From positions 1,426,001-1,490,000 of the forward strand of contig NZ_FOJA01000001.1 of NCBI RefSeq assembly GCF_900110535.1: a stretch of 64,000 nt of DNA, in the 5' to 3' direction. Under the pieces are notes generated by a model. That model was given only the letters and a program-made list of their open reading frames with translations. It searched no databases and was not told the DNA's origin. Below are positions 1 through 64,000 of the stretch, piece after piece (position 1 is the first letter of the stretch; each line of letters starts with the position of its first letter). Source of the stretch: Halobacterium jilantaiense. Lineage in GTDB: Archaea > Halobacteriota > Halobacteria > Halobacteriales > Halobacteriaceae. The position numbers were made by a program, and so were the translations under genes.

Positions 1-884
1 CCGACGATGGGGACGATGCCGGGGAAGAACGCGAGGTCGTCGGGGTCGCGGCCGTGGGCTGCGGCACGCTCCCGGAGGTCCGCCATGTAGTCGACGACGG
101 CGTCGTCCGAGGGCTGGCTGACGAAGACGGCTTCGGCGTGTTCGGCGGCGAACTCGCGGCCGCGGTCCGACGAGCCCGCCTGATAGAGGACGGGCGTGCG
201 CTGTGGCGACGGCTCGGCGCTGTGGGGACCCGGCACGTCGAAGTGCTCGCCCTCGTGGTCGATGCCGTGGACCTTCTCGGGGTCGCTGAACGTCGCCGCG
301 TCCTCGTCCCGGACGACGGCATCGTCCTCCCAGGAGTCCTCCCAGAGGGCGTACAGCACGTCCATGAACTCGTCGGCGCGGTCGTAGCGCTCGTCGTGGT
401 CGAGGCGGTCGTCGTAGCCGAGGTTCGCGGCCGCGGATTCGAGGTAGGAGGTGACGACGTTGAAGGCGACGCGGCCGTCCGTGAGGTGGTCGAGCGTGGA
501 GAACTCGCGGGCGAGCTGGTAGGGATGGTTGTAGGACGTGGACTTCGTCACCGCGAACCCGATGTCGTCGGTCACCTCGGCCATCGCGGGAATCAGGTAC
601 GCCGGGTCGTTCGACGGCGTCTGGACGGCTTTCTCGATTGCCGTCTCCCGGTCGCCGCCGAAGACGTCGTAGATGCCGCGGACATCCGCGAAGAAGACGG
701 CGTCGAAGCCGCCGCGCTCGGCCGTGCGCGCGACATCAGTCCAGTACTCCCGGTCGCTGTACCGGTGGCTCTGGTCGCCGGGGAGCCGCCAGGAGCCGAC
801 GGACACGTGCTCCACGGCGTTCATCGTGAAGAGGTTGAGGCGCAACCGGTCGCTGGCAGCACCGTCCTCGGCGTCGTCGGTCAT
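1..884 (-). CDS. NtaA/SnaA/DszA-type flavin-dependent monooxygenase (3' end cut by window edge)
   Basis: The reverse strand is open from ATG at 884 to the window edge, so the C-terminus is missing; about 294 residues are visible. The N-terminus reads MTDDAEDGAASDRLRLNLFT, and later stretches (residues HVSVGSWRLPGD, GFDAVFFADVRG, STLDHLTDGR) match the bacterial luciferase-like, FMN-dependent monooxygenases of the nitrilotriacetate/dibenzothiophene-sulfone group. These cytosolic TIM-barrel enzymes use reduced flavin supplied by a partner reductase to oxidise C-S, C-N or similar bonds. The substrate cannot be read from the sequence. A TATA-like stretch (GGGTAAACA on the minus strand, near 905-913) lies about 25 nt before the ATG. 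The ATP-grasp gene upstream on the same strand is about 220 bp away, so co-transcription is uncertain. Confidence 0.85.
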   Translation of the reverse strand, partial: MTDDAEDGAASDRLRLNLFTMNAVEHVSVGSWRLPGDQSHRYSDREYWTDVARTAERGGFDAVFFADVRGIYDVFGGDRETAIEKAVQTPSNDPAYLIPAMAEVTDDIGFAVTKSTSYNHPYQLAREFSTLDHLTDGRVAFNVVTSYLESAAANLGYDDRLDHDERYDRADEFMDVLYALWEDSWEDDAVVRDEDAATFSDPEKVHGIDHEGEHFDVPGPHSAEPSPQRTPVLYQAGSSDRGREFAAEHAEAVFVSQPSDDAVVDYMADLRERAAAHGRDPDDLAFFPGIVPIV

Positions 885-1103
885 GGCACGGCGTTCGCGG
901 CGACGGTGTTTACCCGGGTCGACACCGGCGACTGCGTGGCGTTGTCACAGACCTCGGCAAGAACCGCTGGGGTTACGGCTGCCGGGAAAAGGGCGTGCAG
1001 GTGGCGGGGCTGCACCGGTGCGCGGTGCCACCGTTCCGCGTCCGCGCACACCGGGCGACGGTCAGGTCACGCACCGGGGTGGTCCCGCCCTCGCACTTGA
1101 ATC

Positions 1104-2342
1104 TCAGCAGGAGCAGTAGTAGTCGCGGTCGGCGAACTCGACGTCCAGACGGTGGGCGATCGGTGCTGGGTCGCTCGGCCGGTAGACGGCGGTGGTGAGG
1201 TCGCCGGACTCCTCGAAGGCACCGGAGACGAGCGCCTGCCAGTCCTCGCTGGCGAGCACGTCGCCTGTCTCGCCGCCGGCGACCAGCGGGAGGTAGTCTT
1301 CGAGGGAGACCCAGCGCGCGTCTCGGACACCGTCCGACTCGTAGCCCGGTGCGGCGTCCACGCCGGCGGTCGCGTCGCTGTAGGCGGCCATCGGGAGGTT
1401 CGCGCCCGCCCGGACGGGCATGCTGATCCACTTCCACGGGCGGGTGTTGACATCGAGGAGGACGTACTCGCCGCGGTCGCGGTCGTAGACGAACTCCGCC
1501 TCGCTGATGCCGTGGTAGCCCGCATCCTCGACGACCGAGAGCGCGCGCTCGCGGAGGTCGGGGTTCTCGACAGTCTCGACGACGCAGGACGTGCCGTAGC
1601 CGAGCGGCGCGCGGACACGAGCGTTCCCGACGACCGCGAGTGGGTCGCCGGACTCGGGGACGTAGGAGGCCAGCGACTGGTCCTCGCCCCGCGCGACCGG
1701 GACCTTCTCTTGGGCCATGACCTCGATACCGGTCTCCTCGGCCATCTCGACGACATCGTGGTACTCCTCGCGGTCCGCGACCTCGACGACGTTCGTGCCG
1801 ACGGCCTCCTCGAATTCGCGCTTGCGGGCGGGCTTGAGTACGAGCGGGAAGCCGAGTTCGTCGGCGGCCTCCTCGGGGTCGGTCCTGGAGAGGTGGTGGG
1901 TCTCCGGGTAGGGGACGCCCAGTTCCTCGCAGCGGTCGTAGAGGCTTGTCTTGTCGAGGACGGCGTCAAGCGTCTCGCTGTCCGCGAACGGCAGTCGGAC
2001 GCCCTCGGGCTCGGTTTCGGCGAACGCGAGCGCCCACTCGTCCATGCAGCCGAACGCTACGGGCTCGTGATCGAGTTCCGCCGCGAGGGCTTCGACGTCC
2101 TCGCGGAAGCCCGCCTGGTCGTCGAGCGGGTACGTGACGCGTCCGGCGTAGTCGGCGGCGTCAGAGGGGGGTGCTGCGCCGTCACCCGAGCGGTCGAGCG
2201 CGACGACGGGGACCCCGTAGTCGTCGAGCGCGCGCGCCACGGAGAGGCCGGTGACGTGGGCGTTCGCGACGAACGCGGGCGGCCGGTCGAAGTCGGCTGC
2301 CGAGAGCGACTCGCGGAGCGCGTCGAACTCCTGAAAGGTCAT
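1104..2342 (-). CDS. ATP-grasp carboxylate-amine ligase family protein
   Basis: A 412-residue protein with the ATP-grasp layout: an N-terminal preATP-grasp Rossmann part (FVANAHVTGLSVARALDDYG), a central ATP-binding part (GFPLVLKPARKREFEE), and a C-terminal metal-binding strand ending in VLLDVNTRPW. Relatives are predicted carboxylate-amine ligases of the carbamoyl-phosphate synthase-like ATP-grasp branch, which activate a carboxylate as an acyl phosphate and couple it to an amine. The substrate is unknown. The C-terminus is unusual: it ends in YYCSC, two cysteines in the last three residues, a possible metal or redox site. The start is the ATG at 2342. It is divergent from the ribosomal L10e gene, with about 157 bp between them. 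Confidence 0.8.
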   Translation of the reverse strand: MTFQEFDALRESLSAADFDRPPAFVANAHVTGLSVARALDDYGVPVVALDRSGDGAAPPSDAADYAGRVTYPLDDQAGFREDVEALAAELDHEPVAFGCMDEWALAFAETEPEGVRLPFADSETLDAVLDKTSLYDRCEELGVPYPETHHLSRTDPEEAADELGFPLVLKPARKREFEEAVGTNVVEVADREEYHDVVEMAEETGIEVMAQEKVPVARGEDQSLASYVPESGDPLAVVGNARVRAPLGYGTSCVVETVENPDLRERALSVVEDAGYHGISEAEFVYDRDRGEYVLLDVNTRPWKWISMPVRAGANLPMAAYSDATAGVDAAPGYESDGVRDARWVSLEDYLPLVAGGETGDVLASEDWQALVSGAFEESGDLTTAVYRPSDPAPIAHRLDVEFADRDYYCSC

Positions 2343-2499
2343 GGCGGCGTGTTCCCGACGGGCGGGCTAAAGCGACCCGGTACCCCGAGTGGTCGCCGGT
2401 AGTCGGGACAGGCTCGCGGAACGCGGCCAGCGCGCCGGATTCTCGGCGACGGTTCGAAGCCTTTATTCGCGCGCTGACCCTGAGCCACGGGTAGTAACC

Positions 2500-3030
2500 A
2501 TGTCCGACAATCCGGCGTCCATGTACCGGAAAATCGACAAGCCGTCCTACACGCGACGGGACTACGTCACCGGGATTCCCGGCTCGAAGATCGCCCAGCA
2601 CCAGATGGGCGACCTGCAGGCCGATGCCGACGACTACCCCGTCCAGATCAGCCTCGCGCCCGAGGAGCAGTGCCAGCTCCGCCACGGCTCGCTGGAGGCT
2701 GCACGGCTGTCGGCGAACCGCCACCTCATCAAGGAACTCGGTGAGGGCAACTACAAGATGCGACTCCGCAAGTTCCCCCACCAGATCATCCGGGAGAACA
2801 AGCAGGCGACCGGCGCGGGTGCGGACCGTGTCTCCGACGGGATGCGTCAGGCGTTCGGCGTCCCGGTCGGCACCGCCGCCCGTATCTACCCGGGCGAGCA
2901 GCTGTTCACGGCGTACTGCGACGTGGACCAAGCGGAAGAAGTGAAGGAGGCGTTCCGTCGCGCCTACAACAAGATCACGCCGCCGTGCAAGATCAACGTC
3001 GAGCGCGGTAACGAACTTCTCGTCCGGTAA
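2500..3030 (+). CDS. rpl10e: Large ribosomal subunit protein L10e (uL16 family)
   Basis: A 176-residue protein of the archaeal L10e/uL16 family, a large-subunit protein near the peptidyl-transferase centre and the tRNA CCA ends. Diagnostic stretches are the N-terminal [30 protein letters not shown] and the basic [13 protein letters not shown]. The reading frame is open further upstream, but ATG 2500 gives the family N-terminus [15 protein letters not shown]-like CCTTTATT lies about 35-40 nt upstream. The gene is not in a ribosomal operon here; it sits between two unrelated ATP-grasp genes, one divergent and one downstream on the same strand. Confidence 0.97.
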
Positions 3031-3118
3031 CGACCGAGATACCGGTTCCTCGGTTCTCGCCGGATTCGTCGTCTCTCGTAGCGGCGGCTTTTTCGTCACG
3101 GAGTCCCGACTGGATGGT

Positions 3119-4003
3119 ATGCTGGGGCTGGCGGTCGCGAACGACGCGGAGACCTTCGAGCGGATGACGGGACCGCTGGCCGACCGCGGAATCCGCGCCG
3201 AGCACGTGACCGTGCAGGAGACGGTGACGCATCTGGGCGACCCGCCGTTCGACGCGTCGCGGTTCGACGCCGGGTTCGTGTTCCCGAGTCGCCTGATGGA
3301 GGGAGGTGTCGTAGACGCGTTCCTCGACGTGCCGTGGGTGAACGACCGGGCGGCGGTGCTTCGGTCACGGAACAAGGCGGGCGCGCTGGCGACCCTTGCG
3401 GCGGCCGATGTCCCCGTTCCGGAGACCGCCTACGTCTCGAATCCCGCCGATGCGAGCGAGGTACGGGACGTACTCACCGCGCTCAAGCCGCCGGTGGTCG
3501 TGAAGCCGAACTCGACGACCCGGGGCGTCGGCGTGACGAAGGTCCACGACCCGGACTCGCTGGACGGCGTCACGGATTATCTGGAGTTGGTCCACGACTA
3601 CCGCGCGACCGGCGACAAATCCTACCTGATTCAGGAGTACCTGGCGGACGCCGTCGACTACCGCGTGATGGTGCTGGACGGCGAGGTCGTCGGCGCAGTG
3701 CGCCGGGAGTCACCGGGCTGGAAGCACAACGTCCACGGCGGCGCGACCGCGACCGGCGTCGACCTCCCCGAACGACTGCGGGCGCTCGCCGTCGACGCAG
3801 CGGCGGCGCTCGATGTCGACTTCCTGGGCGTGGACATCCTCGCGACGGAGGAGCGCGCAGTGGTCTCCGAGACGAACGCGCGACCCACCATCGACGACGA
3901 GGCGAAGTACGAGGACGGGTTCTACGACAGGCTGGCGGCGCTGATTCGGCGGGCTGCCGGGTCAGTCGAAGACGCTGGGGAGCGGGGAGAGAACAGCGAG
4001 TAG
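3119..4003 (+). CDS. RimK/LysX-like ATP-grasp ligase
   Basis: A 294-residue ATP-grasp protein of the RimK/LysX type. The ATP-binding core reads PPVVVKPNSTTRGVGV, followed by YLIQEYL and a glutamate/asparagine metal site near the C-terminus (SETNARPTIDD). RimK relatives add amino acids to a protein or peptide C-terminus (glutamates on ribosomal protein S6, LysW side chains, coenzyme F420 or tetrahydromethanopterin). Nothing in the sequence fixes the acceptor. ATG 3119 is chosen because a T-rich box (GCTTTTTCG, about 3086-3094) lies 25-30 nt upstream, typical of leaderless haloarchaeal transcripts. It starts 89 bp after L10e on the same strand. Confidence 0.8.
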   Translation: MLGLAVANDAETFERMTGPLADRGIRAEHVTVQETVTHLGDPPFDASRFDAGFVFPSRLMEGGVVDAFLDVPWVNDRAAVLRSRNKAGALATLAAADVPVPETAYVSNPADASEVRDVLTALKPPVVVKPNSTTRGVGVTKVHDPDSLDGVTDYLELVHDYRATGDKSYLIQEYLADAVDYRVMVLDGEVVGAVRRESPGWKHNVHGGATATGVDLPERLRALAVDAAAALDVDFLGVDILATEERAVVSETNARPTIDDEAKYEDGFYDRLAALIRRAAGSVEDAGERGENSE

Positions 4004-4010
4004 GGCGGGC

Positions 4011-4397
4011 TTACTGGACGTCGATGTTCGTCGAGGTGTCGGTGCGGTCGAACGCGACTTCGAGGACGCCGTTGTTGTAGGTGGCGTCGCCGGACCGGGC
4101 GTCGACGCGGCCCGGGAGGTCGATGCGTTCGTCGTACTCGCGGGTGCCCGAGTGCGCGCTGACAGTGACGGAGTCGCCGTCGCACTGAATCGAGATGTCG
4201 TCTTTCTCGACGCCCGGCAGGTCGGCGATGACTCGGACTTCGTCGTCGGTCTCGTGGACGTCCACGTGAGTGCTGGAGGCGAACCCGGACTGGTCGCCGC
4301 GATCGAGGCCCTGGCCGGCCCCCATCATGTCCTCCATCATGCGCTCGATCTCGCGGAAGATGTCGTCGAAGGGGTCGTCCCGGTCGTCGCGTCTCAT
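4011..4397 (-). CDS. hsp20: Hsp20/alpha-crystallin small heat shock protein
   Basis: A 128-residue small heat shock protein. The alpha-crystallin domain covers roughly residues 40-125, with the typical strands VIADLPGVEKDDISIQ and NNGVLEVAF. Members form oligomers that hold unfolding proteins for refolding by other chaperones. The N-terminal part is short and rich in Met/Arg/Asp. The frame stays open to a GTG at 4454, but ATG 4397 is preferred because a TATA-like CTTTTCC on the minus strand lies about 25-30 nt before it, overlapping the longer version. The gene converges on the RimK-like gene, 7 bp apart. Confidence 0.92.
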   Translation of the reverse strand: MRRDDRDDPFDDIFREIERMMEDMMGAGQGLDRGDQSGFASSTHVDVHETDDEVRVIADLPGVEKDDISIQCDGDSVTVSAHSGTREYDERIDLPGRVDARSGDATYNNGVLEVAFDRTDTSTNIDVQ

Positions 4398-4474
4398 GGG
4401 CCGGCGTAGGTGTGGCCTGTGGAAAAGAGTTCGGTCTGTGTTAGTCTCGGCCACACGAAGCGCTAGCGGCCGTT

Positions 4475-5482
4475 TCAGAGCCCGAGCGCGTCGTTCGTGG
4501 TTGCGACCGACTCCTCGGCGTCCATCTCGCCCGTAATCGCCCGGACGGCGTCGACGTTCTCGGGGACGACGTCGGACTCCTGGTGGATGGCCTGGAAGCA
4601 GTAGAAATCACGGCCTACCGTGGTGACGGACTCGCCCCAGAGGCAGTTCTCCCAGAGGTCGCCCCGCGGCCGGCCCATGTCCTTGGCGTACTCCTTGAGG
4701 GGGCCTGTGCCCTTGATGCCGAGGTCCTTGTCGAGGACCATGATGCGGGACTGTCCCGCGAGGACATCCCGAACCTCGTCGGCGTCCGGTTCGCTTTCGA
4801 GGGTGACGTTCACGCTGTGCATGTGCATCAGCGTCGCCGGCACCTTCAGCCCGAGCGTGTCGATGTCGAGGTCGGGGAAGATTGTGTTCACGTCGGGGCC
4901 GTGGTGGCTCGGAATCGAGATGGGGTCGGGGAGGATGTCGTTGATGGGGCCCCGTCCCGTCTGTCCGGGGTCGCCGCCGCGCCGGACGAGCGTGGTTCGG
5001 ACCTTCTCGACGCCGTACTCCTCCTGGAGGGGCGCGAGCAGCCGGGAGAGCCCCGTCGTGTTGCAGGAGACGACGCGGACGTGGTCGGCACCCTCGGCCT
5101 CAGCGTAGTTCGAGCGGGCGTTGAACGAGACGTCGGCGACGTCGGCGTCCTCGCCGCCCTGGTAGATGGCGGGGGTGTCGTGTTCCTCGTAGAGCGCGCG
5201 GTTCTGCGCGCCGATGCCGGACGGCGTGGCGTCGACGACGACATCGCTCTCGGCGACGAGGTCGTCGACGAGGCCGGCGGTCTCGACGCCCGCCTCGCCG
5301 AACTGGTCGGCGCGGTCCTCGATTGCGGCGTAGAGGTCGAAGCCGCGTTCACGGGCCTGTTTCGCTTCGAAGTTCGGGCGGGTCTTCGCCACGCCCGCCA
5401 CCTCCATGTCGGGCTGGGCGTCGACGGCGTCCGCGACGCGCTTCCCGATGGTTCCGTAGCCGTTGATGCCGACGCGGAGCAT
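4475..5482 (-). CDS. gap: Type II (archaeal) glyceraldehyde-3-phosphate dehydrogenase
   Basis: A 335-residue archaeal type II GAPDH, interconverting glyceraldehyde 3-phosphate and 1,3-bisphosphoglycerate with NAD(P). It has the N-terminal Rossmann motif [12 protein letters not shown] and the active-site SCNTTG with catalytic Cys140; PSHHGPDVN and LMHMHSVNV are typical of the archaeal branch. ATG 5482 is chosen over an in-frame GTG two codons earlier because it gives the conserved [10 protein letters not shown] start and lies 26-34 nt after a TATA-like CGGTTATCC (minus strand, 5508-5516). A palindromic TrmB-like operator lies just upstream of that box, suggesting glucose-responsive control. 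In haloarchaea this class mainly serves gluconeogenesis. Confidence 0.96.
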
Positions 5483-5507
5483 ACACACGAGTGGTCCACG
5501 GACTACC

Positions 5508-5516
5508 GGATAACCG
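5508..5516 (-). promoter_or_regulatory. TATA-like box of gap
   Basis: The minus-strand sequence CGGTTATCC is centred about 30 nt upstream of the gap ATG at 5482. That is the spacing expected for a leaderless or nearly leaderless haloarchaeal transcript. Confidence 0.55.
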
Positions 5517-5535
5517 TTTCGAGGCGGCTCCGCGC

Positions 5536-5561
5536 GGATTTACCGGGTTTCGAGTAAATCC
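5536..5561. promoter_or_regulatory. Palindromic TrmB-like operator upstream of gap
   Basis: A perfect 8-bp inverted repeat, GGATTTAC (5536-5543) and GTAAATCC (5554-5561), with a 10-nt spacer. Its core reads TACC-N7-GAGTA (5541-5556 on the plus strand), one base from the TACT-N7/8-GAGTA motif known for the sugar-responsive regulator TrmB of Halobacterium salinarum. It lies upstream of the gap TATA box, the position expected for activation of gluconeogenic genes. The assignment to TrmB is an inference from motif and target. Confidence 0.6.
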
Positions 5562-5620
5562 ACTGTGTGGTGTGGTAGCGAAGCACTTTCGTGGAGCGCG
5601 TGCGTAGAACGAGACGCAGT

Positions 5621-5722
5621 ATGTCCGAGCGCACCCACGAGCGCGAGGACTGGCAGCTCCCGGAGAACGCCGAGACGCAGTTGGACTACTTCGAGGACGT
5701 CGAGGAGCCGTCGGACGTGTGA
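5621..5722 (+). CDS. Small acidic protein, 33 aa, unknown function
   Basis: An ATG-started 33-codon frame, too short for most gene finders. It begins MSERTHEREDW and ends EEPSDV, with Glu/Asp making up about a third of the residues, typical of haloarchaeal coding sequence. It reads away from gap and lies just upstream of the aminopeptidase on the same strand. A T-rich stretch (CACTTTCG) about 35 nt upstream could be its promoter. I recognise no family. It could also be a non-functional frame. Confidence 0.4.
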   Translation: MSERTHEREDWQLPENAETQLDYFEDVEEPSDV

Positions 5723-5780
5723 CGCCCACCTACCCGTTTTTCTCGAAAACGCTATCCGGTGAGCGGACGCAGGTCCGGAC

Positions 5781-6725
5781 ATGAGCTTGCGCGACGCGGC
5801 GAAGACGGCGGTCGAACAGTGCCTGGGACTGGACGCCGACGAGGACTGCGTCGTCGTGACCGACGACGAGCGCCGAGACATCGGGGAGGCGCTCTACGAG
5901 GTCGCCAGCGAGGTCAGCGATTCGACGACCATCCTCCAGTACCCGCCGGGCGACCAGCACGGCGCGGAGCCGCCCGCACCGGTAGCGGCCGCGATGAAGG
6001 ACGCCGACGTGTTCCTCGCACCGACGACGAAGAGCCTGAGCCACACGCGCGCTCGCGGCGCAGCCAACGACGTCGGCGCTCGCGGTGCCACCCTCCCCGG
6101 CATCACCGAGGAAGTGTTCACGACCGGACTGGACGCCGACTACGAGACCATCGCCGAGCACTGCGAGGACGTGCTCGCGCAGGTCGCGGCCGCCGACGAG
6201 GTCCGCGTGACGACGCCCGCCGGCACCGACATCACGTTCGACGCGGGCGACCGCGACTGGCGCGACGACACCGGCATCGTCCACGACGACGGCGACTTCT
6301 CGAACCTTCCCGCGGGCGAAGTGTTCGTCTCCCCAGTGGACGCCAACGGCACGTACGTCGTCGACGGCACGATGATGCCCCACGGCAAACTCGGCGACGG
6401 TCAGGAGCTGCGCTTCGAGGTCGAGGACGGCTTCGTCACCGACATCTCCGACGACCAGATTCGCGAGCAGGTCGAGGCCGCCAGCGAGCAGGTCGGCGAG
6501 GACGCCTACAACCTCGCGGAACTCGGCATCGGGACGAACGTCGCCGTCACCGACCTCGTCGGCAGCGTGCTGCTCGACGAGAAGGCCGCCGGCACCGTCC
6601 ACATCGCAATCGGCGACGACGCCGGCATCGGCGGCGACACCGACGCCCCGCTCCACCTCGACGGCATCATCCGGGAGCCGACCGTCTACGCGGACGGCGA
6701 AGAAGTTGAGTTGCCGAGCCCGTAA
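5781..6725 (+). CDS. M29-like aminopeptidase
   Basis: A 314-residue protein resembling peptidase family M29 (thermophilic aminopeptidases AmpS/PepS) in its C-terminal half. Metal-site regions are recognisable at NLAELGIGTN, the block around GTVHIAIGDD and PLHLDGIIREP. Such enzymes remove N-terminal residues from peptides in the cytosol using two metal ions. It is shorter than bacterial M29 enzymes (about 400 aa); the N-terminal half is reduced. ATG 5781 follows a T/A-rich region (TTTTTCTCGAAAACGC) about 35-45 nt upstream. It reads divergently from gap. Confidence 0.8.
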   Translation: MSLRDAAKTAVEQCLGLDADEDCVVVTDDERRDIGEALYEVASEVSDSTTILQYPPGDQHGAEPPAPVAAAMKDADVFLAPTTKSLSHTRARGAANDVGARGATLPGITEEVFTTGLDADYETIAEHCEDVLAQVAAADEVRVTTPAGTDITFDAGDRDWRDDTGIVHDDGDFSNLPAGEVFVSPVDANGTYVVDGTMMPHGKLGDGQELRFEVEDGFVTDISDDQIREQVEAASEQVGEDAYNLAELGIGTNVAVTDLVGSVLLDEKAAGTVHIAIGDDAGIGGDTDAPLHLDGIIREPTVYADGEEVELPSP

Positions 6726-6784
6726 CGGCCGACTGGACGGCCGAAAGTCGCGTCGACGACCGACCAGCCGGTAGCGGTGGGATT

Positions 6785-6934
6785 GAAAGGGGCGGCGGGC
6801 TCGCCAGCCGAGATCGTTCGAAAGAGCGCACAGCGCTCTTTCGGCGACAGCGAGTCGCAGGCGGCGAGCGCCGGAAGACCTTCGGTCTCCCGAGCAGTCG
6901 GGCGCAGAGCGCCCGACGACCCGCCGGGGCTTTC
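6785..6934. repeat. 150-bp intergenic element of nested hairpins
   Basis: This stretch lies in the 307-bp gap after the aminopeptidase. Outer arms GAAAG...CGGCGGG (6785-6799) and CCCGCCG...CTTTC (6920-6934) are inverted copies. Inside are two perfect hairpins with 3-nt loops: CGAAAGAGCGC/GCGCTCTTTCG (6819-6829 and 6833-6843, loop ACA) and GTCGGGCGC/GCGCCCGAC (6897-6905 and 6909-6917, loop AGA). No coding frame has haloarchaeal character here. It looks like a haloarchaeal intergenic repeat or a structured RNA; the rest of the gap holds only the promoter of the next gene. Confidence 0.6.
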
Positions 6935-7032
6935 TACGCGAAATCGTCCGGAGAAGCGGCCGAAATCCGGATTAGAACGATTCGCCTGCTAGACTCCGCG
7001 CGTTTTTACGTCCGGGCGGTCAAACTCAGTGT

Positions 7033-7692
7033 ATGAACGTAGACGCTGGCGAGCAGGTCGGGCTGTCGTGTCCGTCCTGTTCCCCGGACCTGGAGACGGT
7101 CCACGAGGTCCTGACGACGGGCGGCGGGCACGTAACGGTGGAGTGCGGGGAGTGCGGGCACGTCCACAAGGAGAGCCTGGAGAGCGAGGACACCGAAGCG
7201 GTCGACGTGGTGGTCTCGCAGGACGGCGAGTCGTTCACTGGTCGTTCCGAGTTCGGCCCGGAGGAGACGGTGTACGAGGGCGACGAGTTCATCGTCGAGA
7301 CCGAGGAAACCATCGCGCAGGTTCGCGTGACGAGCATCGAGGTCGGGCCCGAGGACCGGACGAGCCGGGCGGCCGTCGAGGACATCGAGACCGTGTGGAC
7401 GCGCGCGGTGGACAACGTCTCCGTGGACGTGACCGTCCACCCGCGCGAGGACAGCGACGAGGGCAGCCGCAGCCTCGAAGTCCACGTGCCCGGCGACTTC
7501 GAGTTCGTGGTCGGCGAGAGCGTGGAGTTCGGCGACGAGGAGTTCGAGGTGCAGGGCGTCCACGTGCGGGAGTCCGCCGAGGGCGACTACAAGTTCCCGA
7601 AGCTCGGGCAGGACGGCGACGTGGTGTTCGCGAAGGACGTGAAACGCGTGTACGGCGCGGACGAGTCGAGCGCGGCCTGGTCCGCGTGGTAG
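7033..7692 (+). CDS. HVO_0476-family zinc-finger protein
   Basis: A 219-residue protein of a haloarchaeal family (HVO_0476 type). An N-terminal zinc ribbon has two Cys pairs, CPSC near residues 13-16 and CGEC near 38-41. The rest is an acidic beta-rich region with a conserved-looking end FAKDVKRVYG. The molecular function is not known to me. A TATA-like GTTTTTACG lies about 27 nt before ATG 7033. It ends one base before the pcm start (TAG-g-ATG), so the two are almost certainly co-transcribed. Confidence 0.85.
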   Translation: MNVDAGEQVGLSCPSCSPDLETVHEVLTTGGGHVTVECGECGHVHKESLESEDTEAVDVVVSQDGESFTGRSEFGPEETVYEGDEFIVETEETIAQVRVTSIEVGPEDRTSRAAVEDIETVWTRAVDNVSVDVTVHPREDSDEGSRSLEVHVPGDFEFVVGESVEFGDEEFEVQGVHVRESAEGDYKFPKLGQDGDVVFAKDVKRVYGADESSAAWSAW

Positions 7693-7693
7693 G

Positions 7694-8326
7694 ATGACCA
7701 GGGAGGACGAACGACACCAGTTGGCCGACGGGCTTGCGACGCGCCCGAACGTCAGCGACCGTGTGGCGGACGCCATCCGGACGGTGCCGCGACACGAGTT
7801 CGTCCCGGAGGACAGGCGGTCGGCGGCGTACAGCGACCGCCCGCTCCCCATCGGCGAAGGCGCGACCATCAGCGCGCCGCACATGGTCGCCGTCGTCGCG
7901 ACCGAACTCGACCTCCAGTCGGGCGACCGCGTGCTCGAAATCGGAACCGGCTGTGGCTACCACGCCGCAGTCACGGCCGAACTGGTCGGCGCACAGAACG
8001 TCTTTTCGGTGGAGTACGTCGGAGCGCTCGCTGACCGGGCGAGCGAGACGCTGGAACGCACGGGCTACGGCGACATCTCCGTCCGGACGGGCGACGGCCA
8101 CGACGGCTGGCCGGAGCACGCGCCCTACGACGCCGCCTACCTGACGTGCGCGGCACCGGAGTTCCCGGACGCCGTCGTGGAGCAGGTACGGACTGGCGGC
8201 CGGCTGGTGGCACCCATCGGCGCTGGCAGCCAGCGCCTCGTCGTCGCCGAGAAGCGCGACGACGGCGGGCTGGACACGCGGGACGAGGGCGCGGTGCGGT
8301 TCGTGGAGATGCAGGGCGGCGAGTAA
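7694..8326 (+). CDS. pcm: Protein-L-isoaspartate O-methyltransferase
   Basis: A 210-residue PIMT. It methylates the abnormal L-isoaspartyl groups of aged proteins with S-adenosylmethionine, starting their repair. Family marks are VPRHEFVPED, the catalytic-region stretch IGEGATISAPHMVA, and the SAM loop VLEIGTGCGYHAA. Length is normal for the family. It follows the zinc-finger gene by one base. A PIMT-like paralogue (9318-10055) lies two genes on. Confidence 0.95.
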   Translation: MTREDERHQLADGLATRPNVSDRVADAIRTVPRHEFVPEDRRSAAYSDRPLPIGEGATISAPHMVAVVATELDLQSGDRVLEIGTGCGYHAAVTAELVGAQNVFSVEYVGALADRASETLERTGYGDISVRTGDGHDGWPEHAPYDAAYLTCAAPEFPDAVVEQVRTGGRLVAPIGAGSQRLVVAEKRDDGGLDTRDEGAVRFVEMQGGE

Positions 8327-8383
8327 GCGACCGTCGCCCACCGAGGCGCTTGACTTTATCACCGCAGCCGCCCTGCCTCCGGT

Positions 8384-9295
8384 ATGGACTACCGCGAGCT
8401 ACTCCTGTTGCGGGCGGCCCGCCAGACCGGCGTGCTGGACGCGCTCGTCTCCACAGCCGGCACCCCGGCGGAGGTCGCCGAACAGGCCGGCGTGAGCGAG
8501 CGCGCGGCCGAGGCGACCGTCGGCGCGCTCGTCGACCTCGGGTTCCTGCAGTGGGTCGGTGGCGGCGTCGAACCGACCAACAGACTGCTCGGCTTCATCA
8601 CGAAAACCGACGTGCGCTCGGTCGGCTCGCTGCCCCGGAAGCTCGACGTGGTGGACGCGCTCGTCGACCTTCCAGCTGCGATGCGCTCCGGGAAGGTTCC
8701 GGAGTTCGGCGTCGACGAGGAGACCCGGCTCCGGAACCGCCTGGGCGCGGCCGCGGCGAGGCCCGACGCCGAAGTCCGAGCGGCGGTGACGGCGGCAGTC
8801 CGCGAACACCCGGACGCAGAGTCGGTGCTCGTCGTCGGTGACGACGCCGGCCAGCACGCCGTCGAGTTCGCCCAGCGGGGCTTCGACGTCGCGTTCCGCC
8901 ACGAGGCGGCCGTCGTGGACTCGCTCCGACCGCTGCTCGCGCCCGAACCAGTCGAACTGGTGCCGGGGAACGTGACGGACCCGGTCGACGCGGACGCCGA
9001 CCTCGTCCTCCTCCCGCACGCGCTCTGCACGCGGAGCGAGGCGGACGCCCGCGACCTGCTCGCGGCTGCCTGCGAGTCGGCCGCCGAGGACGGCGTCGTC
9101 GTCACCGTCGACAGATTCGGGAGCGACCCGGCGTTGACCGCGGAGCTACTGGCGACGACCGAGGCGGGTGCCGTCCGAGAGCAATCCACGGTCATCGAGT
9201 GGTTCGTCGAAGCCGGACTCGCCGACGCCGCGACTACGAACGTGCCCGGGACGCGGTACGGCGTCGTGGCTGGCCGCAGGCGCGCAGTTCAATAG
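8384..9295 (+). CDS. Methyltransferase-like protein with N-terminal winged helix
   Basis: A 303-residue protein with the layout of small-molecule O-methyltransferases: an N-terminal winged-helix dimerisation part (residues about 1-65, GTPAEVAEQAGVSERAAE) and a C-terminal class I Rossmann domain. The SAM loop is degenerate: where VLDxGxGxG is expected it reads VLVVGDDAGQHA, so catalysis may be altered or lost. A TATA-like GACTTTATC lies about 28 nt before ATG 8384. It lies between two PIMT-family genes on the same strand. The substrate is unknown. Confidence 0.7.
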   Translation: MDYRELLLLRAARQTGVLDALVSTAGTPAEVAEQAGVSERAAEATVGALVDLGFLQWVGGGVEPTNRLLGFITKTDVRSVGSLPRKLDVVDALVDLPAAMRSGKVPEFGVDEETRLRNRLGAAAARPDAEVRAAVTAAVREHPDAESVLVVGDDAGQHAVEFAQRGFDVAFRHEAAVVDSLRPLLAPEPVELVPGNVTDPVDADADLVLLPHALCTRSEADARDLLAAACESAAEDGVVVTVDRFGSDPALTAELLATTEAGAVREQSTVIEWFVEAGLADAATTNVPGTRYGVVAGRRRAVQ

Positions 9296-9317
9296 GCTTC
9301 GGGGCGGACCGAGACGC

Positions 9318-10055
9318 ATGGAGTTCGCGGCGCTGCGGGACGAGATGGTCGACAGCCTCCTCCACGACGGGGCGGCGCTGCCGGACGCGCGGCCGGCCGA
9401 CAGAGCGATGCGGGCGGTCCCCCGCCACGAGTTCGTGGACGCCGAACACCGCGCCTACACGGACCAGACCTTCGAACACGAGGGGACACGTGTTCTGGCA
9501 CCGTCGACGGTCGCCCGTCTGGTCGGCGCGCTCGCGCCAGCCGAGGACGACGACGTGCTCGTGGTGGGTGCAGGCGTCGGCTACACGGTCGCGGTGCTGG
9601 CGGAGGTCGTCGGCCCCGAGCACGTCCACGCCATCGACATCGACCGCCAACTCGTCTACGACGCCCGCGGGAATCTCGCGGACGCGGGGTACGGCGACGT
9701 GCTCGTGGACTGCCGGGACGGGGCCGACGGCCTCCCTGAGTACGCGCCTTACGACCGGATTCTCGTGGAGGCCGCGGCGGTCGACGCGCCGCCCGCGCTG
9801 CTCGACCAGCTCGCCGACGGCGGACGACTCGTGTTCCCGGAGGGAACCAACGACCAGCGCCTCGTCGCCATCGAGGACGGCGAGGTCACTGGCGTCTACG
9901 GCCCGGTCGCCTTCGCGCCGCTGCTCGTCGACGGCGAGCAGGCGAGCGCGGTCGAACGGAACCGGACTGTCCGGGAGGACCGCGAGCGCGCCGCGGAGGC
10001 CGCCGAGTCGCGGGCGGGCTGGGAGCGCGACTGGATCGACTGGGACGACTACTGA
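9318..10055 (+). CDS. PIMT-like methyltransferase paralogue
   Basis: A 245-residue relative of protein-L-isoaspartate methyltransferase. It keeps AVPRHEFVDAEHRAY and the SAM-binding region (VLVVGAGVGYTVAVLAEVVG). The usual GTGCG loop is changed to GAGVG, and the catalytic stretch around IGEGATIS is replaced by FEHEGTRVLAPST. This suggests a related but distinct substrate. The C-terminus adds a charged, Glu/Arg-rich and Trp-rich tail ending DWIDWDDY. ATG 9318 is preferred over upstream in-frame starts because they overlap the preceding gene and a TATA-like CAATAGG lies about 25 nt before it. Confidence 0.8.
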   Translation: MEFAALRDEMVDSLLHDGAALPDARPADRAMRAVPRHEFVDAEHRAYTDQTFEHEGTRVLAPSTVARLVGALAPAEDDDVLVVGAGVGYTVAVLAEVVGPEHVHAIDIDRQLVYDARGNLADAGYGDVLVDCRDGADGLPEYAPYDRILVEAAAVDAPPALLDQLADGGRLVFPEGTNDQRLVAIEDGEVTGVYGPVAFAPLLVDGEQASAVERNRTVREDRERAAEAAESRAGWERDWIDWDDY

Positions 10056-10075
10056 CAGCGTTGGGTTCGGACCCG

Positions 10076-10558
10076 CTACTGGCGGACCACCAGTAGTCTC
10101 GTGTTCTCGCGCCGGTCGACGTACTGGTCGCCAGCCGGCGGCTTCAGCGAGATTGCGAGCGTGCCCTCGTCCTGGTTCGGGCCGAGTTCGGGGTCGAGGT
10201 CGAGCGTGACGGTGCCGTTGTCGCCCGTGGTGGCGGTGGCGACGCCGTCGAGGTCGGCGGTCCCGCTCTTCACGACGACCGTCGCGCCCGAGACCGGGTC
10301 GCCGTCGGCGTCGACGGCGGTGACCTCGACGGTCTGCTCGCCTGGTTCGACGACGTCGGGGCTCGGCTTCGCGTCGAGTTCGCTGACGGCGAGCGTGTTC
10401 ACGCCGTTGACCATGCTGAGCATCACGCTGAGGGCGGCGACGCCGACGACGAACGCGACGACGAGCCGGACGGGCAGCCCCTCGATGCCGCGGTCGTCGT
10501 CTGCGAACTGACCGAGCGCGAGCCGATTCCGGAGGCCGGCAGGGAGCGAGTCGAGCAC
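10076..10558 (-). CDS. Pilin-like membrane-anchored protein (DUF7382-type, haloarchaeal)
   Basis: About 160 residues from GTG 10558; an in-frame ATG at 10636 would add 26 residues but overlaps the divergent gene's start. Near residues 22-50 a charged segment DDDRGIEGLPVRL is followed by a hydrophobic helix (VVAFVVGVAALSVMLSMV), an arrangement like archaeal type IV pilins processed by PibD. The remainder is a carboxypeptidase-regulatory/Ig-like beta domain (EQTVEVTAVDADGDPVSGATV). It is probably exposed on the cell surface. It diverges from the HerA-like ATPase. Family name from memory; processing is inferred. Confidence 0.65.
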   Translation of the reverse strand: MLDSLPAGLRNRLALGQFADDDRGIEGLPVRLVVAFVVGVAALSVMLSMVNGVNTLAVSELDAKPSPDVVEPGEQTVEVTAVDADGDPVSGATVVVKSGTADLDGVATATTGDNGTVTLDLDPELGPNQDEGTLAISLKPPAGDQYVDRRENTRLLVVRQ

Positions 10559-10634
10559 GACCGGGGTTGGTCCCGGCCTCCCTCTTGAAGTCTCGCGCGA
10601 AAGTTCTTGTGTGGTGCCGGGACCACTCGGGTCC

Positions 10635-11654
10635 ATGGACGTGCTCGGCGGCGACGGCGCGGTGTGTGGACGGCTCGGCCGCTACCTGGCTCGGGACGGC
10701 AGCACGGGGGCTCGGGTGGCGCTTGACTTCGACCGCCCCCACGCGGGCGTGGTCGTGGGCAAGCGCGGCAGCGGTAAGTCCCACACACTCGGCGTGCTCG
10801 CGGAGGGGCTGGCCGGCGCACCCGGCGTCGCGCCCGTCGTGGTCGACCCGATGGGGGCGTTCACGGGGCTGCGTGCGGCCGGACTAGACGTGGTCGTTCC
10901 GCGGGTCCGAGCGAGCGCCCTCGACCCCCGAGCGTGGTGTGTGCTGCTGGACCTCGACCCGGCCAGTCCGGCGGGCACGCTCGTCTGGCGGGCGGCCGCC
11001 GCCGAATCGACGCTCGACGGCATGCGGTCGTGGGTCGCGGACTGCGAGGCCGCTCCAGCGGCCAGACGGGGAGCCGGCAACCACCTCGCGCTCGCTGCGT
11101 CCTGGGGCTGCTTCCGGCCGGACGCGCCGAGCGCCAGAGCGCTGCTCGACGGCGGAGCGGTGCTGGACGCGACCGGCTACCGGGGGCGCGCGCTCCAGGC
11201 GGTGGTGGCGGCGGTCGCGTCGGGGTTGTACGAGGTGGCGGTGAGCGACCGAGCGACGCAGCTACCGTGGCTGCTCGTAGACGAGGCGCACGCGTGCGCG
11301 ACCGGGGCCGCGCGAGACGCCGTCGATACGCTGTACACCCGGGGGAGAGCGCCGGGTGCGAGCGTCGTGCTGGCGACCCAGCGGCCGAGCGCGCTCCCGG
11401 AGACCGCCGTCTCGCAGTCAGACCTCGTGGTCGCTCACCGGCTGACGAGCGAGCGCGACGTTTCGGCGCTCGCGTCGGTGCAGCCGACCTACCTCGCCGG
11501 GTCACTGGCCGACAGAATTCCCCGCGGGACGGGGGACGCGCTCGTCGTCGACGACGCCACGGAATCAGTGTGTACGGTGCGTGTGCGGGAGCGCGAGACG
11601 GAGCACGGTGGCGACAGCAGCACGGCGACGAGCGCGGCCTCGTCGAGCGGGTGA
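10635..11654 (+). CDS. HerA/VirB4-like P-loop ATPase
   Basis: A 339-residue ATPase with Walker A GKRGSGKS at residues 42-49 and Walker B-like WLLVDEAHA, followed by ATQRPSALPETAVSQSD and a region typical of HerA/FtsK-type hexameric translocases. Related proteins pump DNA or drive secretion. At 339 aa it is much shorter than typical HerA (about 500-600), lacking most of the N-terminal barrel. The C-terminal tail is Ser/Thr-rich. ATG 10635 lies back to back with the upstream region of the pilin-like gene, hinting at a link with surface structures, but this is only context. Confidence 0.75.
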   Translation: MDVLGGDGAVCGRLGRYLARDGSTGARVALDFDRPHAGVVVGKRGSGKSHTLGVLAEGLAGAPGVAPVVVDPMGAFTGLRAAGLDVVVPRVRASALDPRAWCVLLDLDPASPAGTLVWRAAAAESTLDGMRSWVADCEAAPAARRGAGNHLALAASWGCFRPDAPSARALLDGGAVLDATGYRGRALQAVVAAVASGLYEVAVSDRATQLPWLLVDEAHACATGAARDAVDTLYTRGRAPGASVVLATQRPSALPETAVSQSDLVVAHRLTSERDVSALASVQPTYLAGSLADRIPRGTGDALVVDDATESVCTVRVRERETEHGGDSSTATSAASSSG

Positions 11655-11695
11655 GTGAGACGGGGCCGTTCGAGGTGTTACTGGTCGGAGTGGTC

Positions 11696-12796
11696 CTACT
11701 CGTACTCGTAGGGGTCGCGGTCGCCCTCCACGTCGAGGTACTCGTCGTTGACCTCCCACCCGCCGTCCTCGGTCTGCACCATGTACTCGCCGTAGTACGG
11801 CACCCTGTTGTCGACCGTTTCTCGAAACGCCGCGCGCATCGACGCCTTCGTCTCCCCGACAGACCGGAGGTCGTCGTTGCGGTTCAGGCAGCCCTTGAGG
11901 TAGCCGTCGTGGGTGAGCCGAACGCGGTGGCAGTTCGCGCAGAACTGGGGATTCTCCACGGGGTCGACGATTTCGACCATCCCCCGGCCGGCCATCTCGG
12001 CGTCCGCGTCGGCCGCGACGCTCGCACCGCCGTCGGCGGCGGCAGCGGCACCCTCGGCGGCAGCCGCCTCGGGTTCGAGGTCGGTGTCGTCCTCGCTGCT
12101 GGACACCCAGTAGCGGCGGCGGTCGTGCATCTCGCGGGTCTCGACGTGGTCGGCACGGTCCTCCAGCCAGTCGTGGACGCGGTCGATGTCGATGGCCCAC
12201 TCCGGGCGGCCCGCCAGTTCGGGCATGTACTCGATGAGCTGGAGCTGGAGGCCGTCGCGCTCGGCGACGTGGTCGACCATCTCCGGGACGTAGCCGGCGG
12301 TCGGCTCGAAGACGACCATGTTCAGTTTGACGGGCGCGAGTCCGGCGTCGAGTGCGGCCTGCACGCCCTCCAAGACTTTCTCGTAGGCCCCGCTCTGGGT
12401 CAGTTCGGCGAACGCATCCTTGTCCATGGCGTCCTGAGAGACGTTCACGCGCTCGAGGCCAGCGTCCACGAGGGCCTCGGCGCGACCGGGGAGAAAGGTG
12501 CCGTTGGTGGTCATCGAGACTTCCATGCCGTCGGGGGTGCGCGCGACAATCTCTTCGAGGTCCTGGCGGAGCATCGGTTCCCCGCCGGTGAACTTCACGG
12601 CGTCGACGCCGAACTCGTGGGCGACTTCGAGGAACGCGACGACCTGATCCGTAGAGAGCTCGTCCTCGCGGGGGTCCATCGGACCGCGGGTGTCTCCGAG
12701 GCCCTCGTTGTGGCAGTAGACGCAGTCGAAGTTACAGCGGTCTGTGAGGGAGACGCGGACGCCGGACACGTCCCGTCCGAAGTCGTCCTGTAGCAT
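11696..12796 (-). CDS. moaA: GTP 3',8-cyclase, molybdenum cofactor biosynthesis
   Basis: A 366-residue radical SAM enzyme that converts GTP to 3',8-cH2GTP, the first step of molybdopterin synthesis. The N-terminal [4Fe-4S] motif CNFDCVYC gives C21, C25 and C28; KFTGGEP is the SAM-binding GGEP region. The C-terminal cluster is at CANCHRVR and GCLNRNDD. Between the barrel and the C-terminal cluster is an unusual Ala/Asp-rich insert of about 30 residues ([16 protein letters not shown]). ATG 12796 fits the family start ([20 protein letters not shown]); a further upstream ATG adds seven residues. It diverges from ubaA. Confidence 0.95.
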
Positions 12797-12906
12797 TGCC
12801 TTGGTACCACGTCGCACTCGACGCAGTTAAACAGTCTCCCCACACTGCGGCAATTCCGCGCCGGGTGCCCGGTGGCCTTTTGCCCCGCTCACGCCAACGC
12901 GGGCCC

Positions 12907-13755
12907 ATGAGCCGGCTGGACCTCGACTCCACACAACTCGACCGGTACTCCCGGCACATCATCATGGACGACGTCGGCCCCGAGGGGCAGGCGGCCCTTC
13001 TCGACGCCGACGTGCTCGTGCTGGGCGCGGGCGGCCTCGGCTCGCCCATCCTCCAGTACCTGGCCGCCGCGGGTGTCGGCACGCTCGGTGTCGCCGACGA
13101 CGACAGCGTGGAGCGCTCGAACCTCCAGCGCCAGACCATCCACGGCGTCGACGACATCGGCCGGAAGAAGGTCCAGAGCGCGGCCGAATTCGTCGAGAGC
13201 AGGAACCCGGACGTGGACGTCCAGCCCCACGACCTGCGCGTGACCGCGGAGAACGTCGAGGACCTGATTTCGGGCTACGACTTCGTCGTGGACGGCACGG
13301 ACAACTTCCAGACCAGATACCTCGTGAACGACGCGTGTACGCTCGCGGGCGTGCCGTTCTCCCACGGTGCCATCTTCCGCTTCGAGGGACAAGTCACGAC
13401 GTTCGCAGGCGGCGACGACTCGCCGTGCTACCGCTGCCTGTTCCCGGAAGCCCCACCGGAGGGAACCGTGCCGGACTGCTCGACGGCCGGCGTGCTCGGC
13501 GTGCTCCCGGGGACGGTCGGATCCATCCAGGCGACGGAGGCCGTGAAGTGGGTGCTCGGCGAGGGCGACCTGCTCGACGGCCGGATGCTGTTCTACGACG
13601 CGTCGAACATGGAGTTCGACAGCTTCGCGGTGTCGAAACGCCCGGACTGCCCGGTCTGCGGCGACGACCCCGAAATCGACTCTGTACACGATGTCGAGTA
13701 CGTCGACTCCTGTGCCATCGGCGACGCGAACGGAGCCGCAGCCTCGCAGAACTGA
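12907..13755 (+). CDS. ubaA: UbaA/MoeB/ThiF-type E1-like adenylyltransferase
   Basis: A 282-residue E1-like enzyme. The nucleotide loop is VLVLGAGGLGSPI, zinc ligands are CYRC and CPVC, and the catalytic Cys region is VPDCSTAGVLGVLPG. In Haloferax the homologue UbaA adenylates small ubiquitin-like SAMPs for protein conjugation and for sulfur transfer to molybdopterin and tRNA. Its position between moaA and moaE fits a role in charging MoaD-like SAMP for molybdopterin synthase. ATG 12907 gives the conserved LDSTQLDRYSRHIIMDDVG start; upstream in-frame codons run into the moaA promoter region. Confidence 0.93.
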   Translation: MSRLDLDSTQLDRYSRHIIMDDVGPEGQAALLDADVLVLGAGGLGSPILQYLAAAGVGTLGVADDDSVERSNLQRQTIHGVDDIGRKKVQSAAEFVESRNPDVDVQPHDLRVTAENVEDLISGYDFVVDGTDNFQTRYLVNDACTLAGVPFSHGAIFRFEGQVTTFAGGDDSPCYRCLFPEAPPEGTVPDCSTAGVLGVLPGTVGSIQATEAVKWVLGEGDLLDGRMLFYDASNMEFDSFAVSKRPDCPVCGDDPEIDSVHDVEYVDSCAIGDANGAAASQN

Positions 13756-13799
13756 CTGGCGTCGGTCGAGCAGGCGGCCGGTTCCGAGGAGAAGCGAGG

Positions 13800-14615
13800 T
13801 TACTGGGGCCGCTCGTGACGCCAGAATGCCTCGTCGACGGTGACCTCCTTCTTGAACAGTGGCACCTCGTCTTTGAGACGGTCGATGCCGTCCGAGACAG
13901 TCTCGAAGGCCTCGTCGCGGTGGCCCGCGAGCACGACCACGAAGACGACGTCCTCGCCCGCTGGAACGACGCCCGTGCGGTGGTGCATGCGGACATCGTA
14001 GACGCCGTCGCGGGCGCAGAGCTCCTCGCGGATAGTCGCCATGCGCTGCTCGGCGACGGTGTCGTAGCGCTCGAACTCCAGGTGTTCCGTCGGTACATCC
14101 TCTGGGTTGTCTCGCTCGCGCACGCGCCCGGTGAAGGTAGCGACGGCACCGGCGTACTCGCTGTCGGCGTGGGCCTCGACGTCCGCGACCAGCGAGTTCA
14201 GGGTTTCTCGCTCCGGGGCGTCCGCGACGGCCGCCAGGACAGCGTCGGTGGCGAGCGCGTCGGCGTCCGCGGCGGTCACGGCGGGGTCGTCGGCGTCGTG
14301 GCTCCCGAGTGCGACCGTCGGTAGGTCGGTGTTCTCGAACCCCTGGACGACGACGTAGTCGAACTCGGGCGCGAGGTCGTCGAGAACGTCGTCGAGCGTG
14401 CGGCCCTCTCCGCTGGCCGTCCACACGCCATCGGCAGCGAGCGTGACGGACCGCGGGGCGGCCGTGGCATCTCTGGACGCGGGCGCGTCGTCGGGTTCCC
14501 CGTCTCGGTGGTGTACTGTCGCAACTCGTCCACGGTCTTCGAGCGCGTCGACCACGTCGGCCACGGCCGCTGTGCGGTCGGCGTCGTCCGGGCCGACGAC
14601 CGCGAGTGCTCTCAT
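13800..14615 (-). CDS. moaE: MobB-MoaE fusion: molybdopterin synthase large subunit
   Basis: A 271-residue fusion. Residues about 1-130 resemble MobB-type GTP-binding adaptors (RALAVVGPDDADRTAAVADVV) but the P-loop is degenerate, with no GxxxxGKS. Residues about 135-271 are MoaE (AGAVATFTGRVRER, RMATIREELCAR, HHRTGVVPAGEDVVFVVV, and the catalytic-Lys region LFKKEVTVDEAFW). MoaE with thiocarboxylated MoaD/SAMP inserts two sulfurs into precursor Z. It converges on ubaA 44 bp away. A TATA-like CCTTATCAC lies about 28 nt upstream of the ATG at 14615. Confidence 0.93.
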   Translation of the reverse strand: MRALAVVGPDDADRTAAVADVVDALEDRGRVATVHHRDGEPDDAPASRDATAAPRSVTLAADGVWTASGEGRTLDDVLDDLAPEFDYVVVQGFENTDLPTVALGSHDADDPAVTAADADALATDAVLAAVADAPERETLNSLVADVEAHADSEYAGAVATFTGRVRERDNPEDVPTEHLEFERYDTVAEQRMATIREELCARDGVYDVRMHHRTGVVPAGEDVVFVVVLAGHRDEAFETVSDGIDRLKDEVPLFKKEVTVDEAFWRHERPQ

Positions 14616-14818
14616 GGGCGTCCGTTGGCTCGCGGGCGTGATAAGGTTCGCCCGACAGAGGCCAGTGGTGCTGGCGCTGCGGGCGAGTCACGGCCGCACC
14701 TGTGGGAATACCGACGACAGCGGTGATAGCTCGGCGGCGACAGCACCGATACCGTACGTGATTCGGCGGCGGCACACCAACACGCCTATACTCGACACGC
14801 GCCTGGCTTCGGCCACGA

Positions 14819-15736
14819 ATGACAGCGCTGACTGACGCGCTCGCGTGGGTCGTGATCGCGGCGTTCGCCACGAGCGCCCTGGTCGAGGCGCGCGGGGGTC
14901 GCGACCGACTACAGCGGTACGCGGCCGTCTCGGCGTGGGCGGTGTTCGCGCTGTTCTGGGGGCTGCTCGTGGAGCACTTCCTGTTCGCCCAGCAGTCACT
15001 CATCGAGGGTGTGCTCGCCGCAGTGGCAGTGCCGGCGTGTCTCTACACGGCGTACCTCGTCGGGACCGGGCGGAAAGACCTGGAGACCCTGACGCGCTCG
15101 ATCGCCATCATGGGGCTAATCTACATCCCGTTCCAGACGATTCAACCCCTCCAGAAGTGGGCGATTCTGACGACGACCGACCACGCGGCGTGGCTGATGG
15201 GCCAGTTCGGCTACCACCCGGCGATTCAGATCGCGCCGGAGTACCACGGCTACCAGTCCCAGTTCGTGTTCAGAGGCGAGCACGTGGTCACGGGCGAGTC
15301 CTGGGGGTTCCCGACGACCGTCGTGCTGGCGTGTACGGGTATCGGGAGCATCAGCATCGTCGCGGGACTGGCGCTCGCTGTCGACGCACCACTGAAACGC
15401 CGGCTGCAGGCGGTCGGGCTGGCAGCGCCGCTCATCTACGCGATGAACCTCGTTCGCGTGTCGTTCATCGCAGTCGCGCACGGCGAACAGTGGTTCCAGG
15501 GCCAGTTCGTCCGAGATGCCGTGTTCCTGCTGTTCCCGAGCGACGACCCGAACATGGCGTCGTACCTGTTCGCCGACCGCGTGCTCGCGCAATCTGCCTC
15601 CGTCGTCGTGCTCGTGGTGTTGACACTCGTGTTGCTGCGTATCGTCCCGGAACTCGGTGGCATCATCGAGGACGTGGCGTACATCGCCACCGGCAACGAG
15701 TACGACATCACCGGACGGTTCGCACAGCGGAACTGA
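14819..15736 (+). CDS. artA: Archaeosortase A
   Basis: A 305-residue multi-pass membrane protein with about eight hydrophobic segments. It carries the exosortase/archaeosortase catalytic set: Cys172 in LACTGIGS, Arg213 in MNLVRVSF and Arg254 in FADRVLAQ. ArtA cleaves proteins bearing a C-terminal PGF-CTERM tripartite signal and joins them to an archaeal lipid; the S-layer glycoprotein is the classic substrate. A TATA-like CCTATACTC lies about 28 nt before ATG 14819. A candidate substrate, the LVIVD protein at 57903, is in this window. Confidence 0.95.
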   Translation: MTALTDALAWVVIAAFATSALVEARGGRDRLQRYAAVSAWAVFALFWGLLVEHFLFAQQSLIEGVLAAVAVPACLYTAYLVGTGRKDLETLTRSIAIMGLIYIPFQTIQPLQKWAILTTTDHAAWLMGQFGYHPAIQIAPEYHGYQSQFVFRGEHVVTGESWGFPTTVVLACTGIGSISIVAGLALAVDAPLKRRLQAVGLAAPLIYAMNLVRVSFIAVAHGEQWFQGQFVRDAVFLLFPSDDPNMASYLFADRVLAQSASVVVLVVLTLVLLRIVPELGGIIEDVAYIATGNEYDITGRFAQRN

Positions 15737-15767
15737 GGCGGCAAGGATACGACGATACCGCTCGTCG

Positions 15768-16190
15768 CTATCGTGGAATATCGCCGCCAAATTCGTAGTC
15801 CACAGCCCAGTTAATAGAGGGGTGGTCAATCTCTGCCGAGAAGCGGAGTTCCATCTTCTGCTCGGTCGCGTCGTCGATATCTATCCAGTAGAGAGTGTCC
15901 GTCTTTGGGTACCGGACGACAAATGCGTCAACCGCTTCCTCGTACGTCTGTTCGTGGTAGCTTCCCTCTCTGGTGGTCTGTGAGTGAGTGTTGAATCGGA
16001 TAGTGTCGTTTTTGTTCTCCCAGGCGGTCTTGCATTGCACTCGATGGAGAGTCCCGCCATCGTCAACGATGAGATCGTATTTGTCGTTGTCTCCGAAGGG
16101 GACTGATACGCTGTATCCAGATGCGACGAGCTCTGTGAGGATCCTAGCCTCGGTCTCGTCGCCCGTCTGTTTCGAGTTCTCTCGTGGCAA
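15768..16190 (-). CDS. PD-(D/E)XK endonuclease-like protein (group I intron-associated type)
   Basis: A 140-residue protein with the PD-(D/E)XK nuclease core: an N-terminal helix (KQTGDETEARILTELV), then GDNDKYDLIVDDG with the acidic metal ligand, and HRVQCKTAW supplying the Q-x-K element. It resembles the domain of group I intron-associated endonucleases; in haloarchaea such genes are common orphans. Base composition is clearly more AT-rich than the surrounding genes and codon choice is relaxed, suggesting transfer. It sits 95 bp beyond the 3' end of tRNA-Asp on the same strand, a frequent integration site, but no integrase or duplicated tRNA end was found. Confidence 0.8.
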   Translation of the reverse strand: MPRENSKQTGDETEARILTELVASGYSVSVPFGDNDKYDLIVDDGGTLHRVQCKTAWENKNDTIRFNTHSQTTREGSYHEQTYEEAVDAFVVRYPKTDTLYWIDIDDATEQKMELRFSAEIDHPSINWAVDYEFGGDIPR

Positions 16191-16285
16191 AGGTGTGTAG
16201 TACCTCCTACGCTACTGAAGAGGATTGCATTGGACCCATAGGAAGCTGACGACTGTTGCTTCGAAGTTGGCGTCGAAGGAGAAAG

Positions 16286-16358
16286 CGCCCGGAGCGGGAT
16301 TTGAACCCGCGTCACAACCGTGACAGGGTTGTATGATGGGCCACTACACCATCCGGGC
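16286..16358 (-). tRNA. tRNA-Asp (GTC)
   Basis: Reading the minus strand, a 73-nt cloverleaf folds fully. The acceptor stem is GCCCGGA/TCCGGGC with discriminator G. The anticodon loop CTGTCAC carries anticodon GTC, and the T arm is GCGGG-TTCAAAT-CCCGC. No intron is present and CCA is not encoded. The nuclease gene lies just downstream of its 3' end. Confidence 0.97.
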
Positions 16359-16463
16359 TGGCTGCACTCATTCGTAGCCGGGTTGTATTCTTAAGGCTTT
16401 CCAATCGGCGGGTCGTGTGGTCCGTGGTGTCGTGGGTGGTCCGGGCACATTGAAGTTGGCAAG

Positions 16464-16473
16464 AGTTAAATGC
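16464..16473 (+). promoter_or_regulatory. Likely TATA box of the RNA polymerase operon
   Basis: The AT-rich AGTTAAATGC stands alone in the GC-rich region between tRNA-Asp and rpoH, about 70 nt before the rpoH ATG. Transcription from it would give a leader of about 40 nt. No other TATA-like sequence is visible before rpoH. Confidence 0.45.
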
Positions 16474-16537
16474 TGCGGGCGGCAATCCCACTGTAGTATC
16501 TCGTGAGAGTCAGTTCTCCCCCCATCCAGATGCACCC

Positions 16538-16765
16538 ATGGTAGACGTAAGCCAACACGAACTCGTGCCCGAGCACACGGTTCTCGACGAGGACGACCTC
16601 GAAGAGGTGCTCGAAGATTACGAGATCGACCGCACGGAACTCCCGAAGATCAAGCGCAAGGACCCGGCGCTACCCGACGACGCGGCGGTCGGCGACGTCG
16701 TCAAAATCGTCCGGGACTCGCGAACCACAGACGAAGCCATCGTGTACCGACTGGTGATCGAATAG
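16538..16765 (+). CDS. rpoH: DNA-directed RNA polymerase subunit H (Rpb5 C-terminal domain)
   Basis: A 75-residue archaeal RpoH, matching only the C-terminal assembly domain of eukaryotic Rpb5 as is normal in archaea ([37 protein letters not shown]). It sits in the RNA polymerase jaw. It is the first gene of the cluster; its stop codon directly abuts the rpoB'' start. An upstream ATG at 16525 is closed by a stop within a few codons. Confidence 0.97.
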
Positions 16766-18337
16766 ATGCAACAGGAAGACAAACGCGAACTGTCCGAATC
16801 GTACTTCTCGAAGGAACGCCTCGCCGAACACCACTTCCGCTCGTACAACTCCTTCCTCGAGCGCGGCATGCAGGACGTCGTCACCGAGAAGGAGAAGATC
16901 GAGACGGACATCGGCGACAAGGAAGAAGAGGAACCGGTGTGGGTCGAACTCGGCGACGTCCGCACCGTCACGCCGCGCGTCCGGGAGGCCGACGGCAGCG
17001 AGGAGCTGCTGTACCCCCAGGAAGCGCGTCTGCGGAACATCACGTACTCCGCGCCCGTGTTCATGGAGATGAGCATCGTTCGGGGCGGCGAGGAAGAAGA
17101 GGAACGCGTCCTCGACACGACCGAGACGAAGGTCGGCCGGATGCCCATCATGGTGGGCTCCGACAAGTGTAACATCGCGGGCTTCAGCGACGACGAGCTC
17201 GTCGAGATCGGCGAAGACCCCGCCGACCCGGGTGGGTACTTCATCATCAACGGCAGCGAGCGCGTGCTGATGACCAGCGAGGACCTCGCGCCGAACAAGA
17301 TTCTCGCCGAGTACGACTCGAAGTACGGCGACGAGATTCAGGTCGCGAAGACGTTCAGTCAGCGCCGCGGCTACCGCGCGCTGGTGCTCGTCGAACGCAA
17401 CCGCGAAGGCCTGCTCGAAGTGTCGTTCCCCTCGGTCTCAGGTTCGATCAGCTTCGTCACGCTCGTGCGGGCGCTCGGCCTCGAATCCGACGAGGAGATC
17501 GTCCACCGGGTCAGCGAAGACCCGGAAATCGTGAAGTTCATGCTGGAGAATCTGGAGGAGGCCGACGTCCAGACCCAGGAGGAGGCCATCGAGGACCTCG
17601 GGCAGCGCGTCGCCTCCGGCCAGGGGAAGAACTACCAGCTGAAGCGAGCGAACTACGTCATCGACCGCTACCTCCTGCCGCACCTCCACGAGGACGGCGT
17701 CGAGGAGGAGGAGACCCGCATCAACAAGGCGTACTACCTCTGCCGGATGGCCGAAGCGTGCTTCGAGCTCGCGCTCGACCGCCGCGAGGCCGACGACAAA
17801 GACCACTACGCGAACAAGCGCCTGAAGGTCTCCGGCGACCTGATGAAGGACCTGTTCCGGACGGCGCTGAACAAGCTGGCGCGCGACGTGAAGTACCAGC
17901 TCGAACGCGCGAACATGCGGAACCGCGAACTCACCGTGAACACGGTGGTTCGCTCCGACGTGCTGACCGAGCGGCTCGAACACCCGATCGCGACCGGCAA
18001 CTGGGTGGGTGGCCGGTCCGGGGTGAGCCAGCTCGTCGACCGCACCGACTTCATGGGCGTGCTCAGTCACCTGCGCCGCCTGCGGAGTCCGCTGTCCCGC
18101 AGCCAGCCGCACTTCGAGGCGCGGGACCTGCACGCGACCCAGTGGGGTCGCATCTGTCCCTCCGAGACGCCGGAGGGCCCGAACTGTGGTCTGGTGAAGA
18201 ACTTCGCGCAGGCGATGGAGCTCTCCCAGAACGTCGACGACGAGCGGGAACTGAAGCGGGAGCTGTCCTCGATGGGCGTCGAGGGCATCCCGGGCATCAG
18301 CACGGACGCGACAGCGAACACGCCCGCGGACGACTAA
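16766..18337 (+). CDS. rpoB2: RNA polymerase subunit B'' (N-terminal half of beta)
   Basis: A 523-residue B'' subunit, the N-terminal half of the split archaeal beta-like subunit. It includes the lobe/protrusion regions ([18 protein letters not shown]) and the fork-like end [33 protein letters not shown]. It pairs with B' to form one side of the active-site cleft. The gene starts immediately after the rpoH stop and is separated by one base from rpoB', so translation is coupled. Confidence 0.98.
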
Positions 18338-18338
18338 C

Positions 18339-20165
18339 ATGAGCACGGAACGAGAAGCCAAAGTCTACGTCAACGGGAGCCTCGTGGGGACTCACGAGAA
18401 CCCGGAACAGCTCGCCGAACAGATCCGGGAGGCGCGACGCCGCGGGGAGGTCTCCGAGATGGTGAACGTCTCCGTGAAAGACCGAACGGGCGAGGTCATC
18501 GTGAACGCGGACGCGGGCCGAGCCCGCCGCCCGCTGCTCGTCGTGGAGGACGGCGAGCCCGTCGTCACCCAGCAGGAAGTCGAGGCGCTGGAGAGCGGCG
18601 ACATCGAGTTCGAGGACCTCGTGCGCGAGGGGAAAGTCGAGTTCATCGACGCCGAGGAGGAAGAAGACATCCTCGTGGGCGTCGACGAGGAGGAGCTCAC
18701 CGACAACCACACGCACCTCGAAATCGACCCGCAGCTCATCTTCGGCATCGGTGCCGGGATGATTCCGTACCCCGAGCACAACGCGAGCCCCCGCATTACG
18801 ATGGGGGCGGGGATGATGAAACAGAGTCTGGGTCTGCCGGCGGCGAACTACCGCATCCGGCCGGACACCCGCCAGCACCTCCTGCACTACCCGCAGAAGG
18901 CGATGGTGAACACCCAGACGACGAAGCAGATCGGCTACGACGACCGGCCGGCGGGCCAGAACTTCGTCGTCGCCGTGATGTCCTACGAGGGCTTCAACAT
19001 CGAGGACGCCCTCGTCATGAACAAGGGGTCCGTCGAGCGCGCGCTCTCCCGCTCGCACTTCTTCCGCACGTACGAGGGCGAGGAGCGCCGCTACCCGGGC
19101 GGTCAGGAGGACCGCTTCGAGATTCCGGGCGACGACGTGCGGGGCGCGCGCGGCGAGGACGCGTACACGCACCTCGACGACGACGGCCTCGTCAACCCCG
19201 AGACGAAAGTCGACGACTCCTCGGTGCTGCTCGGGAAGACGAGTCCGCCGCGGTTCCTCGAAGAACCCGAGGACATGGGCGGGCTCAGCCCGCAGAAGCG
19301 CCGCGAGACCTCGGTCACGATGCGGTCCGGCGAGGACGGCGTCGTGGACACGGTCACGCTGATGGAGGGCGAGGACGGTTCGAAGCTCGCCAAGGTCAGC
19401 GTGCGCGACGAGCGCATCCCGGAGCTCGGAGACAAGTTCGCGAGCCGCCACGGCCAGAAGGGCGTCGTCGGCCACCTCGCGCCCCACGAGGACATGCCGT
19501 TCACGCAGGAGGGCGTGGTGCCCGACCTGGTCCTGAACCCGCACGCGCTGCCGTCCCGGATGACGGTCGGCCACGTGCTGGAGATGCTCGGCGGGAAGGC
19601 CGGCAGCCTCGACGGGCGCTCCGTCGACGGCACGCCGTTCACCGGCGAGGACGAAGACGAGATCCGCGGCACGCTCGAAGACCGCGGGTTCAAATCCTCC
19701 GGCAAGGAGGTGCTGTACTCCGGCGTCTCCGGCGAGAAGATCGAGGCCGAGATCTTCGTCGGCACCATCTTCTACCACAAGCTCTACCACATGGTGTCGA
19801 ACAAGATTCACGCTCGCTCCAAGGGCCCCGTGCAGGTGCTCACGCGACAGCCGACCGAGGGCCGCGCCCGCGAGGGTGGCCTCCGCGTCGGTGAGATGGA
19901 GCGTGACACCGTCATCGGGCACGGTGCCGCGATGGTGCTCAAGGAGCGGCTGCTGGACTCCTCGGACCGCGAGGAGGTCCACGTCTGTGGGAACTGCGGG
20001 ATGACGGCCGTGGAGAACTACGAGCAGCGCCGCGTGTACTGTCCGAACTGCGAAGAAGAGACCGACGTGCACAGCATCGAGATGAGCTACGCGTTCAAGC
20101 TCCTGCTCGACGAGATGAAGGCGCTCGGCATCGCGCCGCGCCTCGAACTGGAGGACGCAGTATAA
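18339..20165 (+). CDS. rpoB1: RNA polymerase subunit B' (C-terminal half of beta)
   Basis: A 608-residue B' subunit. It carries the hybrid-binding region ([20 protein letters not shown]), the active-site stretch [16 protein letters not shown], and a C-terminal zinc ribbon CGNCGMTAV...YCPNC near residues 550-570. Its N-terminal part is split from B'' as in other haloarchaea. The stop shares one base with the rpoA' start. Confidence 0.98.
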
Positions 20166-23083
20166 TGAGTGCAGGCCAAGCCCCCAAGGAGATCGGCGAA
20201 ATCAGCTTCGGGCTGATGGACCCCGAGGAGTACCGAGACATGTCCGCCACGAAGGTCATCACGGCGGACACGTACGACGACGACGGCTTCCCCATCGACA
20301 TGGGCCTGATGGACCCGCGGCTGGGCGTCATCGACCCCGGCCTGGAGTGCAAGACCTGCGGGCAGCGCTCGGGGAGCTGCAACGGCCACTTCGGCCACAT
20401 CGAGCTGGCTGCGCCAGTCATCCACGTCGGGTTCTCGAAGCTCATCCGTCGCCTCCTGCGCGGGACGTGTCGCGAGTGCGCGAACCTCCTGCTCACCGAG
20501 GAGGAGAAAGACGAGTACCGAGAGGACCTCGACCGCACGCGGAGCCTCCGGCAGGACGTCTCCGACGTGATGACGGCGGCCATCCGCGAGGCCCGGAAGA
20601 AGGACCACTGCCCGCACTGCGGGGAAGTCCAGTACGACATCAAGCACGAGAAGCCGACCACGTACTACGAGGTCCAGCAGGTGCTGGCCTCCGACTACAG
20701 CGAGCGCATCGCGGCGTCGATGCAGCCCGACGAGGACGAGGACGACGCGGGCATCAGCCCCCAAGAGCTCTCCGAGGAGACGGACATCGACATCAGCCGC
20801 ATCAACGAGATTCTCTCCGGCGAGTTCCGGCCGCGGCGCGAGGACCGCGAGGCCATCGAGGCGGCCATCGGCGCGGACCTCACGACCGAGGACATGAACA
20901 AGCTCATGCCGTCGGACATCCGGGACTGGTTCGAGGACATCCCCGGCGAGGACCTTGGCGCGCTCGGCGTGGACGCCGAACGCAGCCGCCCCGAGTGGAT
21001 GATTCTGACCGTCCTCCCGGTCCCGCCGGTGACGGCGCGGCCCTCGATTACGCTGGACAACGGCCAGCGCAGCGAGGACGACCTCACGCACAAGCTCGTG
21101 GACATCATCCGCATCAACCAGCGGTTCATGGAGAACCGCGAGGCGGGTGCGCCACAGCTCATCATCGAGGACCTCTGGGAGCTGCTGCAGTACCACGTCA
21201 CGACGTTCATGGACAACGAGATCTCGGGGACGCCGCCGGCCCGCCACCGTTCGGGCCGCCCCCTGAAGACGCTCTCCCAGCGCCTCAAGGGCAAGGAGGG
21301 CCGCTTCCGCGGGTCGCTGTCCGGGAAGCGCGTGAACTTCTCCGCGCGGACCGTCATCAGCCCGGACCCCACGCTGTCGCTGAACGAGGTCGGGGTCCCC
21401 GACCGCGTCGCGACCGAGATGACCCAGACGATGGTCGTCAACGAGGGCAACCTCGAGCGGGCGCGACGCTACGTCCGGAACGGCCCCGAGGGCCACCCGG
21501 GCGCGAACTACGTCACGCGACCCGACGGCCGCCGCGTGCGCGTCACGGAGAAGGTGTGTGAGGAGCTCGCCGAGCGCGTCGAGCCCGGCTGGGAGGTCCA
21601 GCGCCACCTCATCGACGGCGACATCATCATCTTCAACCGGCAGCCATCGCTGCACCGGATGTCCATCATGGCCCACGAGGTCGTGGTGATGCCGTACAAG
21701 ACGTTCCGCCTGAATACTGTCGTCTGTCCGCCGTACAACGCCGACTTCGACGGCGACGAGATGAACATGCACGCCCTCCAGAACGAGGAGGCGCGCGCGG
21801 AAGCCCGCGTCCTGATGCGCGTTCAGGAGCAGATTCTCTCGCCGCGGTTCGGCGGGAACATCATCGGTGCCATTCAGGACCACATCAGCGGGACGTACCT
21901 GCTGACGAACACCAACCCGACGTTCAACGAGACGCAGGCCTCCGACCTGCTCCGGCAGACCCGCATCGACGAGCTGCCGGAGCCGGCCGGCACCGACGAG
22001 GAGACCGGCGAGCCGTACTGGGAGGGCCGTCAGCTCTTCAGCGAGCTGCTGCCCGACGACCTCAACCTCGAGTTCACGGGAACCACGGGCGAGCCGGTCG
22101 TCATCGAGGACGGCCAGCTCGTCGAGGGCACCATCGCCGAGGACGAGGTCGGCGGCTTCGGCGGCGAGATCGTCGACACCATCACGAAGGTCCACGGGAA
22201 CACGCGTTCGCGCATCTTCATCAACGAGGTCGCGGCGCTCGCGATGCGCTCGATCATGCACTTCGGGTTCTCCATCGGCATCGACGACGAGACGGTGTCG
22301 ACGGAGGCCCGCGAACGCATCGACGAAGCCATCGAGTCCGCCTACGACCGCGTCCAGGAGCTCATCGAGACCTACGAGAACGGGGACCTCGAGAGCCTGC
22401 CGGGCCGCACCGTCGACGAGACGCTGGAGATGAAGATCATGCAGACCCTCGGGAAGGCCCGCGACTCCGCGGGTGACGTCGCCGAAGAGAACTTCGACGA
22501 GGACAACCCCGCGGTCGTCATGGCGAACTCCGGCGCGCGTGGGTCGATGCTGAACCTCACCCAGATGGCCGGCTGCGTCGGGCAGCAGGCAGTCCGTGGC
22601 GAGCGCATCAACCGCGGGTACGAGGACCGCACCCTCTCGCACTTCGAGCCGAACGACCTCTCCAGTGAAGCCCACGGCTTCGTGGAGAACTCCTACACGA
22701 GCGGTCTGACCCCGAAGGAGTTCTTCTTCCACGCGATGGGTGGCCGCGAGGGCCTGGTCGACACCGCAGTCCGGACGTCGAAGTCCGGCTACCTGCAGCG
22801 CCGGCTCATCAACGCGCTGTCCGAGCTGGAGACCCAGTACGACGGCACCGTCCGGGACACCAGCGACACCATCGTCCAGTTCGAGTTCGGCGAGGACGGC
22901 ACCAGTCCCGTGCAGGTGTCCTCCGACGAGGACGTCGACATCGACGTCGAGCACGTCGCCGACCGCATCCTGAACTCCGAGTTCGACAGCGACACCGAGA
23001 AGTCCGAGTTCCTCGACGTGCAGGAGCCGCCGACGAACCTCTCCGAGCACGGCGCGTCCTGGGAGGTGGAGTCGGATGACTGA
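20165..23083 (+). CDS. rpoA1: RNA polymerase subunit A' (N-terminal part of beta')
   Basis: A 972-residue A' subunit. It has the catalytic magnesium-binding [12 protein letters not shown] beginning at residue 525, an N-terminal zinc region ([20 protein letters not shown]), a second Cys cluster ([18 protein letters not shown]), and the bridge-helix region [28 protein letters not shown]. It contains an acidic haloarchaeal insertion around residues 190-260. No intein is present. The 3' end overlaps rpoA'' by 8 bp. Confidence 0.98.
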
Positions 23084-24266
23084 ATTCGACGTCACCGACG
23101 GCGTCCACGAGGTCATCGAGGACACCGAACTCCCGCGACGCCTGAAAGACCGCGTGCTCGCCACCGCCGAGGAGCGAGACGTCACGAAAGGGCAAGCCCG
23201 AGAGATTGCGACCGCCGTCGAGGCGCAGTACATCGACACGCGCGTCGACCCCCTCGACCCGGTCGGCACCGTCAGCGCCCAGTCCATCGGGGAGCCGGGG
23301 ACGCAGATGACGATGAACACGTTCCACTACGCGGGCGTCGCGGAGATGGACGTCACGCAGGGGCTGCCGCGACTCATCGAGCTCGTGGACGCCCGGAAGA
23401 CCCCGGACACGCCTGTCATGGAGGTGTACCTCGAGGACGAGTACGCCGAGAAACGCGAGCGCGCCCACGAGGTCGTCTGGGAGATCGAGGCGACGCGCAT
23501 CCTCGCGCTCGGTGACATCTCCACGAACGTCGCGGACATGGTCGTCCGCATCGACCTCAACGAGGACACGCTCCAGGAACGCTGGCCGCGCGTCGACTCC
23601 ACCACCGAAATCGCGGGCGAGGTCGCCGAGACCATCGAGGGCAGCCTCGGCGTGACGGTCACGCAGGACGGCACCGTCCTCGAGTTCGGCCCGAGCGAGC
23701 CGTCCTACCGCGAGCTCCTGCAGCTCGTCGAGCAGCTCCGCGAAATCGTCTTCAAGGGCATCGAGGACGTGAGCCGCGTCGTCATTCGTCGCGAAGAGAT
23801 CGGCGACAGCGAGGAGTTCGTCCTCTACACCGAGGGCTCCGCGTTCAAGAAAGCCCTCAAGATCGAGGGCGTCGACGCCACCCGGACGTCGTGCAACAAC
23901 ATCCACGAGGTCCACAAGACCCTCGGCATCGAGGCCGCGCGGGAAGCCATCATCAACGAGACGATGAACACCCTCGAAGAACAGGGGCTCGGCGACGTGA
24001 ACATCCGCCACCTGATGCTGGTCGCGGACATCATGACCAACGACGGCACCATCCAGTCCATCGGCCGGCACGGCATCTCCGGCAACAAGGACTCCGTGCT
24101 CGCGCGCGCCGCCTTCGAGGTCACCGTCAACCACCTGCTCGACGCTGCGATCTACGGCGAGAGCGACGACCTCGACGGCGTCATCGAGAACGTCATCGTC
24201 GGGAAGCCCGTGCGGCTCGGCACCGGCGACGTCGACCTCCGAATGGGCATCACCGAATCCGACTGA
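23076..24266 (+). CDS. rpoA2: RNA polymerase subunit A'' (C-terminal part of beta')
   Basis: A 396-residue A'' subunit, carrying the C-terminal jaw and trigger-loop region ([19 protein letters not shown]) and the clamp end ([26 protein letters not shown]). It completes the largest polymerase subunit together with A'. ATG 23076 lies inside the end of rpoA'; the stop TGA at 24264-24266 shares its last base with the nusA start. Confidence 0.98.
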
Positions 24267-24691
24267 TGACAGTCCGGCTCTCCGACGAAGCCCGCCGCCT
24301 CATCGCCGCCTTCGAGGACGAGACCGACGCGACCGCCGTCGACTGCGTCGTCGACGACGACCACGACCGCGTCGTCTACGTCGTCGCCGCGGGCGAGATG
24401 GGGTCGGCTATCGGCGAGGGCGGCAGCCGCGTCGAAGAGCTCCAGGACAAACTCGGCCGTACCGTCGTCCTCGTCGAGGACGCACCGACCCCGGAGGGGT
24501 TCGTCGCGAACGCGCTCTCCCCCGCGGCGGTCTACAACGTCACTATCAGCGAGAACGACACCACGGTCGCCTACGCCGAGGTCGCCCACGACGACAAGGG
24601 CGTCGCCATCGGCTCGAACGGCAGGAACATCCAGACCGCCAAGGAGCTGGCCGAACGCCACTACGGCATCGACGACATCCAGCTCACGTAG
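24266..24691 (+). CDS. nusA: NusA-like transcription termination/antitermination factor
   Basis: A 141-residue archaeal NusA consisting of two KH domains only. The glycine-rich loops are AGEMGSAIGEGGSRV near residue 48 and DKGVAIGSNGRNI near residue 112. It lacks the N-terminal polymerase-binding and S1 domains of bacterial NusA, as usual in archaea. ATG 24266 overlaps the rpoA'' stop by one base (TGATG). The usual haloarchaeal order continues with rpsL, but here a 311-bp hairpin-rich spacer intervenes. Confidence 0.95.
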   Translation: MTVRLSDEARRLIAAFEDETDATAVDCVVDDDHDRVVYVVAAGEMGSAIGEGGSRVEELQDKLGRTVVLVEDAPTPEGFVANALSPAAVYNVTISENDTTVAYAEVAHDDKGVAIGSNGRNIQTAKELAERHYGIDDIQLT

Positions 24692-24960
24692 GCGCTTTTG
24701 CGCTGCGGGCGCGCTCCGCGCGCCCTCGGCAAAACCGACATCAAAAGCACTCCTCCGTCACTTCGCTTCGCTCCGTTCAGTCGTCGGTTCGCTCCGCGAA
24801 CGCAGGGAGCGCGGGGGCCGAGAACCCCCGACTGGGGGTTCGACGGTGACTTTGGCCGAGGTTTTGCCGGGTCGAGCGAGACCAGCGGTCTCGCTGGCCG
24901 TGCGAACGGGCGGCAAAGCAGCCCGTGAACAGACGACTGGTGTCAGCCGCTCGCGCAGCG
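24692..24960. repeat. Hairpin-rich intergenic element between nusA and rpsL
   Basis: Directly after the nusA stop. The first module folds as GCTTTTGC (24694-24701) with GCAAAA (24729-24734) around GGGCGCGC/GCGCGCCC (24707-24714, 24718-24725, loop TCC). Three further hairpins follow: GTTCGC/GCGAAC, GAACCCCC/GGGGGTTC (24822-24829, 24834-24841) and GCGAGACC/GGTCTCGC (24876-24883, 24887-24894). CGGCAAAACC (from about 24728) is repeated inverted at about 24861-24870. The first module resembles the element at 54813. No gene is seen. The first hairpin could end transcription of the polymerase operon. Confidence 0.65.
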
Positions 24961-25002
24961 GAAAAGGTCGGGCTTAAGTGCCTCCGTGGGATATTCGGCT
25001 GT

Positions 25003-25431
25003 ATGACGAACGGCAAGTACGCCGCTCGCAAACTCAAGAAGGACCGCCAGAAGCGCCGGTGGTCCGATTCGGAGTACGCGCGGCGAGAGCGGGGGCTCGG
25101 TAAGAAGTCCGACCCCCTCGAGGGAGCCCCGCAGGGGCGTGGCATCGTACTAGAGAAGGTCGGCATCGAAGCCAAGCAGCCGAACTCCGCGATTCGGAAG
25201 TGCGTTCGGGTGCAGCTCATCAAGAACGGGAAGCAGGTCACTGCGTTCTGTCCCGGTGACGGCGCAATCTCGTTCATCGACGAGCACGACGAAGTCACCA
25301 TCGCCGGTATCGGTGGGGCGAAGGGTCGTGCGATGGGCGACCTCTCCGGTGTGAACTACAAGGTCGAGAAGGTCAACGGCGTGAGCCTCATCGAACTGGT
25401 TCGCGGGAACGCGGAGAAGCCGGTGCGATAA
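25003..25431 (+). CDS. rpsL: Small ribosomal subunit protein uS12
   Basis: A 142-residue archaeal/eukaryotic-type S12, part of the decoding centre. It contains the universally conserved [19 protein letters not shown] and [14 protein letters not shown]-type segments. ATG 25003 gives the family start [21 protein letters not shown]-like GGCTTAAGTG lies about 30 nt upstream, so it probably has its own promoter despite following nusA. It is followed by rpsG after 3 bp. Confidence 0.98.
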
Positions 25432-25434
25432 CAC

Positions 25435-26049
25435 ATGAGTGAGGACGAAGCCCCCGAGCCGGACGCCCCGGCCGGGACCGACGACGAGGAAGTGAACGCG
25501 CTGCTGTTCGGCAAGTGGGAGACCACCGGCATTCAGTACGAGGACCCGAGCACGCGACGCTACCTCGCTGTAACGCCTGTCGCGCACACGATGGGCCGCC
25601 ACGCGCAGAAGCAGTTCAAGAAGAGCGAGCTCTCCATCGTCGAGCGGCTCGCGAACCGTCTGATGAAGACGGGCGCGAACGCGGGGAAGAAGCAGCAGGC
25701 CCTGCAGATTGTTCGCGACGCCTTCGACATCGTCCACGAGCGCACCGACGAGAACCCGATTCAGGTGCTCGTGAGCGCGGTGGAGAACGCGGCCCCCCGA
25801 GAGGAGACCGTGCGCCTGAAGTACGGTGGCATCTCGGTCCCGCAGGCCGTCGACACGGCTCCGCAGCGCCGCGTCGACCAGGCCCTGAAGTTCCTCGCCG
25901 ACGGCGCGCACTCGTCGTCGTTCAAGACGCCGACGGACGCCGCCGAGGCGCTGGCGAACCAGCTCGTCGGCGCGGCCGACTACAACGTCCAGACGTACGC
26001 CATCGGTCAGAAAGAAGAGAAGGAACGCGTCGCCGCCGCGGCACGCTAA
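25435..26049 (+). CDS. rpsG: Small ribosomal subunit protein uS7
   Basis: A 204-residue S7, the protein that organises the 3' major (head) domain of 16S rRNA. Its core has VERLANRLMKTGANAGKK and VETVRLKYGGISVPQAVD-like segments (here REETVRLKYGGISVPQAV). The N-terminus has an acidic haloarchaeal extension (EDEAPEPDAPAGTDDEE). It starts 3 bp after the rpsL stop. Confidence 0.98.
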   Translation: MSEDEAPEPDAPAGTDDEEVNALLFGKWETTGIQYEDPSTRRYLAVTPVAHTMGRHAQKQFKKSELSIVERLANRLMKTGANAGKKQQALQIVRDAFDIVHERTDENPIQVLVSAVENAAPREETVRLKYGGISVPQAVDTAPQRRVDQALKFLADGAHSSSFKTPTDAAEALANQLVGAADYNVQTYAIGQKEEKERVAAAAR

Positions 26050-26194
26050 CACGCCGTCTCGTTTCTCGCCGAGCCGAGTCCGCTCTCGCGCGATTCCGCT
26101 TGGCGCGCTCTCGACTGAACAGCGATGCGTCCGCGCGACGGTGCAGACACATACCTGAAAACAGTTAACGGAGGCCTGACGTATTGGGGGGTGT

Positions 26195-27613
26195 ATGCGC
26201 AGTAACCGCCGTACGTTCCTCGCTTCCCTGGGGCTGGCCGGCCTGACGAGTGTCGCCGGCTGTACGTCCTTCGGGGATTCCGACGAGGCGACGCCCTCCG
26301 AAACGACGCCGCAGACGTCAGTGGACCCGGTCGACGACGACCAGTACGACCTCGCCGTCACACACGACGCCGAGAACTGGACGGAGTACGACCCCGAGTG
26401 GAAACATCCCGTAGACCCACCGGAGCTAGACGTGACGACGGAGACCGTCATCGAGGGCCTGAAGATTCCCTGGGACCTCGCATTCGCGCCGAACGGCGAC
26501 CTCTTCATCACCGAGCGCGTCGGCCGGATATCGCGGTACAGCGCCGACGACATGGAGACGGTCGCGACTCCCGACGTGATCGACCACGCCGACTCGATTG
26601 CGCCCGGCGAGGAGGGCGGCTGGTGGGAGGCCGGCAGCGAGGGCGGACTGATGGGGCTGGCAGTCCACCCGAACTACCCGGACGTGCCGCTCGTGTACGC
26701 CATCTACACCCGGAAAGACGAACCTGCGGTGTCCGGTGGCGACGACTTCGTCAATCGGCTCTCGTACTTCGACGTCTCCGCGGACGACCCCGGGGAGACG
26801 GAGACGGTCGTCATCGACGGTATCCCGGGCAACGAGATTATCCACAACGGCGCACGGCTCGCGTTCGGTCCGGAGAACTACCTGTGGGTGACGACGGGTG
26901 ACGCCGCGTCGGTCAATCCCGACCTCGGGACCGACAAGCCGCTGCCGCAGGACACGTCGTCGCTCGCGGGGAAAGTGCTCCGACTCAAGCCGGACGGGAC
27001 CGCGCCCGCGGACAACCCCGCCGTCGGTGGCGACCCGCGAGTGTACACCTACGGCCACCGGAACCCGCAGGGCATCACGTTCATGCCGGACACGACGCCC
27101 GTGGAGACGGAACACGGGCCGTCGGCCCACGACGAAGTGAACGTACTGGAAGCCGGGGAGAACTACGGGTGGGGTCCGAAAGGCGAGCGTGCACGCAGGG
27201 CCGAGACGTACCGTGGCAGTGACTACGCGCGCCCGGTCGTGAACACGGAGAAGACGTGGGCACCGCCGGGCGCGGTGTTCTACACTGGGGACGCGGTTCC
27301 GTCCTGGCAGAACCGGCTGCTCGTCGGCGGCCTGAGCTCCCAGCGCATCAACATTGTGACCGTCTACCCGACCGACGGCGAACCGGCGTCGGCCGGCAAC
27401 GGTGGTCAGCGCTTCGACGCCGACTGGATGAACGCCGACTACAGCGCAGTCCACCACACGACGCTGGCGGACGAACTCGGCCGCATTCGGCACATCGAAC
27501 AGGGACCGGACGGCGCGCTGTACGCGGTGACGTCGAACCGGGACGGCCGCGCGAAGGGCGACCAGTTCCCGCGGGAGGCCGACGACCGGCTGGTGCGCAT
27601 CACGCCGGCGTAG
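26195..27613 (+). CDS. Tat-exported PQQ-type sugar dehydrogenase lipoprotein
   Basis: A 472-residue protein. The N-terminus has a twin-arginine signal (RSNRRTFLASLGLAG) and a lipobox ending AGC at Cys23, so it should be a surface lipoprotein. The mature part is a six-bladed beta-propeller of the soluble aldose (Asd/YliI/GdhB) family: VIEGLKIPWDLAFAPNGDLF, GGLMGLAVHPNY, YTYGHRNPQG and a final blade VRITPA. Such enzymes oxidise sugars with PQQ and pass electrons to the respiratory chain; whether this organism makes PQQ cannot be seen here. A Thr/Ser/Glu-rich linker follows the lipobox. Confidence 0.9.
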   Translation: MRSNRRTFLASLGLAGLTSVAGCTSFGDSDEATPSETTPQTSVDPVDDDQYDLAVTHDAENWTEYDPEWKHPVDPPELDVTTETVIEGLKIPWDLAFAPNGDLFITERVGRISRYSADDMETVATPDVIDHADSIAPGEEGGWWEAGSEGGLMGLAVHPNYPDVPLVYAIYTRKDEPAVSGGDDFVNRLSYFDVSADDPGETETVVIDGIPGNEIIHNGARLAFGPENYLWVTTGDAASVNPDLGTDKPLPQDTSSLAGKVLRLKPDGTAPADNPAVGGDPRVYTYGHRNPQGITFMPDTTPVETEHGPSAHDEVNVLEAGENYGWGPKGERARRAETYRGSDYARPVVNTEKTWAPPGAVFYTGDAVPSWQNRLLVGGLSSQRINIVTVYPTDGEPASAGNGGQRFDADWMNADYSAVHHTTLADELGRIRHIEQGPDGALYAVTSNRDGRAKGDQFPREADDRLVRITPA

Positions 27614-27625
27614 CTGCGTCGGCCA

Positions 27626-28390
27626 TCAGTCGGCGGCGGGGCCCGTAGTGGTGTCGTGGGTGTCGACGTACTCGCGGATGACGTCGACGAGGCCGCGCCG
27701 GCACTCGCTCTCGTCGGGGTCGCTGCCCAGTTCGACGAACCGCCGACGGAACGCCTCGACGTCGACGCCCGGGGCGTCCTGGCCGGCGGCGTGCGCGAGG
27801 TCGTACAGCCGGTGGTCTGCCGGGAGGGCGTCGTGGCGTTCGAGCAGTGCGATGGCGAACGCGGCGTTGACCGCGGTCATCGACGGGTCAGCACCGGCCG
27901 TGAGTCGCTGGCCGGCCTGCTGGCGGCCGACCGGCTGGTCCGCGACGGCGGCTGCAAGCTCAGATTCGAGGAACGACCGGAGTTTGTCCGTCGGGCCGAC
28001 GGAGAGCGTGATGTCGTCGGCGTAGATGTCCTTGACGTGGTTCGCGATCTGGTAGCAGTGCGTGAGGACGCGGCGTTCGACCTCACGGCCGGTGAGTGCG
28101 AGGAACAGCACTTCGTCCATCGAGAAGGTGTGACTCGGGTGGTCGCGCTCGTGGTGGTGCATGTGCGCGAACTCGTGGAGCGCGAGCTCGCGCGCCATCG
28201 CGGACGTGGCGGCCTGCCGAGAGATGTTGAGGACGTGGTGGTCGTCGTGGTGACCGGCCCACGTGCGTTCGTCCGGGTTCTCGCGGACACGGACCTCGAC
28301 GGGGTGGTCGAGGTCGTGGCTGGTCTCGAAGACGTCGCGGGCGCCCAGAAACGGGGCAGCCGGGCCGGCACCGGTCACGCGCAACTCCAT
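27626..28390 (-). CDS. DUF5781 family protein with HExxH motif
   Basis: A 254-residue protein of a haloarchaeal family I recognise as DUF5781. It has ALHEFAHM with HExxH at residues 72-76 in a predicted helix, and conserved stretches GPAAPFLGARDVFET, HHVLNISRQAATSAMARELA and VKDIYADDITLSVGPTDKL. The motif suggests a zinc-dependent peptidase, but no activity is known to me and the third ligand is not obvious. ATG 28390 is chosen over a longer frame because it gives the family start MELRVTGAGP. It diverges from the transducer gene. Confidence 0.8.
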   Translation of the reverse strand: MELRVTGAGPAAPFLGARDVFETSHDLDHPVEVRVRENPDERTWAGHHDDHHVLNISRQAATSAMARELALHEFAHMHHHERDHPSHTFSMDEVLFLALTGREVERRVLTHCYQIANHVKDIYADDITLSVGPTDKLRSFLESELAAAVADQPVGRQQAGQRLTAGADPSMTAVNAAFAIALLERHDALPADHRLYDLAHAAGQDAPGVDVEAFRRRFVELGSDPDESECRRGLVDVIREYVDTHDTTTGPAAD

Positions 28391-28506
28391 GATACTATTT
28401 GACAGGGGAGTGGCGGCAAAGACTCTTACGACCCCAGCAGCCCCGGCTGGGTCGTTCCGGCGCGAGACGACGGCTGGCGACTCCAGAGTTGATAATCGAC
28501 TGCCAA

Positions 28507-28513
28507 CATATAT
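28507..28513 (+). promoter_or_regulatory. TATA box of the transducer-opsin operon
   Basis: CATATAT is centred about 30 nt before the transducer ATG at 28540, fitting a leaderless transcript. It is one of the few AT-rich stretches in the divergent gap. Further upstream, near 28430, an imperfect hairpin (CGACCCCAGC/GCTGGGTCG) could bind a regulator. Confidence 0.55.
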
Positions 28514-28539
28514 CCGAGGCAACGAGTAAGCGGTGTGCG

Positions 28540-30168
28540 ATGGTCAGGTACGCAGTCGGGGCATGGGTCGGCCGAAAGTACAGCCGACGCATCGGAGCAG
28601 CACTGGCAGTGACGCTCGCGGGAACACTGGCGTTCGCCGGCGTGTTCGGCGCGAGCGCCGCGTGGGGGAGCGGGACCGGGCTGACGGCACTGTCGGCAAC
28701 CACGTTCGTGCTTACGCTCCACCTCGGCGTGTTGAGCATCGTGCTCGCGGGGAACGCCAGCGTCGAACTGCGGCGGCTGACCGATGCGGCGGACGCAATC
28801 GAGTCCGGGGACTTCGAGGCCAGTCCCGCGGTCGACCGGAACGACGAGTTCGGGCGGCTGGCGGACGGCTTCGACGCGATGCGGGTGTCGCTACGCGAAG
28901 CGTTCGCGGACGCCGAGCAGTCACAGGAGGAAGCAGAACGCGCCCAGAAGCAAGCCGAGGAAGCCCGCGAGGACGCAGAGGACGCGCGAGCCGACGCCGA
29001 ACGCCGAAACGAGTCGTTGCTGGAGAGCGCCGACGAGATCGGCGCGGCGATGACGGCGGCGGCGGACGGCGACTTCACGCACAGACTGGACGGCGAGCGC
29101 GACGTCGACGCCATCGCACGCATCGCCGCAGCCTACGAGGAGATGGCTGTCGGGCTGTCGGGCACGCTCGAAGAAGTGCTGGAGTTCGCGGCCGCCGTCG
29201 AGTCGGCGAGTGACGCCGTCGCGACGGACGCCGCCGACGTCGAACGACAGCACGCCTCGCTCGCCACCGACATCCGCGAACTCGCCGGGGACATCGAGTC
29301 CCAGGCAGAACAGCTCGACCAGGTGGTGTCGGAGGCCGACAGCCTCGCGGCGACCATCGAGGAGGTGGCAGCGACGACCGACGAAGTCGCGGAACGCGCC
29401 AGCGAGGCGTCGACAGTCGGTGACGCCGGCTCCGAGCGTGCGGGGGAAGCCGTCGACGCCATCGAGGAAATCGAGGACGTGATCGGGGAGCTCGCCGTGC
29501 TCGTCGGCACCCTCGACGAGCGGATGGACGAGGTCGCGGGGACGACGGACATCATCGACGACATCGCGGAGCAGACGAACATGCTCGCGTTGAACGCGAA
29601 CATCGAAGCCGCGCGTGCAGACCAAGACGGCGACGGCTTCGCCGTCGTCGCCGACGAAGTGCGGGCGCTCGCGGCGGAGACACAGGACGCTATCGACGAG
29701 ATTTCTGTCACTGTCGCCGACGCCCGCAGCGACGTCGACGAGGTGACGGAGACGATGGAGGCCGGCAGCGAGAAGATCTACACGAGCGTGTCGACCGTGA
29801 ACGAGACCGGCGACACCATCCAGGACCTCACGGACGCCGTCAACGAGGTCGACACCGCGATGGACGACATCGCCGACGCGACCGACGACGGCGCGGCAGC
29901 CACCGAGGAGGTCGCGGCGTCTGTCTCTGACGTCAGCGAGCGTGCCGTGGAGATTGCAGAGCGCGCCAACCGACTCGCAGCGACAGCCGACGACACGGCC
30001 GAGACGATGGGCGATGTTCGCGAGCGAGCGGACGGGCTCGTCGAACGCACGGCCGAACTGCAGGCGGCCCTGGAGGCGTTCGAGACCCGGGACGTAGCCG
30101 ACACGGAGACCGCCGAACTGGACGAGTCGGGCGGGGTAGCCGCCGACACGGTGGGTGACGATGATTAG
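28540..30168 (+). CDS. Htr-type methyl-accepting transducer with two TM helices
   Basis: A 542-residue chemo/phototaxis transducer. TM1 is about residues 18-42 and TM2 about 48-70, joined by only about five residues (GSGTG), so there is no extracellular ligand domain. Two HAMP domains follow (about 71-122 and 160-215), then a long coiled-coil signalling domain with the conserved tip [17 protein letters not shown] starting at residue 344, which contacts CheA/CheW. This is the layout of HtrI, the transducer of sensory rhodopsin I. The next gene, overlapping by 8 bp, encodes an opsin-like membrane protein, as in htrI-sopI and htrII-sopII operons. It probably receives its signal laterally from that partner. 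Confidence 0.9.
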
Positions 30169-30859
30169 CGAGAGCGTCGTCCACGCCGTGGTGGCGGTGG
30201 TGTACACCGTCGCGACCGTCGGCTGCCTCTGGGCGCTCCAGCGAGTAGACGAGACACGCCAGCAGTACCTCCGGCTCTCGACACTGACAATCGCCGTCGG
30301 TGCCGTCACCAGTGTCTCGCTGGTGTTCGGTGTCGGGTCACTCACCATCAACGGCTACGAGGTCGCGCTCCCGTCGGTAGTCAACAACCTCGTCGCGTAC
30401 CCGGTGCTGTGGGTGATCACTGCGATGCTGGCCGACGTGGACGACCGACTGATCGCGGCCGCCGCTCTGGCTCCGTTCGTGCAAGTGGTGGCGTTCTGGC
30501 TGTCACCGATCTACGGTGGGGTCGTGGCGATCGGGAGTCTCGTCGTCGTCGTCGGGAGCCACCTGTTGCTCGCGGTCCTGTTCCTCGGCCGAATCTGGGA
30601 CGCCAGCAGCAGTGTTCCCGAGGAACGACGGCTGCTCCACTGGAAAGCACGGAACCTCCTGCTGTTCCTCATCGGGATGTTCATCGTGTTCTCGTTCCTC
30701 TCCGTGGCAGGGGCGTTCAGTGCGTTCGGGATGCTCGTCCTGAACCAGTACGTCTCGGTGCTGATTCGCGTCGGGTTCGCCGGGTTCCTGTTCGCGAACG
30801 TGGGCGCGCTCGGCGACGCCACCACTGCGGGCCGAGACGTGACTGCGGCCGGCGACTGA
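30161..30859 (+). CDS. Opsin-related seven-helix protein lacking the retinal lysine
   Basis: A 232-residue protein with seven hydrophobic segments. Hand alignment to sensory rhodopsin I and bacteriorhodopsin is good in helix C ([21 protein letters not shown] against the VNG...RYIDWLVTTP region), the E-F loop ([16 protein letters not shown]) and helix G ([12 protein letters not shown]). Key residues are replaced: bacteriorhodopsin Lys216 to Arg203, Asp212 to Ser199, Asp85 to Asn75, Arg82 to Ser72, and helix F Trp/Tyr/Pro are absent. Pro81 matches Pro91. It should not bind retinal by a Schiff base. ATG 30161 overlaps the transducer stop; a GTG six bases earlier is possible. Likely the sensory partner of that transducer. 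Confidence 0.75.
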
Positions 30860-31001
30860 CCGGACTCAGACACACCCCGACCAGAGGCAACCAACCGACG
30901 CACCGAACCCGACGAGTTCCGGAGTGAGGGCGCGTGACTCGCCCTGCCGTGGTACCGGCAAAGCACTATCCTTTTGAACCCGCTGGCAGTATGAATTCCC
31001 A

Positions 31002-33188
31002 ATGGGCCGACGAAAGAAGATTGTCGAACAGTGCGAACGGCTGATGGACAACCCGGAGCAGATCCGGAACATCGCCATCGCCGCGCACGTCGACCACGGG
31101 AAGACCACTCTCACGGACAACCTCCTCGCTGGCGCGGGGATGATTTCCGAGGACACCGCCGGCGAGCAGCTGGCGATGGACACCGAGGAAGACGAGCAGG
31201 AACGCGGCATCACCATCGACGCCGCGAACGTCTCCATGACCCACGAGTACGAGGGCACTGACCACCTCATCAACCTCATCGACACGCCGGGCCACGTCGA
31301 CTTCGGCGGTGACGTGACCCGCGCGATGCGCGCCGTCGACGGCGCGCTCGTCGTCGTGGACGCCGTCGAGGGCGCGATGCCTCAGACGGAGACGGTCGTC
31401 CGGCAGGCGCTCCGCGAGGGCGTCAAGCCGACGCTGTTCATCAACAAGGTCGACCGCCTCATCTCGGAGCTCCAGGAGGGTCCCGAGGAGATGCAGGAGC
31501 GCCTGCTCTCCGTCATCGGTGACGTCAACGAGCTCATCCGTGGGATGACCGAGGAGAAAGACGACATCGAGGACTGGACGGTCTCCGTCGAGGACGGCAC
31601 CGTCGCGTTCGGGTCCGCGCTCTACAAGTGGGGCGTCTCGATGCCGTCGATGCAGCGCACCGGCATGGACTTCGGCGACATCATCGACCTCGAGCGCTCG
31701 GACAAGCGCCAGGAGCTCCACGAGAAGACGCCGCTGGCGGACGTCGTGCTCGACATGGTCGCCGAGCACTTCCCGAACCCCGTCGACGCGCAGCCGCGTC
31801 GTATCCCCACCGTCTGGCGTGGTGACGCCGACTCCGACATCGCGGAGTCGATGCGCCTCGTCGACGAGGACGGCGAAGTCGTCCTGATGGTCACCGACAT
31901 CGGTGTCGACCCGCACGCCGGCGAGATCGCTGCGGGCCGCGTGTTCTCCGGTACCCTCGAGAAGGGCCAAGAGCTGTACGTCTCCGGCACGGCCGGCAAG
32001 AACCGCGTGCAGAGCGTCGGTATCTACATGGGTGGCGAGCGCGAGGAAGTCGACCGCGTTCCCGCGGGGAACATCGCGGCCGTCACCGGCCTCAAGGACG
32101 CCATCGCGGGTTCGACCGTCTCCAGCGCGGAGATGACGCCGTTCGAGTCCATCGACCACATCTCGGAGCCGGTCATCACGAAGTCCATCGAGGCGAAGAA
32201 CATGGACGACCTCCCGAAGCTAATCGAGACCCTGCGACAGGTCTCCAAGGAGGACCCCACGATTACCATCGAGATCAACGAGGACACCGGCGAGCACCTC
32301 ATCTCCGGGCAGGGCGAACTCCACCTGGAAGTCCAGACCCAGCGCATCGAGCGCAACCAGGGCATTCCGGTCTCGACTGGTGAGCCGATCGTCGTCTACC
32401 GAGAGACGCCGACCAGCGACTCCCAGGAGGTCGAGGGCGTCTCCCCGAACCGCCACAACAAGTTCTACATCACCATCGAGCAGCTCGGCGACGAGGTGCT
32501 CGAGCAGCTCCGCCTCGGTGAGGTATCCATGGACATGCCCGAGCAGGAGCGCCGCGAGGTCCTGCAGGAGGCCGGCATGGACAAGGAAACCTCCCAGGAC
32601 GTCGAGAACATCATCGGCCGCAACATCTTCATCGACGACACGAAGGGTATCCAGCACCTGAACGAGACGATGGAGCTGGTCGTCGATGGCCTCACCGACT
32701 CGCTCGAGGACGGCCCGCTGGCCGCCGAGCCCGTCGAGGGCGCGCTCATCCGCCTGCACGACGCGCGGCTCCACGAGGACGCCATCCACCGCGGTCCGGC
32801 CCAGGTCATCCCGGCGGTCCGCGACGCCGTCCACCGCGCGCTCATCGACGCCGAAATCCGCCTGCTTGAGCCGATTCAGGACGTCCGAATCGACGTTCCG
32901 TCCGAGCACATGGGCGCTGCGTCCGGCGAGATTCAGGGCCGCCGCGGCCGCGTCGACGACATGTACCAGGAGGGCGACCTCATGGTCGTCGAGGGCATCG
33001 CGCCCGTCGACGAGATGATCGGCTTCTCCAGTGACATCCGCTCGGCCACCGAGGGCCGCGCGTCCTGGAACACGGAGAACGCCGGGTTCCGCGTCATGTC
33101 CGACAACCTCCAGCGCGACATCATCACGGAGATTCGCGAGCGGAAGGGTATGAAGACGGAGCTGCCCGAGAGCATCGACCACTTCTAG
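31002..33188 (+). CDS. fusA: Translation elongation factor aEF-2
   Basis: A 728-residue archaeal EF-2, the GTPase that drives ribosomal translocation. The P-loop is [11 protein letters not shown], followed by [10 protein letters not shown] and NKVDR. The region [17 protein letters not shown] carries the histidine that archaea convert to diphthamide. A TATA-like CTATCCTTTT lies about 30 nt upstream. A 17-codon frame starting at 30991 overlaps this start in another frame (see findings). Confidence 0.98.
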
Positions 33189-33304
33189 ACGGTCCGTTCT
33201 CGCGGTTCTTTCTCTACGATTCTCTCCGTTCGCTAGAGCAGAGTACTGTTGGCCAGCGGCGCGGCCGGGCGGCCGGACGCCGGCAGGAGTTGACCCGGCC
33301 GAAG

Positions 33305-33313
33305 GCTTATAGC
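33305..33313 (+). promoter_or_regulatory. TATA box of the leader-ACT-hom operon
   Basis: GCTTATAGC is centred about 27 nt before the ATG of the short leader frame at 33336 but about 130 nt before the ACT gene's GTG. This spacing supports a leaderless mRNA whose first start codon belongs to the leader frame. Confidence 0.55.
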
Positions 33314-33335
33314 GCGCGGCCGACGGAGGGACGGT

Positions 33336-33443
33336 ATGCTCGCAGGCAGGCGCGCCACGAGTCGAGTCGGCACGGAGCGACCGCGGTCCCGCTCGCCGCC
33401 GACAACAATTGTTCGCGCGCCCGCCGCGGGGGTGGCTCTGTGA
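33336..33443 (+). CDS. Putative 35-aa leader peptide of the homoserine dehydrogenase operon
   Basis: An ATG-started 36-codon frame (MLAGRRATSR...GVAL, stop TGA 33441-33443). Its stop overlaps the GTG start of the ACT-domain gene (GTGA). It lies about 25 nt after a TATA box, so it would be translated first on a leaderless mRNA. Codons 23-26 are ACA ACA ATT GTT (Thr-Thr-Ile-Val), all rare in this GC-rich genome, and form the palindrome AACAATTGTT (33404-33413). Thr and Ile are products of the pathway downstream. A regulatory leader is inferred; the protein itself is Arg/Ser-rich and unlike normal haloarchaeal proteins. Confidence 0.4.
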   Translation: MLAGRRATSRVGTERPRSRSPPTTIVRAPAAGVAL

Positions 33444-33961
33444 GCGACCCCGCGAACCGCACGCACACGCTCCGGCTGGAACTCGCCGACGAACCCGGAG
33501 AGCTGTTGCGTGCGCTGTCCCCCATCGCCGACAACGGCGGAAACTTGCTGTCGATATTCCACGAGCGCGGGTCGCTGACCCCGCGCGGCCGCATCCCCGT
33601 CGAAGTGGATTTGGAGTGTCCCCCGCAGTGCTTCGAGGACGTGGTGGCGGCACTCCGGGACGCCGGCGTCACCGTCATCGCGGCGGACGCCGAGCACTAC
33701 GGGGAAGCGGTGACGGTGTTGCTGGTCGGCGACCTCGTCGCGTCGGACCTCTCCGGCGTGCTGGCGTCCATCGAGGAGTGCGGGGCGGCGTCGGTCGTCG
33801 ACTTCACGCTGACCGACGAGCCCGGCGTGGACGACGAGGCCAGCGCTCGCCTCCGGCTTGCGGTCGAGTCCGGCGGCGCTGGCGACGCGCTGGCGACAGT
33901 TCAGAGCGTGGCTGCCGAGAAGGACCTACACGTGGTCGAGCCGCTCGTGGGGGACGCATGA
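33440..33961 (+). CDS. ACT-domain protein linked to homoserine dehydrogenase
   Basis: A 173-residue protein with an N-terminal ACT domain (HTLRLELADEPGELLRALSPIADNGGNLL-type stretch beginning at residue 8) and a second ACT-like half. ACT domains bind amino acids to regulate metabolic enzymes. The 4-bp overlap with homoserine dehydrogenase (ATGA), which here lacks its own ACT domain, suggests it is the detached regulatory subunit sensing threonine or methionine. GTG 33440 is preferred to upstream starts because it gives the acidic start SDPANRTHTLRL and overlaps the leader stop. Confidence 0.85.
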   Translation: MSDPANRTHTLRLELADEPGELLRALSPIADNGGNLLSIFHERGSLTPRGRIPVEVDLECPPQCFEDVVAALRDAGVTVIAADAEHYGEAVTVLLVGDLVASDLSGVLASIEECGAASVVDFTLTDEPGVDDEASARLRLAVESGGAGDALATVQSVAAEKDLHVVEPLVGDA

Positions 33962-34899
33962 GACTCGCAGTGCTGGGCGCTGGTTCGGTCGGGCGCGCAG
34001 TCGTCGACCTCGCGAGCGAGTACGGCCACACCGTCACGGCAGTCGCGGACTCGGGGAGTGCGGTCGTCGACGCCGACGGCGTGGACGCCGAGGCCGTGCT
34101 GGCGCGGAAGCGCGAGGACGACGTTGTCGGCGACGGCGACCCGTCGCACGCGCTGTCGACCGACTACGACGTGCTCGTGGAGGCGACGCCGACGACGCTC
34201 GGGGACGCCGAACCGGGTTTCGGGCACGTCCGCGGGGCGCTGGAGACCGACCGCCACGTCGTCCTCGCGAACAAAGGGCCGGTCGCCGAGCGCTACGACG
34301 CCGTGCGCGCGCTCGCGGACGAGAGCGCGGGCAGCCTGCGGTTCGAGGCGACCGTCGGTGGGGCGATTCCCGCGCTGGCGACCATCGAGGGCGTCGGCCC
34401 CAGTCGCGTGACTGCCGCCCGCGGCGTGCTGAATGGGACGGCGAACTTCGTGCTCTCGCGGATGGCCGCGGAGGGCCTCGACTACGAGCACGTCCTCGCG
34501 GAGGCCCAGGACCTCGGAGTCGCGGAGGCGGACCCGACGTTCGACGTGGACGGCACCGACGCCGCGTTGAAGTGTGCCATCCTCGCGAACGTCATCCACG
34601 GCGGTGGCTACAGTCTCGCGGACGTCGACGTGGAGGGCATCACCGCGATTCCACCGTCGGCACTCGACCTCGCCGCGGAGGAGGGCCAGACAGTGCGACT
34701 CGTCGGAGAAGTGACCGGGGACGACGTGCGGGTCGGTCCCCGGCTCGTCCCGGAGCACGGGACGCTCGCAGTGACGGGCACGACGAACATCGTCCAACTG
34801 GAGACCGAGCACGCGGGCCGCCTGAATCTCTCCGGTCAGGGAGCAGGTGGTGCCGCGACCGCGTCGGCCGTGCTCGCGGACGTCAACCGACTGGACTAA
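33958..34899 (+). CDS. hom: Homoserine dehydrogenase
   Basis: A 313-residue enzyme reducing aspartate semialdehyde to homoserine, the branch point to threonine, isoleucine and methionine. It has the NAD(P) loop LAVLGAGSVGRAVVDLA, VVLANKGPVAERY (with the catalytic-region Lys), ATVGGAIPALATIEG, and the family mark RGVLNGTANFVLS plus EADPTFDVDGTDAALKCAIL. It lacks the C-terminal ACT domain, which the preceding gene seems to supply. It starts inside the ACT gene's stop codon (ATGA). Confidence 0.95.
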   Translation: MRLAVLGAGSVGRAVVDLASEYGHTVTAVADSGSAVVDADGVDAEAVLARKREDDVVGDGDPSHALSTDYDVLVEATPTTLGDAEPGFGHVRGALETDRHVVLANKGPVAERYDAVRALADESAGSLRFEATVGGAIPALATIEGVGPSRVTAARGVLNGTANFVLSRMAAEGLDYEHVLAEAQDLGVAEADPTFDVDGTDAALKCAILANVIHGGGYSLADVDVEGITAIPPSALDLAAEEGQTVRLVGEVTGDDVRVGPRLVPEHGTLAVTGTTNIVQLETEHAGRLNLSGQGAGGAATASAVLADVNRLD

Positions 34900-35010
34900 C
34901 TCGGAGCTAGTCGGCTGCTAACTCGGCGGGCGGTTCGGGGTAGATTCGTGGTACCCGTTCCCACAAACCACTAGACAGCGGCGAGGTGCTCCTGAGCACG
35001 TACCGAAATG

Positions 35011-35060
35011 GTTTTAATGCGAACTGACGAATAGACTCCACAGAGCGCGTCTTAAGCGCG
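35011..35060 (+). promoter_or_regulatory. Promoter and leader region of aEF-1A
   Basis: GTTTTAATGC at 35011-35020 is a TATA-like box about 55-60 nt before the EF-1A ATG. The leader then contains GCGC-GTCTTAA-GCGC (about 35046-35060), a small hairpin close to the start codon. Just upstream, GTGCTC-CT-GAGCAC (34986-34999) is a perfect palindrome that could be an operator or a terminator of hom. Confidence 0.45.
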
Positions 35061-35070
35061 AAATTAGACA

Positions 35071-36336
35071 ATGAGCGACCAACGCCACCAGAACCTGGCC
35101 GTCATCGGCCACGTCGACCACGGCAAGAGCACGATGGTCGGGCGACTCCTCTACGAGACGGGGAGCGTACCCGAGCACGTCATCGAACAGCACAAGGAAG
35201 AGGCCGAGGAGAAGGGCAAGGGCGGCTTCGAGTTCGCCTACGTCATGGACAACCTCGCCGAGGAGCGCGAGCGCGGTGTCACCATCGACATCGCCCACCA
35301 GGAGTTCAGCACCGACGAGTACGAGTTCACTATCGTCGACTGTCCTGGTCACCGCGACTTCGTGAAGAACATGATTACGGGTGCGTCCCAGGCGGACAAC
35401 GCCGTCCTCGTCGTCGCTGCTGACGACGGTGTCGCGCCCCAGACCCGAGAGCACGTCTTCCTCTCGCGGACGCTCGGCATCGACGAACTCATCGTCGCTG
35501 TCAACAAGATGGACGTCGTCGACTACGACGAGTCCAAGTACAACGAGGTCGTCTCCGGCGTCAAAGACCTGTTCGGTCAGGTCGGCTTCAACCCGGACGA
35601 CGCGAAGTTCATCGCGACCTCCGCGTTCGAGGGCGACAACGTCTCCGAGCACTCCGACAACACTCCCTGGTACGACGGCCCGACCCTGCTCGAGGCCCTC
35701 AACGACCTGCCGGAGCCGCAGCCGCCGACGGACGCGCCGCTGCGCCTCCCGATCCAGGACGTCTACACCATCTCCGGCATCGGTACCGTCCCCGTCGGAC
35801 GTATCGAGACCGGTATCATGAACATGGGCGACAACGTCAGCTTCCAGCCGTCTGACGTCGGTGGCGAGGTCAAGACCATCGAGATGCACCACGAGGAGGT
35901 CGACAAGGCCGAGCCCGGTGACAACGTCGGGTTCAACGTCCGCGGCATCGGCAAGGACGACATCCGTCGTGGCGACGTCTGTGGTCCGGCCGACGACCCG
36001 CCGTCGGTCGCCGAGACGTTCCAGGCGCAGGTCGTCGTCATGCAGCACCCGTCCGTCATCACGGCGGGGTACACGCCGGTCTTCCACGCGCACACCGCGC
36101 AGGTCGCGTGTACGATCGAGTCCATCGACAAGAAGATGGACCCGTCCTCCGGCGAGACCCAGGAAGAGAACCCGGACTTCATCCAGTCCGGCGACGCTGC
36201 GGTCGTCACCGTGCGCCCGCAGAAGCCGCTCAGCATCGAGCCGTCCTCCGAGATTCCGGAGCTCGGCTCCTTCGCCGTGCGCGACATGGGTCAGACCATC
36301 GCGGCCGGGAAGGTCCTGAGCGTCGACGAAGCCTGA
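35071..36336 (+). CDS. tuf: Translation elongation factor aEF-1A
   Basis: A 421-residue EF-1A, which delivers aminoacyl-tRNA to the ribosome as a GTP complex. The P-loop is [12 protein letters not shown], followed by [12 protein letters not shown] and NKMD. Domains 2 and 3 are complete, ending [13 protein letters not shown]. It is followed after 3 bp by rpsJ, the conserved archaeal arrangement. Confidence 0.98.
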
Positions 36337-36339
36337 TCC

Positions 36340-36648
36340 ATGCAGCAGGCACGCGTTCGTCTCGCCGGCGTCGATCCCGACGACCTCGACAACATCTGCG
36401 GTGAAGTGGAGGAAATCGCGGACAAGACCGGCGTCGCCGTGTCCGGTCCGGTTCCGCTCCCGACGAAGACGCTCGAAGTGCCGTCCCGGAAGTCCCCAGA
36501 CGGTGAGGGGACCGCCACCTGGGAGCACTGGGAGATGCGCGTCCACAAGCGTCTCATCGACATCGACGCGGACGAGCGCGCGCTCCGCCAGCTGATGCGG
36601 ATTCAGGTCCCGAACGACGTCAACATCGAGATCGTCCTCGAGGACTGA
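36340..36648 (+). CDS. rpsJ: Small ribosomal subunit protein uS10
   Basis: A 102-residue S10 with the conserved [51 protein letters not shown] and [18 protein letters not shown] stretches. It sits in the head of the small subunit and takes part in elongation. It is co-transcribed with EF-1A, 3 bp apart. Confidence 0.98.
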
Positions 36649-36734
36649 GCCGGTCGACGGCCGGGCTGCGGTATCGCTCGCGCCCGTCGCTGTCTTCGAC
36701 ATCGACCCCGCTGTTCCACACGCTCTCCCCGCTC

Positions 36735-36806
36735 GGGCTCGTAGATCAGGGGTAGATCGCTTCCTTCGCAAGGAAGAGGCCCTGGGTTCAAATCCCAGCG
36801 AGTCCA
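36735..36806 (+). tRNA. tRNA-Ala (CGC)
   Basis: A 72-nt cloverleaf. The acceptor stem GGGCTCG/CGAGTCC contains the G3-U70 pair that identifies alanine tRNA, with discriminator A. The anticodon arm is CTTCC-TTCGCAA-GGAAG with anticodon CGC, and the T arm is CTGGG-TTCAAAT-CCCAG. No intron; CCA is not encoded. Partial copies of its 3' end follow downstream. Confidence 0.97.
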
Positions 36807-37023
36807 TATTTCTCCGAAAACCGACGCAGCGAGCGACGCACGTGTCGCTCGCTCGTCGTCACCGAGTAGGGCGCGACGCGTCGGGATTTGACGCCCTGCG
36901 AGACGAGCGCAGCGAGTCTCGGAATGGGTTCAAATCCCAGCGAGTCCACTCGACTCACTTCGTTCGTCTCACTCCCTCGCAGGCTTCCCGTTCGCTCCGC
37001 TCACGGGAATCCCAGCGAGTCCA
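36807..37023. repeat. Two extra copies of the tRNA-Ala 3' end with hairpins (att-like)
   Basis: Downstream of tRNA-Ala its 3' end recurs twice in the same orientation: a 24-bp exact copy at 36925-36948 (TGGGTTCAAATCCCAGCGAG plus TCCA) and a 16-bp copy at 37008-37023 (AATCCCAGCGAGTCCA). Neither has a 5' half. Between them are hairpins GCGAGCGAC/GTCGCTCGC (36829-36837, 36844-36852), CGAGAC/GTCTCG (36899-36904, 36916-36921) and CCCGT/ACGGG near 36987-37007. Such tails are what site-specific integration and excision at a tRNA leave behind. No integrase is seen. Confidence 0.65.
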
Positions 37024-37205
37024 CTACTGCACTCGAACCACCGAGCGACCGTCGTGTTGCTCGCTCGTCGTCGCGTCGGCTCCTGCGAAGTCAACGGTTG
37101 TGCTCAGCCGCAGCGAGCCGCATAGCTCTTCCAACCGATGTCTCGGGCCGCGAAGGTCGTCGGTAGCCGATACGTTGATACGGGACAGTCTGTATTTGTT
37201 ACACG

Positions 37206-38255
37206 ATGGCGCGCGCGGTGGCGGTCGTCGCGGTGCTCGTCGCGGTGCTGACAGCGGGCTGTCTGACGGGGCCGCCGGCCGCGCCGGAGCCCGTGTCGAA
37301 CCCGGGTGTTGACCTGCCGTACGACGACCGAACAGTGTCCGAACCGCAGTCGTCGGCGTACGACAATCCCTGGCGGACCGACGAGGTTGTCGTGACCGTC
37401 GACCACCGTGCGGGCGAACGGAACGTCGTCCCGGACGTGATGCGGACGGTCCAGTACTGGGAGGACACGGCCGGCGAGAACGCCGCCTACGAACCCGATT
37501 ACCGGGTGCTGAGCGAGTACGCCGAGCCCAACGTTCGGGTGGCAGTGGTGCGGACCGTCGAGGGCTGTGGCGCTCACGGAGACGAGGTTGCACTGGGGTG
37601 TACGCGAGTCCTCGACGAGGACTCACGGATGGCGAAGCCGGTGACCGTGCAGGTGCGGGCCGGCCACTCGCCGAACACGACGGAAACCATCCTGAAACAC
37701 GAGTTCGGGCACACGCTCGGCTACGAGCACGGTGACGCGCCCGTCGACAGTGACGGTACGGTGATGACGAAGAACCTCTCGGCGCAGATGCCCGCCGACG
37801 TGGTGGACGCGTCGAACCGGACGTATCCGTGGGCGTCGGAGACGCTGTCGGTTGCGGTCGCCGAGGACGACTCGCTGCGCGACGCGCAGCGGGAGCGCCT
37901 GGAGGCCGCGGCCCGGTTCATCTCGGGCGGGGCCGACGGCGCGCTCTCCGACCCGCCGTCGGTCGCGGTGACAGACAGTGCAACCGACGCGGACGTCGTG
38001 GTGGACTTCGAGGAGAACGCGACCTGCAGCGGCGACGGAGGTGTGCCGGCGACGTCCTGCGTGGACTGGGCGGGACCGGACGTGGACGACGACGGGACGC
38101 CGGAGTACTACACGGACGCTCGCGTGGTCGTCGGTCAGACCGGCCACGAGAAGCCGGGCTGGCACGTCGGCTACTGGCTCGGCGACACGCTGTGGACGGA
38201 CCGCGTCCCGGCACCGTTCTACGGCTGGGACCGCCCCGCTGCGACGACGTGGTGA
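37206..38255 (+). CDS. Lipoprotein with metzincin-type zinc protease motif
   Basis: A 349-residue protein. A signal peptide with lipobox (LTAGC, Cys19) predicts a membrane-anchored surface lipoprotein. HEFGHTLGYEH at residues 165-175 is the full HExxHxxGxxH zinc site of metzincins, and a Met follows (TVMTKNLS) where a Met-turn may be. Two halves seem to exist; the C-terminal part ends AGPDVDDDGTPEYYTDARVV. Cys pairs in CGAHGDEVALGC and CSGDGGVPATSC may form disulfides outside the cell. Substrates are unknown. The gene stands alone between tRNA-Ala and rnr. Confidence 0.8.
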   Translation: MARAVAVVAVLVAVLTAGCLTGPPAAPEPVSNPGVDLPYDDRTVSEPQSSAYDNPWRTDEVVVTVDHRAGERNVVPDVMRTVQYWEDTAGENAAYEPDYRVLSEYAEPNVRVAVVRTVEGCGAHGDEVALGCTRVLDEDSRMAKPVTVQVRAGHSPNTTETILKHEFGHTLGYEHGDAPVDSDGTVMTKNLSAQMPADVVDASNRTYPWASETLSVAVAEDDSLRDAQRERLEAAARFISGGADGALSDPPSVAVTDSATDADVVVDFEENATCSGDGGVPATSCVDWAGPDVDDDGTPEYYTDARVVVGQTGHEKPGWHVGYWLGDTLWTDRVPAPFYGWDRPAATTW

Positions 38256-38292
38256 GGAGAGCCGGAGCGGCGTCGGGCGTCTAGCGAGCGGG

Positions 38293-39585
38293 TTAGGCTT
38301 CGACGTCCTCGACCACTTCGACGCCGCGGTTGTTGACGGCGTCGGGGTCGAGGCCGACCTCTTCGAGGAAGTTCCGGTACTCGCGTTCGGCGGTCTCGCC
38401 GGCCTTCTGTTTGTCGCTGGCGCGGTCGCAGAGTTCGACGAGGTTCTCGGGGACGTCGTTCTGGTAGACGATCCAGTGGTTCACGAGGTCGCTCATGCGG
38501 CGGATGGGGCTCGTGAAGTGGCCGTAGATCTCGAAGTTGAGCGCGTGGTGGCCGCCGAAGGGGTCGTTCATGTACTTTGCGCGCGGCATCACCTTCATCA
38601 CCGCCCACTGAATCTTCCCGAGCTGTCGCTCCGGAGCCTGTTCGAGAGTAGCGTTGACTGCCTTCCGCGGGTCGTCCCAGGAGTCACCGGGGATGGAGAC
38701 GCCGTCGAGTTCCTGAATCTCGCGGAGCGCGTCGTCCCACTCGTCGGGCGACGGCTGCGGGTGGACGCGGTAGACCGCTTCGACGCCGCGGGACCACATG
38801 AGCTCGTGCGTGACGGCCTTGTTCGCTTTCAGCATCGACTCTTCGATGATGGTGTGGGCGCGATCCCGCCGCGGATTCAAGACGAGGCTGCCCTCTTCCT
38901 TGCGCTGTTCGTGCATCTGGTCGGCGAGCTCGAAGACCATGGAGAGCTCGTCGTGGAGGGACGCGTCCTCGTCGTCGAGCCGCTCCTCGGCTTCCTTGTA
39001 CGTGAGGCGTTCGTCGCTGTGAATGACGGACTTGTATATCTCGATGTTCTGGTAGGAGAGGTCGTCCTTGTCGAGGTGCATCTCGACAGTGTGGGCGAGC
39101 CGGTCCTCGCCGGGCACGAGCGAACACACCGTCTCTGCGAGCACGGGCGGCAGCATGTGCATCGTGTACCCGGGGAGGTAGACGGTGTTCGCGCGCTGGA
39201 TGGCCTCGTCCCACATCGCGGAGTCCGGGTGGACGTAGTGAGTGACGTCCGCGATGTGGACCCAGAGGACGTACTCGTCGTCGCGCTCCAGCACGGAGAT
39301 GGCGTCGTCGAAGTCCTGCGCGTCGACGGGGTCGACGGTCCACGTCGGGAGCGGCCGCATGTCCGCGCGGTCTTCGACCTCGTCGGCGATTTCGTCTTGG
39401 ACGCCCTCGGTGCGCGCCTCTGCTTCTTCGACTACCTCCGGCGGGAACTCGTCGTGGAGCTCGAACTTCTCGAAGAGGTCGTCGCGTTTGTTCTCGAGCT
39501 GGCGGGCGAGCTCCGGCGAAATCTCGACGGGGCCCTGGTCCTCGATGGAACCCTGGGCCGGCTCGGCGGCGTCGTCGTCGGTCAT
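38293..39585 (-). CDS. rnr: RNase R family 3'-5' exoribonuclease
   Basis: A 430-residue RNB-family nuclease. The metal site DPVDAQDFDDAIS starts at residue 85 with Asp85, Asp91, Asp93 and Asp94, followed by LWVHIADVTHYV and VYLPGYTMHMLPPVLAE. The motif SPIRRMSDLVNHW near the end binds RNA. It is about half the length of bacterial RNase R and lacks the cold-shock and S1 domains, as in other haloarchaea, which do not have an exosome and use this enzyme for RNA decay. The C-terminus is acidic. Confidence 0.95.
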   Translation of the reverse strand: MTDDDAAEPAQGSIEDQGPVEISPELARQLENKRDDLFEKFELHDEFPPEVVEEAEARTEGVQDEIADEVEDRADMRPLPTWTVDPVDAQDFDDAISVLERDDEYVLWVHIADVTHYVHPDSAMWDEAIQRANTVYLPGYTMHMLPPVLAETVCSLVPGEDRLAHTVEMHLDKDDLSYQNIEIYKSVIHSDERLTYKEAEERLDDEDASLHDELSMVFELADQMHEQRKEEGSLVLNPRRDRAHTIIEESMLKANKAVTHELMWSRGVEAVYRVHPQPSPDEWDDALREIQELDGVSIPGDSWDDPRKAVNATLEQAPERQLGKIQWAVMKVMPRAKYMNDPFGGHHALNFEIYGHFTSPIRRMSDLVNHWIVYQNDVPENLVELCDRASDKQKAGETAEREYRNFLEEVGLDPDAVNNRGVEVVEDVEA

Positions 39586-39627
39586 GCTCCACAGTAGCCG
39601 GCACCCGTAGTTAGTGGTGTCGCCGCG

Positions 39628-39903
39628 CTACTCGCGGCCGGCGGGTTCGCCGCGGGTGTCGGTGAGAAACCGGGAGAGGAACTCCTCGTCGTCGACCTCG
39701 CCCGCGCCCGCGTCCTCGAGGGCGGCTTCGAGGCCGTCGCGGGCGTGCTTGGACAGCGAGCGGAAACACGGCTTGCAGAGGTACTCGAAGTCCTTGCCGT
39801 CGCGGTCCCAGCGGTCGCCGTGCTTGTCGTACTCGCGGGCGTCCTGACGGGCCACGTCGTCCCCGCAGGCGATACAGGAGACGGTCTCAGTCTCGCCCCA
39901 CAT
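39628..39903 (-). CDS. Small zinc-binding protein, haloarchaeal
   Basis: A 91-residue protein with a Cys4 zinc site: CIAC at residues 10-13 and CKPC near 43-46. A basic/acidic stretch (EYDKHGDRWDRDGKDFEYL) lies between, and the C-terminal half is acidic and helical. The function is unknown to me. It is upstream of rnr on the same strand, about 42 bp away, so the two may be co-transcribed. Confidence 0.75.
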   Translation of the reverse strand: MWGETETVSCIACGDDVARQDAREYDKHGDRWDRDGKDFEYLCKPCFRSLSKHARDGLEAALEDAGAGEVDDEEFLSRFLTDTRGEPAGRE

Positions 39904-40000
39904 CGTCTACGCGTTCGGCACGCCGGTACTTAGCGATTGGGCCGGCACGACACCCGAGTGGAACGGGCGTTTTAAGCCCCGAGCCGCCCCGTGGACACGT

Positions 40001-40480
40001 ATGGAAGTCTCCTCGCGGCACCACCTTCGCAGCGACGAAATCGACGCCATCGCCGACGCCCTCCGAGAGGGGCTGGGCGTCGAGTTGGACGCCGACTCCT
40101 TCGAACTCGTGGAGTTCGCGGACGAAGACTTCGAGGTCGTGCTCGTCGACGGCGACCCGCTGGTGTGGTACCCGGGCGGCGAGCCGTTCGTGACCGTCGC
40201 GGGCGCGAACCGCACTGACCCGTCGACGGGCGTCGTCACGGTGGACGCGGGCGCGGTCTCGTTCGTGAGCGACGGCGCGGACGTGATGCGGCCCGGAATC
40301 ACCGAGGCGTCCGGCGGCATCTCGGAGGGCGACCTCGTCGTCGTCCAGGAGGAAGCACACGGGAAGACGCTCGCGGTCGGCCGCGCGCTCACCGACGGCG
40401 ACGAGATGGCCGGCGACTCCGGGAAGGTCGTGGAGTCCCTGCACCACGTCGGCGACGAGCTGTTCGAGTTCTCCGTCTGA
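40001..40480 (+). CDS. PUA-domain RNA-binding protein
   Basis: A 159-residue protein with an N-terminal domain like those before PUA domains (SSRHHLRSDEIDAIADALRE) and a C-terminal PUA domain (VVTVDAGAVSFVSDGADVMRPGI, GDLVVVQEEAHGKTLAVGRAL). PUA domains bind structured RNA in tRNA/rRNA modification enzymes and ribosome-associated factors such as MCT-1. A TATA-like GTTTTAAG lies about 27 nt before ATG 40001. It converges on the DUF1028 gene with 1 bp between stops. Confidence 0.9.
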   Translation: MEVSSRHHLRSDEIDAIADALREGLGVELDADSFELVEFADEDFEVVLVDGDPLVWYPGGEPFVTVAGANRTDPSTGVVTVDAGAVSFVSDGADVMRPGITEASGGISEGDLVVVQEEAHGKTLAVGRALTDGDEMAGDSGKVVESLHHVGDELFEFSV

Positions 40481-40481
40481 G

Positions 40482-41234
40482 TCAGGCGTCGTCGGTTCCG
40501 TCGGCTGCCTCGCTCTCGTCCTCGCCCGCACTGTCCTCGTCGTCCGGGTCGCCGTACAGTTCGAGGGCGTCCTCGTAGCCGTCCTTCGCCAGCCGGTAGG
40601 TCTCGCGGAGGTCGACGACCGGGTCCTCGCTGGCGTCGACCCGCAGGTCGTTCCAGTACGGGGCGTCGTCCTCGCCCGTGTCCGCGACCTTCACGGCCGC
40701 GCTCTGGACGGTGAGCTCCTCGCGCTTGTCGCCGCCTGCGGCCTGCCCGGCACCGAGCGCGTCGACCAGTCGCTTCGCCAACGGCTCGTCCGGGTCGGCC
40801 TCGCCGACGGCGCGCAGGTCTTCGTACTTCTCCGCGGTGCGCTCGACGACGGCTTCGCCGGTCAGGAGGTTGCCGGCGACGGTGTAGTTCTGGCCCTCGC
40901 GTTCGCCGTACCAGCCGTTGCAGCCGTCGCCGGAGAACGCGAACGTTCCGTCGCGGCCGACGCCGTGGAGCTGGCGGTCCTCGCTGCCCTCGTCCGCGTT
41001 GAGAAGCGACTGGAGGGCGTCCTCGACACCGAGTCCGTCGGCGAGGTACTCGACCCCCTTCGACCCGAGTCGGGGGTTCGTCAGACTCTGCGTGGCGACC
41101 GCGCCGTGTTCGTTGACGTGCGGGCAGGGCACGCCGACGCCCGGCAGCCGGGTCGTCACGGCTACGCCGAAGCGGTACTGCTCGTCGCCGTCCTCGTCCT
41201 CGTAGGACTCGCGGACGCAGATACTGAAGGTCAC
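40482..41234 (-). CDS. DUF1028 family protein
   Basis: A 250-residue protein of the DUF1028 family (Ntn-hydrolase-like fold). GTG 41234 gives the family start TFSICVRESY; a longer ATG start at 41261 adds nine residues that lack similarity. Typical stretches are RFGVAVTTRLPGVGVPCPHV, GAVATQSLTNPRLG and QNYTVAGNLLTG. The C-terminal part is acidic, ending with many Asp/Glu. Biochemical function is unknown to me. Confidence 0.85.
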   Translation of the reverse strand: MTFSICVRESYEDEDGDEQYRFGVAVTTRLPGVGVPCPHVNEHGAVATQSLTNPRLGSKGVEYLADGLGVEDALQSLLNADEGSEDRQLHGVGRDGTFAFSGDGCNGWYGEREGQNYTVAGNLLTGEAVVERTAEKYEDLRAVGEADPDEPLAKRLVDALGAGQAAGGDKREELTVQSAAVKVADTGEDDAPYWNDLRVDASEDPVVDLRETYRLAKDGYEDALELYGDPDDEDSAGEDESEAADGTDDA

Positions 41235-41333
41235 GCCAGAACACTGCGACCGGAGCGGCATAGTGGTGGCCGAACCGGCAGCCCGTGAAGACACACCCCG
41301 GAACTTTTGTGGACTGGCAGAATAGTGGAACCT

Positions 41334-42191
41334 ATGACACGTCGGCTCACCGCCCTGGCCTGTGTCCTCCTCGTCGCGACCGCCGGCTGTGCCGGTATCA
41401 CTGCACAAGACGACGCGACGACGACCGCCCCCACCCAAACGACGGCCGAGACGACCGCGACAGCGACGACCGAGTCAGTCGAACAGCTCGCGCCCGGCGT
41501 GACCACCGACGGCGTCGAAGACGCCCGAGCGCTCGCCGACGCCCACCAGAGCGCCCTCAGAGACGGCGGCTTCGTGAAGCACTCGAACGCCACTCGGACG
41601 AACGAGTCAGTGATAGCCGCCCGGAACCAGACGTTCGCCGTCGAGAACGAGTCGCTGTGGCGGCTGACGACGACCGGCGAGGGCGTCGGCGTTGCCCTCG
41701 GCGTCACGAACGGAACCTACGACACGTACGCCGACGGCAGTCGGGTCCTCTGGCAGCTCGAAAACGACACCGCCGGGAACACGTCGTACGGCGTCATGTC
41801 GATCACCATCGACGGCGACGACCAGCCCGTCCCGCCAAACCAGACATTCGAACAGGATACCTACCAGTCGCTGTACGAGCGCAGCCACGTCTACACGCTC
41901 GCCGCGAACGCCGACAGCGTCGAGGCGCTGGATGGCGGCGACGGAGCAGTCGAGTTGTCCGGCAGCACCAGCGAACTGTCGACGCGATTCACTCGGAGTG
42001 GCGACGTCGAGTTCACCGCGACCGTCTCGGCGGACGGCCTCGTGCAGTCCATCGAGCTGTCCTATCCGTCCGAGAACGCGACCGTCGAGCGCTCGCTGTC
42101 CTTCGACACCGACGTCACCGACCCCGTCGAGCAGCCCGAGTGGTACGAGACCGCGCTGAACGAGACTGACCTGAACGAGACGACCGCGTAG
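41334..42191 (+). CDS. DUF7537-type lipoprotein, copy 1
   Basis: A 285-residue secreted lipoprotein: signal peptide MTRRLTALACVLLVATAGC with lipobox Cys19, a Thr/Ala-rich linker (TTTAPTQTTAETTATATT), then a beta-rich domain of the LppX/LolA-like type (VEFTATVSADGLVQSIELSY). The N-terminal 60 codons and the last 30 codons are nearly identical in DNA to the next gene, while the middle differs strongly. Many Asn-X-Ser/Thr sites suggest N-glycosylation. Function unknown. The family name is from memory. Confidence 0.8.
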   Translation: MTRRLTALACVLLVATAGCAGITAQDDATTTAPTQTTAETTATATTESVEQLAPGVTTDGVEDARALADAHQSALRDGGFVKHSNATRTNESVIAARNQTFAVENESLWRLTTTGEGVGVALGVTNGTYDTYADGSRVLWQLENDTAGNTSYGVMSITIDGDDQPVPPNQTFEQDTYQSLYERSHVYTLAANADSVEALDGGDGAVELSGSTSELSTRFTRSGDVEFTATVSADGLVQSIELSYPSENATVERSLSFDTDVTDPVEQPEWYETALNETDLNETTA

Positions 42192-42284
42192 AGTAGCGGA
42201 ACAGGACCGTTCGACCTGCCCAGACGGCTGGTGTGGCAGGCGACACCCACGTTACTTTTGAGTTCTGGAGAAGTAACCGCATTC

Positions 42285-43145
42285 ATGACACGTCGGTTCG
42301 CCGCCCTGGCCTGTGTCCTCCTCGTCGCGACCGCCGGCTGTGCCGGTATCACCGGTCAAGACGACGCGACGACGACCGCCCCCACCCAAACGACGGCCGA
42401 GACGACCGAAGCGACGACCGCGACAGCGACGACCGAGTCCGCCGAACAGCTCGCGCCCGGCGTCACGGCCGACGGCGTCGAGGATGCGCGGGTGCTGGCG
42501 GACGCCCACCTCGCCACCGTCAGAAACCAGTCGCTCGTCACTTACGACCGGGTCCGTCGGACGACCGCGTCAGGCACCGCGTTCCGGAACGCGTCACTCG
42601 CCATGACGAACGAATCCCACTGGCAGTACAACGTTTCCAGTGACGGGATGCAGGTCGGGCCGATGTTCGGAGCCGAGGCGTTCGAGACGTACGCCGACAG
42701 TGAACGCATGCTCTGGCGGACCGAGAACGAGTCGACCGTCGAGTACGGCGCGTACACCTTCCGGGCAGAGGACGAGACTGTCGTGGTGCCGCCCGCCCAG
42801 GTGTTCGAGCGGAGCTACCGCGGGCAGTACGGGCGCGACCTCGTCTACACGCTCGCAAGCCGCGCCGACGCCGTCGAGGTGCCCGAAGACGACGAGAGCG
42901 CAGTCAGGCTGTCGGGGGGCGCGGACCGACTTCCACTCGGCCGCGAGGAGACGACGAACGCCGAGTTCACGGTGACTGTCGCCGCCGACGGGCAGGTCCG
43001 CTCCATCGAGATGGTTTACGAGCGCGGGAACGCGACAGTGGCGCGCTCCGTGTCCTTCGACACGGATGTCACCGACCCCGTCGAGCAGCCCGACTGGTAC
43101 GAGACCGCGCTGAACGAGACTGACCTGAACAAGTCCGACGCGTAG
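42285..43145 (+). CDS. DUF7537-type lipoprotein, copy 2
   Basis: A 286-residue tandem paralogue of the preceding gene, 93 bp downstream. It shares the signal peptide and lipobox (MTRRFAALACVLLVATAGC), the Thr-rich linker and the C-terminal DTDVTDPVEQPDWYETALNE. The central domain has diverged. A TATA-like GTTACTTTTGAG lies about 30 nt before ATG 42285, so it has its own promoter. The same motif order near copy 1 (GGAACTTTTGTG) shows that the promoter was duplicated too. Confidence 0.8.
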   Translation: MTRRFAALACVLLVATAGCAGITGQDDATTTAPTQTTAETTEATTATATTESAEQLAPGVTADGVEDARVLADAHLATVRNQSLVTYDRVRRTTASGTAFRNASLAMTNESHWQYNVSSDGMQVGPMFGAEAFETYADSERMLWRTENESTVEYGAYTFRAEDETVVVPPAQVFERSYRGQYGRDLVYTLASRADAVEVPEDDESAVRLSGGADRLPLGREETTNAEFTVTVAADGQVRSIEMVYERGNATVARSVSFDTDVTDPVEQPDWYETALNETDLNKSDA

Positions 43146-43210
43146 TGCAGGCGGCCGGTTCGCCGCGTCTGACGCAAGAACTATGCACGCGGCGGGCCGG
43201 TGTGTTCGGT

Positions 43211-43567
43211 ATGGGCTTCATGGACAAGATTCTCGGTGGGAGCGGGAGTACCACCGAGGACTACGTGGAACTGGACGTCGAGGACTTCGACACGGACGGC
43301 GGGGAGGCGAACGTCTCCGTCCACATCGCGGAGATCGACGGCCAAGAGGACGTCATCGCGATCAAGGACGCGGTCTACGACGGTGATCTCGTCGTCGCGG
43401 ACATCACGCGACTCCGCACCGAGGACAGCATGGTCGAACACGTCATCGACGAACTCCGGCAGGTCGCCACGGAGGTCGGCGGCGACATCGTCCAGAAGGG
43501 CGACGACCAGCTCATCGTCACGCCGAACGGCATCGCGATCAGCCGGTCGAAGCTCAACCGTCCCTGA
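43211..43567 (+). CDS. sepF: SepF, FtsZ membrane anchor for cell division
   Basis: A 118-residue archaeal SepF. The N-terminal membrane-targeting helix MGFMDKILGG is followed by an acidic linker and the SepF fold (YVELDVEDFD, EDVIAIKDAVYDGDLVVADI, VGGDIVQKGDDQLIVTPNGI). In Haloferax SepF anchors FtsZ2-containing division rings. ATG 43211 is chosen because it creates the amphipathic N-terminus; earlier in-frame codons overlap copy 2 of the lipoprotein. Confidence 0.95.
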   Translation: MGFMDKILGGSGSTTEDYVELDVEDFDTDGGEANVSVHIAEIDGQEDVIAIKDAVYDGDLVVADITRLRTEDSMVEHVIDELRQVATEVGGDIVQKGDDQLIVTPNGIAISRSKLNRP

Positions 43568-43657
43568 GCGGTCGTCCCCGAGTACGTACGTCTAGCAGGC
43601 TACCGATACGCGCTCTGTTTTCGACTGACACGACCGGAGAAGCGGCGCGAGTGCGCG

Positions 43658-44053
43658 TTACGAGACGTTGTCGGGCTTGTCGGCGTCGTCCTCGACGGCG
43701 CGCTTCATTGAATCGCGGCGGGACTTCGCGTCCCGGCCGGTCGCCTCCAGCAGGAAGTCGTTTTTCGCGTCGACGGCGTCGGCGGCCGCGTCGGCGTTGC
43801 CCTCTGCGATGACGTCCTCGGCGGGCCGCTCCTCGAACTCCACGCCGAGCTTGTCCTTCTTCCCGGAGTACGAGACCGTCCCCGCGACGACGCGGTCGAA
43901 GACGGGGTTCTTGGGGTCCTCGACGACGAAGAGGTCGCTGCCTTTGAACTCCTCGGTGCCCGTAATCTCGCCGAAGTACTCCTCGACGGTGTCGGCCATC
44001 TCGGGCACTCGTTCCTCGAGGTACTCCCCTCTCCGCATCTTGTACTCCTTCAT
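43658..44053 (-). CDS. DUF5611 family protein
   Basis: A 131-residue haloarchaeal protein I recognise as DUF5611, with the start MKEYKMRRGEYLEERVPEM, then VEEYFGEITGTEE and VVEDPKNPVFDRVVAGTVSY. ATG 44053 fixes the family N-terminus; the frame continues open upstream without similarity. The C-terminus is charged (KSRRDSMKRAVEDDADKPD). Function unknown. Confidence 0.8.
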   Translation of the reverse strand: MKEYKMRRGEYLEERVPEMADTVEEYFGEITGTEEFKGSDLFVVEDPKNPVFDRVVAGTVSYSGKKDKLGVEFEERPAEDVIAEGNADAAADAVDAKNDFLLEATGRDAKSRRDSMKRAVEDDADKPDNVS

Positions 44054-44097
44054 GAGCGCGAGAACGGCAGCGAGGGTTTTAGTCCCTTCGTGTGGCG

Positions 44098-45105
44098 TCA
44101 GCGGTCCTCGCCGAGGTAGCCGCGCTTGCACTCCGGACAGATGTCGCCGGCGCGCAGACTCGACCCGGCGGCGTACCGCTCGAAGCCGCACTCGGGACAG
44201 AACAGCGTGAAGTCGAGGTCGTCGGTCCCGGCCTGGTCGACCGGCCCGGCGCTCGTGAAGCCGGTCTCCGCGGCGGGGTCGGGTTCGGGCTCCTCGCCGA
44301 ACTCGAAGGTCCCCGTCTCGGCGTCCGCGGTGGCTGCGCCGGCTTCACCGGCCGGGTCGTCGCCCGGCGTCGCGTCGAAGCCTTGGTCTTCGCCCTCCGG
44401 TTCCGGCCACTCGCCGCGGTCGCGCTCTAGGTCGTCGCCGGGCTCCGTCGCGGTGCCTGCGGTCGCACTGGCCGCGTCGACGCCCGTGCTCGTGTCGCTG
44501 TCCGCTGGCTCGCTGGGGTCGGGGTCCACCGGTTCGTCGGGGCCGCTGGACCCGACGAACTCCACGTCCTCGTCCTCGGGGTCCGGCGTCGGCGTTCCGG
44601 GGTCGTCCGGGTCGACCTCGGGGTCGGCGGGTTCGTCCCACTGGTCGCTGCCCGGGCCCGTGTCGTCCGGGTCGTCGTCGAGGATGACCGCGTCGTCCGC
44701 GTCCGGGTCGGCGGCCGGGTCCGTGGTGTCGTCGACGCCCGCGCCGGACGCCTCCGCGCCGCCCGACATTCCGGCTTCGGCCTGTTCGATGACTTCGGTC
44801 GCGGACGTGAACGCGCCGCCGGCGTCACCGGTGTCGGGGTCGTCGTCCGTCGGTTGCGCTCCCGCGTCGACGGTGTCCGTCGGCGAGGCCGTGTCGGTGC
44901 TGGCGTCGGCGTCGGTCGTCGACTCCGGTTCGGGCTGGACCGGACGGACTTCGGTGTTCTCACTGGTGACGTGTTCGGCACCACACCGGTTACACTCCCG
45001 CAGCTCGCGCTCGGTCACGACCACCTCGTTCCCGCGTTCCTCGCGGTCCCGCTCGACGAACGACTCGCCGTAGTCGTGCCCGAGCAGGGAACACCTGATA
45101 CCCAT
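44098..45105 (-). CDS. Two-zinc-ribbon protein with long acidic linker (DUF7093-type)
   Basis: A 335-residue protein. A short N-terminal domain (GIRCSLLGHDYGE) contains a zinc knuckle CNRCGAEHVTS near residues 38-41. A C-terminal ribbon has CPECGFER and CPECKRGYL near the end. Between them are about 230 residues of Asp/Glu/Pro/Thr/Ser, with almost no hydrophobics, predicted disordered. The arrangement suggests an adaptor that holds two metal sites apart. Function unknown; the family name is from memory. Confidence 0.75.
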   Translation of the reverse strand: MGIRCSLLGHDYGESFVERDREERGNEVVVTERELRECNRCGAEHVTSENTEVRPVQPEPESTTDADASTDTASPTDTVDAGAQPTDDDPDTGDAGGAFTSATEVIEQAEAGMSGGAEASGAGVDDTTDPAADPDADDAVILDDDPDDTGPGSDQWDEPADPEVDPDDPGTPTPDPEDEDVEFVGSSGPDEPVDPDPSEPADSDTSTGVDAASATAGTATEPGDDLERDRGEWPEPEGEDQGFDATPGDDPAGEAGAATADAETGTFEFGEEPEPDPAAETGFTSAGPVDQAGTDDLDFTLFCPECGFERYAAGSSLRAGDICPECKRGYLGEDR

Positions 45106-45186
45106 TGGCAGGGTCGTATCCGGCCCAACGGCAAAAGACTACCGTTCAGGGACACGGCTAAGACGCCGGCGTACGTCCGTTCAGGT

Positions 45187-45483
45187 ATGCCTGCGAAGCG
45201 CGAGTATCGCGACCGGCCCGGAACGGAGGTCGCGGTGCTCGACGCGCTCGTCGAGCGCGCGAACGGCGGCATGACCGTCTTCGAGTTGCGCGCGAGCGTC
45301 GACGCCGACATCGACGGTATCGAGGACGCCCTCGGGTCGCTGACTAGCGACGGGCTCGTCCACGCCGAGGAGTCAGACGGCCGGACGAAGTTCACCGTCG
45401 ACGACCGCGTCGTCCCCAGCCCCGAGGACGAGAGCCACGAGGACTCCATCTTCGACGCCATCAAGCGCCGCATCGGGCTCTGA
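45187..45483 (+). CDS. Winged-helix protein (probably DUF6432)
   Basis: A 98-residue protein with a MarR-like winged-helix fold: helices EVAVLDALVERANGGMTVFELR and IDGIEDALGSLTSDGLV, then a beta wing EESDGRTKFTVDDRVVP. The family occurs across haloarchaea. It could bind DNA. It ends in a basic helix IFDAIKRRIGL. ATG 45187 opens the conserved PAKREYRDRPGTEVAVL start. It diverges from the two-zinc-ribbon gene. Confidence 0.8.
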   Translation: MPAKREYRDRPGTEVAVLDALVERANGGMTVFELRASVDADIDGIEDALGSLTSDGLVHAEESDGRTKFTVDDRVVPSPEDESHEDSIFDAIKRRIGL

Positions 45484-45552
45484 CCGCGCTGCGAACCGGC
45501 GCGGACGCCGGGATGCGGTGGGTTTACGCCGCGCGGGCGGCGAGAGTCGGAC

Positions 45553-46581
45553 ATGACTGTCGTTAGGGAAGCCCACGAGGCTCACGGCGCGACGTTCCGC
45601 GAGGTGGCGGGGCGGTCGTTCCCCGCGGAGTACGGCCGCCCGGAGCGCACGCACCGCGCGGTGCGCAACGGCGTCGGCGTCACCGAGCACGCCTTCGACG
45701 TGGTCGTCGCGGCGGGGGCGGACCGCCACGCCATCGTCGACGACGCGGTCGCGGGCTCGGTGCCGGCCACCGACGGCGAGGCGAGCTACGTCGTCCTGCT
45801 GGACGACTCAGGCACCGTGGCCGCCGACTGCTACGTGTTCGCGACCGGTGACAGACTGCTCCTCTTCCTGCCGGCCGGCGACGGCGAGCGGGTGGCCGCG
45901 GCGGTCCGAGAGCAAGCTGGCGGCCGCGACGCTGGGGTCTCGCTGGCGACCGACGACTTCGGAACGTTCGGCGTTCACGGACCGAACGCGACGGAGAAGG
46001 TGGCGAGCGTCCTCCACCACGCCAGCCCGCCCGAGGAGCGCCTGCGGTTCGTGCGCGGCGAGATGGAGGGCGGCGTCACCGTCGTCCGCGACGACGACGT
46101 GGCCGGCGACGAGGGGTACTTCGTCGTCTGCGCCGCCGCGGACGCCGACGAGGTGTTCCAGACGCTGCTCGTGCGCGGCCTGAACGCCGTCCCCTTCGGT
46201 CACGAGACCTGGGCGACGCTCACACTGGAGGCCGGCACGCCGCTGTTCGAGACCGAACTCCGCGGCCGGACGCCCGCCGCACTCGGCCTCTCGCGGCTCG
46301 TCGGCGAGACCGGCGCGCTGGAAGACGGCGAGCGACTGGTCGGCCTCGAACCCGAGTCACTTCCCGAACCGGGTGCCGCCGTCTCGGTCGACGGCGAGAC
46401 TATCGGCGAGATAACGCGCGCTGCCGACTGTCCGACGGTCGACGCACCGCTGGCGTTCGCCGCCGCGTCGGGCGTCGAAGTGGGTGACGAGGTTGCGGTC
46501 GGCGGCGACGTGGCCGCGTCGGTCGTCGACCTGCCGTTCGTCGAGACTGGGCAGCGCTCGCGGCGAATCCCCGAGTTCTAG
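45553..46581 (+). CDS. GcvT/YgfZ-like aminomethyltransferase family protein
   Basis: A 342-residue protein of the folate-binding GcvT/YgfZ superfamily (VRNGVGVTEHAFDVVVAAG, TFGVHGPNATEKVASVL, LEAGTPLFETELRGRTPAALGLSRLV). Relatives are the glycine cleavage T protein and the Fe-S repair protein YgfZ. The KGCYxGQE signature of YgfZ is not present at the expected place, so the role may differ. No other glycine cleavage genes are nearby. Confidence 0.8.
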   Translation: MTVVREAHEAHGATFREVAGRSFPAEYGRPERTHRAVRNGVGVTEHAFDVVVAAGADRHAIVDDAVAGSVPATDGEASYVVLLDDSGTVAADCYVFATGDRLLLFLPAGDGERVAAAVREQAGGRDAGVSLATDDFGTFGVHGPNATEKVASVLHHASPPEERLRFVRGEMEGGVTVVRDDDVAGDEGYFVVCAAADADEVFQTLLVRGLNAVPFGHETWATLTLEAGTPLFETELRGRTPAALGLSRLVGETGALEDGERLVGLEPESLPEPGAAVSVDGETIGEITRAADCPTVDAPLAFAAASGVEVGDEVAVGGDVAASVVDLPFVETGQRSRRIPEF

Positions 46582-46599
46582 CGGCGTCGCTCCGCCGGG

Positions 46600-47211
46600 T
46601 CAGTAGTCGGCGTCGAAGCGCGCCCCGAGGTCGAACTGGCGGACGTCGACGTCGGCCGGCGGCTCGCTCGGCCCGGACGTCGCTATCGGTCGAGCGTACT
46701 CCTCTCCCCGGTCATCCTCGGATTCACGTACCCGGAACGTTTCGACGGCGGCGGTGCCGGCGAGCGGGATGTCGTTGAATTCGGCCCGGCGAGACGGCAC
46801 GTGGAGGTGGTCGCCAGCGTCGTTCACCGGCCCCATGTAAATCATGTACGTAACGTCTCCGAACTCGGTCGTCAGTGTGTCGTGGTGAGACTCGGAGACG
46901 GTGACGGACGCGCCATTGACGGCGCCGTCGAGGTACGCGGGGTCGAACGAGCCGGAGACAGTCCCGGCTCCCGGCTCCCGGTCGTCGTACTTCAGCCGGA
47001 GCAGGTCCGTTCTGGTCGGTGGGTCCGCGCGGGAGAGTTCGACGGCAACTTCTTTCTGCCAGACCAGGCCGGTCGGCGGGTCGTCGGTCTTCTCGGGCGG
47101 TTTTCGGGTGGTCTCGGTCGACGGTGTTTCCGACTGACAGCCAGCCAGTGCGACCGAACTACCGGCCGCACAGAGCGCGAGGAAGCGGCGGCGGGAGGGC
47201 GTTGGGGACAC
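46600..47211 (-). CDS. Tat lipoprotein of unknown function
   Basis: A 203-residue protein from GTG 47211. The N-terminus SPTPSRRRFLALCAAGSSVALAGC is a twin-arginine lipoprotein signal with the modified Cys near residue 25. A Thr/Pro/Glu linker follows, then a domain rich in beta strands (TYMIYMGPVNDAGDHLHVPS). The longer ATG start at 47256 would put another hydrophobic stretch in front and overlap the A-rich TATA-like region (CACAAAAAGAC), so GTG is preferred. I recognise no family. Confidence 0.7.
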   Translation of the reverse strand: MSPTPSRRRFLALCAAGSSVALAGCQSETPSTETTRKPPEKTDDPPTGLVWQKEVAVELSRADPPTRTDLLRLKYDDREPGAGTVSGSFDPAYLDGAVNGASVTVSESHHDTLTTEFGDVTYMIYMGPVNDAGDHLHVPSRRAEFNDIPLAGTAAVETFRVRESEDDRGEEYARPIATSGPSEPPADVDVRQFDLGARFDADY

Positions 47212-47292
47212 GACGCAGCCTGAAAGCGCCAGCAACAAATGTCTTTTTGTGGACATCTCTGCGGTCGGACGGTGCAGCGGTCACCGTCCGCG

Positions 47293-48372
47293 TTACTTCA
47301 GCATCGCCCGCAGCTGGTCGAGCGAGAACAGGCTCGTCGGCTGGTCCATGTGGACCGCGATTTCCCCCGAGAACAGCTTCATCCCGGCTCGCTGTATCGG
47401 CTCCGGCATCGAGTACCCGCTGCGGACGAGGTGGCCGAGTGTGATGTCGCGGCCGAGTTCCTCGCGCCACGCGCGCTCGTAGCCGGCGAGCGTGCCCGGC
47501 CGGTCGGGGTCGAGTTCCCGAGCGGCGGCGTCGGCGGCCGCCATCCCGTACCGGATGCCGCCGCCGGTGAACGGCTTCGTCTGACCGGCCGCGTCGCCGA
47601 GCAGGAATCCCCGGCGGCTCGTGACCGTGTCCGGCGGGCCGATGGGGATAACGCCGGAGCAGCGGTGTTCGACGTCGACGCCGTAGTCGGCCACGAGGTC
47701 GTCGAAGCGTCCGGGCACGTCCTCGCCGGGCGCTGCCGCGAGGCCGTACTCGACGCCGCCCTCGCCTCTGGGGATGCGCCACGCGAAGAACTCGGGGACG
47801 GTGAGGTGGACGTCCACGAAGTCCTCGTGGTCTGGCTCGGGGTCGAACGCGAGCGCGCCGTGCAGGAACTCGTCCGGTTCCGGCAGCCCGAGCGCCTCCC
47901 GGACGCGGGACTGGGGGCCGTCGCTGCCGGCGACCATCTTCGCGGACACGTCGAAGGTCTCCTCTGGTCCCCGGACGGTGAGGTCCACGCTATCCCGGTG
48001 TTCAGTGACGCCCGTGACCGTGTGCTGCTCGCGGACGTCCGCACCGGCGTCGCGGGCGGCGTCGGCGAGCACCTTGTCCAGTTGCACGCGGTCGATGGCG
48101 TTCGAGATGGCGTCCTGCTTGTAGAAGGGGTGAGAAGGCGAATCCGCGCCGCCGAGGTGGAAGCGCGCGCCCCGAATCTCGTTCTGGAAGAGGTCGTCGT
48201 GGTACTCGTCAGGGACGAACTCCCAGACGTCAAGGCTGACGTGCCCCGAACACGCCAGCGGCTTCCCGAGTTCCCCCGACTCGAAGGCGACCACGTCGTA
48301 GCCGCGCTCGGCCGCCCGCCGCGCGAACCGCGCGCCGGCCGGTCCCACGCCGACGACCGCGAAGTCGTACAT
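47293..48372 (-). CDS. Geranylgeranyl reductase family flavoprotein
   Basis: A 359-residue FAD enzyme of the geranylgeranyl/digeranylgeranylglycerophospholipid reductase family. The nucleotide loop is FAVVGVGPAGARFARRAAERG, and the second FAD motif is GFLLGDAAGQTKPFTGGGIRYG. These enzymes saturate the isoprenoid chains of archaeal lipids or menaquinone side chains. The stretch CSGHVSLDV near residue 41 is family-typical. Which isoprenoid it reduces is not evident. Confidence 0.9.
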   Translation of the reverse strand: MYDFAVVGVGPAGARFARRAAERGYDVVAFESGELGKPLACSGHVSLDVWEFVPDEYHDDLFQNEIRGARFHLGGADSPSHPFYKQDAISNAIDRVQLDKVLADAARDAGADVREQHTVTGVTEHRDSVDLTVRGPEETFDVSAKMVAGSDGPQSRVREALGLPEPDEFLHGALAFDPEPDHEDFVDVHLTVPEFFAWRIPRGEGGVEYGLAAAPGEDVPGRFDDLVADYGVDVEHRCSGVIPIGPPDTVTSRRGFLLGDAAGQTKPFTGGGIRYGMAAADAAARELDPDRPGTLAGYERAWREELGRDITLGHLVRSGYSMPEPIQRAGMKLFSGEIAVHMDQPTSLFSLDQLRAMLK

Positions 48373-48410
48373 CGCCGCTTCCTACGACGCGCGGAAGAAA
48401 GAGCCTTCGC

Positions 48411-49073
48411 CTAGTAGCCGAACGTCTCCTCGACGAGCACGATAGTCGTGCGGCCCTCGGTGCCCTCCTGGCGGTAGATGAGTTCCTTCGCCGCCGCGCT
48501 CTCGACGCCGTATGCCTCCTGTGCGCGCTCGTTCTCGAACGCCCACGCGTACTCGTGGAGGCGCTCGCGGGCTGCCTCGACGTCCTCGACGACTTTGTTC
48601 ACGCCCGCGACCAGCAGGAGATTCTGGGCCGCGAAGGGGTACGCGCCGACGCGGCTCCCGGAGAGGTCCGCGGCGACCAGCGTCCCCTCCTCGCGAGCGA
48701 TGCCGTTGACGCTGCCGAGGAAGTAGTCCGCCGTCTGGGACGCCCGCCGGGCGGCGTCACGCTCGGCGTCGTCGTCGATGCTCCAGATGTCGGCGGCGAG
48801 GTTCTCCCAGTTGTGGTCGCCCTCGCCCAGATAGTCGTCGAACCCGATCTCTTCGAGGGTCGTTGAGTGGCCGTTCATCACGGACGCGCCGGCCGGAATC
48901 GCGTCGGTGACGTACTCCAGAGCGGCCTCGGCGTCCGCGACGACTTCGACGTCGAACCCGCTGGCTTCGAGGTTCTCGACAGTCGCTTCGAGTTCCGCCT
49001 CGCTCGGGTGCTCGTCCCAGTCGTCGTCCACGTCCACGTCGTCCACGTAGTCAGCCTTCGTCTGCTGGCTCAT
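48411..49073 (-). CDS. LUD domain protein (LutC-like)
   Basis: A 220-residue LUD-domain protein (lactate utilisation family, related to LutC/YkgG). It has IPAGASVMNGHSTTLEEIG, the catalytic-region DYFLGSVNGIAREEGTLVAAD and NLLLVAGVNKVVEDVEAA. Family members take part in lactate oxidation, but LutA/LutB partners are absent here, so the substrate is open. ATG 49073 is chosen; the N-terminus is very acidic (DYVDDVDVDDDWDE). It is upstream of the geranylgeranyl reductase on the same strand, 38 bp away. Confidence 0.85.
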   Translation of the reverse strand: MSQQTKADYVDDVDVDDDWDEHPSEAELEATVENLEASGFDVEVVADAEAALEYVTDAIPAGASVMNGHSTTLEEIGFDDYLGEGDHNWENLAADIWSIDDDAERDAARRASQTADYFLGSVNGIAREEGTLVAADLSGSRVGAYPFAAQNLLLVAGVNKVVEDVEAARERLHEYAWAFENERAQEAYGVESAAAKELIYRQEGTEGRTTIVLVEETFGY

Positions 49074-49190
49074 ACACTCGTACAGTCGCCGCCCGGGAAA
49101 GAACGTGCGCCCACCGGCGAGACGCGCCCGAACGAGTAACCCCCGTGTCACCGGGTTAGTGCGGCTTCACCGGCGGTTTCGGCGTCGCCG

Positions 49191-49886
49191 TCACCACCAG
49201 TCGAGGGCCCGGTTGCGGCGTTCGAGGTAGGTCGGGTCGAGCAGGTCCGCGTCGATGTCGACGCGGTCGCCGTCCCGGTCGAGGAGCGTCCGCTGGAGGA
49301 CATCGCTGTCCGTCTCGAAGTCCGGCGAGACGCGCAGCCGAAGGTCGGCGTCGAGCGTGTACAGCCCCGCATCGAAGGCGGCGTGGTGGGTCTTGTCGAG
49401 CGCGACGACGTTGGTCGGGTCGGTGCGCAGCGACTCGTGGCCGCTCCACGACAGCACGTGGGCGACGTCGAGCAGTCGTGGGTGGTCGACGCCGGAGACG
49501 GGACACCGCGTGTCGTACCGCGAGAGGACCGCCTCCCGGAACGCCGCCGGGAGGGAGCGCGCGCCGACGGTCGTCTCGTATTCGCGAGCCTCGTACGTCC
49601 AGCCCTCGCCCGGGTCGGCGGCGTCACTCACAGACTTGCCCGCCGTCTCGGCGAGGTCACCGATGCGGTAGGTGCCGTCGCCGTCCACGAACTCGACTTC
49701 CCCGCGCTCGGCGAGCTGCTGGAGAATCTGTCGGAGCTTCGCCTCGGGGTTGTTGTTGTCGGGGAACTCCGCCTGAAGTACCGGCCCGAGCTGGCCGTAG
49801 AGCTCCTGTAGCTCGACGACCCGCCACCCGGTGTCGTCGCGGTACCGGGCGAGCTCCCGTCGGACGACGCGCCGCCATCGAGACAT
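49191..49886 (-). CDS. HNH endonuclease, restriction-like
   Basis: A 231-residue protein. The N-terminal part carries a helix-rich DNA-binding region (EAKLRQILQQLAERGEVEFV, a winged-helix-like layout). The C-terminal part has an HNH nuclease core: RCPVSGVDHPRLLDVAHVLS with the first His, then DPTNVVALDKTHHAAFDAG with Asn and His. It resembles orphan HNH restriction endonucleases found in many haloarchaea. No methyltransferase is adjacent. It lies downstream of uvrA on the same strand, 81 bp away. Confidence 0.85.
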   Translation of the reverse strand: MSRWRRVVRRELARYRDDTGWRVVELQELYGQLGPVLQAEFPDNNNPEAKLRQILQQLAERGEVEFVDGDGTYRIGDLAETAGKSVSDAADPGEGWTYEAREYETTVGARSLPAAFREAVLSRYDTRCPVSGVDHPRLLDVAHVLSWSGHESLRTDPTNVVALDKTHHAAFDAGLYTLDADLRLRVSPDFETDSDVLQRTLLDRDGDRVDIDADLLDPTYLERRNRALDWW

Positions 49887-49966
49887 GACGCCCGCTTCGA
49901 ATCGCCCGATCTAAAGCCTTCGGAGCGCCAGACGAGAAGGGTCGGCGAGGCCGGAGACGCGACGCG

Positions 49967-52936
49967 TCAGTCGTCGTCCGCCGTCGGCGCTGCCTGTTCT
50001 TTCGCGGGCTTCTCGCGGTCGCTCCGGGGTCCTTCGAGGTCGACCGCCGGGAGTTTGTCCCGGAGGTAGCGGCCGGTGTGGCTGTCGTCGTTTCGAGCGA
50101 CTTCTTCGGGTGTACCGGTGGCGACAACGTCGCCGCCGGCCTCGCCGCCCTCCGGGCCGAGGTCGACGACGTGGTCGGCGTTCTTCACGAGGTCGAGTTC
50201 GTGCTCGATGACGACGACGGTGTTGCCGCGGTCGGTGAGCCGCTGGAGCACCTCGATGAGCTTTCGCTCGTCGGCGCTGTGGAGGCCGGTCGTCGGCTCG
50301 TCGAGCAGGTAGAGCGTGTCGCCGGAGTCCTTCTTCCCGAGTTCCTCGGCGAGTTTGACGCGCTGGGCCTCGCCGCCGCTGAGGGTGGTCGACGGCTGGC
50401 CGAGGCGCATGTAGTCGAGGCCGACGTCCTTCAGCAACTGGAGGCGGCGGCCGAGCCGCGAGTCCGCCTCGAAGAAGTCGTAGGCCTCCTCGACGCTCAT
50501 CTGGAGGACGTCCGCGATGGTCTTGCCCTTGAACGTCACGTCGAGGGTCTCGTCGTTGTAGCGGTCGCCGCCGCACTCCTCGCAGGGCACGTGGACGTCC
50601 GAGAGGAAGTTCATCTCGATCTTCTGGGTGCCCTGCCCACCGCAGGCCTCACAGCGGCCGCCCTTGACGTTGAACGAGAACCGCCCCTTCTCGTAGCCGC
50701 GCTGCTTGGCGAGTTTGGTCTCCGCGAACTTCTCGCGGATGTAGTCGAAGATGCCCGTGTACGTCGCCGGATTGGAGCGCGGCGTGCGGCCGATGGGGCT
50801 CTGGTCGATGAGCCGCACGGTCTCGACGTGTTCGATGCCCTCGATGGCGTCGTGCTCGCCGGGGTCGACGCTCGTGTTGTCGTTCATCTCGCGGGCGAGA
50901 CCCTTGTAGAGGATGTCGTGCATCAGCGTCGACTTCCCGGAGCCCGACACGCCGGTGATGGCCGTGAACGCGCCAATTGGGAGGTCGACGTCGAGGTCGC
51001 GGAGGTTATGCTGGCGCGCGCCCTCGACCGTGAGCGCGTCCTCGTAGTCCCGTCGCTCGTCGGGGACGGGAATCTGCTTGCGGCCGGCGAGGTAGTCGCC
51101 CGTGACGGAGCGCTCGGTCTCCATCAGGTCCTCGACGCTGCCGTTGGCGACGACCTCGCCGCCGTGGCGGCCCGGCCCCGGCCCCATGTCGACGACGTTG
51201 TCGGCCCGCCGCATCGTCTCCTCGTCGTGTTCGACGACCACGAGCGTGTTCCCGAGGTCCCGCAGCTCTTCGAGGGTGTTCAGGAGGCGGTCGTTGTCGC
51301 GCTGGTGGAGCCCGATGCTCGGCTCGTCGAGGACGTACAGCACGCCGACGAGCCCGGAGCCGATCTGGGTGGCGAGCCGGATACGCTGGCTCTCGCCGCC
51401 GGAGAGCGTCGACGCCTCCCGGTTCAGTGTGAGGTACTCCAGGCCGACCTCGGTCATGAAGCCGAGGCGGGCACGAATCTCCTTGAGAATCTCCTCGGCG
51501 ATTTTGGTGTCGCGCTCGTCCATCCCCGCTTCCATCCCCTCGAAGTGGTCGAGGGCGTCACCGATGCTCATCTGGTTGACTTCGGTGATGGGCGTGTCGT
51601 CGACGAGGACGGCCCGCGAGGAGGGTTTCAGACGCGTGCCGTCGCAGGCCGGGCACGTCGTCACGGACATGTACTTCTCGATGTGGTCCCGGGTGGACTC
51701 CGAATCCGTCTCCACGTAGCGTCGCTCCAGATTCGGGATGACGCCCTCGAAGCGCTTCTCCTTCCGCCGGGTGCCGTTCTTCGTGGAGCGCTCGAAGACG
51801 ACTTCGTCGCTGGTGCCGTAGAGGAACGCCTGCTGGGTGTCCTCGTCTAAGTCCTCGAACGGCGTGGTCACGCTCACATCGAAGTGCGCGGCGACGGCGT
51901 CCAGTCGCGTGCGGTAGTACGACCGGTTGTAGCTCCAGGCCTCGAAGACGTCCTTGATGGGCTTGCTCTCGTCGACGACGACGAGGTCTTCGCTGACCTC
52001 CTTCGTGTTCCCGATGCCCTCACACTCGGGACACGCGCCGTGCGGGCTGTTGAAGGAGAACGACCGGGTCTCGATTTCGCTGATGTCGATGCCGCAGTGC
52101 GTGCACGCGAGGTCCTCGCTGAACTCCACGACGAGGCGGTCGTCGCTGCCCTCCTCGGCGAGGTCGCCGGTCGAGCGCGCCGTCGCGCCGCCGAGTGCCA
52201 CGTCCTCGCCGGGTTCGGGGACGATGACCTTCAGCACGCCGCCGGCCTCCTCCAGCGCGGTCTCCACGCTGTCCGTGATGCGGGAGCGGGCGTCGTCGCT
52301 GACGGTGACGCGGTCGACCACCACGTCGACGGTGTGGTCGTAGTTCTCGTCGAGGTCCGGGTCGTCGTACGCGAGGTCGTAGGCCTCGCCGTCGACCTCC
52401 ACCCGCGAGTACCCCTCGGAGACGAGGTCCTCGAAGCGGTCCTCGAACGCGCCCTTCTGGTCGCGGACGACCGGCGCGGCGATTTTCGCCTTCGTCCCCT
52501 CGGGGAGTTCGAGGATGCGCCGCACCATCTGCTGGGCGGACTGCTCGCCGACCTCCCGGCCGCACTCGGGGCAGTGCGGCGTGCCGACGCGGGCGTACAG
52601 CAGCCGCAGGTAGTCGTGGAGTTCCGTGACGGTCCCGACCGTCGACCGGGGGTTGTTCGCGGCGTTCTTCTGGTCGATGGAGATTGCGGGGCTCAGGCCC
52701 TCGACGGACTCGACCTGCGGTTTGTCCATCTGTCCGAGGAAGTTCCGCGCGTAGGCGGAGAGGCTCTCGATGTAGCGCCGCTGGCCCTCGGCGTAGATGG
52801 TCTCGAACGCCAGGCTCGACTTCCCGGACCCGGACAGCCCCGTGACGACGTTCAGCGACTCCCGGGGCAGCGTGACGTCGAGGTCTTTGAGGTTGTGCTC
52901 CTCGGCCCCCGTGACCTCGATGTACTCCTCACTCAT
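49967..52936 (-). CDS. uvrA: Excinuclease ABC subunit A
   Basis: A 989-residue UvrA, the damage-recognition ATPase of nucleotide excision repair. It has two ABC ATPase modules: Walker A GLSGSGKSSLAFET near the start and GVSGSGKSTLMHD in the second half, with signature motifs STLSGGESQRIRLA and TTLSGGEAQRVKLA. Zinc fingers are CTHCGIDIS...CPECEG and CEACGGQGTQKIEMN...CEECGG. A haloarchaeal acidic C-terminus follows. A TATA-like CCGATAAACC lies about 30 nt before the ATG. uvrB and uvrC are not in the window. Confidence 0.98.
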   Translation of the reverse strand: MSEEYIEVTGAEEHNLKDLDVTLPRESLNVVTGLSGSGKSSLAFETIYAEGQRRYIESLSAYARNFLGQMDKPQVESVEGLSPAISIDQKNAANNPRSTVGTVTELHDYLRLLYARVGTPHCPECGREVGEQSAQQMVRRILELPEGTKAKIAAPVVRDQKGAFEDRFEDLVSEGYSRVEVDGEAYDLAYDDPDLDENYDHTVDVVVDRVTVSDDARSRITDSVETALEEAGGVLKVIVPEPGEDVALGGATARSTGDLAEEGSDDRLVVEFSEDLACTHCGIDISEIETRSFSFNSPHGACPECEGIGNTKEVSEDLVVVDESKPIKDVFEAWSYNRSYYRTRLDAVAAHFDVSVTTPFEDLDEDTQQAFLYGTSDEVVFERSTKNGTRRKEKRFEGVIPNLERRYVETDSESTRDHIEKYMSVTTCPACDGTRLKPSSRAVLVDDTPITEVNQMSIGDALDHFEGMEAGMDERDTKIAEEILKEIRARLGFMTEVGLEYLTLNREASTLSGGESQRIRLATQIGSGLVGVLYVLDEPSIGLHQRDNDRLLNTLEELRDLGNTLVVVEHDEETMRRADNVVDMGPGPGRHGGEVVANGSVEDLMETERSVTGDYLAGRKQIPVPDERRDYEDALTVEGARQHNLRDLDVDLPIGAFTAITGVSGSGKSTLMHDILYKGLAREMNDNTSVDPGEHDAIEGIEHVETVRLIDQSPIGRTPRSNPATYTGIFDYIREKFAETKLAKQRGYEKGRFSFNVKGGRCEACGGQGTQKIEMNFLSDVHVPCEECGGDRYNDETLDVTFKGKTIADVLQMSVEEAYDFFEADSRLGRRLQLLKDVGLDYMRLGQPSTTLSGGEAQRVKLAEELGKKDSGDTLYLLDEPTTGLHSADERKLIEVLQRLTDRGNTVVVIEHELDLVKNADHVVDLGPEGGEAGGDVVATGTPEEVARNDDSHTGRYLRDKLPAVDLEGPRSDREKPAKEQAAPTADDD

Positions 52937-53016
52937 TGCACGAGTACAGGGGCCGGGTCAGTGAAGGTTTATCGGTCCCGGCACGCCCCAGCAGGGCCTG
53001 TCGGCGACGGTCGCAG

Positions 53017-53973
53017 TCAGTGCGCGAGCGCCTCTCGGAGGTCGGCTGCGACGTCCGCGACGGCGTCGTGGGCGCGTTCGAGTTCGGGCGTCCCGAGCAT
53101 CGTCGCGAAGCCGTGCATCACGTCCTCGTACTCGACGTACCGCGTCGGAACGCCGTCCGCTTCGAGCTGGTCGGCGTACAGGCGGCCGCCGTCCCGCAGC
53201 GGGTCGAAGCCGGCCGTCAGCACCGTCGCCGGCGCTACGCCGGAGCGGTCGCCGGCCTTCGCGGGGTCCGCGTAGGGGTTGCGCTCGTCGACCGGGCTGT
53301 CGTAGTAGCACTCCCGGAACCACTGGAGGTCGTCCTCGGAGAGCACGATGCCGGCGTGCTCGCGGACGGAGTCCTGGTCTTCCTCCAAACCGACACCGGG
53401 GTACAGCAGGTACTGGTAGTCGAGTTCGGGGCCGTCGGTCTCGGCGGCAATCAGCGCCACGATGGCGGCCAGCGCGCCGCCCGCGGAGTCCCCGACGACG
53501 GCGAGGTCGCCGGTGCCCCGGAGCGTCGCCGTGTTGTCGGCCGCCCACTCCAGGGCGGCGTAGGCGTCCTCGACGGCCGCCGGGAACGGGTGTTCGGGTG
53601 CCAGCCGGTAGTCGACGCTCAGCACGACGCAGCCGCTCTCTCGCGCGAGGTGCCGGCAGAGCAGGTCGTGACTGTCCAGACTCCCGATGACGAAGCCGCC
53701 GCCGTGGTAGAAGACGACTGTCGGGTACGGTCCCTCGGTGTCCGGCCGGTACGCGCGGACGGGAATCCGGCCGTCCGGCCCGGGAATCGTGCCGTCGGTC
53801 ACGCCGCCGACCGCGGGCGGATTCCAGTTCTGCCACCGGCTCGCCACGCTCTCCAGCAAGCGAATCCGTCGCGCGCCGGCGTCCCGCATCGAGTCCGGCA
53901 TGAAACGCTCCCGCCGCTGGAGCGCCTCCCGCGCCTCGGGGTGCATCCCGTCCAGGTCGCTGTCGCCGTCCAT
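53017..53973 (-). CDS. Alpha/beta hydrolase, HSL-type esterase
   Basis: A 318-residue esterase of the hormone-sensitive lipase (Aes) family. It has the oxyanion motif YHGGGFVIGS, the nucleophile elbow GDSAGG with the catalytic Ser, and the C-terminal MHGFATM providing His. Haloarchaeal homologues hydrolyse short-chain esters. No signal peptide is visible, so it is cytosolic. Confidence 0.93.
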   Translation of the reverse strand: MDGDSDLDGMHPEAREALQRRERFMPDSMRDAGARRIRLLESVASRWQNWNPPAVGGVTDGTIPGPDGRIPVRAYRPDTEGPYPTVVFYHGGGFVIGSLDSHDLLCRHLARESGCVVLSVDYRLAPEHPFPAAVEDAYAALEWAADNTATLRGTGDLAVVGDSAGGALAAIVALIAAETDGPELDYQYLLYPGVGLEEDQDSVREHAGIVLSEDDLQWFRECYYDSPVDERNPYADPAKAGDRSGVAPATVLTAGFDPLRDGGRLYADQLEADGVPTRYVEYEDVMHGFATMLGTPELERAHDAVADVAADLREALAH

Positions 53974-54015
53974 ACCGGCTCGTGGGCCGCCGCGGACAAA
54001 AAGCCGTCCGACGCC

Positions 54016-54486
54016 TCACTCCGCGACGGCCGCGGGCTCCGCGCCCGCGAGCTCGCGCAGGCGCTCGGGGTCGACCGGCCAGACTGCCGTCGGCGTGCCG
54101 GCCGCAGCCCACACCTCGTCGTGGTCCAGAAGCGTCTCGTCCAGCAGCACGGGCACGTCCGTCGCGTGGCAGAACGGCGGGACGCCGCCGATGCTCCACC
54201 CGGTCGCCTCTTTCACCTCGTCGGCCTCGGCCATCCGGGCGTCGCTGGCGTCCCGGTACACCGCGACCGTGTCCAGGTCGACGCGATTCGCGCCGCTGGT
54301 CACGACCACGACCGGGTCGCCGTCCGCGACGACGACGATGCTGGAGGCGATTTGAGCGACGTCACAGCCCACCGCGTCGGCCGCGTCGGCGGCGGTCTTC
54401 GTGCCCTCGTCGAACTCGTGGACGTCCACGTCGACGCCGTACTCCTCGCTGGCCCGCTCGGCGAACTCCGCCGCTCGCTCGTGCAT
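54016..54486 (-). CDS. YbaK/EbsC-type aminoacyl-tRNA deacylase
   Basis: A 156-residue YbaK/ProX-family protein. These trans-editing enzymes remove wrong amino acids from tRNA (for example Cys- or Ala-tRNA-Pro). Characteristic stretches are VGCDVAQIASSIVVVADGDPVVV, the catalytic-Lys region EVKEATGWSIGGVPPFCH, and LDETLLDHDEVWAAAGTP. ATG 54486 opens the family start MHERAAEFAERASEEYG; the frame is open further upstream without similarity. Confidence 0.9.
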   Translation of the reverse strand: MHERAAEFAERASEEYGVDVDVHEFDEGTKTAADAADAVGCDVAQIASSIVVVADGDPVVVVTSGANRVDLDTVAVYRDASDARMAEADEVKEATGWSIGGVPPFCHATDVPVLLDETLLDHDEVWAAAGTPTAVWPVDPERLRELAGAEPAAVAE

Positions 54487-54577
54487 GCGAGTTGGTGACA
54501 GGGCCGGGGGAGTTAGGCGTGTCGCTCGCCGCAACCGGAGTGACTGGGTTCTTCACCGAGTACGCGCAAGCACCGGT

Positions 54578-54772
54578 GTGCCCCAGGAGTCCCGGTCGCT
54601 GCTCGCCCGGTCGCTGCCCGTCGTCGGCGTCGCCTACCTCGTGTTCCTCGCGACGCAGCCGCCGCCCGCGCGCTGGGTGGGTCTCGGCTGTCTGGTCGTC
54701 CTCGCGCCGTTCGCCGTCGGCTGGACGCTCGGCCGGTTCGCCGGCGTCGGCCCGTGGAGCGACGGCAACTAA
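54578..54772 (+). CDS. Small two-helix membrane protein, 64 aa
   Basis: A 64-residue frame from GTG 54578 with two clear hydrophobic helices (LPVVGVAYLVFLATQ and WVGLGCLVVLAPFAVGWTLG) joined by PPPAR. The start lies in a GTGTG context, and a shadow frame extends upstream through the YbaK gene's antisense. I recognise no family. Codon use (GC-rich third positions, Val/Gly/Leu) fits a real gene. Confidence 0.6.
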   Translation: MPQESRSLLARSLPVVGVAYLVFLATQPPPARWVGLGCLVVLAPFAVGWTLGRFAGVGPWSDGN

Positions 54773-54775
54773 CTC

Positions 54776-54812
54776 CTACGCACTCTCCGGCAGCCACCCG
54801 CCGTCCACGTAC
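54776..54812 (-). pseudogene. Remnant of an SDR C-terminus
   Basis: On the minus strand this short stretch reads YVDGGWLPESA followed by a stop. It matches the C-terminus of the intact SDR gene just upstream (VEVDGGWLPEDV, stop at 54942-54944). The DNA identity is highest over GGCAGCCACCCGCCGTC (plus strand). The two tails are separated by a 129-bp stem-loop element. Confidence 0.55.
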
Positions 54813-54941
54813 CTTTTTACTTCGGCGGGTGTGCTCGCTGCGCTCGCACACCACGCCTCGCAAAAAGCTACGCTAAAAACTCCTGCCTCCGCGGGGCTCC
54901 GCCCCGTTCCGGCAGTGAACCGCTCGCTGCGCTCGCGGATT
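54813..54941. repeat. Stem-loop intergenic repeat after the SDR gene
   Basis: CTTTTT (54813-54818) pairs with AAAAAG (54862-54867), and inside GGTGTGC (54828-54834) pairs with GCACACC (54846-54852). Then CTAAAAACTCCTGCCTCCG and a GGGGC-TCC-GCCCC hairpin follow. The order TTTT-hairpin-CTCG-CAAAA-spacer-AAAA-CTCCT matches the module after nusA (24694-24755), showing a repeat family. It lies between the SDR stop and an old copy of the SDR tail. Confidence 0.6.
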
Positions 54942-55682
54942 CTACACGTCCTCGGGCAGCCACCCGCCGTCGACTTCCACGTTCTGCCCGGAGATGTACT
55001 CCGAGTCGTCGTCGCAGAAGAACCGGACGACGCCCGCGAGGTCGTCGAACGTCGCCCAGCGGCCGCGCGGGGCGTCGTCGGGGAACTCGTCGGAGTTCTC
55101 GATGACGTACGGCGACACGGCGTTGACCGTGATGCCGTCCTCGCTGGTGTCGGCGGCGAGCATGCGCGTGAACATCAGGACGCCCTGCTTGGCGGCGAAG
55201 TACGGGAAGTTCTTCGCGCTCACGAGGCCTTTCTCCGCCGATGCGTAGCCGACGTTGACGATGCGGCCCCACGACTGGTCGCGCATCCCGTCGAGGGCGC
55301 GCTTCGACGTGAGGTAGGTCGCGGTGAGGTTCGTGTCCAGCACGCGGTTCCAGTCCTCGAAGCTGATGTCCGCCCAGTGCTCGGGCGCGAAGCTCCCGAC
55401 GTTGTTCACGAGCACGTCCACCGTCCCGAGGTCGGCCTCGACGGCGTCGAAGATACCGTCGACGCCCTCGGGGTCGGTGACGTCGCCCTGCACGGTCGTC
55501 GCCGCGGGCGCGCCGAGGTCGCGGGCGTCCGCGGCCACCGATTCGGCGGCGTCGCCGCTGGTGTTGTAGTGGATTGCGACGCTGGCACCGCAGTCCGCCA
55601 GCGAGAGCGCGAGGCCGCTGCCGAGGCCGCGCGCGCTGCCCGTGACGAGCGCGGTGCGGCCGGAGAGGTCGGGCTGATGCAC
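54942..55682 (-). CDS. SDR family oxidoreductase (3-oxoacyl-ACP reductase-like)
   Basis: A 246-residue short-chain dehydrogenase. It has the NAD(P) loop ALVTGSARGLGSGLAL, NNVGSFAP, the catalytic YFAAKQG with Tyr/Lys preceded by a Ser/Ala-type site (NVGYASAEKG), and a C-terminal VDGGW. The usual Ser of the triad seems to be Gly-Tyr-Ala here, which is atypical. GTG 55682 is chosen because the only TATA-like box (55705-55720) lies 25-35 nt before it; ATG 55709 would overlap that box and add nine residues. The gene is divergent from uspA. Confidence 0.85.
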   Translation of the reverse strand: MHQPDLSGRTALVTGSARGLGSGLALSLADCGASVAIHYNTSGDAAESVAADARDLGAPAATTVQGDVTDPEGVDGIFDAVEADLGTVDVLVNNVGSFAPEHWADISFEDWNRVLDTNLTATYLTSKRALDGMRDQSWGRIVNVGYASAEKGLVSAKNFPYFAAKQGVLMFTRMLAADTSEDGITVNAVSPYVIENSDEFPDDAPRGRWATFDDLAGVVRFFCDDDSEYISGQNVEVDGGWLPEDV

Positions 55683-55704
55683 GTGCGTCGGTTGGGCCGG
55701 ACCG

Positions 55705-55720
55705 GCCATATGCTTATGCC
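55705..55720. promoter_or_regulatory. Shared two-way TATA region of SDR and uspA genes
   Basis: The sequence GCCATATGCTTATGCC is AT-rich on both strands and lies about 25-35 nt before the SDR GTG (55682) on one side and about 25-35 nt before the uspA ATG (55743) on the other. A single region thus seems to serve both divergent promoters. Confidence 0.5.
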
Positions 55721-55742
55721 GTTCGCGGGCCACGCCCGGACC

Positions 55743-56195
55743 ATGACACTCGACCGGCTGCTGGTCGCCGTCGGGCCCAGTGACGACGACAGGGTCGGCC
55801 CGCTCGCCGCGACGACCACGGACATCGCCGGCCCCGCCGGGGCGTCAGTGACGCTCGCGCACGTGTTCACCGACGCGGAGTACGAGGACGCGAGAGAGCG
55901 CCTCGGCGGCGAACCGGGCGACGAAGTGACGCCGGACGCGGTCGCGCGCCGGCACGCCACCATCCGGGAACTCGGGGACGCGTTCGACGACGCGGGCGTC
56001 GACTACGACGTCGCGGGGCGCGTCGGCGACCACGGGCAGGCCGTCGTCTCGCTCGCGGACGACGTGGCCGCCGACCTCGCCGTGGTCGGCGGCCGGCAGC
56101 GCTCGCCGACGGGGAAAGCGGTCTTCGGCAGTACGGCCCAGACCGTCCTGCTGTCGGCACCCTGCCCGGTGACGTTCGTGCGGAGCGACCACTGA
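55743..56195 (+). CDS. Universal stress protein, UspA family
   Basis: A 150-residue UspA-fold protein (LDRLLVAVGPSDDDR, DDVAADLAVVGGRQRSPTGKAVFGSTAQTVLLSAPCPVTFV). The ATP-binding motif Gx2Gx9G(S/T) is present in the C-terminal part (GGRQRSPTGKAVFGSTA, approximately), so nucleotide binding is likely. Its stop overlaps the start of the AIM24 gene by one base (TGATG), so they are co-transcribed. Confidence 0.9.
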   Translation: MTLDRLLVAVGPSDDDRVGPLAATTTDIAGPAGASVTLAHVFTDAEYEDARERLGGEPGDEVTPDAVARRHATIRELGDAFDDAGVDYDVAGRVGDHGQAVVSLADDVAADLAVVGGRQRSPTGKAVFGSTAQTVLLSAPCPVTFVRSDH

Positions 56196-56797
56196 TGGAC
56201 GCGACCGCCGAGGACGGCCTCGCGGGCGCGCTCGTCGTCGACCTGAACGCCGGCGAGACGGTGCTGGCCGCTTCCGGGTCGCTCGTCGACCACACGGGCA
56301 GCGTCAGGGTCGAGCGCGCCCGGGAGGGCGCGCTGCGCTCGGTCGCGAACGCCGCACGACAGCGCGAGGTGACGCCGGTGCGCGTGACCGCCACCGCCGA
56401 GACGACGGCCCGGTTCGCGCCCCGCCACCACGGCGAGGTGGTGGCCTGCCCGCTCGGCGATGGCACACTGTCGGTCGCCCGGGACTCGTTCCTCGCAGCA
56501 CCGACGAACGTCCGCGTCGGCGCGGGCAGCATCGGGAACGCCCCGACCCGAGGCATGGGGTTGTTCCTGACCGAAGTCTCGGGCGACGGCCACGCCTACG
56601 TCGCGGGCCGCGGCCGAGTGGAGCGACTCGACCTCGACGCGGGCGAGACGCACGTGGTGGCGGCGGCGAACCTGGTGGCGTTCGAGGACCGCCTGGGCGT
56701 CACCGTCGAGCGCGTGTCCGCGATGGAGGACGCGGCGTCGGTCGGCCGGTTCCACGGCCCGGGGGCCGTCTGGCTGGCGACCCGCCGCCGCGAGTAG
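56195..56797 (+). CDS. AIM24 family protein
   Basis: A 200-residue AIM24/TIGR00266-type protein, a beta-helix-like fold of unclear role found in bacteria, archaea and fungal mitochondria. Typical stretches are GLFLTEVSGDGHAYVAGRG and GETHVVAAANLVAFEDRLGVTVE. Translationally coupled to uspA by a one-base overlap. Confidence 0.85.
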   Translation: MDATAEDGLAGALVVDLNAGETVLAASGSLVDHTGSVRVERAREGALRSVANAARQREVTPVRVTATAETTARFAPRHHGEVVACPLGDGTLSVARDSFLAAPTNVRVGAGSIGNAPTRGMGLFLTEVSGDGHAYVAGRGRVERLDLDAGETHVVAAANLVAFEDRLGVTVERVSAMEDAASVGRFHGPGAVWLATRRRE

Positions 56798-56888
56798 CTC
56801 CGCGAGGGGCGAACTTCGGGCGCGGAACTAACACGGCAGCGAGTGAAAACTGTGTAGTTAAGTGGTCGCGGGCACCCCCTACGGGTGA

Positions 56889-57860
56889 ATGCACTACGCG
56901 GGCGTCGACCTCGGCGCGACGAACGTGCGCGCGGCAGTCGCCGGCGAGGACGGCGACATCGTCGGGAGCGACCGCCGGGGGACGCCCCGGGGGCCGACCG
57001 GCATCGACGTGGCGGAGGCCGTCCTCGACACGCTCCGAGCGGCCTGCGCGGACGCGGGCGTCGACCCGACCGACGTGCGGGCGGCCGGCATCGCCAGCAT
57101 CGGCCCGCTGGACCTCGCGGAGGGCACCGTCGAGGGCCCCGCGAACTTCCCGGACCCCGTCGACACCATCCCGCTCGTCGGGCCCGTCTCGAACCTCCTG
57201 AACTCCGAGTCAGTCTACCTCCACAACGACACGGTCGCGGGCGTCATCGGCGAGCGCTTCCACGCCGACAGCACCCCCGACGACATGGCGTACGTCACCA
57301 TCTCCTCGGGCATCGGCGCGGGCGTCGCCGTCGACGGCGAGGTGCTGGAGGGCTGGGACGGCAACGCCGGCGAACTCGGCCACATGGTCGTCGACCCGCA
57401 GGGCCGCCGGACGTGTGGCTGCGGCCGGGACGGTCACTGGGAGGCGTACTGCTCGGGGAACAACATCCCCGAGTACGCGCGCATGCTCGCCGACGAGGAC
57501 GGCGGCGTCGAGACTGGCCTCCCGCTCGACGACCCCGAGTTCTCCGCGAAGGACGTCTTCGACGCGGCGGGCGACGACGACTTCGCGGACTACGTCGTCG
57601 ATCAGGTCGGGTTCTGGAACGCCGTCGGCATGACGAACCTCGTGCAGGCGTACGCGCCGCTGGTCGTCTACGTCGGCGGCGCGGTCGCGCTGAACAATCC
57701 AGAGCAGGTGCTCGACCCCATCCGCGAACACCTAGATGCGGACGTGTTCAACAACGTCCCACAGGTGCGGCTGACGACGCTGGGCGACGACGTCGTGTTG
57801 AAGGGCGCAATCGCGTCGGCGCTCACGGGAGGGACCGGCGACCGTTCTCGCGGGCCGTAG
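56889..57860 (+). CDS. ROK family sugar kinase (glucokinase-like)
   Basis: A 323-residue ROK kinase. It has the ATP-phosphate motif GVDLGATNVRAAVAG, the catalytic LHNDTVAGVIGERF region with Asp, ITISSGIGAGV-like ISSGIGAGVAVDGEVLEG, and the zinc-binding CGCGRDGHWEAYCSG with H upstream (GELGHM). Probably phosphorylates glucose or a related sugar. A TATA-like GTAGTTAAGT lies about 30 nt before ATG 56889. Confidence 0.92.
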   Translation: MHYAGVDLGATNVRAAVAGEDGDIVGSDRRGTPRGPTGIDVAEAVLDTLRAACADAGVDPTDVRAAGIASIGPLDLAEGTVEGPANFPDPVDTIPLVGPVSNLLNSESVYLHNDTVAGVIGERFHADSTPDDMAYVTISSGIGAGVAVDGEVLEGWDGNAGELGHMVVDPQGRRTCGCGRDGHWEAYCSGNNIPEYARMLADEDGGVETGLPLDDPEFSAKDVFDAAGDDDFADYVVDQVGFWNAVGMTNLVQAYAPLVVYVGGAVALNNPEQVLDPIREHLDADVFNNVPQVRLTTLGDDVVLKGAIASALTGGTGDRSRGP

Positions 57861-57902
57861 CTGGACGCAGGACTTTTGCGCGACGGCCCCACAGTACGGG
57901 GC

Positions 57903-59387
57903 ATGCGACGACGTGACGTGCTGCGTGGCGCGGCCGGCGCAGCAGCCCTCCCGTTCGCGAGTCGAATCACTGCCGCGACGAATCAAGACGCCTACGCCCC
58001 ACTGGGCACCGTCGACCTCCCCGGAGCGAAAGAGGTCGTCGTCGGCGACAGCGGCGACACCGCCTACGTCGCCACCACCGAGGGGTTCGCCACCGTCGAC
58101 GTCTCCGACCCCGAGAGTCCGGAGACGCTGTTCAGCGCGTCCTCGCTGCTGGCCGACCGCGAGACCGGTCCGATGACCGGCATCTACGACGTGAAAGTCG
58201 AGGGTGACACCCTCGCCGTGGTCGGGCCCGCGAACCCCAGCCGGAAAGACCGTCTGCGCGGGATGGCCGTCTACGACGTGAGCGACCCGGCGGCTCCCGA
58301 GCGCACGGGGTTCCACGAGACGGCGTACGCAATCCACAACGCGTACCTCCACGACGGCATCGCGTACCTCACGGCGCTCCACCCGGAGCAGGTCTACGAC
58401 CGGGAGACCCCGGCCACGAACCCCGTCGTTCTGGTCGACGTCACCGGAGACGAACTCGAGGAGGTCGGCCGGTGGTCGCTCGCCGACCACGACGAAGGCT
58501 GGCTAGACGTGGCCTACTACCCGCGGTCGAACCACGACGTCTACGTGCAGGACGACGTGCTGTACATCGCACACTGGGACGCCGGCACCTGGCTGGTCGA
58601 CGTCAGCGACCCCGCGAACCCCGAGCACATCAACCACTTCGGCGACTACTCGCTCGAAGACCTCCGGGCGCTGTCGCCGAACGAGCAGATAAACGAGGGG
58701 ACCGAGAAGCCGGGGAACTCCCACTACGTCGCCGTCAACGACGACGCGACGCTGCTGGCGTCCGGTGCCGAGTCCTGGGACATCCCGGAGACCGAGGAGA
58801 TGGGGGCACCGGGCGGCATCGACCTCTGGGACATCTCGGACCCGCAGAGCCCCGAGAAGCTCGCGGTCATCGAGGGGCCGCCGACCCCGGACCCGACTCG
58901 CGGGGGCGTCTGGACGACGAGCCACAACTTCGACTTCGACGGCGACCGGCTATACACGTCGTGGTACCGCGGCGGCGTGAAAGTCCACGACGTCTCCGAC
59001 CCCGCGAACCCAGAGCAGCTGGCGTGGTGGCGGCAGCCCGAGGAGGCGATGTTCTGGACCGCGAAGTCCATGGGCGACGGCGAGGCCTTCGTCGCGTCCA
59101 GCATGCGGGGCGGCGAGGAGTACGGACCGGGCCTGTTCACGTTCCCGGACCGTGCCGGCGAGCAAGCCGACGCGCCGAGTCTCACCACGACGGAGCAGGC
59201 GACCACCACCGCCGCCGAGGAGACGACCGCGGCGACCACCACCAGCGCGGCCACGACGACGGACTCCCAGAGCGGCGACGGCGGGAGCGACGGTGAGTCC
59301 GGCGGGAGCGCCACCGGGTTCGGCGTGTTCGCCGCGGTGTCGGGCGCGTCGGCCGCCGCGCTGGCGGCGTGGCGTCGGCTCGACTAA
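57903..59387 (+). CDS. Tat-exported LVIVD-repeat surface protein with C-terminal anchor
   Basis: A 494-residue protein. The twin-arginine signal ([19 protein letters not shown]) targets it to the Tat system. The main part is a beta-propeller-like array of at least five LVIVD repeats with VSDPxxPE-type turns (VDVSDPESPE, YDVSDPAAPE, VDVSDPANPE, WDISDPQSPE, HDVSDPANPE). A Thr/Ser/Gly-rich linker near the end leads to TGFGVFAAVSGASAAALAAW and a final RRLD. This resembles a PGF-CTERM signal for archaeosortase A, with TGFG in place of PGF. ATG 57903 gives the correct Tat signal. Confidence 0.85.
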   Translation: MRRRDVLRGAAGAAALPFASRITAATNQDAYAPLGTVDLPGAKEVVVGDSGDTAYVATTEGFATVDVSDPESPETLFSASSLLADRETGPMTGIYDVKVEGDTLAVVGPANPSRKDRLRGMAVYDVSDPAAPERTGFHETAYAIHNAYLHDGIAYLTALHPEQVYDRETPATNPVVLVDVTGDELEEVGRWSLADHDEGWLDVAYYPRSNHDVYVQDDVLYIAHWDAGTWLVDVSDPANPEHINHFGDYSLEDLRALSPNEQINEGTEKPGNSHYVAVNDDATLLASGAESWDIPETEEMGAPGGIDLWDISDPQSPEKLAVIEGPPTPDPTRGGVWTTSHNFDFDGDRLYTSWYRGGVKVHDVSDPANPEQLAWWRQPEEAMFWTAKSMGDGEAFVASSMRGGEEYGPGLFTFPDRAGEQADAPSLTTTEQATTTAAEETTAATTTSAATTTDSQSGDGGSDGESGGSATGFGVFAAVSGASAAALAAWRRLD

Positions 59388-59426
59388 CCGAAGGTATACC
59401 ACTGCTCGGGTGCGTAGCCCGCAGGT

Positions 59427-59798
59427 ATGAGCGAGACCGCGGGTGCGGGGGACCTCCACGAGCGCGTCGAGACGTGGCTCGTCGCCCAGATGCCCATCAT
59501 CAGGAGCCACGGCGGCACCAGCGCCGTCCGGAAGGCCGACCCTGACGACGGCGAGGTCGTCGTGGAACTCGGCGGCGCGTGTTCGGGCTGCGGCATCAGC
59601 CCGCGGACCGCCCAGCGAATCAAGATGGACCTCGCGGCCGAGTTCGACGAGGTCGACGACGTGGTCGTGCGGTTCACGGACGGCGACGGCGGCGGCTGGG
59701 GCGGCGACCAGGCGGAGAGCTTCATGGGCGTCGACCGCAACGAGGGCGGCCGCGGCGGCCGCGGCGAGGGCAGCCCGAACTCGGACAACCACTTCTGA
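59427..59798 (+). CDS. NifU C-terminal domain-like Fe-S scaffold protein
   Basis: A 123-residue protein with a NifU-like (Nfu) domain: [39 protein letters not shown] with the CxxC cluster-binding motif, and [17 protein letters not shown]. Nfu proteins carry Fe-S clusters to target enzymes. The C-terminus is a Gly/Arg-rich disordered tail ([12 protein letters not shown]). A TATA-like GGTATACC lies about 28 nt before the ATG. Confidence 0.92.
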
Positions 59799-59827
59799 CG
59801 GCGCGCCGGACCGCCGGCACCCAGTAG

Positions 59828-61237
59828 TCAGTTCTCGACGGCGGATTTCACGCGACGAGCGACCGACAGCGCCTGCTCCGCGAGCGCGTCGGAGACGAGG
59901 CCGTCGTCCACGCAGTCCTGTAGTTCGGCCTCGTCGACGACCTCGACCGTGCCGTCGGCGTGCTTGACGACGTCGACGTGGAGGTCGACGTAGCGGACGG
60001 TGTCCGGGAACACCTCGACGGGCGTGCAGACGTTCAGGTAGGTGCCCTTGCGCTCGCCGTCCTCGCCGCGGTAGACGGTGGGGTACCACCAGTTCCCCTC
60101 GGTGAACCGGGTGGTGGCGGTGTCGCCGGCCTCGCGGTCGACGCCGAGCGCGTCGTAGGTGCCGCCGCCGGACATCTGGCGTTCGACGGTGACGCGGCCC
60201 GTCTCCACGTCGCGGTCGGTGACCTCGCCGCGGCCGAGCGAGAACATGGAGCCGTCGGGCTTCCCGTGGTGGAGCGCGACCGAGTCGCCCTCGGTGGGGC
60301 CGAACTGGTCGGTGACGACCCCGAAGGGCAGGTCGTCGAGGTCGACGCCCAGCGACTCGGCGAAGTCGACGGCCCCGCTGGCGGCCTCGCTGCCGGCTTT
60401 CACGCGGTGGTGGCCGGGCATCGTGTCGGTGACTGCCCGACGCTGGTCGTCGAGCGCACTGCGGCTCTCGCGGCCGAACCACGCCCACAGCGTCGACTCC
60501 GGGGCGGCGACGAGTCCGGGCTCGCTGTCGTCGTCTGCGTCCGCGAGCGCGTCCTCGACGGCCTGCGCGCGGTCGGCGAGCGCGTCGAGGGTGTCCCCGA
60601 GCGCGTCCATGTCGGCGTCCGTCGCGTCGTAGTTCCAGTAGACGCCCCAGTTCTCGGGGACGTCCGGGTCGAGGAGTTCGGCGGTGCGCGCGAGCTGCTC
60701 GCGGTCGGCGGCGGCACCCGAGACGAGCGCGTCGACGCCGCGGTCGAGGCTGGCGAGTGCACCGGAGACGGACACGTCCGCGGCTGCGACCGCGCGGTCG
60801 TCGCTCCAGGGCGCGGCCGGCTCCCGGATGCCGACTCGGAGGCGGTCGCCGTCGTCGACGTGCTCGTCTGTGTTGCCGAACGGGAGGTAGGCCTCCCGGT
60901 CGTCGCCGAGGTCCAGAATCGCGCCGCCCCCCACAGTCCGGTCCACGACTCCGTCGAAGACCGCGCCCCGCGGGACCGGGTCGGTCCAGACGAAGGCGTC
61001 CCGGCCGAGGTCGGCGAGCACGCCCCGGAGTTCGTCGACGTGGTCGTCGGGGCCGGCGACGCCGACGCCCTGCCGGTCGTCGGTCATCCAGACGTCGGCG
61101 TCGGGTTCGGCGGCGTCGAAAGCAGCGTCGAACCGCTCCCGGATAGGCGGCGAGGCGGCGACGACATCGAATCCGGCCTCCCGGAACGCTCGCGTGAGCG
61201 CCGTGGCGTAGATGCCGCGGACGCGGACGCTCGTCAT
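59828..61237 (-). CDS. FAU-1 (AU-binding) RNase E/G-like RNA-binding protein
   Basis: A 469-residue protein of the archaeal FAU-1 family. It has an S1-like RNA-binding region (RGAVFDGVVDRTVGGGAILDLG) and, in the C-terminal part, a DUF402 domain (GNWWYPTVYRGEDGERKGTYLNV). The Pyrococcus relative binds AU-rich RNA and takes part in 5S rRNA processing. Its ATG overlaps the stop of the small DUF7532 gene upstream (61234-61237). Confidence 0.9.
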   Translation of the reverse strand: MTSVRVRGIYATALTRAFREAGFDVVAASPPIRERFDAAFDAAEPDADVWMTDDRQGVGVAGPDDHVDELRGVLADLGRDAFVWTDPVPRGAVFDGVVDRTVGGGAILDLGDDREAYLPFGNTDEHVDDGDRLRVGIREPAAPWSDDRAVAAADVSVSGALASLDRGVDALVSGAAADREQLARTAELLDPDVPENWGVYWNYDATDADMDALGDTLDALADRAQAVEDALADADDDSEPGLVAAPESTLWAWFGRESRSALDDQRRAVTDTMPGHHRVKAGSEAASGAVDFAESLGVDLDDLPFGVVTDQFGPTEGDSVALHHGKPDGSMFSLGRGEVTDRDVETGRVTVERQMSGGGTYDALGVDREAGDTATTRFTEGNWWYPTVYRGEDGERKGTYLNVCTPVEVFPDTVRYVDLHVDVVKHADGTVEVVDEAELQDCVDDGLVSDALAEQALSVARRVKSAVEN

Positions 61238-61626
61238 TCGAGGTGCGCCCGCTCTCGGGCGAACCGAACGCGGTCGTTCACGGTCGGCCCCAGGGTCAAC
61301 TCGACGACCTCGGTGTCGTCGCCGTCCGCGGAGAGCACGCGGGCGTCAGCGACGTAGACGCCCCAGGAGTCGAACCGGAGGAACCCCCGGACGTCGTCGC
61401 TGTGCGTGAAGAGGTCGACGTAGTCGAGGTCGTGTTCGGGGTACTCGGCGCTGGAGTGGGTCTGGTCCATGTCCGAGTAGACGGTCTCGACGTCGGCGAA
61501 GAAGGCCTCGACCTCGGCTGCCGTCTCGCTGGCGGCGTCCGCCAGGTCCTGTTCGGCGCGCTGGATGGCGTCCGTGGAGACGCCGGCGTCCCGGAGCGCC
61601 CGCCGGGCGCGCTGGTCGAATCGCAT
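61234..61626 (-). CDS. DUF7532-type small protein coupled to FAU-1
   Basis: A 130-residue haloarchaeal protein. It starts MRFDQRARRALRDAGVST and has FADVETVYSDMDQTHSSAEY and FDSWGVYVADARVLSADGD. The function is unknown; the family name is from memory. Its stop overlaps the FAU-1 start by 4 bp (ATGA), indicating translational coupling and a probable related role in RNA metabolism. ATG 61626 is the likely start; an in-frame ATG five codons upstream is possible. Confidence 0.8.
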   Translation of the reverse strand: MRFDQRARRALRDAGVSTDAIQRAEQDLADAASETAAEVEAFFADVETVYSDMDQTHSSAEYPEHDLDYVDLFTHSDDVRGFLRFDSWGVYVADARVLSADGDDTEVVELTLGPTVNDRVRFARERAHLE

Positions 61627-61858
61627 ACCCGCGCTTCGCACCGGGGGCGTATCAGCGTTTCAGTCGTCTGTCGGCGCGTCGGTCTCTCGTCGGTCGCGCT
61701 CCCCGTTCAGGGAACTGTACAGCAGTCCGCGGCTGGCACTGTATGGCATACCACGGGGTCCCCGGCGGACAGTGATAAGTCGCACCCTTTAGGGCCTTTA
61801 TTACATATTAACATGCGCTCCACGAGTACGAAGAGGGAGCAGGCTGAACCAGCGGACC

Positions 61859-62986
61859 ATGCCCAGCGAACAGGACCCCGTGCAGCGCGCCGCCGGCGAG
61901 GACGCCGACCTCTACGACATCGCCACCTGGGAGCCACGCACCGGCCTCGACCGCGCGTCGGCGTGGCTGTACGGCGCACTCGGGACCGGCGCGAAGGCTC
62001 TCGTCGTGGCGCTCGCGGCGCTCATCGTCGTCGCCCAGTTCGCCGCCGCGACCGGTCTCCTCCTCGTCGACCGCCCCGTCATCGGCGTCTACGTCCTGCT
62101 GTCGGTCGCCCCGGCGCTCGCCGTCGCCGGCTACATCTGGCGGTCCGACGCGACCCGCCGGGAGCCCCTCGAACTGCTCGTCGTGACGTTCGCGCTCGGT
62201 TTCCTGTTCGCGGGGTTCGCCGCCGTCCTGAACTCCGCGTTCTCCGGCCTGTTCTTCGGCGTCGCGGAAGCCAGCCCGGGCTGGGTCGCGGTCGTCGCCC
62301 CGGCGCTGTTCTACTTCGTCGTCGTCGGTCCCGTCGAGGAGACGGTGAAGTGGCTCGCCATCCGGCTGTACGCCTTCCGCGACGACCGCTTCGACGCCGT
62401 CGTCGACGGTGCCGTCTACGGCGCGATGGCGGGCCTCGGGTTCGCCACCATCGAGAACGCCATCTACGTCCTGCGGGAGGTGGTGGCGGTCACGCAGACC
62501 GCCGGCGGCCAGCAGGCGACCGAGGTCGCGTTCCAGGTGGCCGCAGTCCGGACGTTCGCGGGGCCGGGGCACGTCATCTACTCGGCGTTCGCGGGCTACT
62601 ACCTCGGGCTCGCGAAGTTCAACCCCGACGACGCCGGCCCCATCGTCGTGAAGGGGCTGGTGGTCGCCGCCCTCATCCACGCGACGTACAACACCGCGGT
62701 GACGAACCTCGGTGCCGTCGCGGAGTTCGTCGGGCTCGGGCAGGGCGTCGCGTTCCTCGCGTTCGTCGTGGTCTACGACGGCCTCTTCTTCTACGTCCTC
62801 TACCGGAAGCTGAGCGCGTACCGGCTGGCGTACGTCGACTCCGGCGCGCAGGCCGCCGAGCAAGAGTCCGCGGCGACCGCCGAGGGCCCCGACCGCGAGC
62901 GCGAAGCGGCCGACTCGGCCGGCGAGTCCGCCGACTATCGCGAGGAGTCGGGTGCGACCGAGTCCGGCGAGGAGTCGGAGTCGTAG
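61859..62986 (+). CDS. PrsW-type intramembrane metalloprotease
   Basis: A 375-residue membrane protein with about eight TM helices of the PrsW/CAAX protease superfamily. The glutamates of GPVEETVKW are the first catalytic motif; GPGHVIYSAFAGYYLG and LIHATYNTAV carry the His residues. PrsW proteases release membrane-bound regulators in bacteria. The C-terminal tail is long, acidic and Ser/Glu-rich. Its last 52 bp overlap the riboflavin synthase gene on the other strand. AT-rich TTTATTACATATTAACAT lies about 50 nt before ATG 61859. Confidence 0.9.
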   Translation: MPSEQDPVQRAAGEDADLYDIATWEPRTGLDRASAWLYGALGTGAKALVVALAALIVVAQFAAATGLLLVDRPVIGVYVLLSVAPALAVAGYIWRSDATRREPLELLVVTFALGFLFAGFAAVLNSAFSGLFFGVAEASPGWVAVVAPALFYFVVVGPVEETVKWLAIRLYAFRDDRFDAVVDGAVYGAMAGLGFATIENAIYVLREVVAVTQTAGGQQATEVAFQVAAVRTFAGPGHVIYSAFAGYYLGLAKFNPDDAGPIVVKGLVVAALIHATYNTAVTNLGAVAEFVGLGQGVAFLAFVVVYDGLFFYVLYRKLSAYRLAYVDSGAQAAEQESAATAEGPDREREAADSAGESADYREESGATESGEESES

Positions 62987-63630
62987 GCGGCCATCCGTTC
63001 GACGTACTTCGCGAGCACGTCGACCTCGACGTTCACGCTGTCGCCGGGCTGGCGCTCCGACAGCGACGTGAGGTCGTACGTCGTCGGAATCACGGCGACA
63101 GAGAAGGTGCCGGCCCGCTGGTCAGACGAGGTCTGACTGCCTCCGGACTGCTCGTCCGGAGCGTCGTCCACGTCGGCGACAGTGAGGCTGATACCGTCGA
63201 GCGCAATCGAGCCCTTCGGCGCGACGTACTGCTCGTGGCCGTCGGGGAGCGCGAACGTGAACGTCCAGTCCTCGCCGACCTGCTCGACGGCCACGACCTC
63301 GGTGGTGGTGTCGACGTGGCCCTGCACGACGTGGCCGTCGAGACGGCCATCGGCCGGGAGCGCGCGTTCGAGGTTCACGAGGTCTCCCTCCGAGACCGCG
63401 CTCAGCGTCGTCTTCTCCAGGGTCTCCGCGGCCGTGAACACGGAGAACCACTCGCCGCCCGCGTCGTCCCAGTCCTCGACGGTGAGACAGACGCCGCCGA
63501 CGCTGATGCTCTCGCCGTGGCTGAACGCCCCGAAGTCGCCGTCTTCGACTGCGATGCGGAGGCGTCGGCCGCCCTCGTCGTCGGCGACGGCCTCGACGGT
63601 GCCCGTCGCCTCGATGATGCCGGTGAACAC
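62935..63630 (-). CDS. ribE: Riboflavin synthase, alpha-chain type
   Basis: A 231-residue riboflavin synthase converting two 6,7-dimethyl-8-ribityllumazines into riboflavin. It has two similar barrels, the first starting FTGIIEATGTVEAV and the second GHVVQGHVDTTTEVVAV, with SISVGGVCLTV and SIALDGISLTV. The C-terminal tail (DSDSSPDSVAPDSSR) is extra and Ser/Asp-rich, and overlaps the convergent PrsW gene. GTG 63630 gives the family N-terminus; a T-rich box (CGTTTTCG) lies about 27 nt upstream. Confidence 0.92.
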   Translation of the reverse strand: MFTGIIEATGTVEAVADDEGGRRLRIAVEDGDFGAFSHGESISVGGVCLTVEDWDDAGGEWFSVFTAAETLEKTTLSAVSEGDLVNLERALPADGRLDGHVVQGHVDTTTEVVAVEQVGEDWTFTFALPDGHEQYVAPKGSIALDGISLTVADVDDAPDEQSGGSQTSSDQRAGTFSVAVIPTTYDLTSLSERQPGDSVNVEVDVLAKYVERMAAYDSDSSPDSVAPDSSR

Positions 63631-63715
63631 ACTTCCAGATTCGGGACGCGTCACGAAAACGTACCGGTTCGCGGGCGTGGTGAGGCTTATCCGTCCCGCA
63701 CACCGAACCCCGAGC

Positions 63716-63976
63716 GTGAAACTCCTCGACGCGGTCAGCCTCGCCGTGGCAGTGGCGTTCGCGGCACCGGCCGCGCTGCTCGGCGTCGAGACGCTGCTCG
63801 GCGGCGACCCTACCGGCTGGGTCTTCCTCGCGTTCGCCGCCGGCATCCTCGGCTTCGAACGATACGTCGTCACGCCCGACGACATCCCCGCGATGTTCGC
63901 ACAGAAGACAGCCAGCGCGGTGGTCGAAGACCCGGACGACGAACCGCGAGACGACGGCGAGTCCGGCACTCAGTAG
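63716..63976 (+). CDS. DUF7533-type small membrane protein
   Basis: An 86-residue protein from GTG 63716 with two hydrophobic helices (AVSLAVAVAFAAPAALLG and WVFLAFAAGILG) and a conserved-looking YVVTPDDIPAMFAQKTA, a pattern known from haloarchaeal DUF7533. The C-terminus is acidic. A TATA-like GGCTTATCC lies about 28 nt upstream. Function unknown. Confidence 0.7.
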   Translation: MKLLDAVSLAVAVAFAAPAALLGVETLLGGDPTGWVFLAFAAGILGFERYVVTPDDIPAMFAQKTASAVVEDPDDEPRDDGESGTQ

Positions 63977-64000
63977 TCGAGTTTCGGCACGACCGACCGC
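63970..64000 (-). CDS. Possible C-terminus of a gene cut by the window edge
   Basis: On the minus strand the last 31 bases read as ...SVVPKLDY followed by TGA at 63970-63972, in a haloarchaeal codon style. The stop overlaps the convergent DUF7533-type gene. Only about nine residues are visible, so no family can be given. Confidence 0.3.
   Translation of the reverse strand, partial: RSVVPKLDY

Follow-up and report, generated by a model that had tools for sequence, protein, structure and literature searches.

A predicted TrmB operator upstream of BRE/TATA in the gapII promoter of Halobacterium jilantaiense

The haloarchaeal regulator TrmB recognises the motif TACT-N7-8-GAGTA, as stated in the available passages of PMC3794607. 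In Har. hispanica, according to the corresponding passages of PMC10817205, TrmB (HAH_1548) occupies in vivo, when glucose is absent, the region between gapII and an aminopeptidase gene (HAH_2729/HAH_2730), and it activates gapII, whose expression is down by 4.13 log2 in the trmB deletion. For two targets, fbp and gapII, the same passages describe evidence that agrees between Har. hispanica and H. salinarum, and they place TrmB motifs generally upstream of the initiation elements, with overlap of the BRE at repressed genes. A positional rule, by which binding upstream of BRE/TATA activates and binding downstream represses, is set out in the accessible text of PMC4158304 and also holds for the Thermococcales TrmBL1/Tgr proteins, which belong to the same family and recognise the TGM motif TATCAC-N5-GTGATA; their operator sequence and sugars differ from those of haloarchaeal TrmB.

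The locus described here shares with H. salinarum TrmB (VNG1451C) an orthologous regulator, the orthologous target gapII, a closely similar core motif, and a site upstream of BRE/TATA, whereas its gap-proximal half reads CGGTA and its centre lies 28 bp from the BRE, compared with 20 bp in H. salinarum. As at gapII (HAH_2730) in the other organism, Har. hispanica, the site lies between gapII and an aminopeptidase gene (PMC10817205, in the passages at hand), to which the window (the whole 64,000-nucleotide stretch analysed) adds a small ORF between the two genes. Since the passages cited above already establish gapII as a TrmB target in Har. hispanica and H. salinarum, the locus very probably represents a further case of a known switch. 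The apparent additions are the narrow spacing, a co-loss within the genus, and the Halobacterium CGGTA half-site variant; in the main-text passages surveyed, neither an invariant distance between operator and BRE nor a joint loss in Halobacterium is described. The features of the locus are as follows.

4475–5482, minus strand: gapII, phosphorylating type II glyceraldehyde-3-phosphate dehydrogenase, 335 aa (NF003251, TIGR01546)
5508–5520, minus strand: BRE/TATA of gap, GAAACGGTTATCC (from sequence; the element recurs 35–43 bp ahead of the start codon in the majority of gapII promoters)
5536–5561, minus strand: predicted TrmB operator, GGATTTACTCGAAACCCGGTAAATCC on the gap strand (from sequence and conserved place in other gapII promoters)
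5541–5556, minus strand: operator core TACTC-N6-CGGTA, 8/10 to TACTC-N6-GAGTA
5621–5722, plus strand: divergent small ORF, 33 aa, possibly sharing the operator (from ORF position)
5781–6725, plus strand: M29-type aminopeptidase, the next divergent gene (PF02073, 47.1 bits)

The gapII protein scored above the cut-offs of both type II models (NF003251, 508.6 bits; TIGR01546, 429.5 bits), in keeping with the original prediction, which had proposed a type II GAPDH as a plausible TrmB target. It shares 92% identity with its counterpart in Halobacterium sp. TGN-42-S1 and 85% with the one in H. salinarum. Sequence inspection also bore out the predicted perfect inverted repeat, comprising GGATTTAC (5536–5543), a 10-bp spacer, and GTAAATCC (5554–5561). 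Within it, TACC-N7-GAGTA on the plus strand (5541–5556) was correctly described as one base from the TrmB motif, the mismatch being TACC for TACT. On the gap strand, the distal half TACTC is the better one and the gap-proximal half is degenerate (CGGTA for GAGTA); as a counterpoint to the assignment, this half differs by two bases from the motif in the literature. The order on that strand is GGATTTACTCGAAACCCGGTAAATCC (5561–5536), 15 bases, GAAACGGTTATCC (5520–5508), and then the ATG (5482–5480); CGGTTATCC occupies 5508–5516 (minus strand), with GAAA on its BRE (upstream) side reaching 5520. The operator centre lies 28 bp upstream of the BRE GAAA, so the predicted placement upstream of a TATA-like element holds and agrees with the TrmB logic in the published passages.

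Perfect inverted repeats of 8 bp are in themselves nothing unusual in this GC-rich window: 106 occur with spacers of 0–20, where 50 dinucleotide shuffles average 83, and 6 have a spacer fixed at 10, where the shuffle mean is 3.9. When at least five A/T per arm are demanded, the operator repeat is the only one in the window (shuffle mean 0.14, maximum 2 in 50 shuffles). A whole-genome pattern search of the 2.95-Mb genome found this one perfect place and no second copy within two mismatches, while TACY-N7-GAGTA occurs at 11 places genome-wide, and about 0.24 would therefore be expected in 64 kb. The operator repeat is set apart from chance by the fact that other species keep it in the corresponding position.

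One scan yielded 80 loci encoding gap relatives, mostly from haloarchaea, giving 81 upstream stretches together with the window. The core TACTC-N6-GAGTA was found at 8/10 or better in 38 of these gapII upstream stretches, compared with 3.25 per shuffled set. Alignment of 47 sites, chosen by a match of at least 7/10 (L080 was placed by hand; L043, L051, L068, and L070 were left out), gave the operator profile TTACTCG-N5-GAGT(T/A)AATT(T/C)C. Across these sites, the gap-proximal flank, (A)AATTTC or AAATCC, is kept in haloarchaea and the distal flank beyond TT is not. The original prediction of a repeat longer and more symmetric than the published core thus stands for the gap-proximal flank, whereas distal GGATT is conserved only inside Halobacterium. 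The distance from the operator centre to the BRE GAAA was 26–30 bp in 38 of 48 measurable promoters, 20–21 in four, 32–38 in five, and 48 in one. A helical-turn rule for this spacing was considered and is not claimed here, as the classes 20–21, 28–30, and 38 lie 8 and 10 bp apart. Several TrmB-carrying genomes have no operator at the usual gapII place (L031, L037, L041, L046, L064, and L051, the last having one at 48 bp), and the gapII promoters of these six may have been rewired.

The original prediction depended on a TrmB gene, and profile searching found one strong, full-length orthologue in this genome (about 234 bits to PF11495). Its DNA-binding domain (PF01978, 73.9 bits) and effector domain (PF11495, 233.1 bits) both score above cut-off, and it is 83% identical to H. 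salinarum VNG1451C. Residues Y53, D54, G329, and E335 match Y61, D62, G337, and E343 of VNG1451C, the Y/D pair contacting DNA and the G/E pair sugar (PMC4158304, in the passages available); the correspondence is by residue number, with a uniform shift of 8 from the published positions, the VNG1451C sequence lying outside the alignment. The IPQPRVYDTVRSL stretch of the DNA-binding domain is identical in this TrmB, in that of TGN-42-S1, and in that of a Haloarcula, and the closest solved structure is Pyrococcus TrmB 3qph.

TrmB was searched for over 48 of 50 selected genomes, and an orthologue, defined by a score above 380 bits, was present in 36, the next best match reaching 137; these 36 include one with an internal TGA and one whose match spans residues 3–307. 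Adding the genome studied here and nine further Halobacterium gave 44 genomes with TrmB and 14 without. With related genomes counted singly, an operator of at least 7/10 was found in 39/44 with TrmB and 2/14 without (Fisher 5e-7), and one of at least 8/10 in 28/44 and 0/14, respectively (Fisher 1.8e-5). The two TrmB-less genomes reaching 7/10 are those of L068 and L070, and five of the 44 TrmB-carrying genomes showed no match of at least 7/10 upstream of gapII. Because related rows are not independent, independent pairs were also counted on a tree: among five supported pairs, the operator goes with TrmB in two to three, never the opposite way, and is unchanged in the rest. After this kinship correction the association is unopposed and not significant, at the low power that five pairs afford.

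Within Halobacterium (13 genomes, namely this one and 12 listed as the same genus), the operator was present in 11, at 28 bp from the BRE in three and at 20 bp in eight. It accompanies TrmB in 11/11 genomes and is absent in both genomes without TrmB, each of which is 99% complete. CGGTA forms the gap-proximal half in seven of the 11 operators and GAGT is kept in only one; GTAAATC is retained in 10/11 and distal GGATT in 6/11, and the longer palindrome is therefore partly a genus feature. Loci L206 and L208 (genomes G055 and G060), which belong to the two Halobacterium species in which TrmB orthologue and gap operator are both missing, have the stop of a different gene closely upstream of gap.

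The original prediction had also proposed scanning the genome for sites before sugar and cofactor genes. A relaxed regulon pattern, TTTACTC-N6-GAGTAAA with up to three mismatches, occurs at 21 places, compared with six for the reversed pattern used as a control. Judged by ORF position and a reading of the translations, a sorting that was not blind, eight of the 21 sites stand ahead of genes for sugar or triose-phosphate metabolism: gap, pgk, an aldolase-FBPase pair, a gluconate/galactonate-type dehydratase, glucose dehydrogenase, a GapN-like aldehyde dehydrogenase, glycerol-1-phosphate dehydrogenase, and a sugar-binding protein whose gene is divergent from fumarase. The other 13 showed no link to sugar genes by eye, some lying inside genes, and no central carbon gene was found downstream of the six reversed-pattern sites by the same reading, again not blind. 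The egsA product exceeded its NCBIfam cut-off (530 against 413) and FBPase its Pfam cut-off, while pgk, aldolase, dehydratase, GapN-like aldehyde dehydrogenase, sugar-binding protein, and glucose dehydrogenase fell below curated cut-offs, three of these proteins having been scored as 400-aa parts. The aldolase scored slightly lower with its own model than with a related synthase model, and the glucose dehydrogenase is what we take the protein to be, with no model behind the name. The aldolase stop overlaps the FBPase ATG, and the pair shares one TrmB-like site 69 bp upstream (L162, L227; G000:C1:749365-750696).

The distance from site centre to start codon is 66 for gap, 69 (TTG) or 84 (ATG) for fba, and 74 for pgk; it is 19 for the dehydratase, 40 for glucose dehydrogenase, 41 for the aldehyde dehydrogenase, and 18 for egsA. 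Under the published rule we infer that gap, fba, and pgk would be activated and the latter four repressed. The same pattern in H. salinarum occurs at 19 places, compared with eight for the reversed one, and the 15 sites examined include the gap site and sites before pgk, the aldehyde dehydrogenase, the aldolase (recognised in a shifted frame), and pyruvate kinase, a published TrmB target. The sequence TTGCTTCGGTCGCGAGTAAA is identical in the two genomes and lies before a gene (L193, L179). Of the simple motifs, TACY-N8-GAGTA has at least 34 matches; several among these and the TACY-N7-GAGTA matches look coding. A profile of 43 operators run against three genomes gave 1, 2, and 0 matches, missing the gap site and recovering only the pgk site in the genome studied here, where 150 of 787 first-look candidates were scored; such a search fails because the motif is too short.

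Taken together, the site, its conservation, its near-fixed distance to BRE/TATA, a TrmB with the published contact residues, the tracking, and the sites at other sugar genes make it very probable that TrmB uses 5536–5561 as its operator in the gapII promoter. A chance inverted repeat without function, for which the abundance of perfect 8-bp repeats in the window might speak, is already disfavoured and most improbable, as sequence and place are kept in distant species, the site tracks TrmB, and the pattern is enriched over its reversed form. Use of the site by another regulator, such as a TrmB-family paralogue or an unrelated factor, is also improbable, if slightly less so. Many haloarchaea have several TrmB-like proteins, and this genome itself shows two further, weaker PF11495 matches of 26 and 23 bits, of which one contains an internal TGA; however, 12 genomes with only weak TrmB-like matches (below 62 bits) carry no operator of at least 8/10, the operator is absent in Halobacterium exactly where the orthologue is missing, and a motif close to that described for TrmB lies at a gene already known as its target.

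It is possible, though rather doubtful, that the operator serves both gapII and the divergent side with the small ORF and aminopeptidase, which is compatible with its being the gapII operator. The site lies between divergent genes, as does the Har. hispanica peak between aminopeptidase and gapII, and two TrmB-induced Har. hispanica genes encode proteins of less than 50 aa (PMC10817205, passages available). Conversely, those passages give the RNA change of -4.13 at that peak once and assign it to gapII, and a relative of the small ORF, which has no Pfam or NCBIfam match, is recognisable at the same place in only one of the 80 gap loci, that of Halobacterium sp. TGN-42-S1, at 88% identity.

If 5536–5561 acts as the TrmB operator of gapII, then without glucose a TrmB dimer would sit on the TACTC and CGGTA half-sites, upstream of the BRE by roughly the length of a TFB footprint, and would assist in loading TFB/TBP or RNA polymerase at the promoter; gapII would then be made and gluconeogenesis would run. 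Sugar on the C-terminal domain would release TrmB and leave gapII at a basal level, and at catabolic promoters of the same genome, where the site is near the start codon, binding would block. We tentatively suggest, as a conjecture that may well not hold, that TrmB touches TFB/TBP directly and the operator is therefore held at set BRE distances (28–30, 20–21, and about 38); that Halobacterium remodelled GAGTA to CGGTA but kept the outer A/T arms, a change that would tune affinity or orientation in a lineage not burning sugar; and that trmB loss was followed by site loss within one genus.

On sequence evidence alone, the comparison confirms an old and widespread link between TrmB and gapII in haloarchaea, and it supplies an operator profile and a spacing rule open to testing by mutation. 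Natural knock-outs of this switch are at hand in the two Halobacterium species that have neither the regulator nor the operator.

What the first reader, a model, noticed from the sequence alone, without database searches (positions are those of the whole stretch)
28540..30859. Transducer paired with an opsin-like protein that has lost the retinal lysine
An Htr-type transducer and a seven-helix protein overlap by 8 bp in the same order as htrI-sopI and htrII-sopII. The second protein aligns with sensory rhodopsin I through helices C, E-F and G, yet by hand alignment Lys216 is Arg203, Asp212 is Ser199, Asp85 is Asn75 and Arg82 is Ser72 (bacteriorhodopsin numbers first). It cannot form the retinal Schiff base. 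The intact frame and gene order argue against decay. The pair may be a taxis receptor for a non-covalent ligand, membrane state or another chromophore. From memory, type 1 opsin relatives without the lysine have been noted in haloarchaea, but I know of no assigned stimulus.
Basis: partly seen in the sequence, partly recalled or inferred. Interest (0 to 1): 0.88.

Follow-up and report, generated by a model that had tools for sequence, protein, structure and literature searches.

The report
Blind opsin paired with taxis transducer
A salt-loving archaeon of the genus Halobacterium carries a rhodopsin-shaped protein that has lost the lysine needed to hold the light-catching pigment, next to a motility-signalling partner; it belongs to a family described in 2016, very probably senses something other than light, and what it senses is still unknown.

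Summary
MCP (28540-30168) and a seven-helix opsin-like protein (30161-30859) overlap by 8 bp. The opsin model (pLDDT 88.6) matches sensory rhodopsin II (SRII)/HtrII structures best, and the Schiff-base lysine is Arg203. The pair is not a new kind: it falls in a fully supported clade matching 'group A' opsin-related proteins (ORPs) of Becker et al. 2016 (PMC4915679), who already proposed non-light taxis receptors and saw no pigment with two purified ORPs.

New here: (1) in 142 compared opsins, ORPs are one clade; 47/50 group A members directly follow a transducer. (2) The transducers lack an extracellular domain but keep N/H at the HtrII site that contacts ORP Tyr199, which is invariant in group A. 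(3) 21/68 Arg-ORP genomes lack retinal synthase (Brp/Blh); 20 of these lack light-type opsins too. (4) Among 68 Arg-ORPs, only this one lacks an acid at 75/76, the former counterion site. (5) In Halobacterium the pair is a module between DUF5781 and EF-2, absent there in 10 of 13 species.

Best explanation: a retinal-independent CheA-coupled taxis receptor using the SRII-to-HtrII relay. Stimulus unknown.

The parts
28540..30168 (+). HtrII-like transducer (methyl-accepting chemotaxis protein): two membrane helices, HAMP, signalling hairpin; 542 aa
   Evidence: Pfam HAMP and MCPsignal; best PDB match of residues 1-140 is HtrII of the SRII complex, E 2.2e-12
28588..28755 (+). membrane part of the transducer: about residues 17-42 (TM1) and 50-72 (TM2) with a short loop of about 8 residues, no extracellular domain
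   Evidence: sequence; same spacing in 14 named relatives; aligned to HtrII; boundaries estimated by eye
28720..28722 (+). His61 codon, at the HtrII Asn74 position that contacts SRII Tyr199
   Evidence: N or H in every ORP-linked transducer in which the position could be read
28744..28899 (+). HAMP domain (residues 69-120)
   Evidence: Pfam PF00672
29461..29937 (+). MCP signalling domain (residues 308-466)
   Evidence: Pfam PF00015
30161..30859 (+). opsin-related protein (ORP), 232 aa, seven helices, no retinal lysine
   Evidence: AlphaFold2 and Foldseek; profile search; tree
30161..30168 (+). 8-bp overlap of the two genes; the same overlap is the commonest arrangement in group A relatives
30383..30388 (+). 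Asn75-Asn76 codons (AAC AAC), former counterion region; the only Arg-ORP of 68 without an acid here
30749..30751 (+). Tyr197 codon (pSRII Tyr199, the transducer contact), invariant in group A
30767..30769 (+). Arg203 codon (CGC) at the Schiff-base lysine position

Best explanation
The two genes are a self-contained receptor-transducer unit: a group A haloarchaeal opsin-related protein and its own HtrII-like transducer. Shown here: the fold, the loss of the lysine, the clade, the gene pairing, the kept transducer-contact position, and independence of retinal in relatives. Inferred: the ORP binds a non-covalent ligand or ion in its remodelled membrane pocket, around the invariant Arg at the old Schiff-base site and (in relatives) an acid on helix C. 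Binding would shift helices F and G as light does in SRII, rotate TM2 of the transducer through the Tyr199-Asn/His contact, and change CheA output and swimming reversals. The stimulus is not known.
For: Fold: (SRII/HtrII best). Homology. Clade: (ORPs against 26 Lys opsins 99%; group A, 50 rows, all Arg, 100%). Pairing: (47/50 group A and 18/18 of a second Arg clade directly follow an MCP). Sensor must be the ORP or the membrane: (transducers lack an extracellular domain). Contact: (N or H at HtrII Asn74 in every readable ORP-linked transducer; Tyr199 invariant), against Gly or Ser in the other clearly HAMP-type receptors of this genome (read by eye). Constraint: dN/dS 0.16/0.85; pocket positions more conserved than other membrane positions, entropy 1.25 against 1.68, P 0.014. 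No retinal needed: (21/68 Arg-ORP genomes lack Brp/Blh, 20 of these also lack Lys-type opsins; group A examples G145, G190, G118, G268, G113, G335). CheA: domain found in 67/68 Arg-ORP genomes against 233/324 others. Literature: no pigment from two purified ORPs (PMC4915679).
Against: No ligand or stimulus has been shown for any ORP, and Becker et al. [quoted passage not shown] The complex could not be modelled here. Three pocket residues typical of group A (Asp76, Leu174, Ala178) and Asp189 are changed on the window's branch, so its site may be re-tuned or relaxed. The CheA and conservation statistics are not corrected for shared ancestry.
Confidence: 0.7

Rival explanations
1. The ORP senses a membrane state (potential, pH or lipid condition) rather than a small molecule: the buried Arg, with or without its acid partner, moves in the field or changes protonation and shifts the transducer.
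For: Neither protein has an extracellular domain; a buried charge is invariant in group A. A transducer for membrane potential (MpcT) is known in Halobacterium salinarum (title cited in PMC2857822).
Against: No homology between MpcT and this transducer was tested; the pocket positions are more conserved than other membrane positions, which fits a binding site at least as well.
Confidence: 0.15
2. The ORP has no stimulus of its own and acts as a structural or damping subunit for its transducer or for other sensory rhodopsins in mixed complexes.
For: This genome has three Lys-type opsins. A regulatory role was proposed for a lysine-less bacterial rhodopsin (Rh-noK, cited in PMC10308929).
Against: 20 Arg-ORP genomes have no Lys-type opsin and no Brp/Blh at all, and each pair brings its own transducer.
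Confidence: 0.08
3. It is still a light receptor that holds retinal or a carotenoid without a covalent bond.
For: The fold is that of SRII, and this host has Brp/Blh.
Against: The aromatic cage is gone (W76, W171, Y174, W178 are N, I, F, S here). Relatives live without Brp/Blh. Two purified ORPs gave no 480-580 nm band (PMC4915679).
Confidence: 0.04
4. It is a decaying copy of a sensory rhodopsin gene.
For: Four positions that are usually conserved in group A (76, 174, 178, 189) changed on the window's branch only.
Against: Open frame, dN/dS about 0.19, no significant rate excess over the nearest homologue (26 against 17 unique changes), and an old clade with invariant residues.
Confidence: 0.03

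Closest known systems
Group A haloarchaeal opsin-related proteins (Becker et al. 2016, PLoS One, PMC4915679)
   Same: Arg at the lysine position, rhodopsin fold, immediate HAMP/MCP neighbour, Tyr199 kept, same clade type
   Different: Asn76 instead of Asp76, Phe174 instead of Leu, Ser178 instead of Ala, and no acid at 75 or 76; found in Halobacterium, a genus not named for ORPs in the parts of the paper read here
Sensory rhodopsin II with HtrII (Natronomonas pharaonis, PDB 2f95, 5jje)
   Same: fold (TM 0.83-0.89), transducer type, gene order, Tyr199 contact position
   Different: no retinal lysine, no counterion Asp, no aromatic retinal cage; HtrII Asn74 is His61
Group B haloarchaeal ORPs
   Same: no lysine, rhodopsin fold, often next to an MCP
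   Different: Leu or other hydrophobic residue at 205, Gly75 and Tyr76; only 19 of 41 directly after an MCP in this sample
Betaproteobacterial Rh-noK and freshwater FArhodopsins (as described in PMC10308929)
   Same: rhodopsin relatives without the lysine
   Different: next to a proteorhodopsin or flotillin gene, not a transducer; other rhodopsin branches

Membership tests
Haloarchaeal ORP, group A | microbial rhodopsin fold | tested here: met
Haloarchaeal ORP, group A | Schiff-base lysine replaced by Arg | tested here: met
   Arg203
Haloarchaeal ORP, group A | lies in the Arg clade, apart from the Lys opsins and the Leu ORPs | tested here: met
   support 100. That this clade equals Becker's group A rests on matching residues and linkage; their sequences were not placed in the tree
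Haloarchaeal ORP, group A | next to a HAMP/MCP transducer | tested here: met
Haloarchaeal ORP, group A | typical (not defining) pocket residues W76D, Y174L, W178A | tested here: not met
   Asn76, Phe174, Ser178 here; all three retinal-cage residues are lost, but to other letters
Haloarchaeal ORP, group A | no retinal pigment | not testable with these tools
   shown for two other ORPs in PMC4915679
Sensory rhodopsin (SRI/SRII photoreceptor) | retinal-binding lysine on helix G | tested here: not met
   Arg203; it is therefore not filed as a photoreceptor
HtrII-type transducer | two membrane helices, HAMP, MCP signalling domain, similarity to HtrII in the membrane part | tested here: met
HtrII-type transducer | Asn74 contact to receptor Tyr199 | tested here: inconclusive
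   His61 at this place; N or H in all readable ORP-linked transducers; contact itself not modelled

The most novel reading that the evidence does not exclude
The old Schiff-base/counterion switch survives as a fixed Arg-acid pair in Arg-type ORPs and is the sensing element. In this protein the acid is gone and an anion such as chloride takes its place, as in halorhodopsin, making a rhodopsin-shaped salt or ion taxis receptor.
Probability: 0.1. Interest if true: 0.85.

Novelty: new member of a known kind. Interest (0 to 1): 0.5.

Why it matters
If ORPs are non-light taxis receptors, the type 1 opsin fold is a general sensor scaffold, much as animal opsins are one branch of the GPCRs. The idea has stood untested for a decade as far as the held literature shows. 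A pair in Halobacterium, the genus of the standard phototaxis host, with a clean pair-free site in sister species, makes deletion and transfer tests practical. The Arg-acid pattern gives a first concrete residue-level hypothesis.

Tried and rejected
The search for related loci with the single protein found nothing; an alignment was needed. Pfam and NCBIfam do not recognise the protein; only 3 of 14 close relatives touch Bac_rhodopsin, weakly. The covariation of residue 205 with the acid at 75/76 (67/68 Arg with acid; 42/42 Leu/Val/Phe/Ala/Thr without) could not be tested as independent events: the tree gives only 1-2 independent pairs. Faster evolution of the window copy: 26 against 17 unique changes, not significant by my own Tajima-type reckoning. 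Gene neighbours as a clue to the stimulus: they differ between genera, so no clue. A link to MpcT was considered but not tested for lack of its sequence. The sigma-70 style promoter scan does not apply to archaea. One Pfam call on unrelated window coordinates failed on frame. Spudich et al. 1997 was not held.

Full report
CHECK OF THE OBSERVATION. The window lies at C1:1426001-1490000 of a 2.95 Mb haloarchaeal genome whose genus mates include Halobacterium sp. TGN-42-S1 and Hbt. bonnevillei (matching contig lengths and positions). The transducer (28540-30168) and the opsin-like gene (30161-30859) overlap by 8 bp. The transducer carries HAMP and MCPsignal, and its membrane part matches HtrII of the SRII complex (2f95_B, E 2.2e-12). 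The opsin-like protein alone is nearly invisible to sequence search: no Pfam family, and four PDB hits at E 1.9-9, all SRII. As a profile with 13 relatives it finds SRII at E 3e-13 over the full length. The AlphaFold2 model is confident (pLDDT 88.6, pTM 0.84), and its nearest solved structures are SRII and SRII/HtrII complexes (E 2e-8, TM 0.83-0.89).

RELATIVES. A profile search of 392 genomes of the order found opsin-type matches in 261; 100 regions were fetched and 144 distinct opsin sequences aligned to pSRII. The tree of 142 of them splits cleanly: 26 Lys opsins on one side (99), all lysine-less proteins on the other. Inside the latter, a clade of 50, all Arg at position 205, has support 100 and holds the window protein, next to its Halobacterium homologues and a Halorussus group. 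A second clade of 18 Arg proteins, some His, Thr and Val proteins, and a large Leu/Val/Phe group make up the rest. Sampling was partial and the quick tree method was used.

PAIRING. In the Arg clade of the window, 47 of 50 directly follow an MCP gene; a 48th (Hbt. bonnevillei) is broken by contig ends, with the MCP beside DUF5781 on one contig and the ORP beside EF-2 on another. All 18 of the second Arg clade do too; only 19 of 41 in the Leu-type group. Sixteen named loci show the same arrangement in Halobacterium, Halomicrobium, Haloarcula, Halosimplex, Halorientalis, Halorussus, Natrialba and Natrarchaeobius. The genes around the pair differ between genera. In Halobacterium the order GSDH-DUF5781-EF-2 is present in 12 of 13 genomes (GSDH was not seen in the fetched stretch of G006); in 10 of 13 DUF5781 and EF-2 lie directly side by side and in three the pair sits between them. 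So it behaves as a two-gene module; gain or loss cannot be told apart.

INTERFACE. The transducers have only a short loop between TM1 and TM2, so the sensing part must be the ORP or the membrane. At the HtrII Asn74 position, every ORP-linked transducer in which the column could be read has Asn or His (His61 here), while opsin-linked transducers of Lys opsins have N, S or G. The other clearly HAMP-type receptors of this same genome have Gly or Ser there, by my own reading. In the receptor, Tyr199 is invariant in group A. The Tyr199-Asn74 hydrogen bond and its change on activation are described for SRII/HtrII in PMC5292967.

POCKET. The retinal cage is gone: W76, W171, Y174, W178 are Asn, Ile, Phe, Ser in this protein. 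The replaced pocket is still constrained in the group: mean entropy 1.25 bits at 20 retinal-pocket positions against 1.68 at other membrane positions, permutation P 0.014 (the pocket list came from my own knowledge of pSRII). Tyr80, Arg205, Tyr199 and K162-x-R164-N165 are invariant. Of 68 Arg-ORPs, 67 have an acid at 75 or 76; the window protein (Asn75, Asn76) is the one exception, and no Leu/Val/Phe/Ala/Thr-ORP has one. Among Lys opsins the single exception is L017, which by its sequence pattern I take to be a halorhodopsin, where chloride replaces the acid (own knowledge). These are few evolutionary events and are offered as a hypothesis, not a test.

RETINAL. Of 68 Arg-ORP genomes, 21 lack the retinal-forming Brp/Blh family, and 20 of those show no Lys-type opsin: either no Bac_rhodopsin hit or only hits as weak as the ORPs themselves (the weak hits were judged by E-value and listed place, not each inspected). 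G346 is the exception. The group includes Halorussus-family G145, close to the window protein. This extends the eight species of Becker et al. The window genome itself has Brp/Blh and three Lys opsins. The CheA dimer domain was found in 67 of 68 Arg-ORP genomes against 233 of the other 324 (Fisher P 6.5e-8), without correction for ancestry.

INTEGRITY. Against the nearest homologue dN/dS is 0.163/0.852 by YN00 (0.183/0.447 by NG86). The window copy has 26 unique changes against 17 in its sister; they include D76N, L174F, A178S and D189S. That could be re-tuning or mild relaxation.

WHAT IS KNOWN. Becker et al. 2016 (PMC4915679) described 48 ORPs in 80 genomes, groups A (Arg) and B (Leu), transducer linkage, loss of the retinal cage, transcription, lack of a pigment in two purified proteins, and proposed non-light taxis receptors. 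Later held papers cite this without assigning a stimulus. The window pair is therefore a new member of a known kind, in a genetically useful genus, with an unusual acid-free site.

MECHANISM. Most likely a retinal-independent receptor-transducer unit using the SRII-to-HtrII relay. Shown: genes, fold, pairing, contact position, retinal independence in relatives. Inferred: complex formation, ligand or ion binding in the pocket, CheA control. Not known: the stimulus.

Noticed in passing
window 41325-42191 and 42231-43145: Two neighbouring lipoprotein genes with nearly the same N-terminal sequence (ALACVLLVATAGCAGIT), a likely tandem duplication.
   Followed up: no
L163:3503-4240: A Haloferacaceae MAG ORP with Tyr at the lysine position, right after an MCP-like gene.
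   Followed up: no
L084, L090, L094, L100: His-type ORPs without an MCP directly upstream; the nearest same-strand MCP is about 2.7 kb downstream.
   Followed up: no
L096 (G280), L060 (G155): Two group A ORPs look broken or short: L096 is split into two frames; in L060 the match runs past stop codons at its C-terminal end and no MCP was found upstream.
   Followed up: no
L069 and L083 (G335): A 99% complete genome with two Arg ORPs, one paired with an MCP, but no hit to the CheA dimer domain.
   Followed up: no
window 30857-30859 and relatives: Many ORPs of both groups end in a short Ala/Gly-Asp tail (-AD or -GD) before the stop codon.
   Followed up: no
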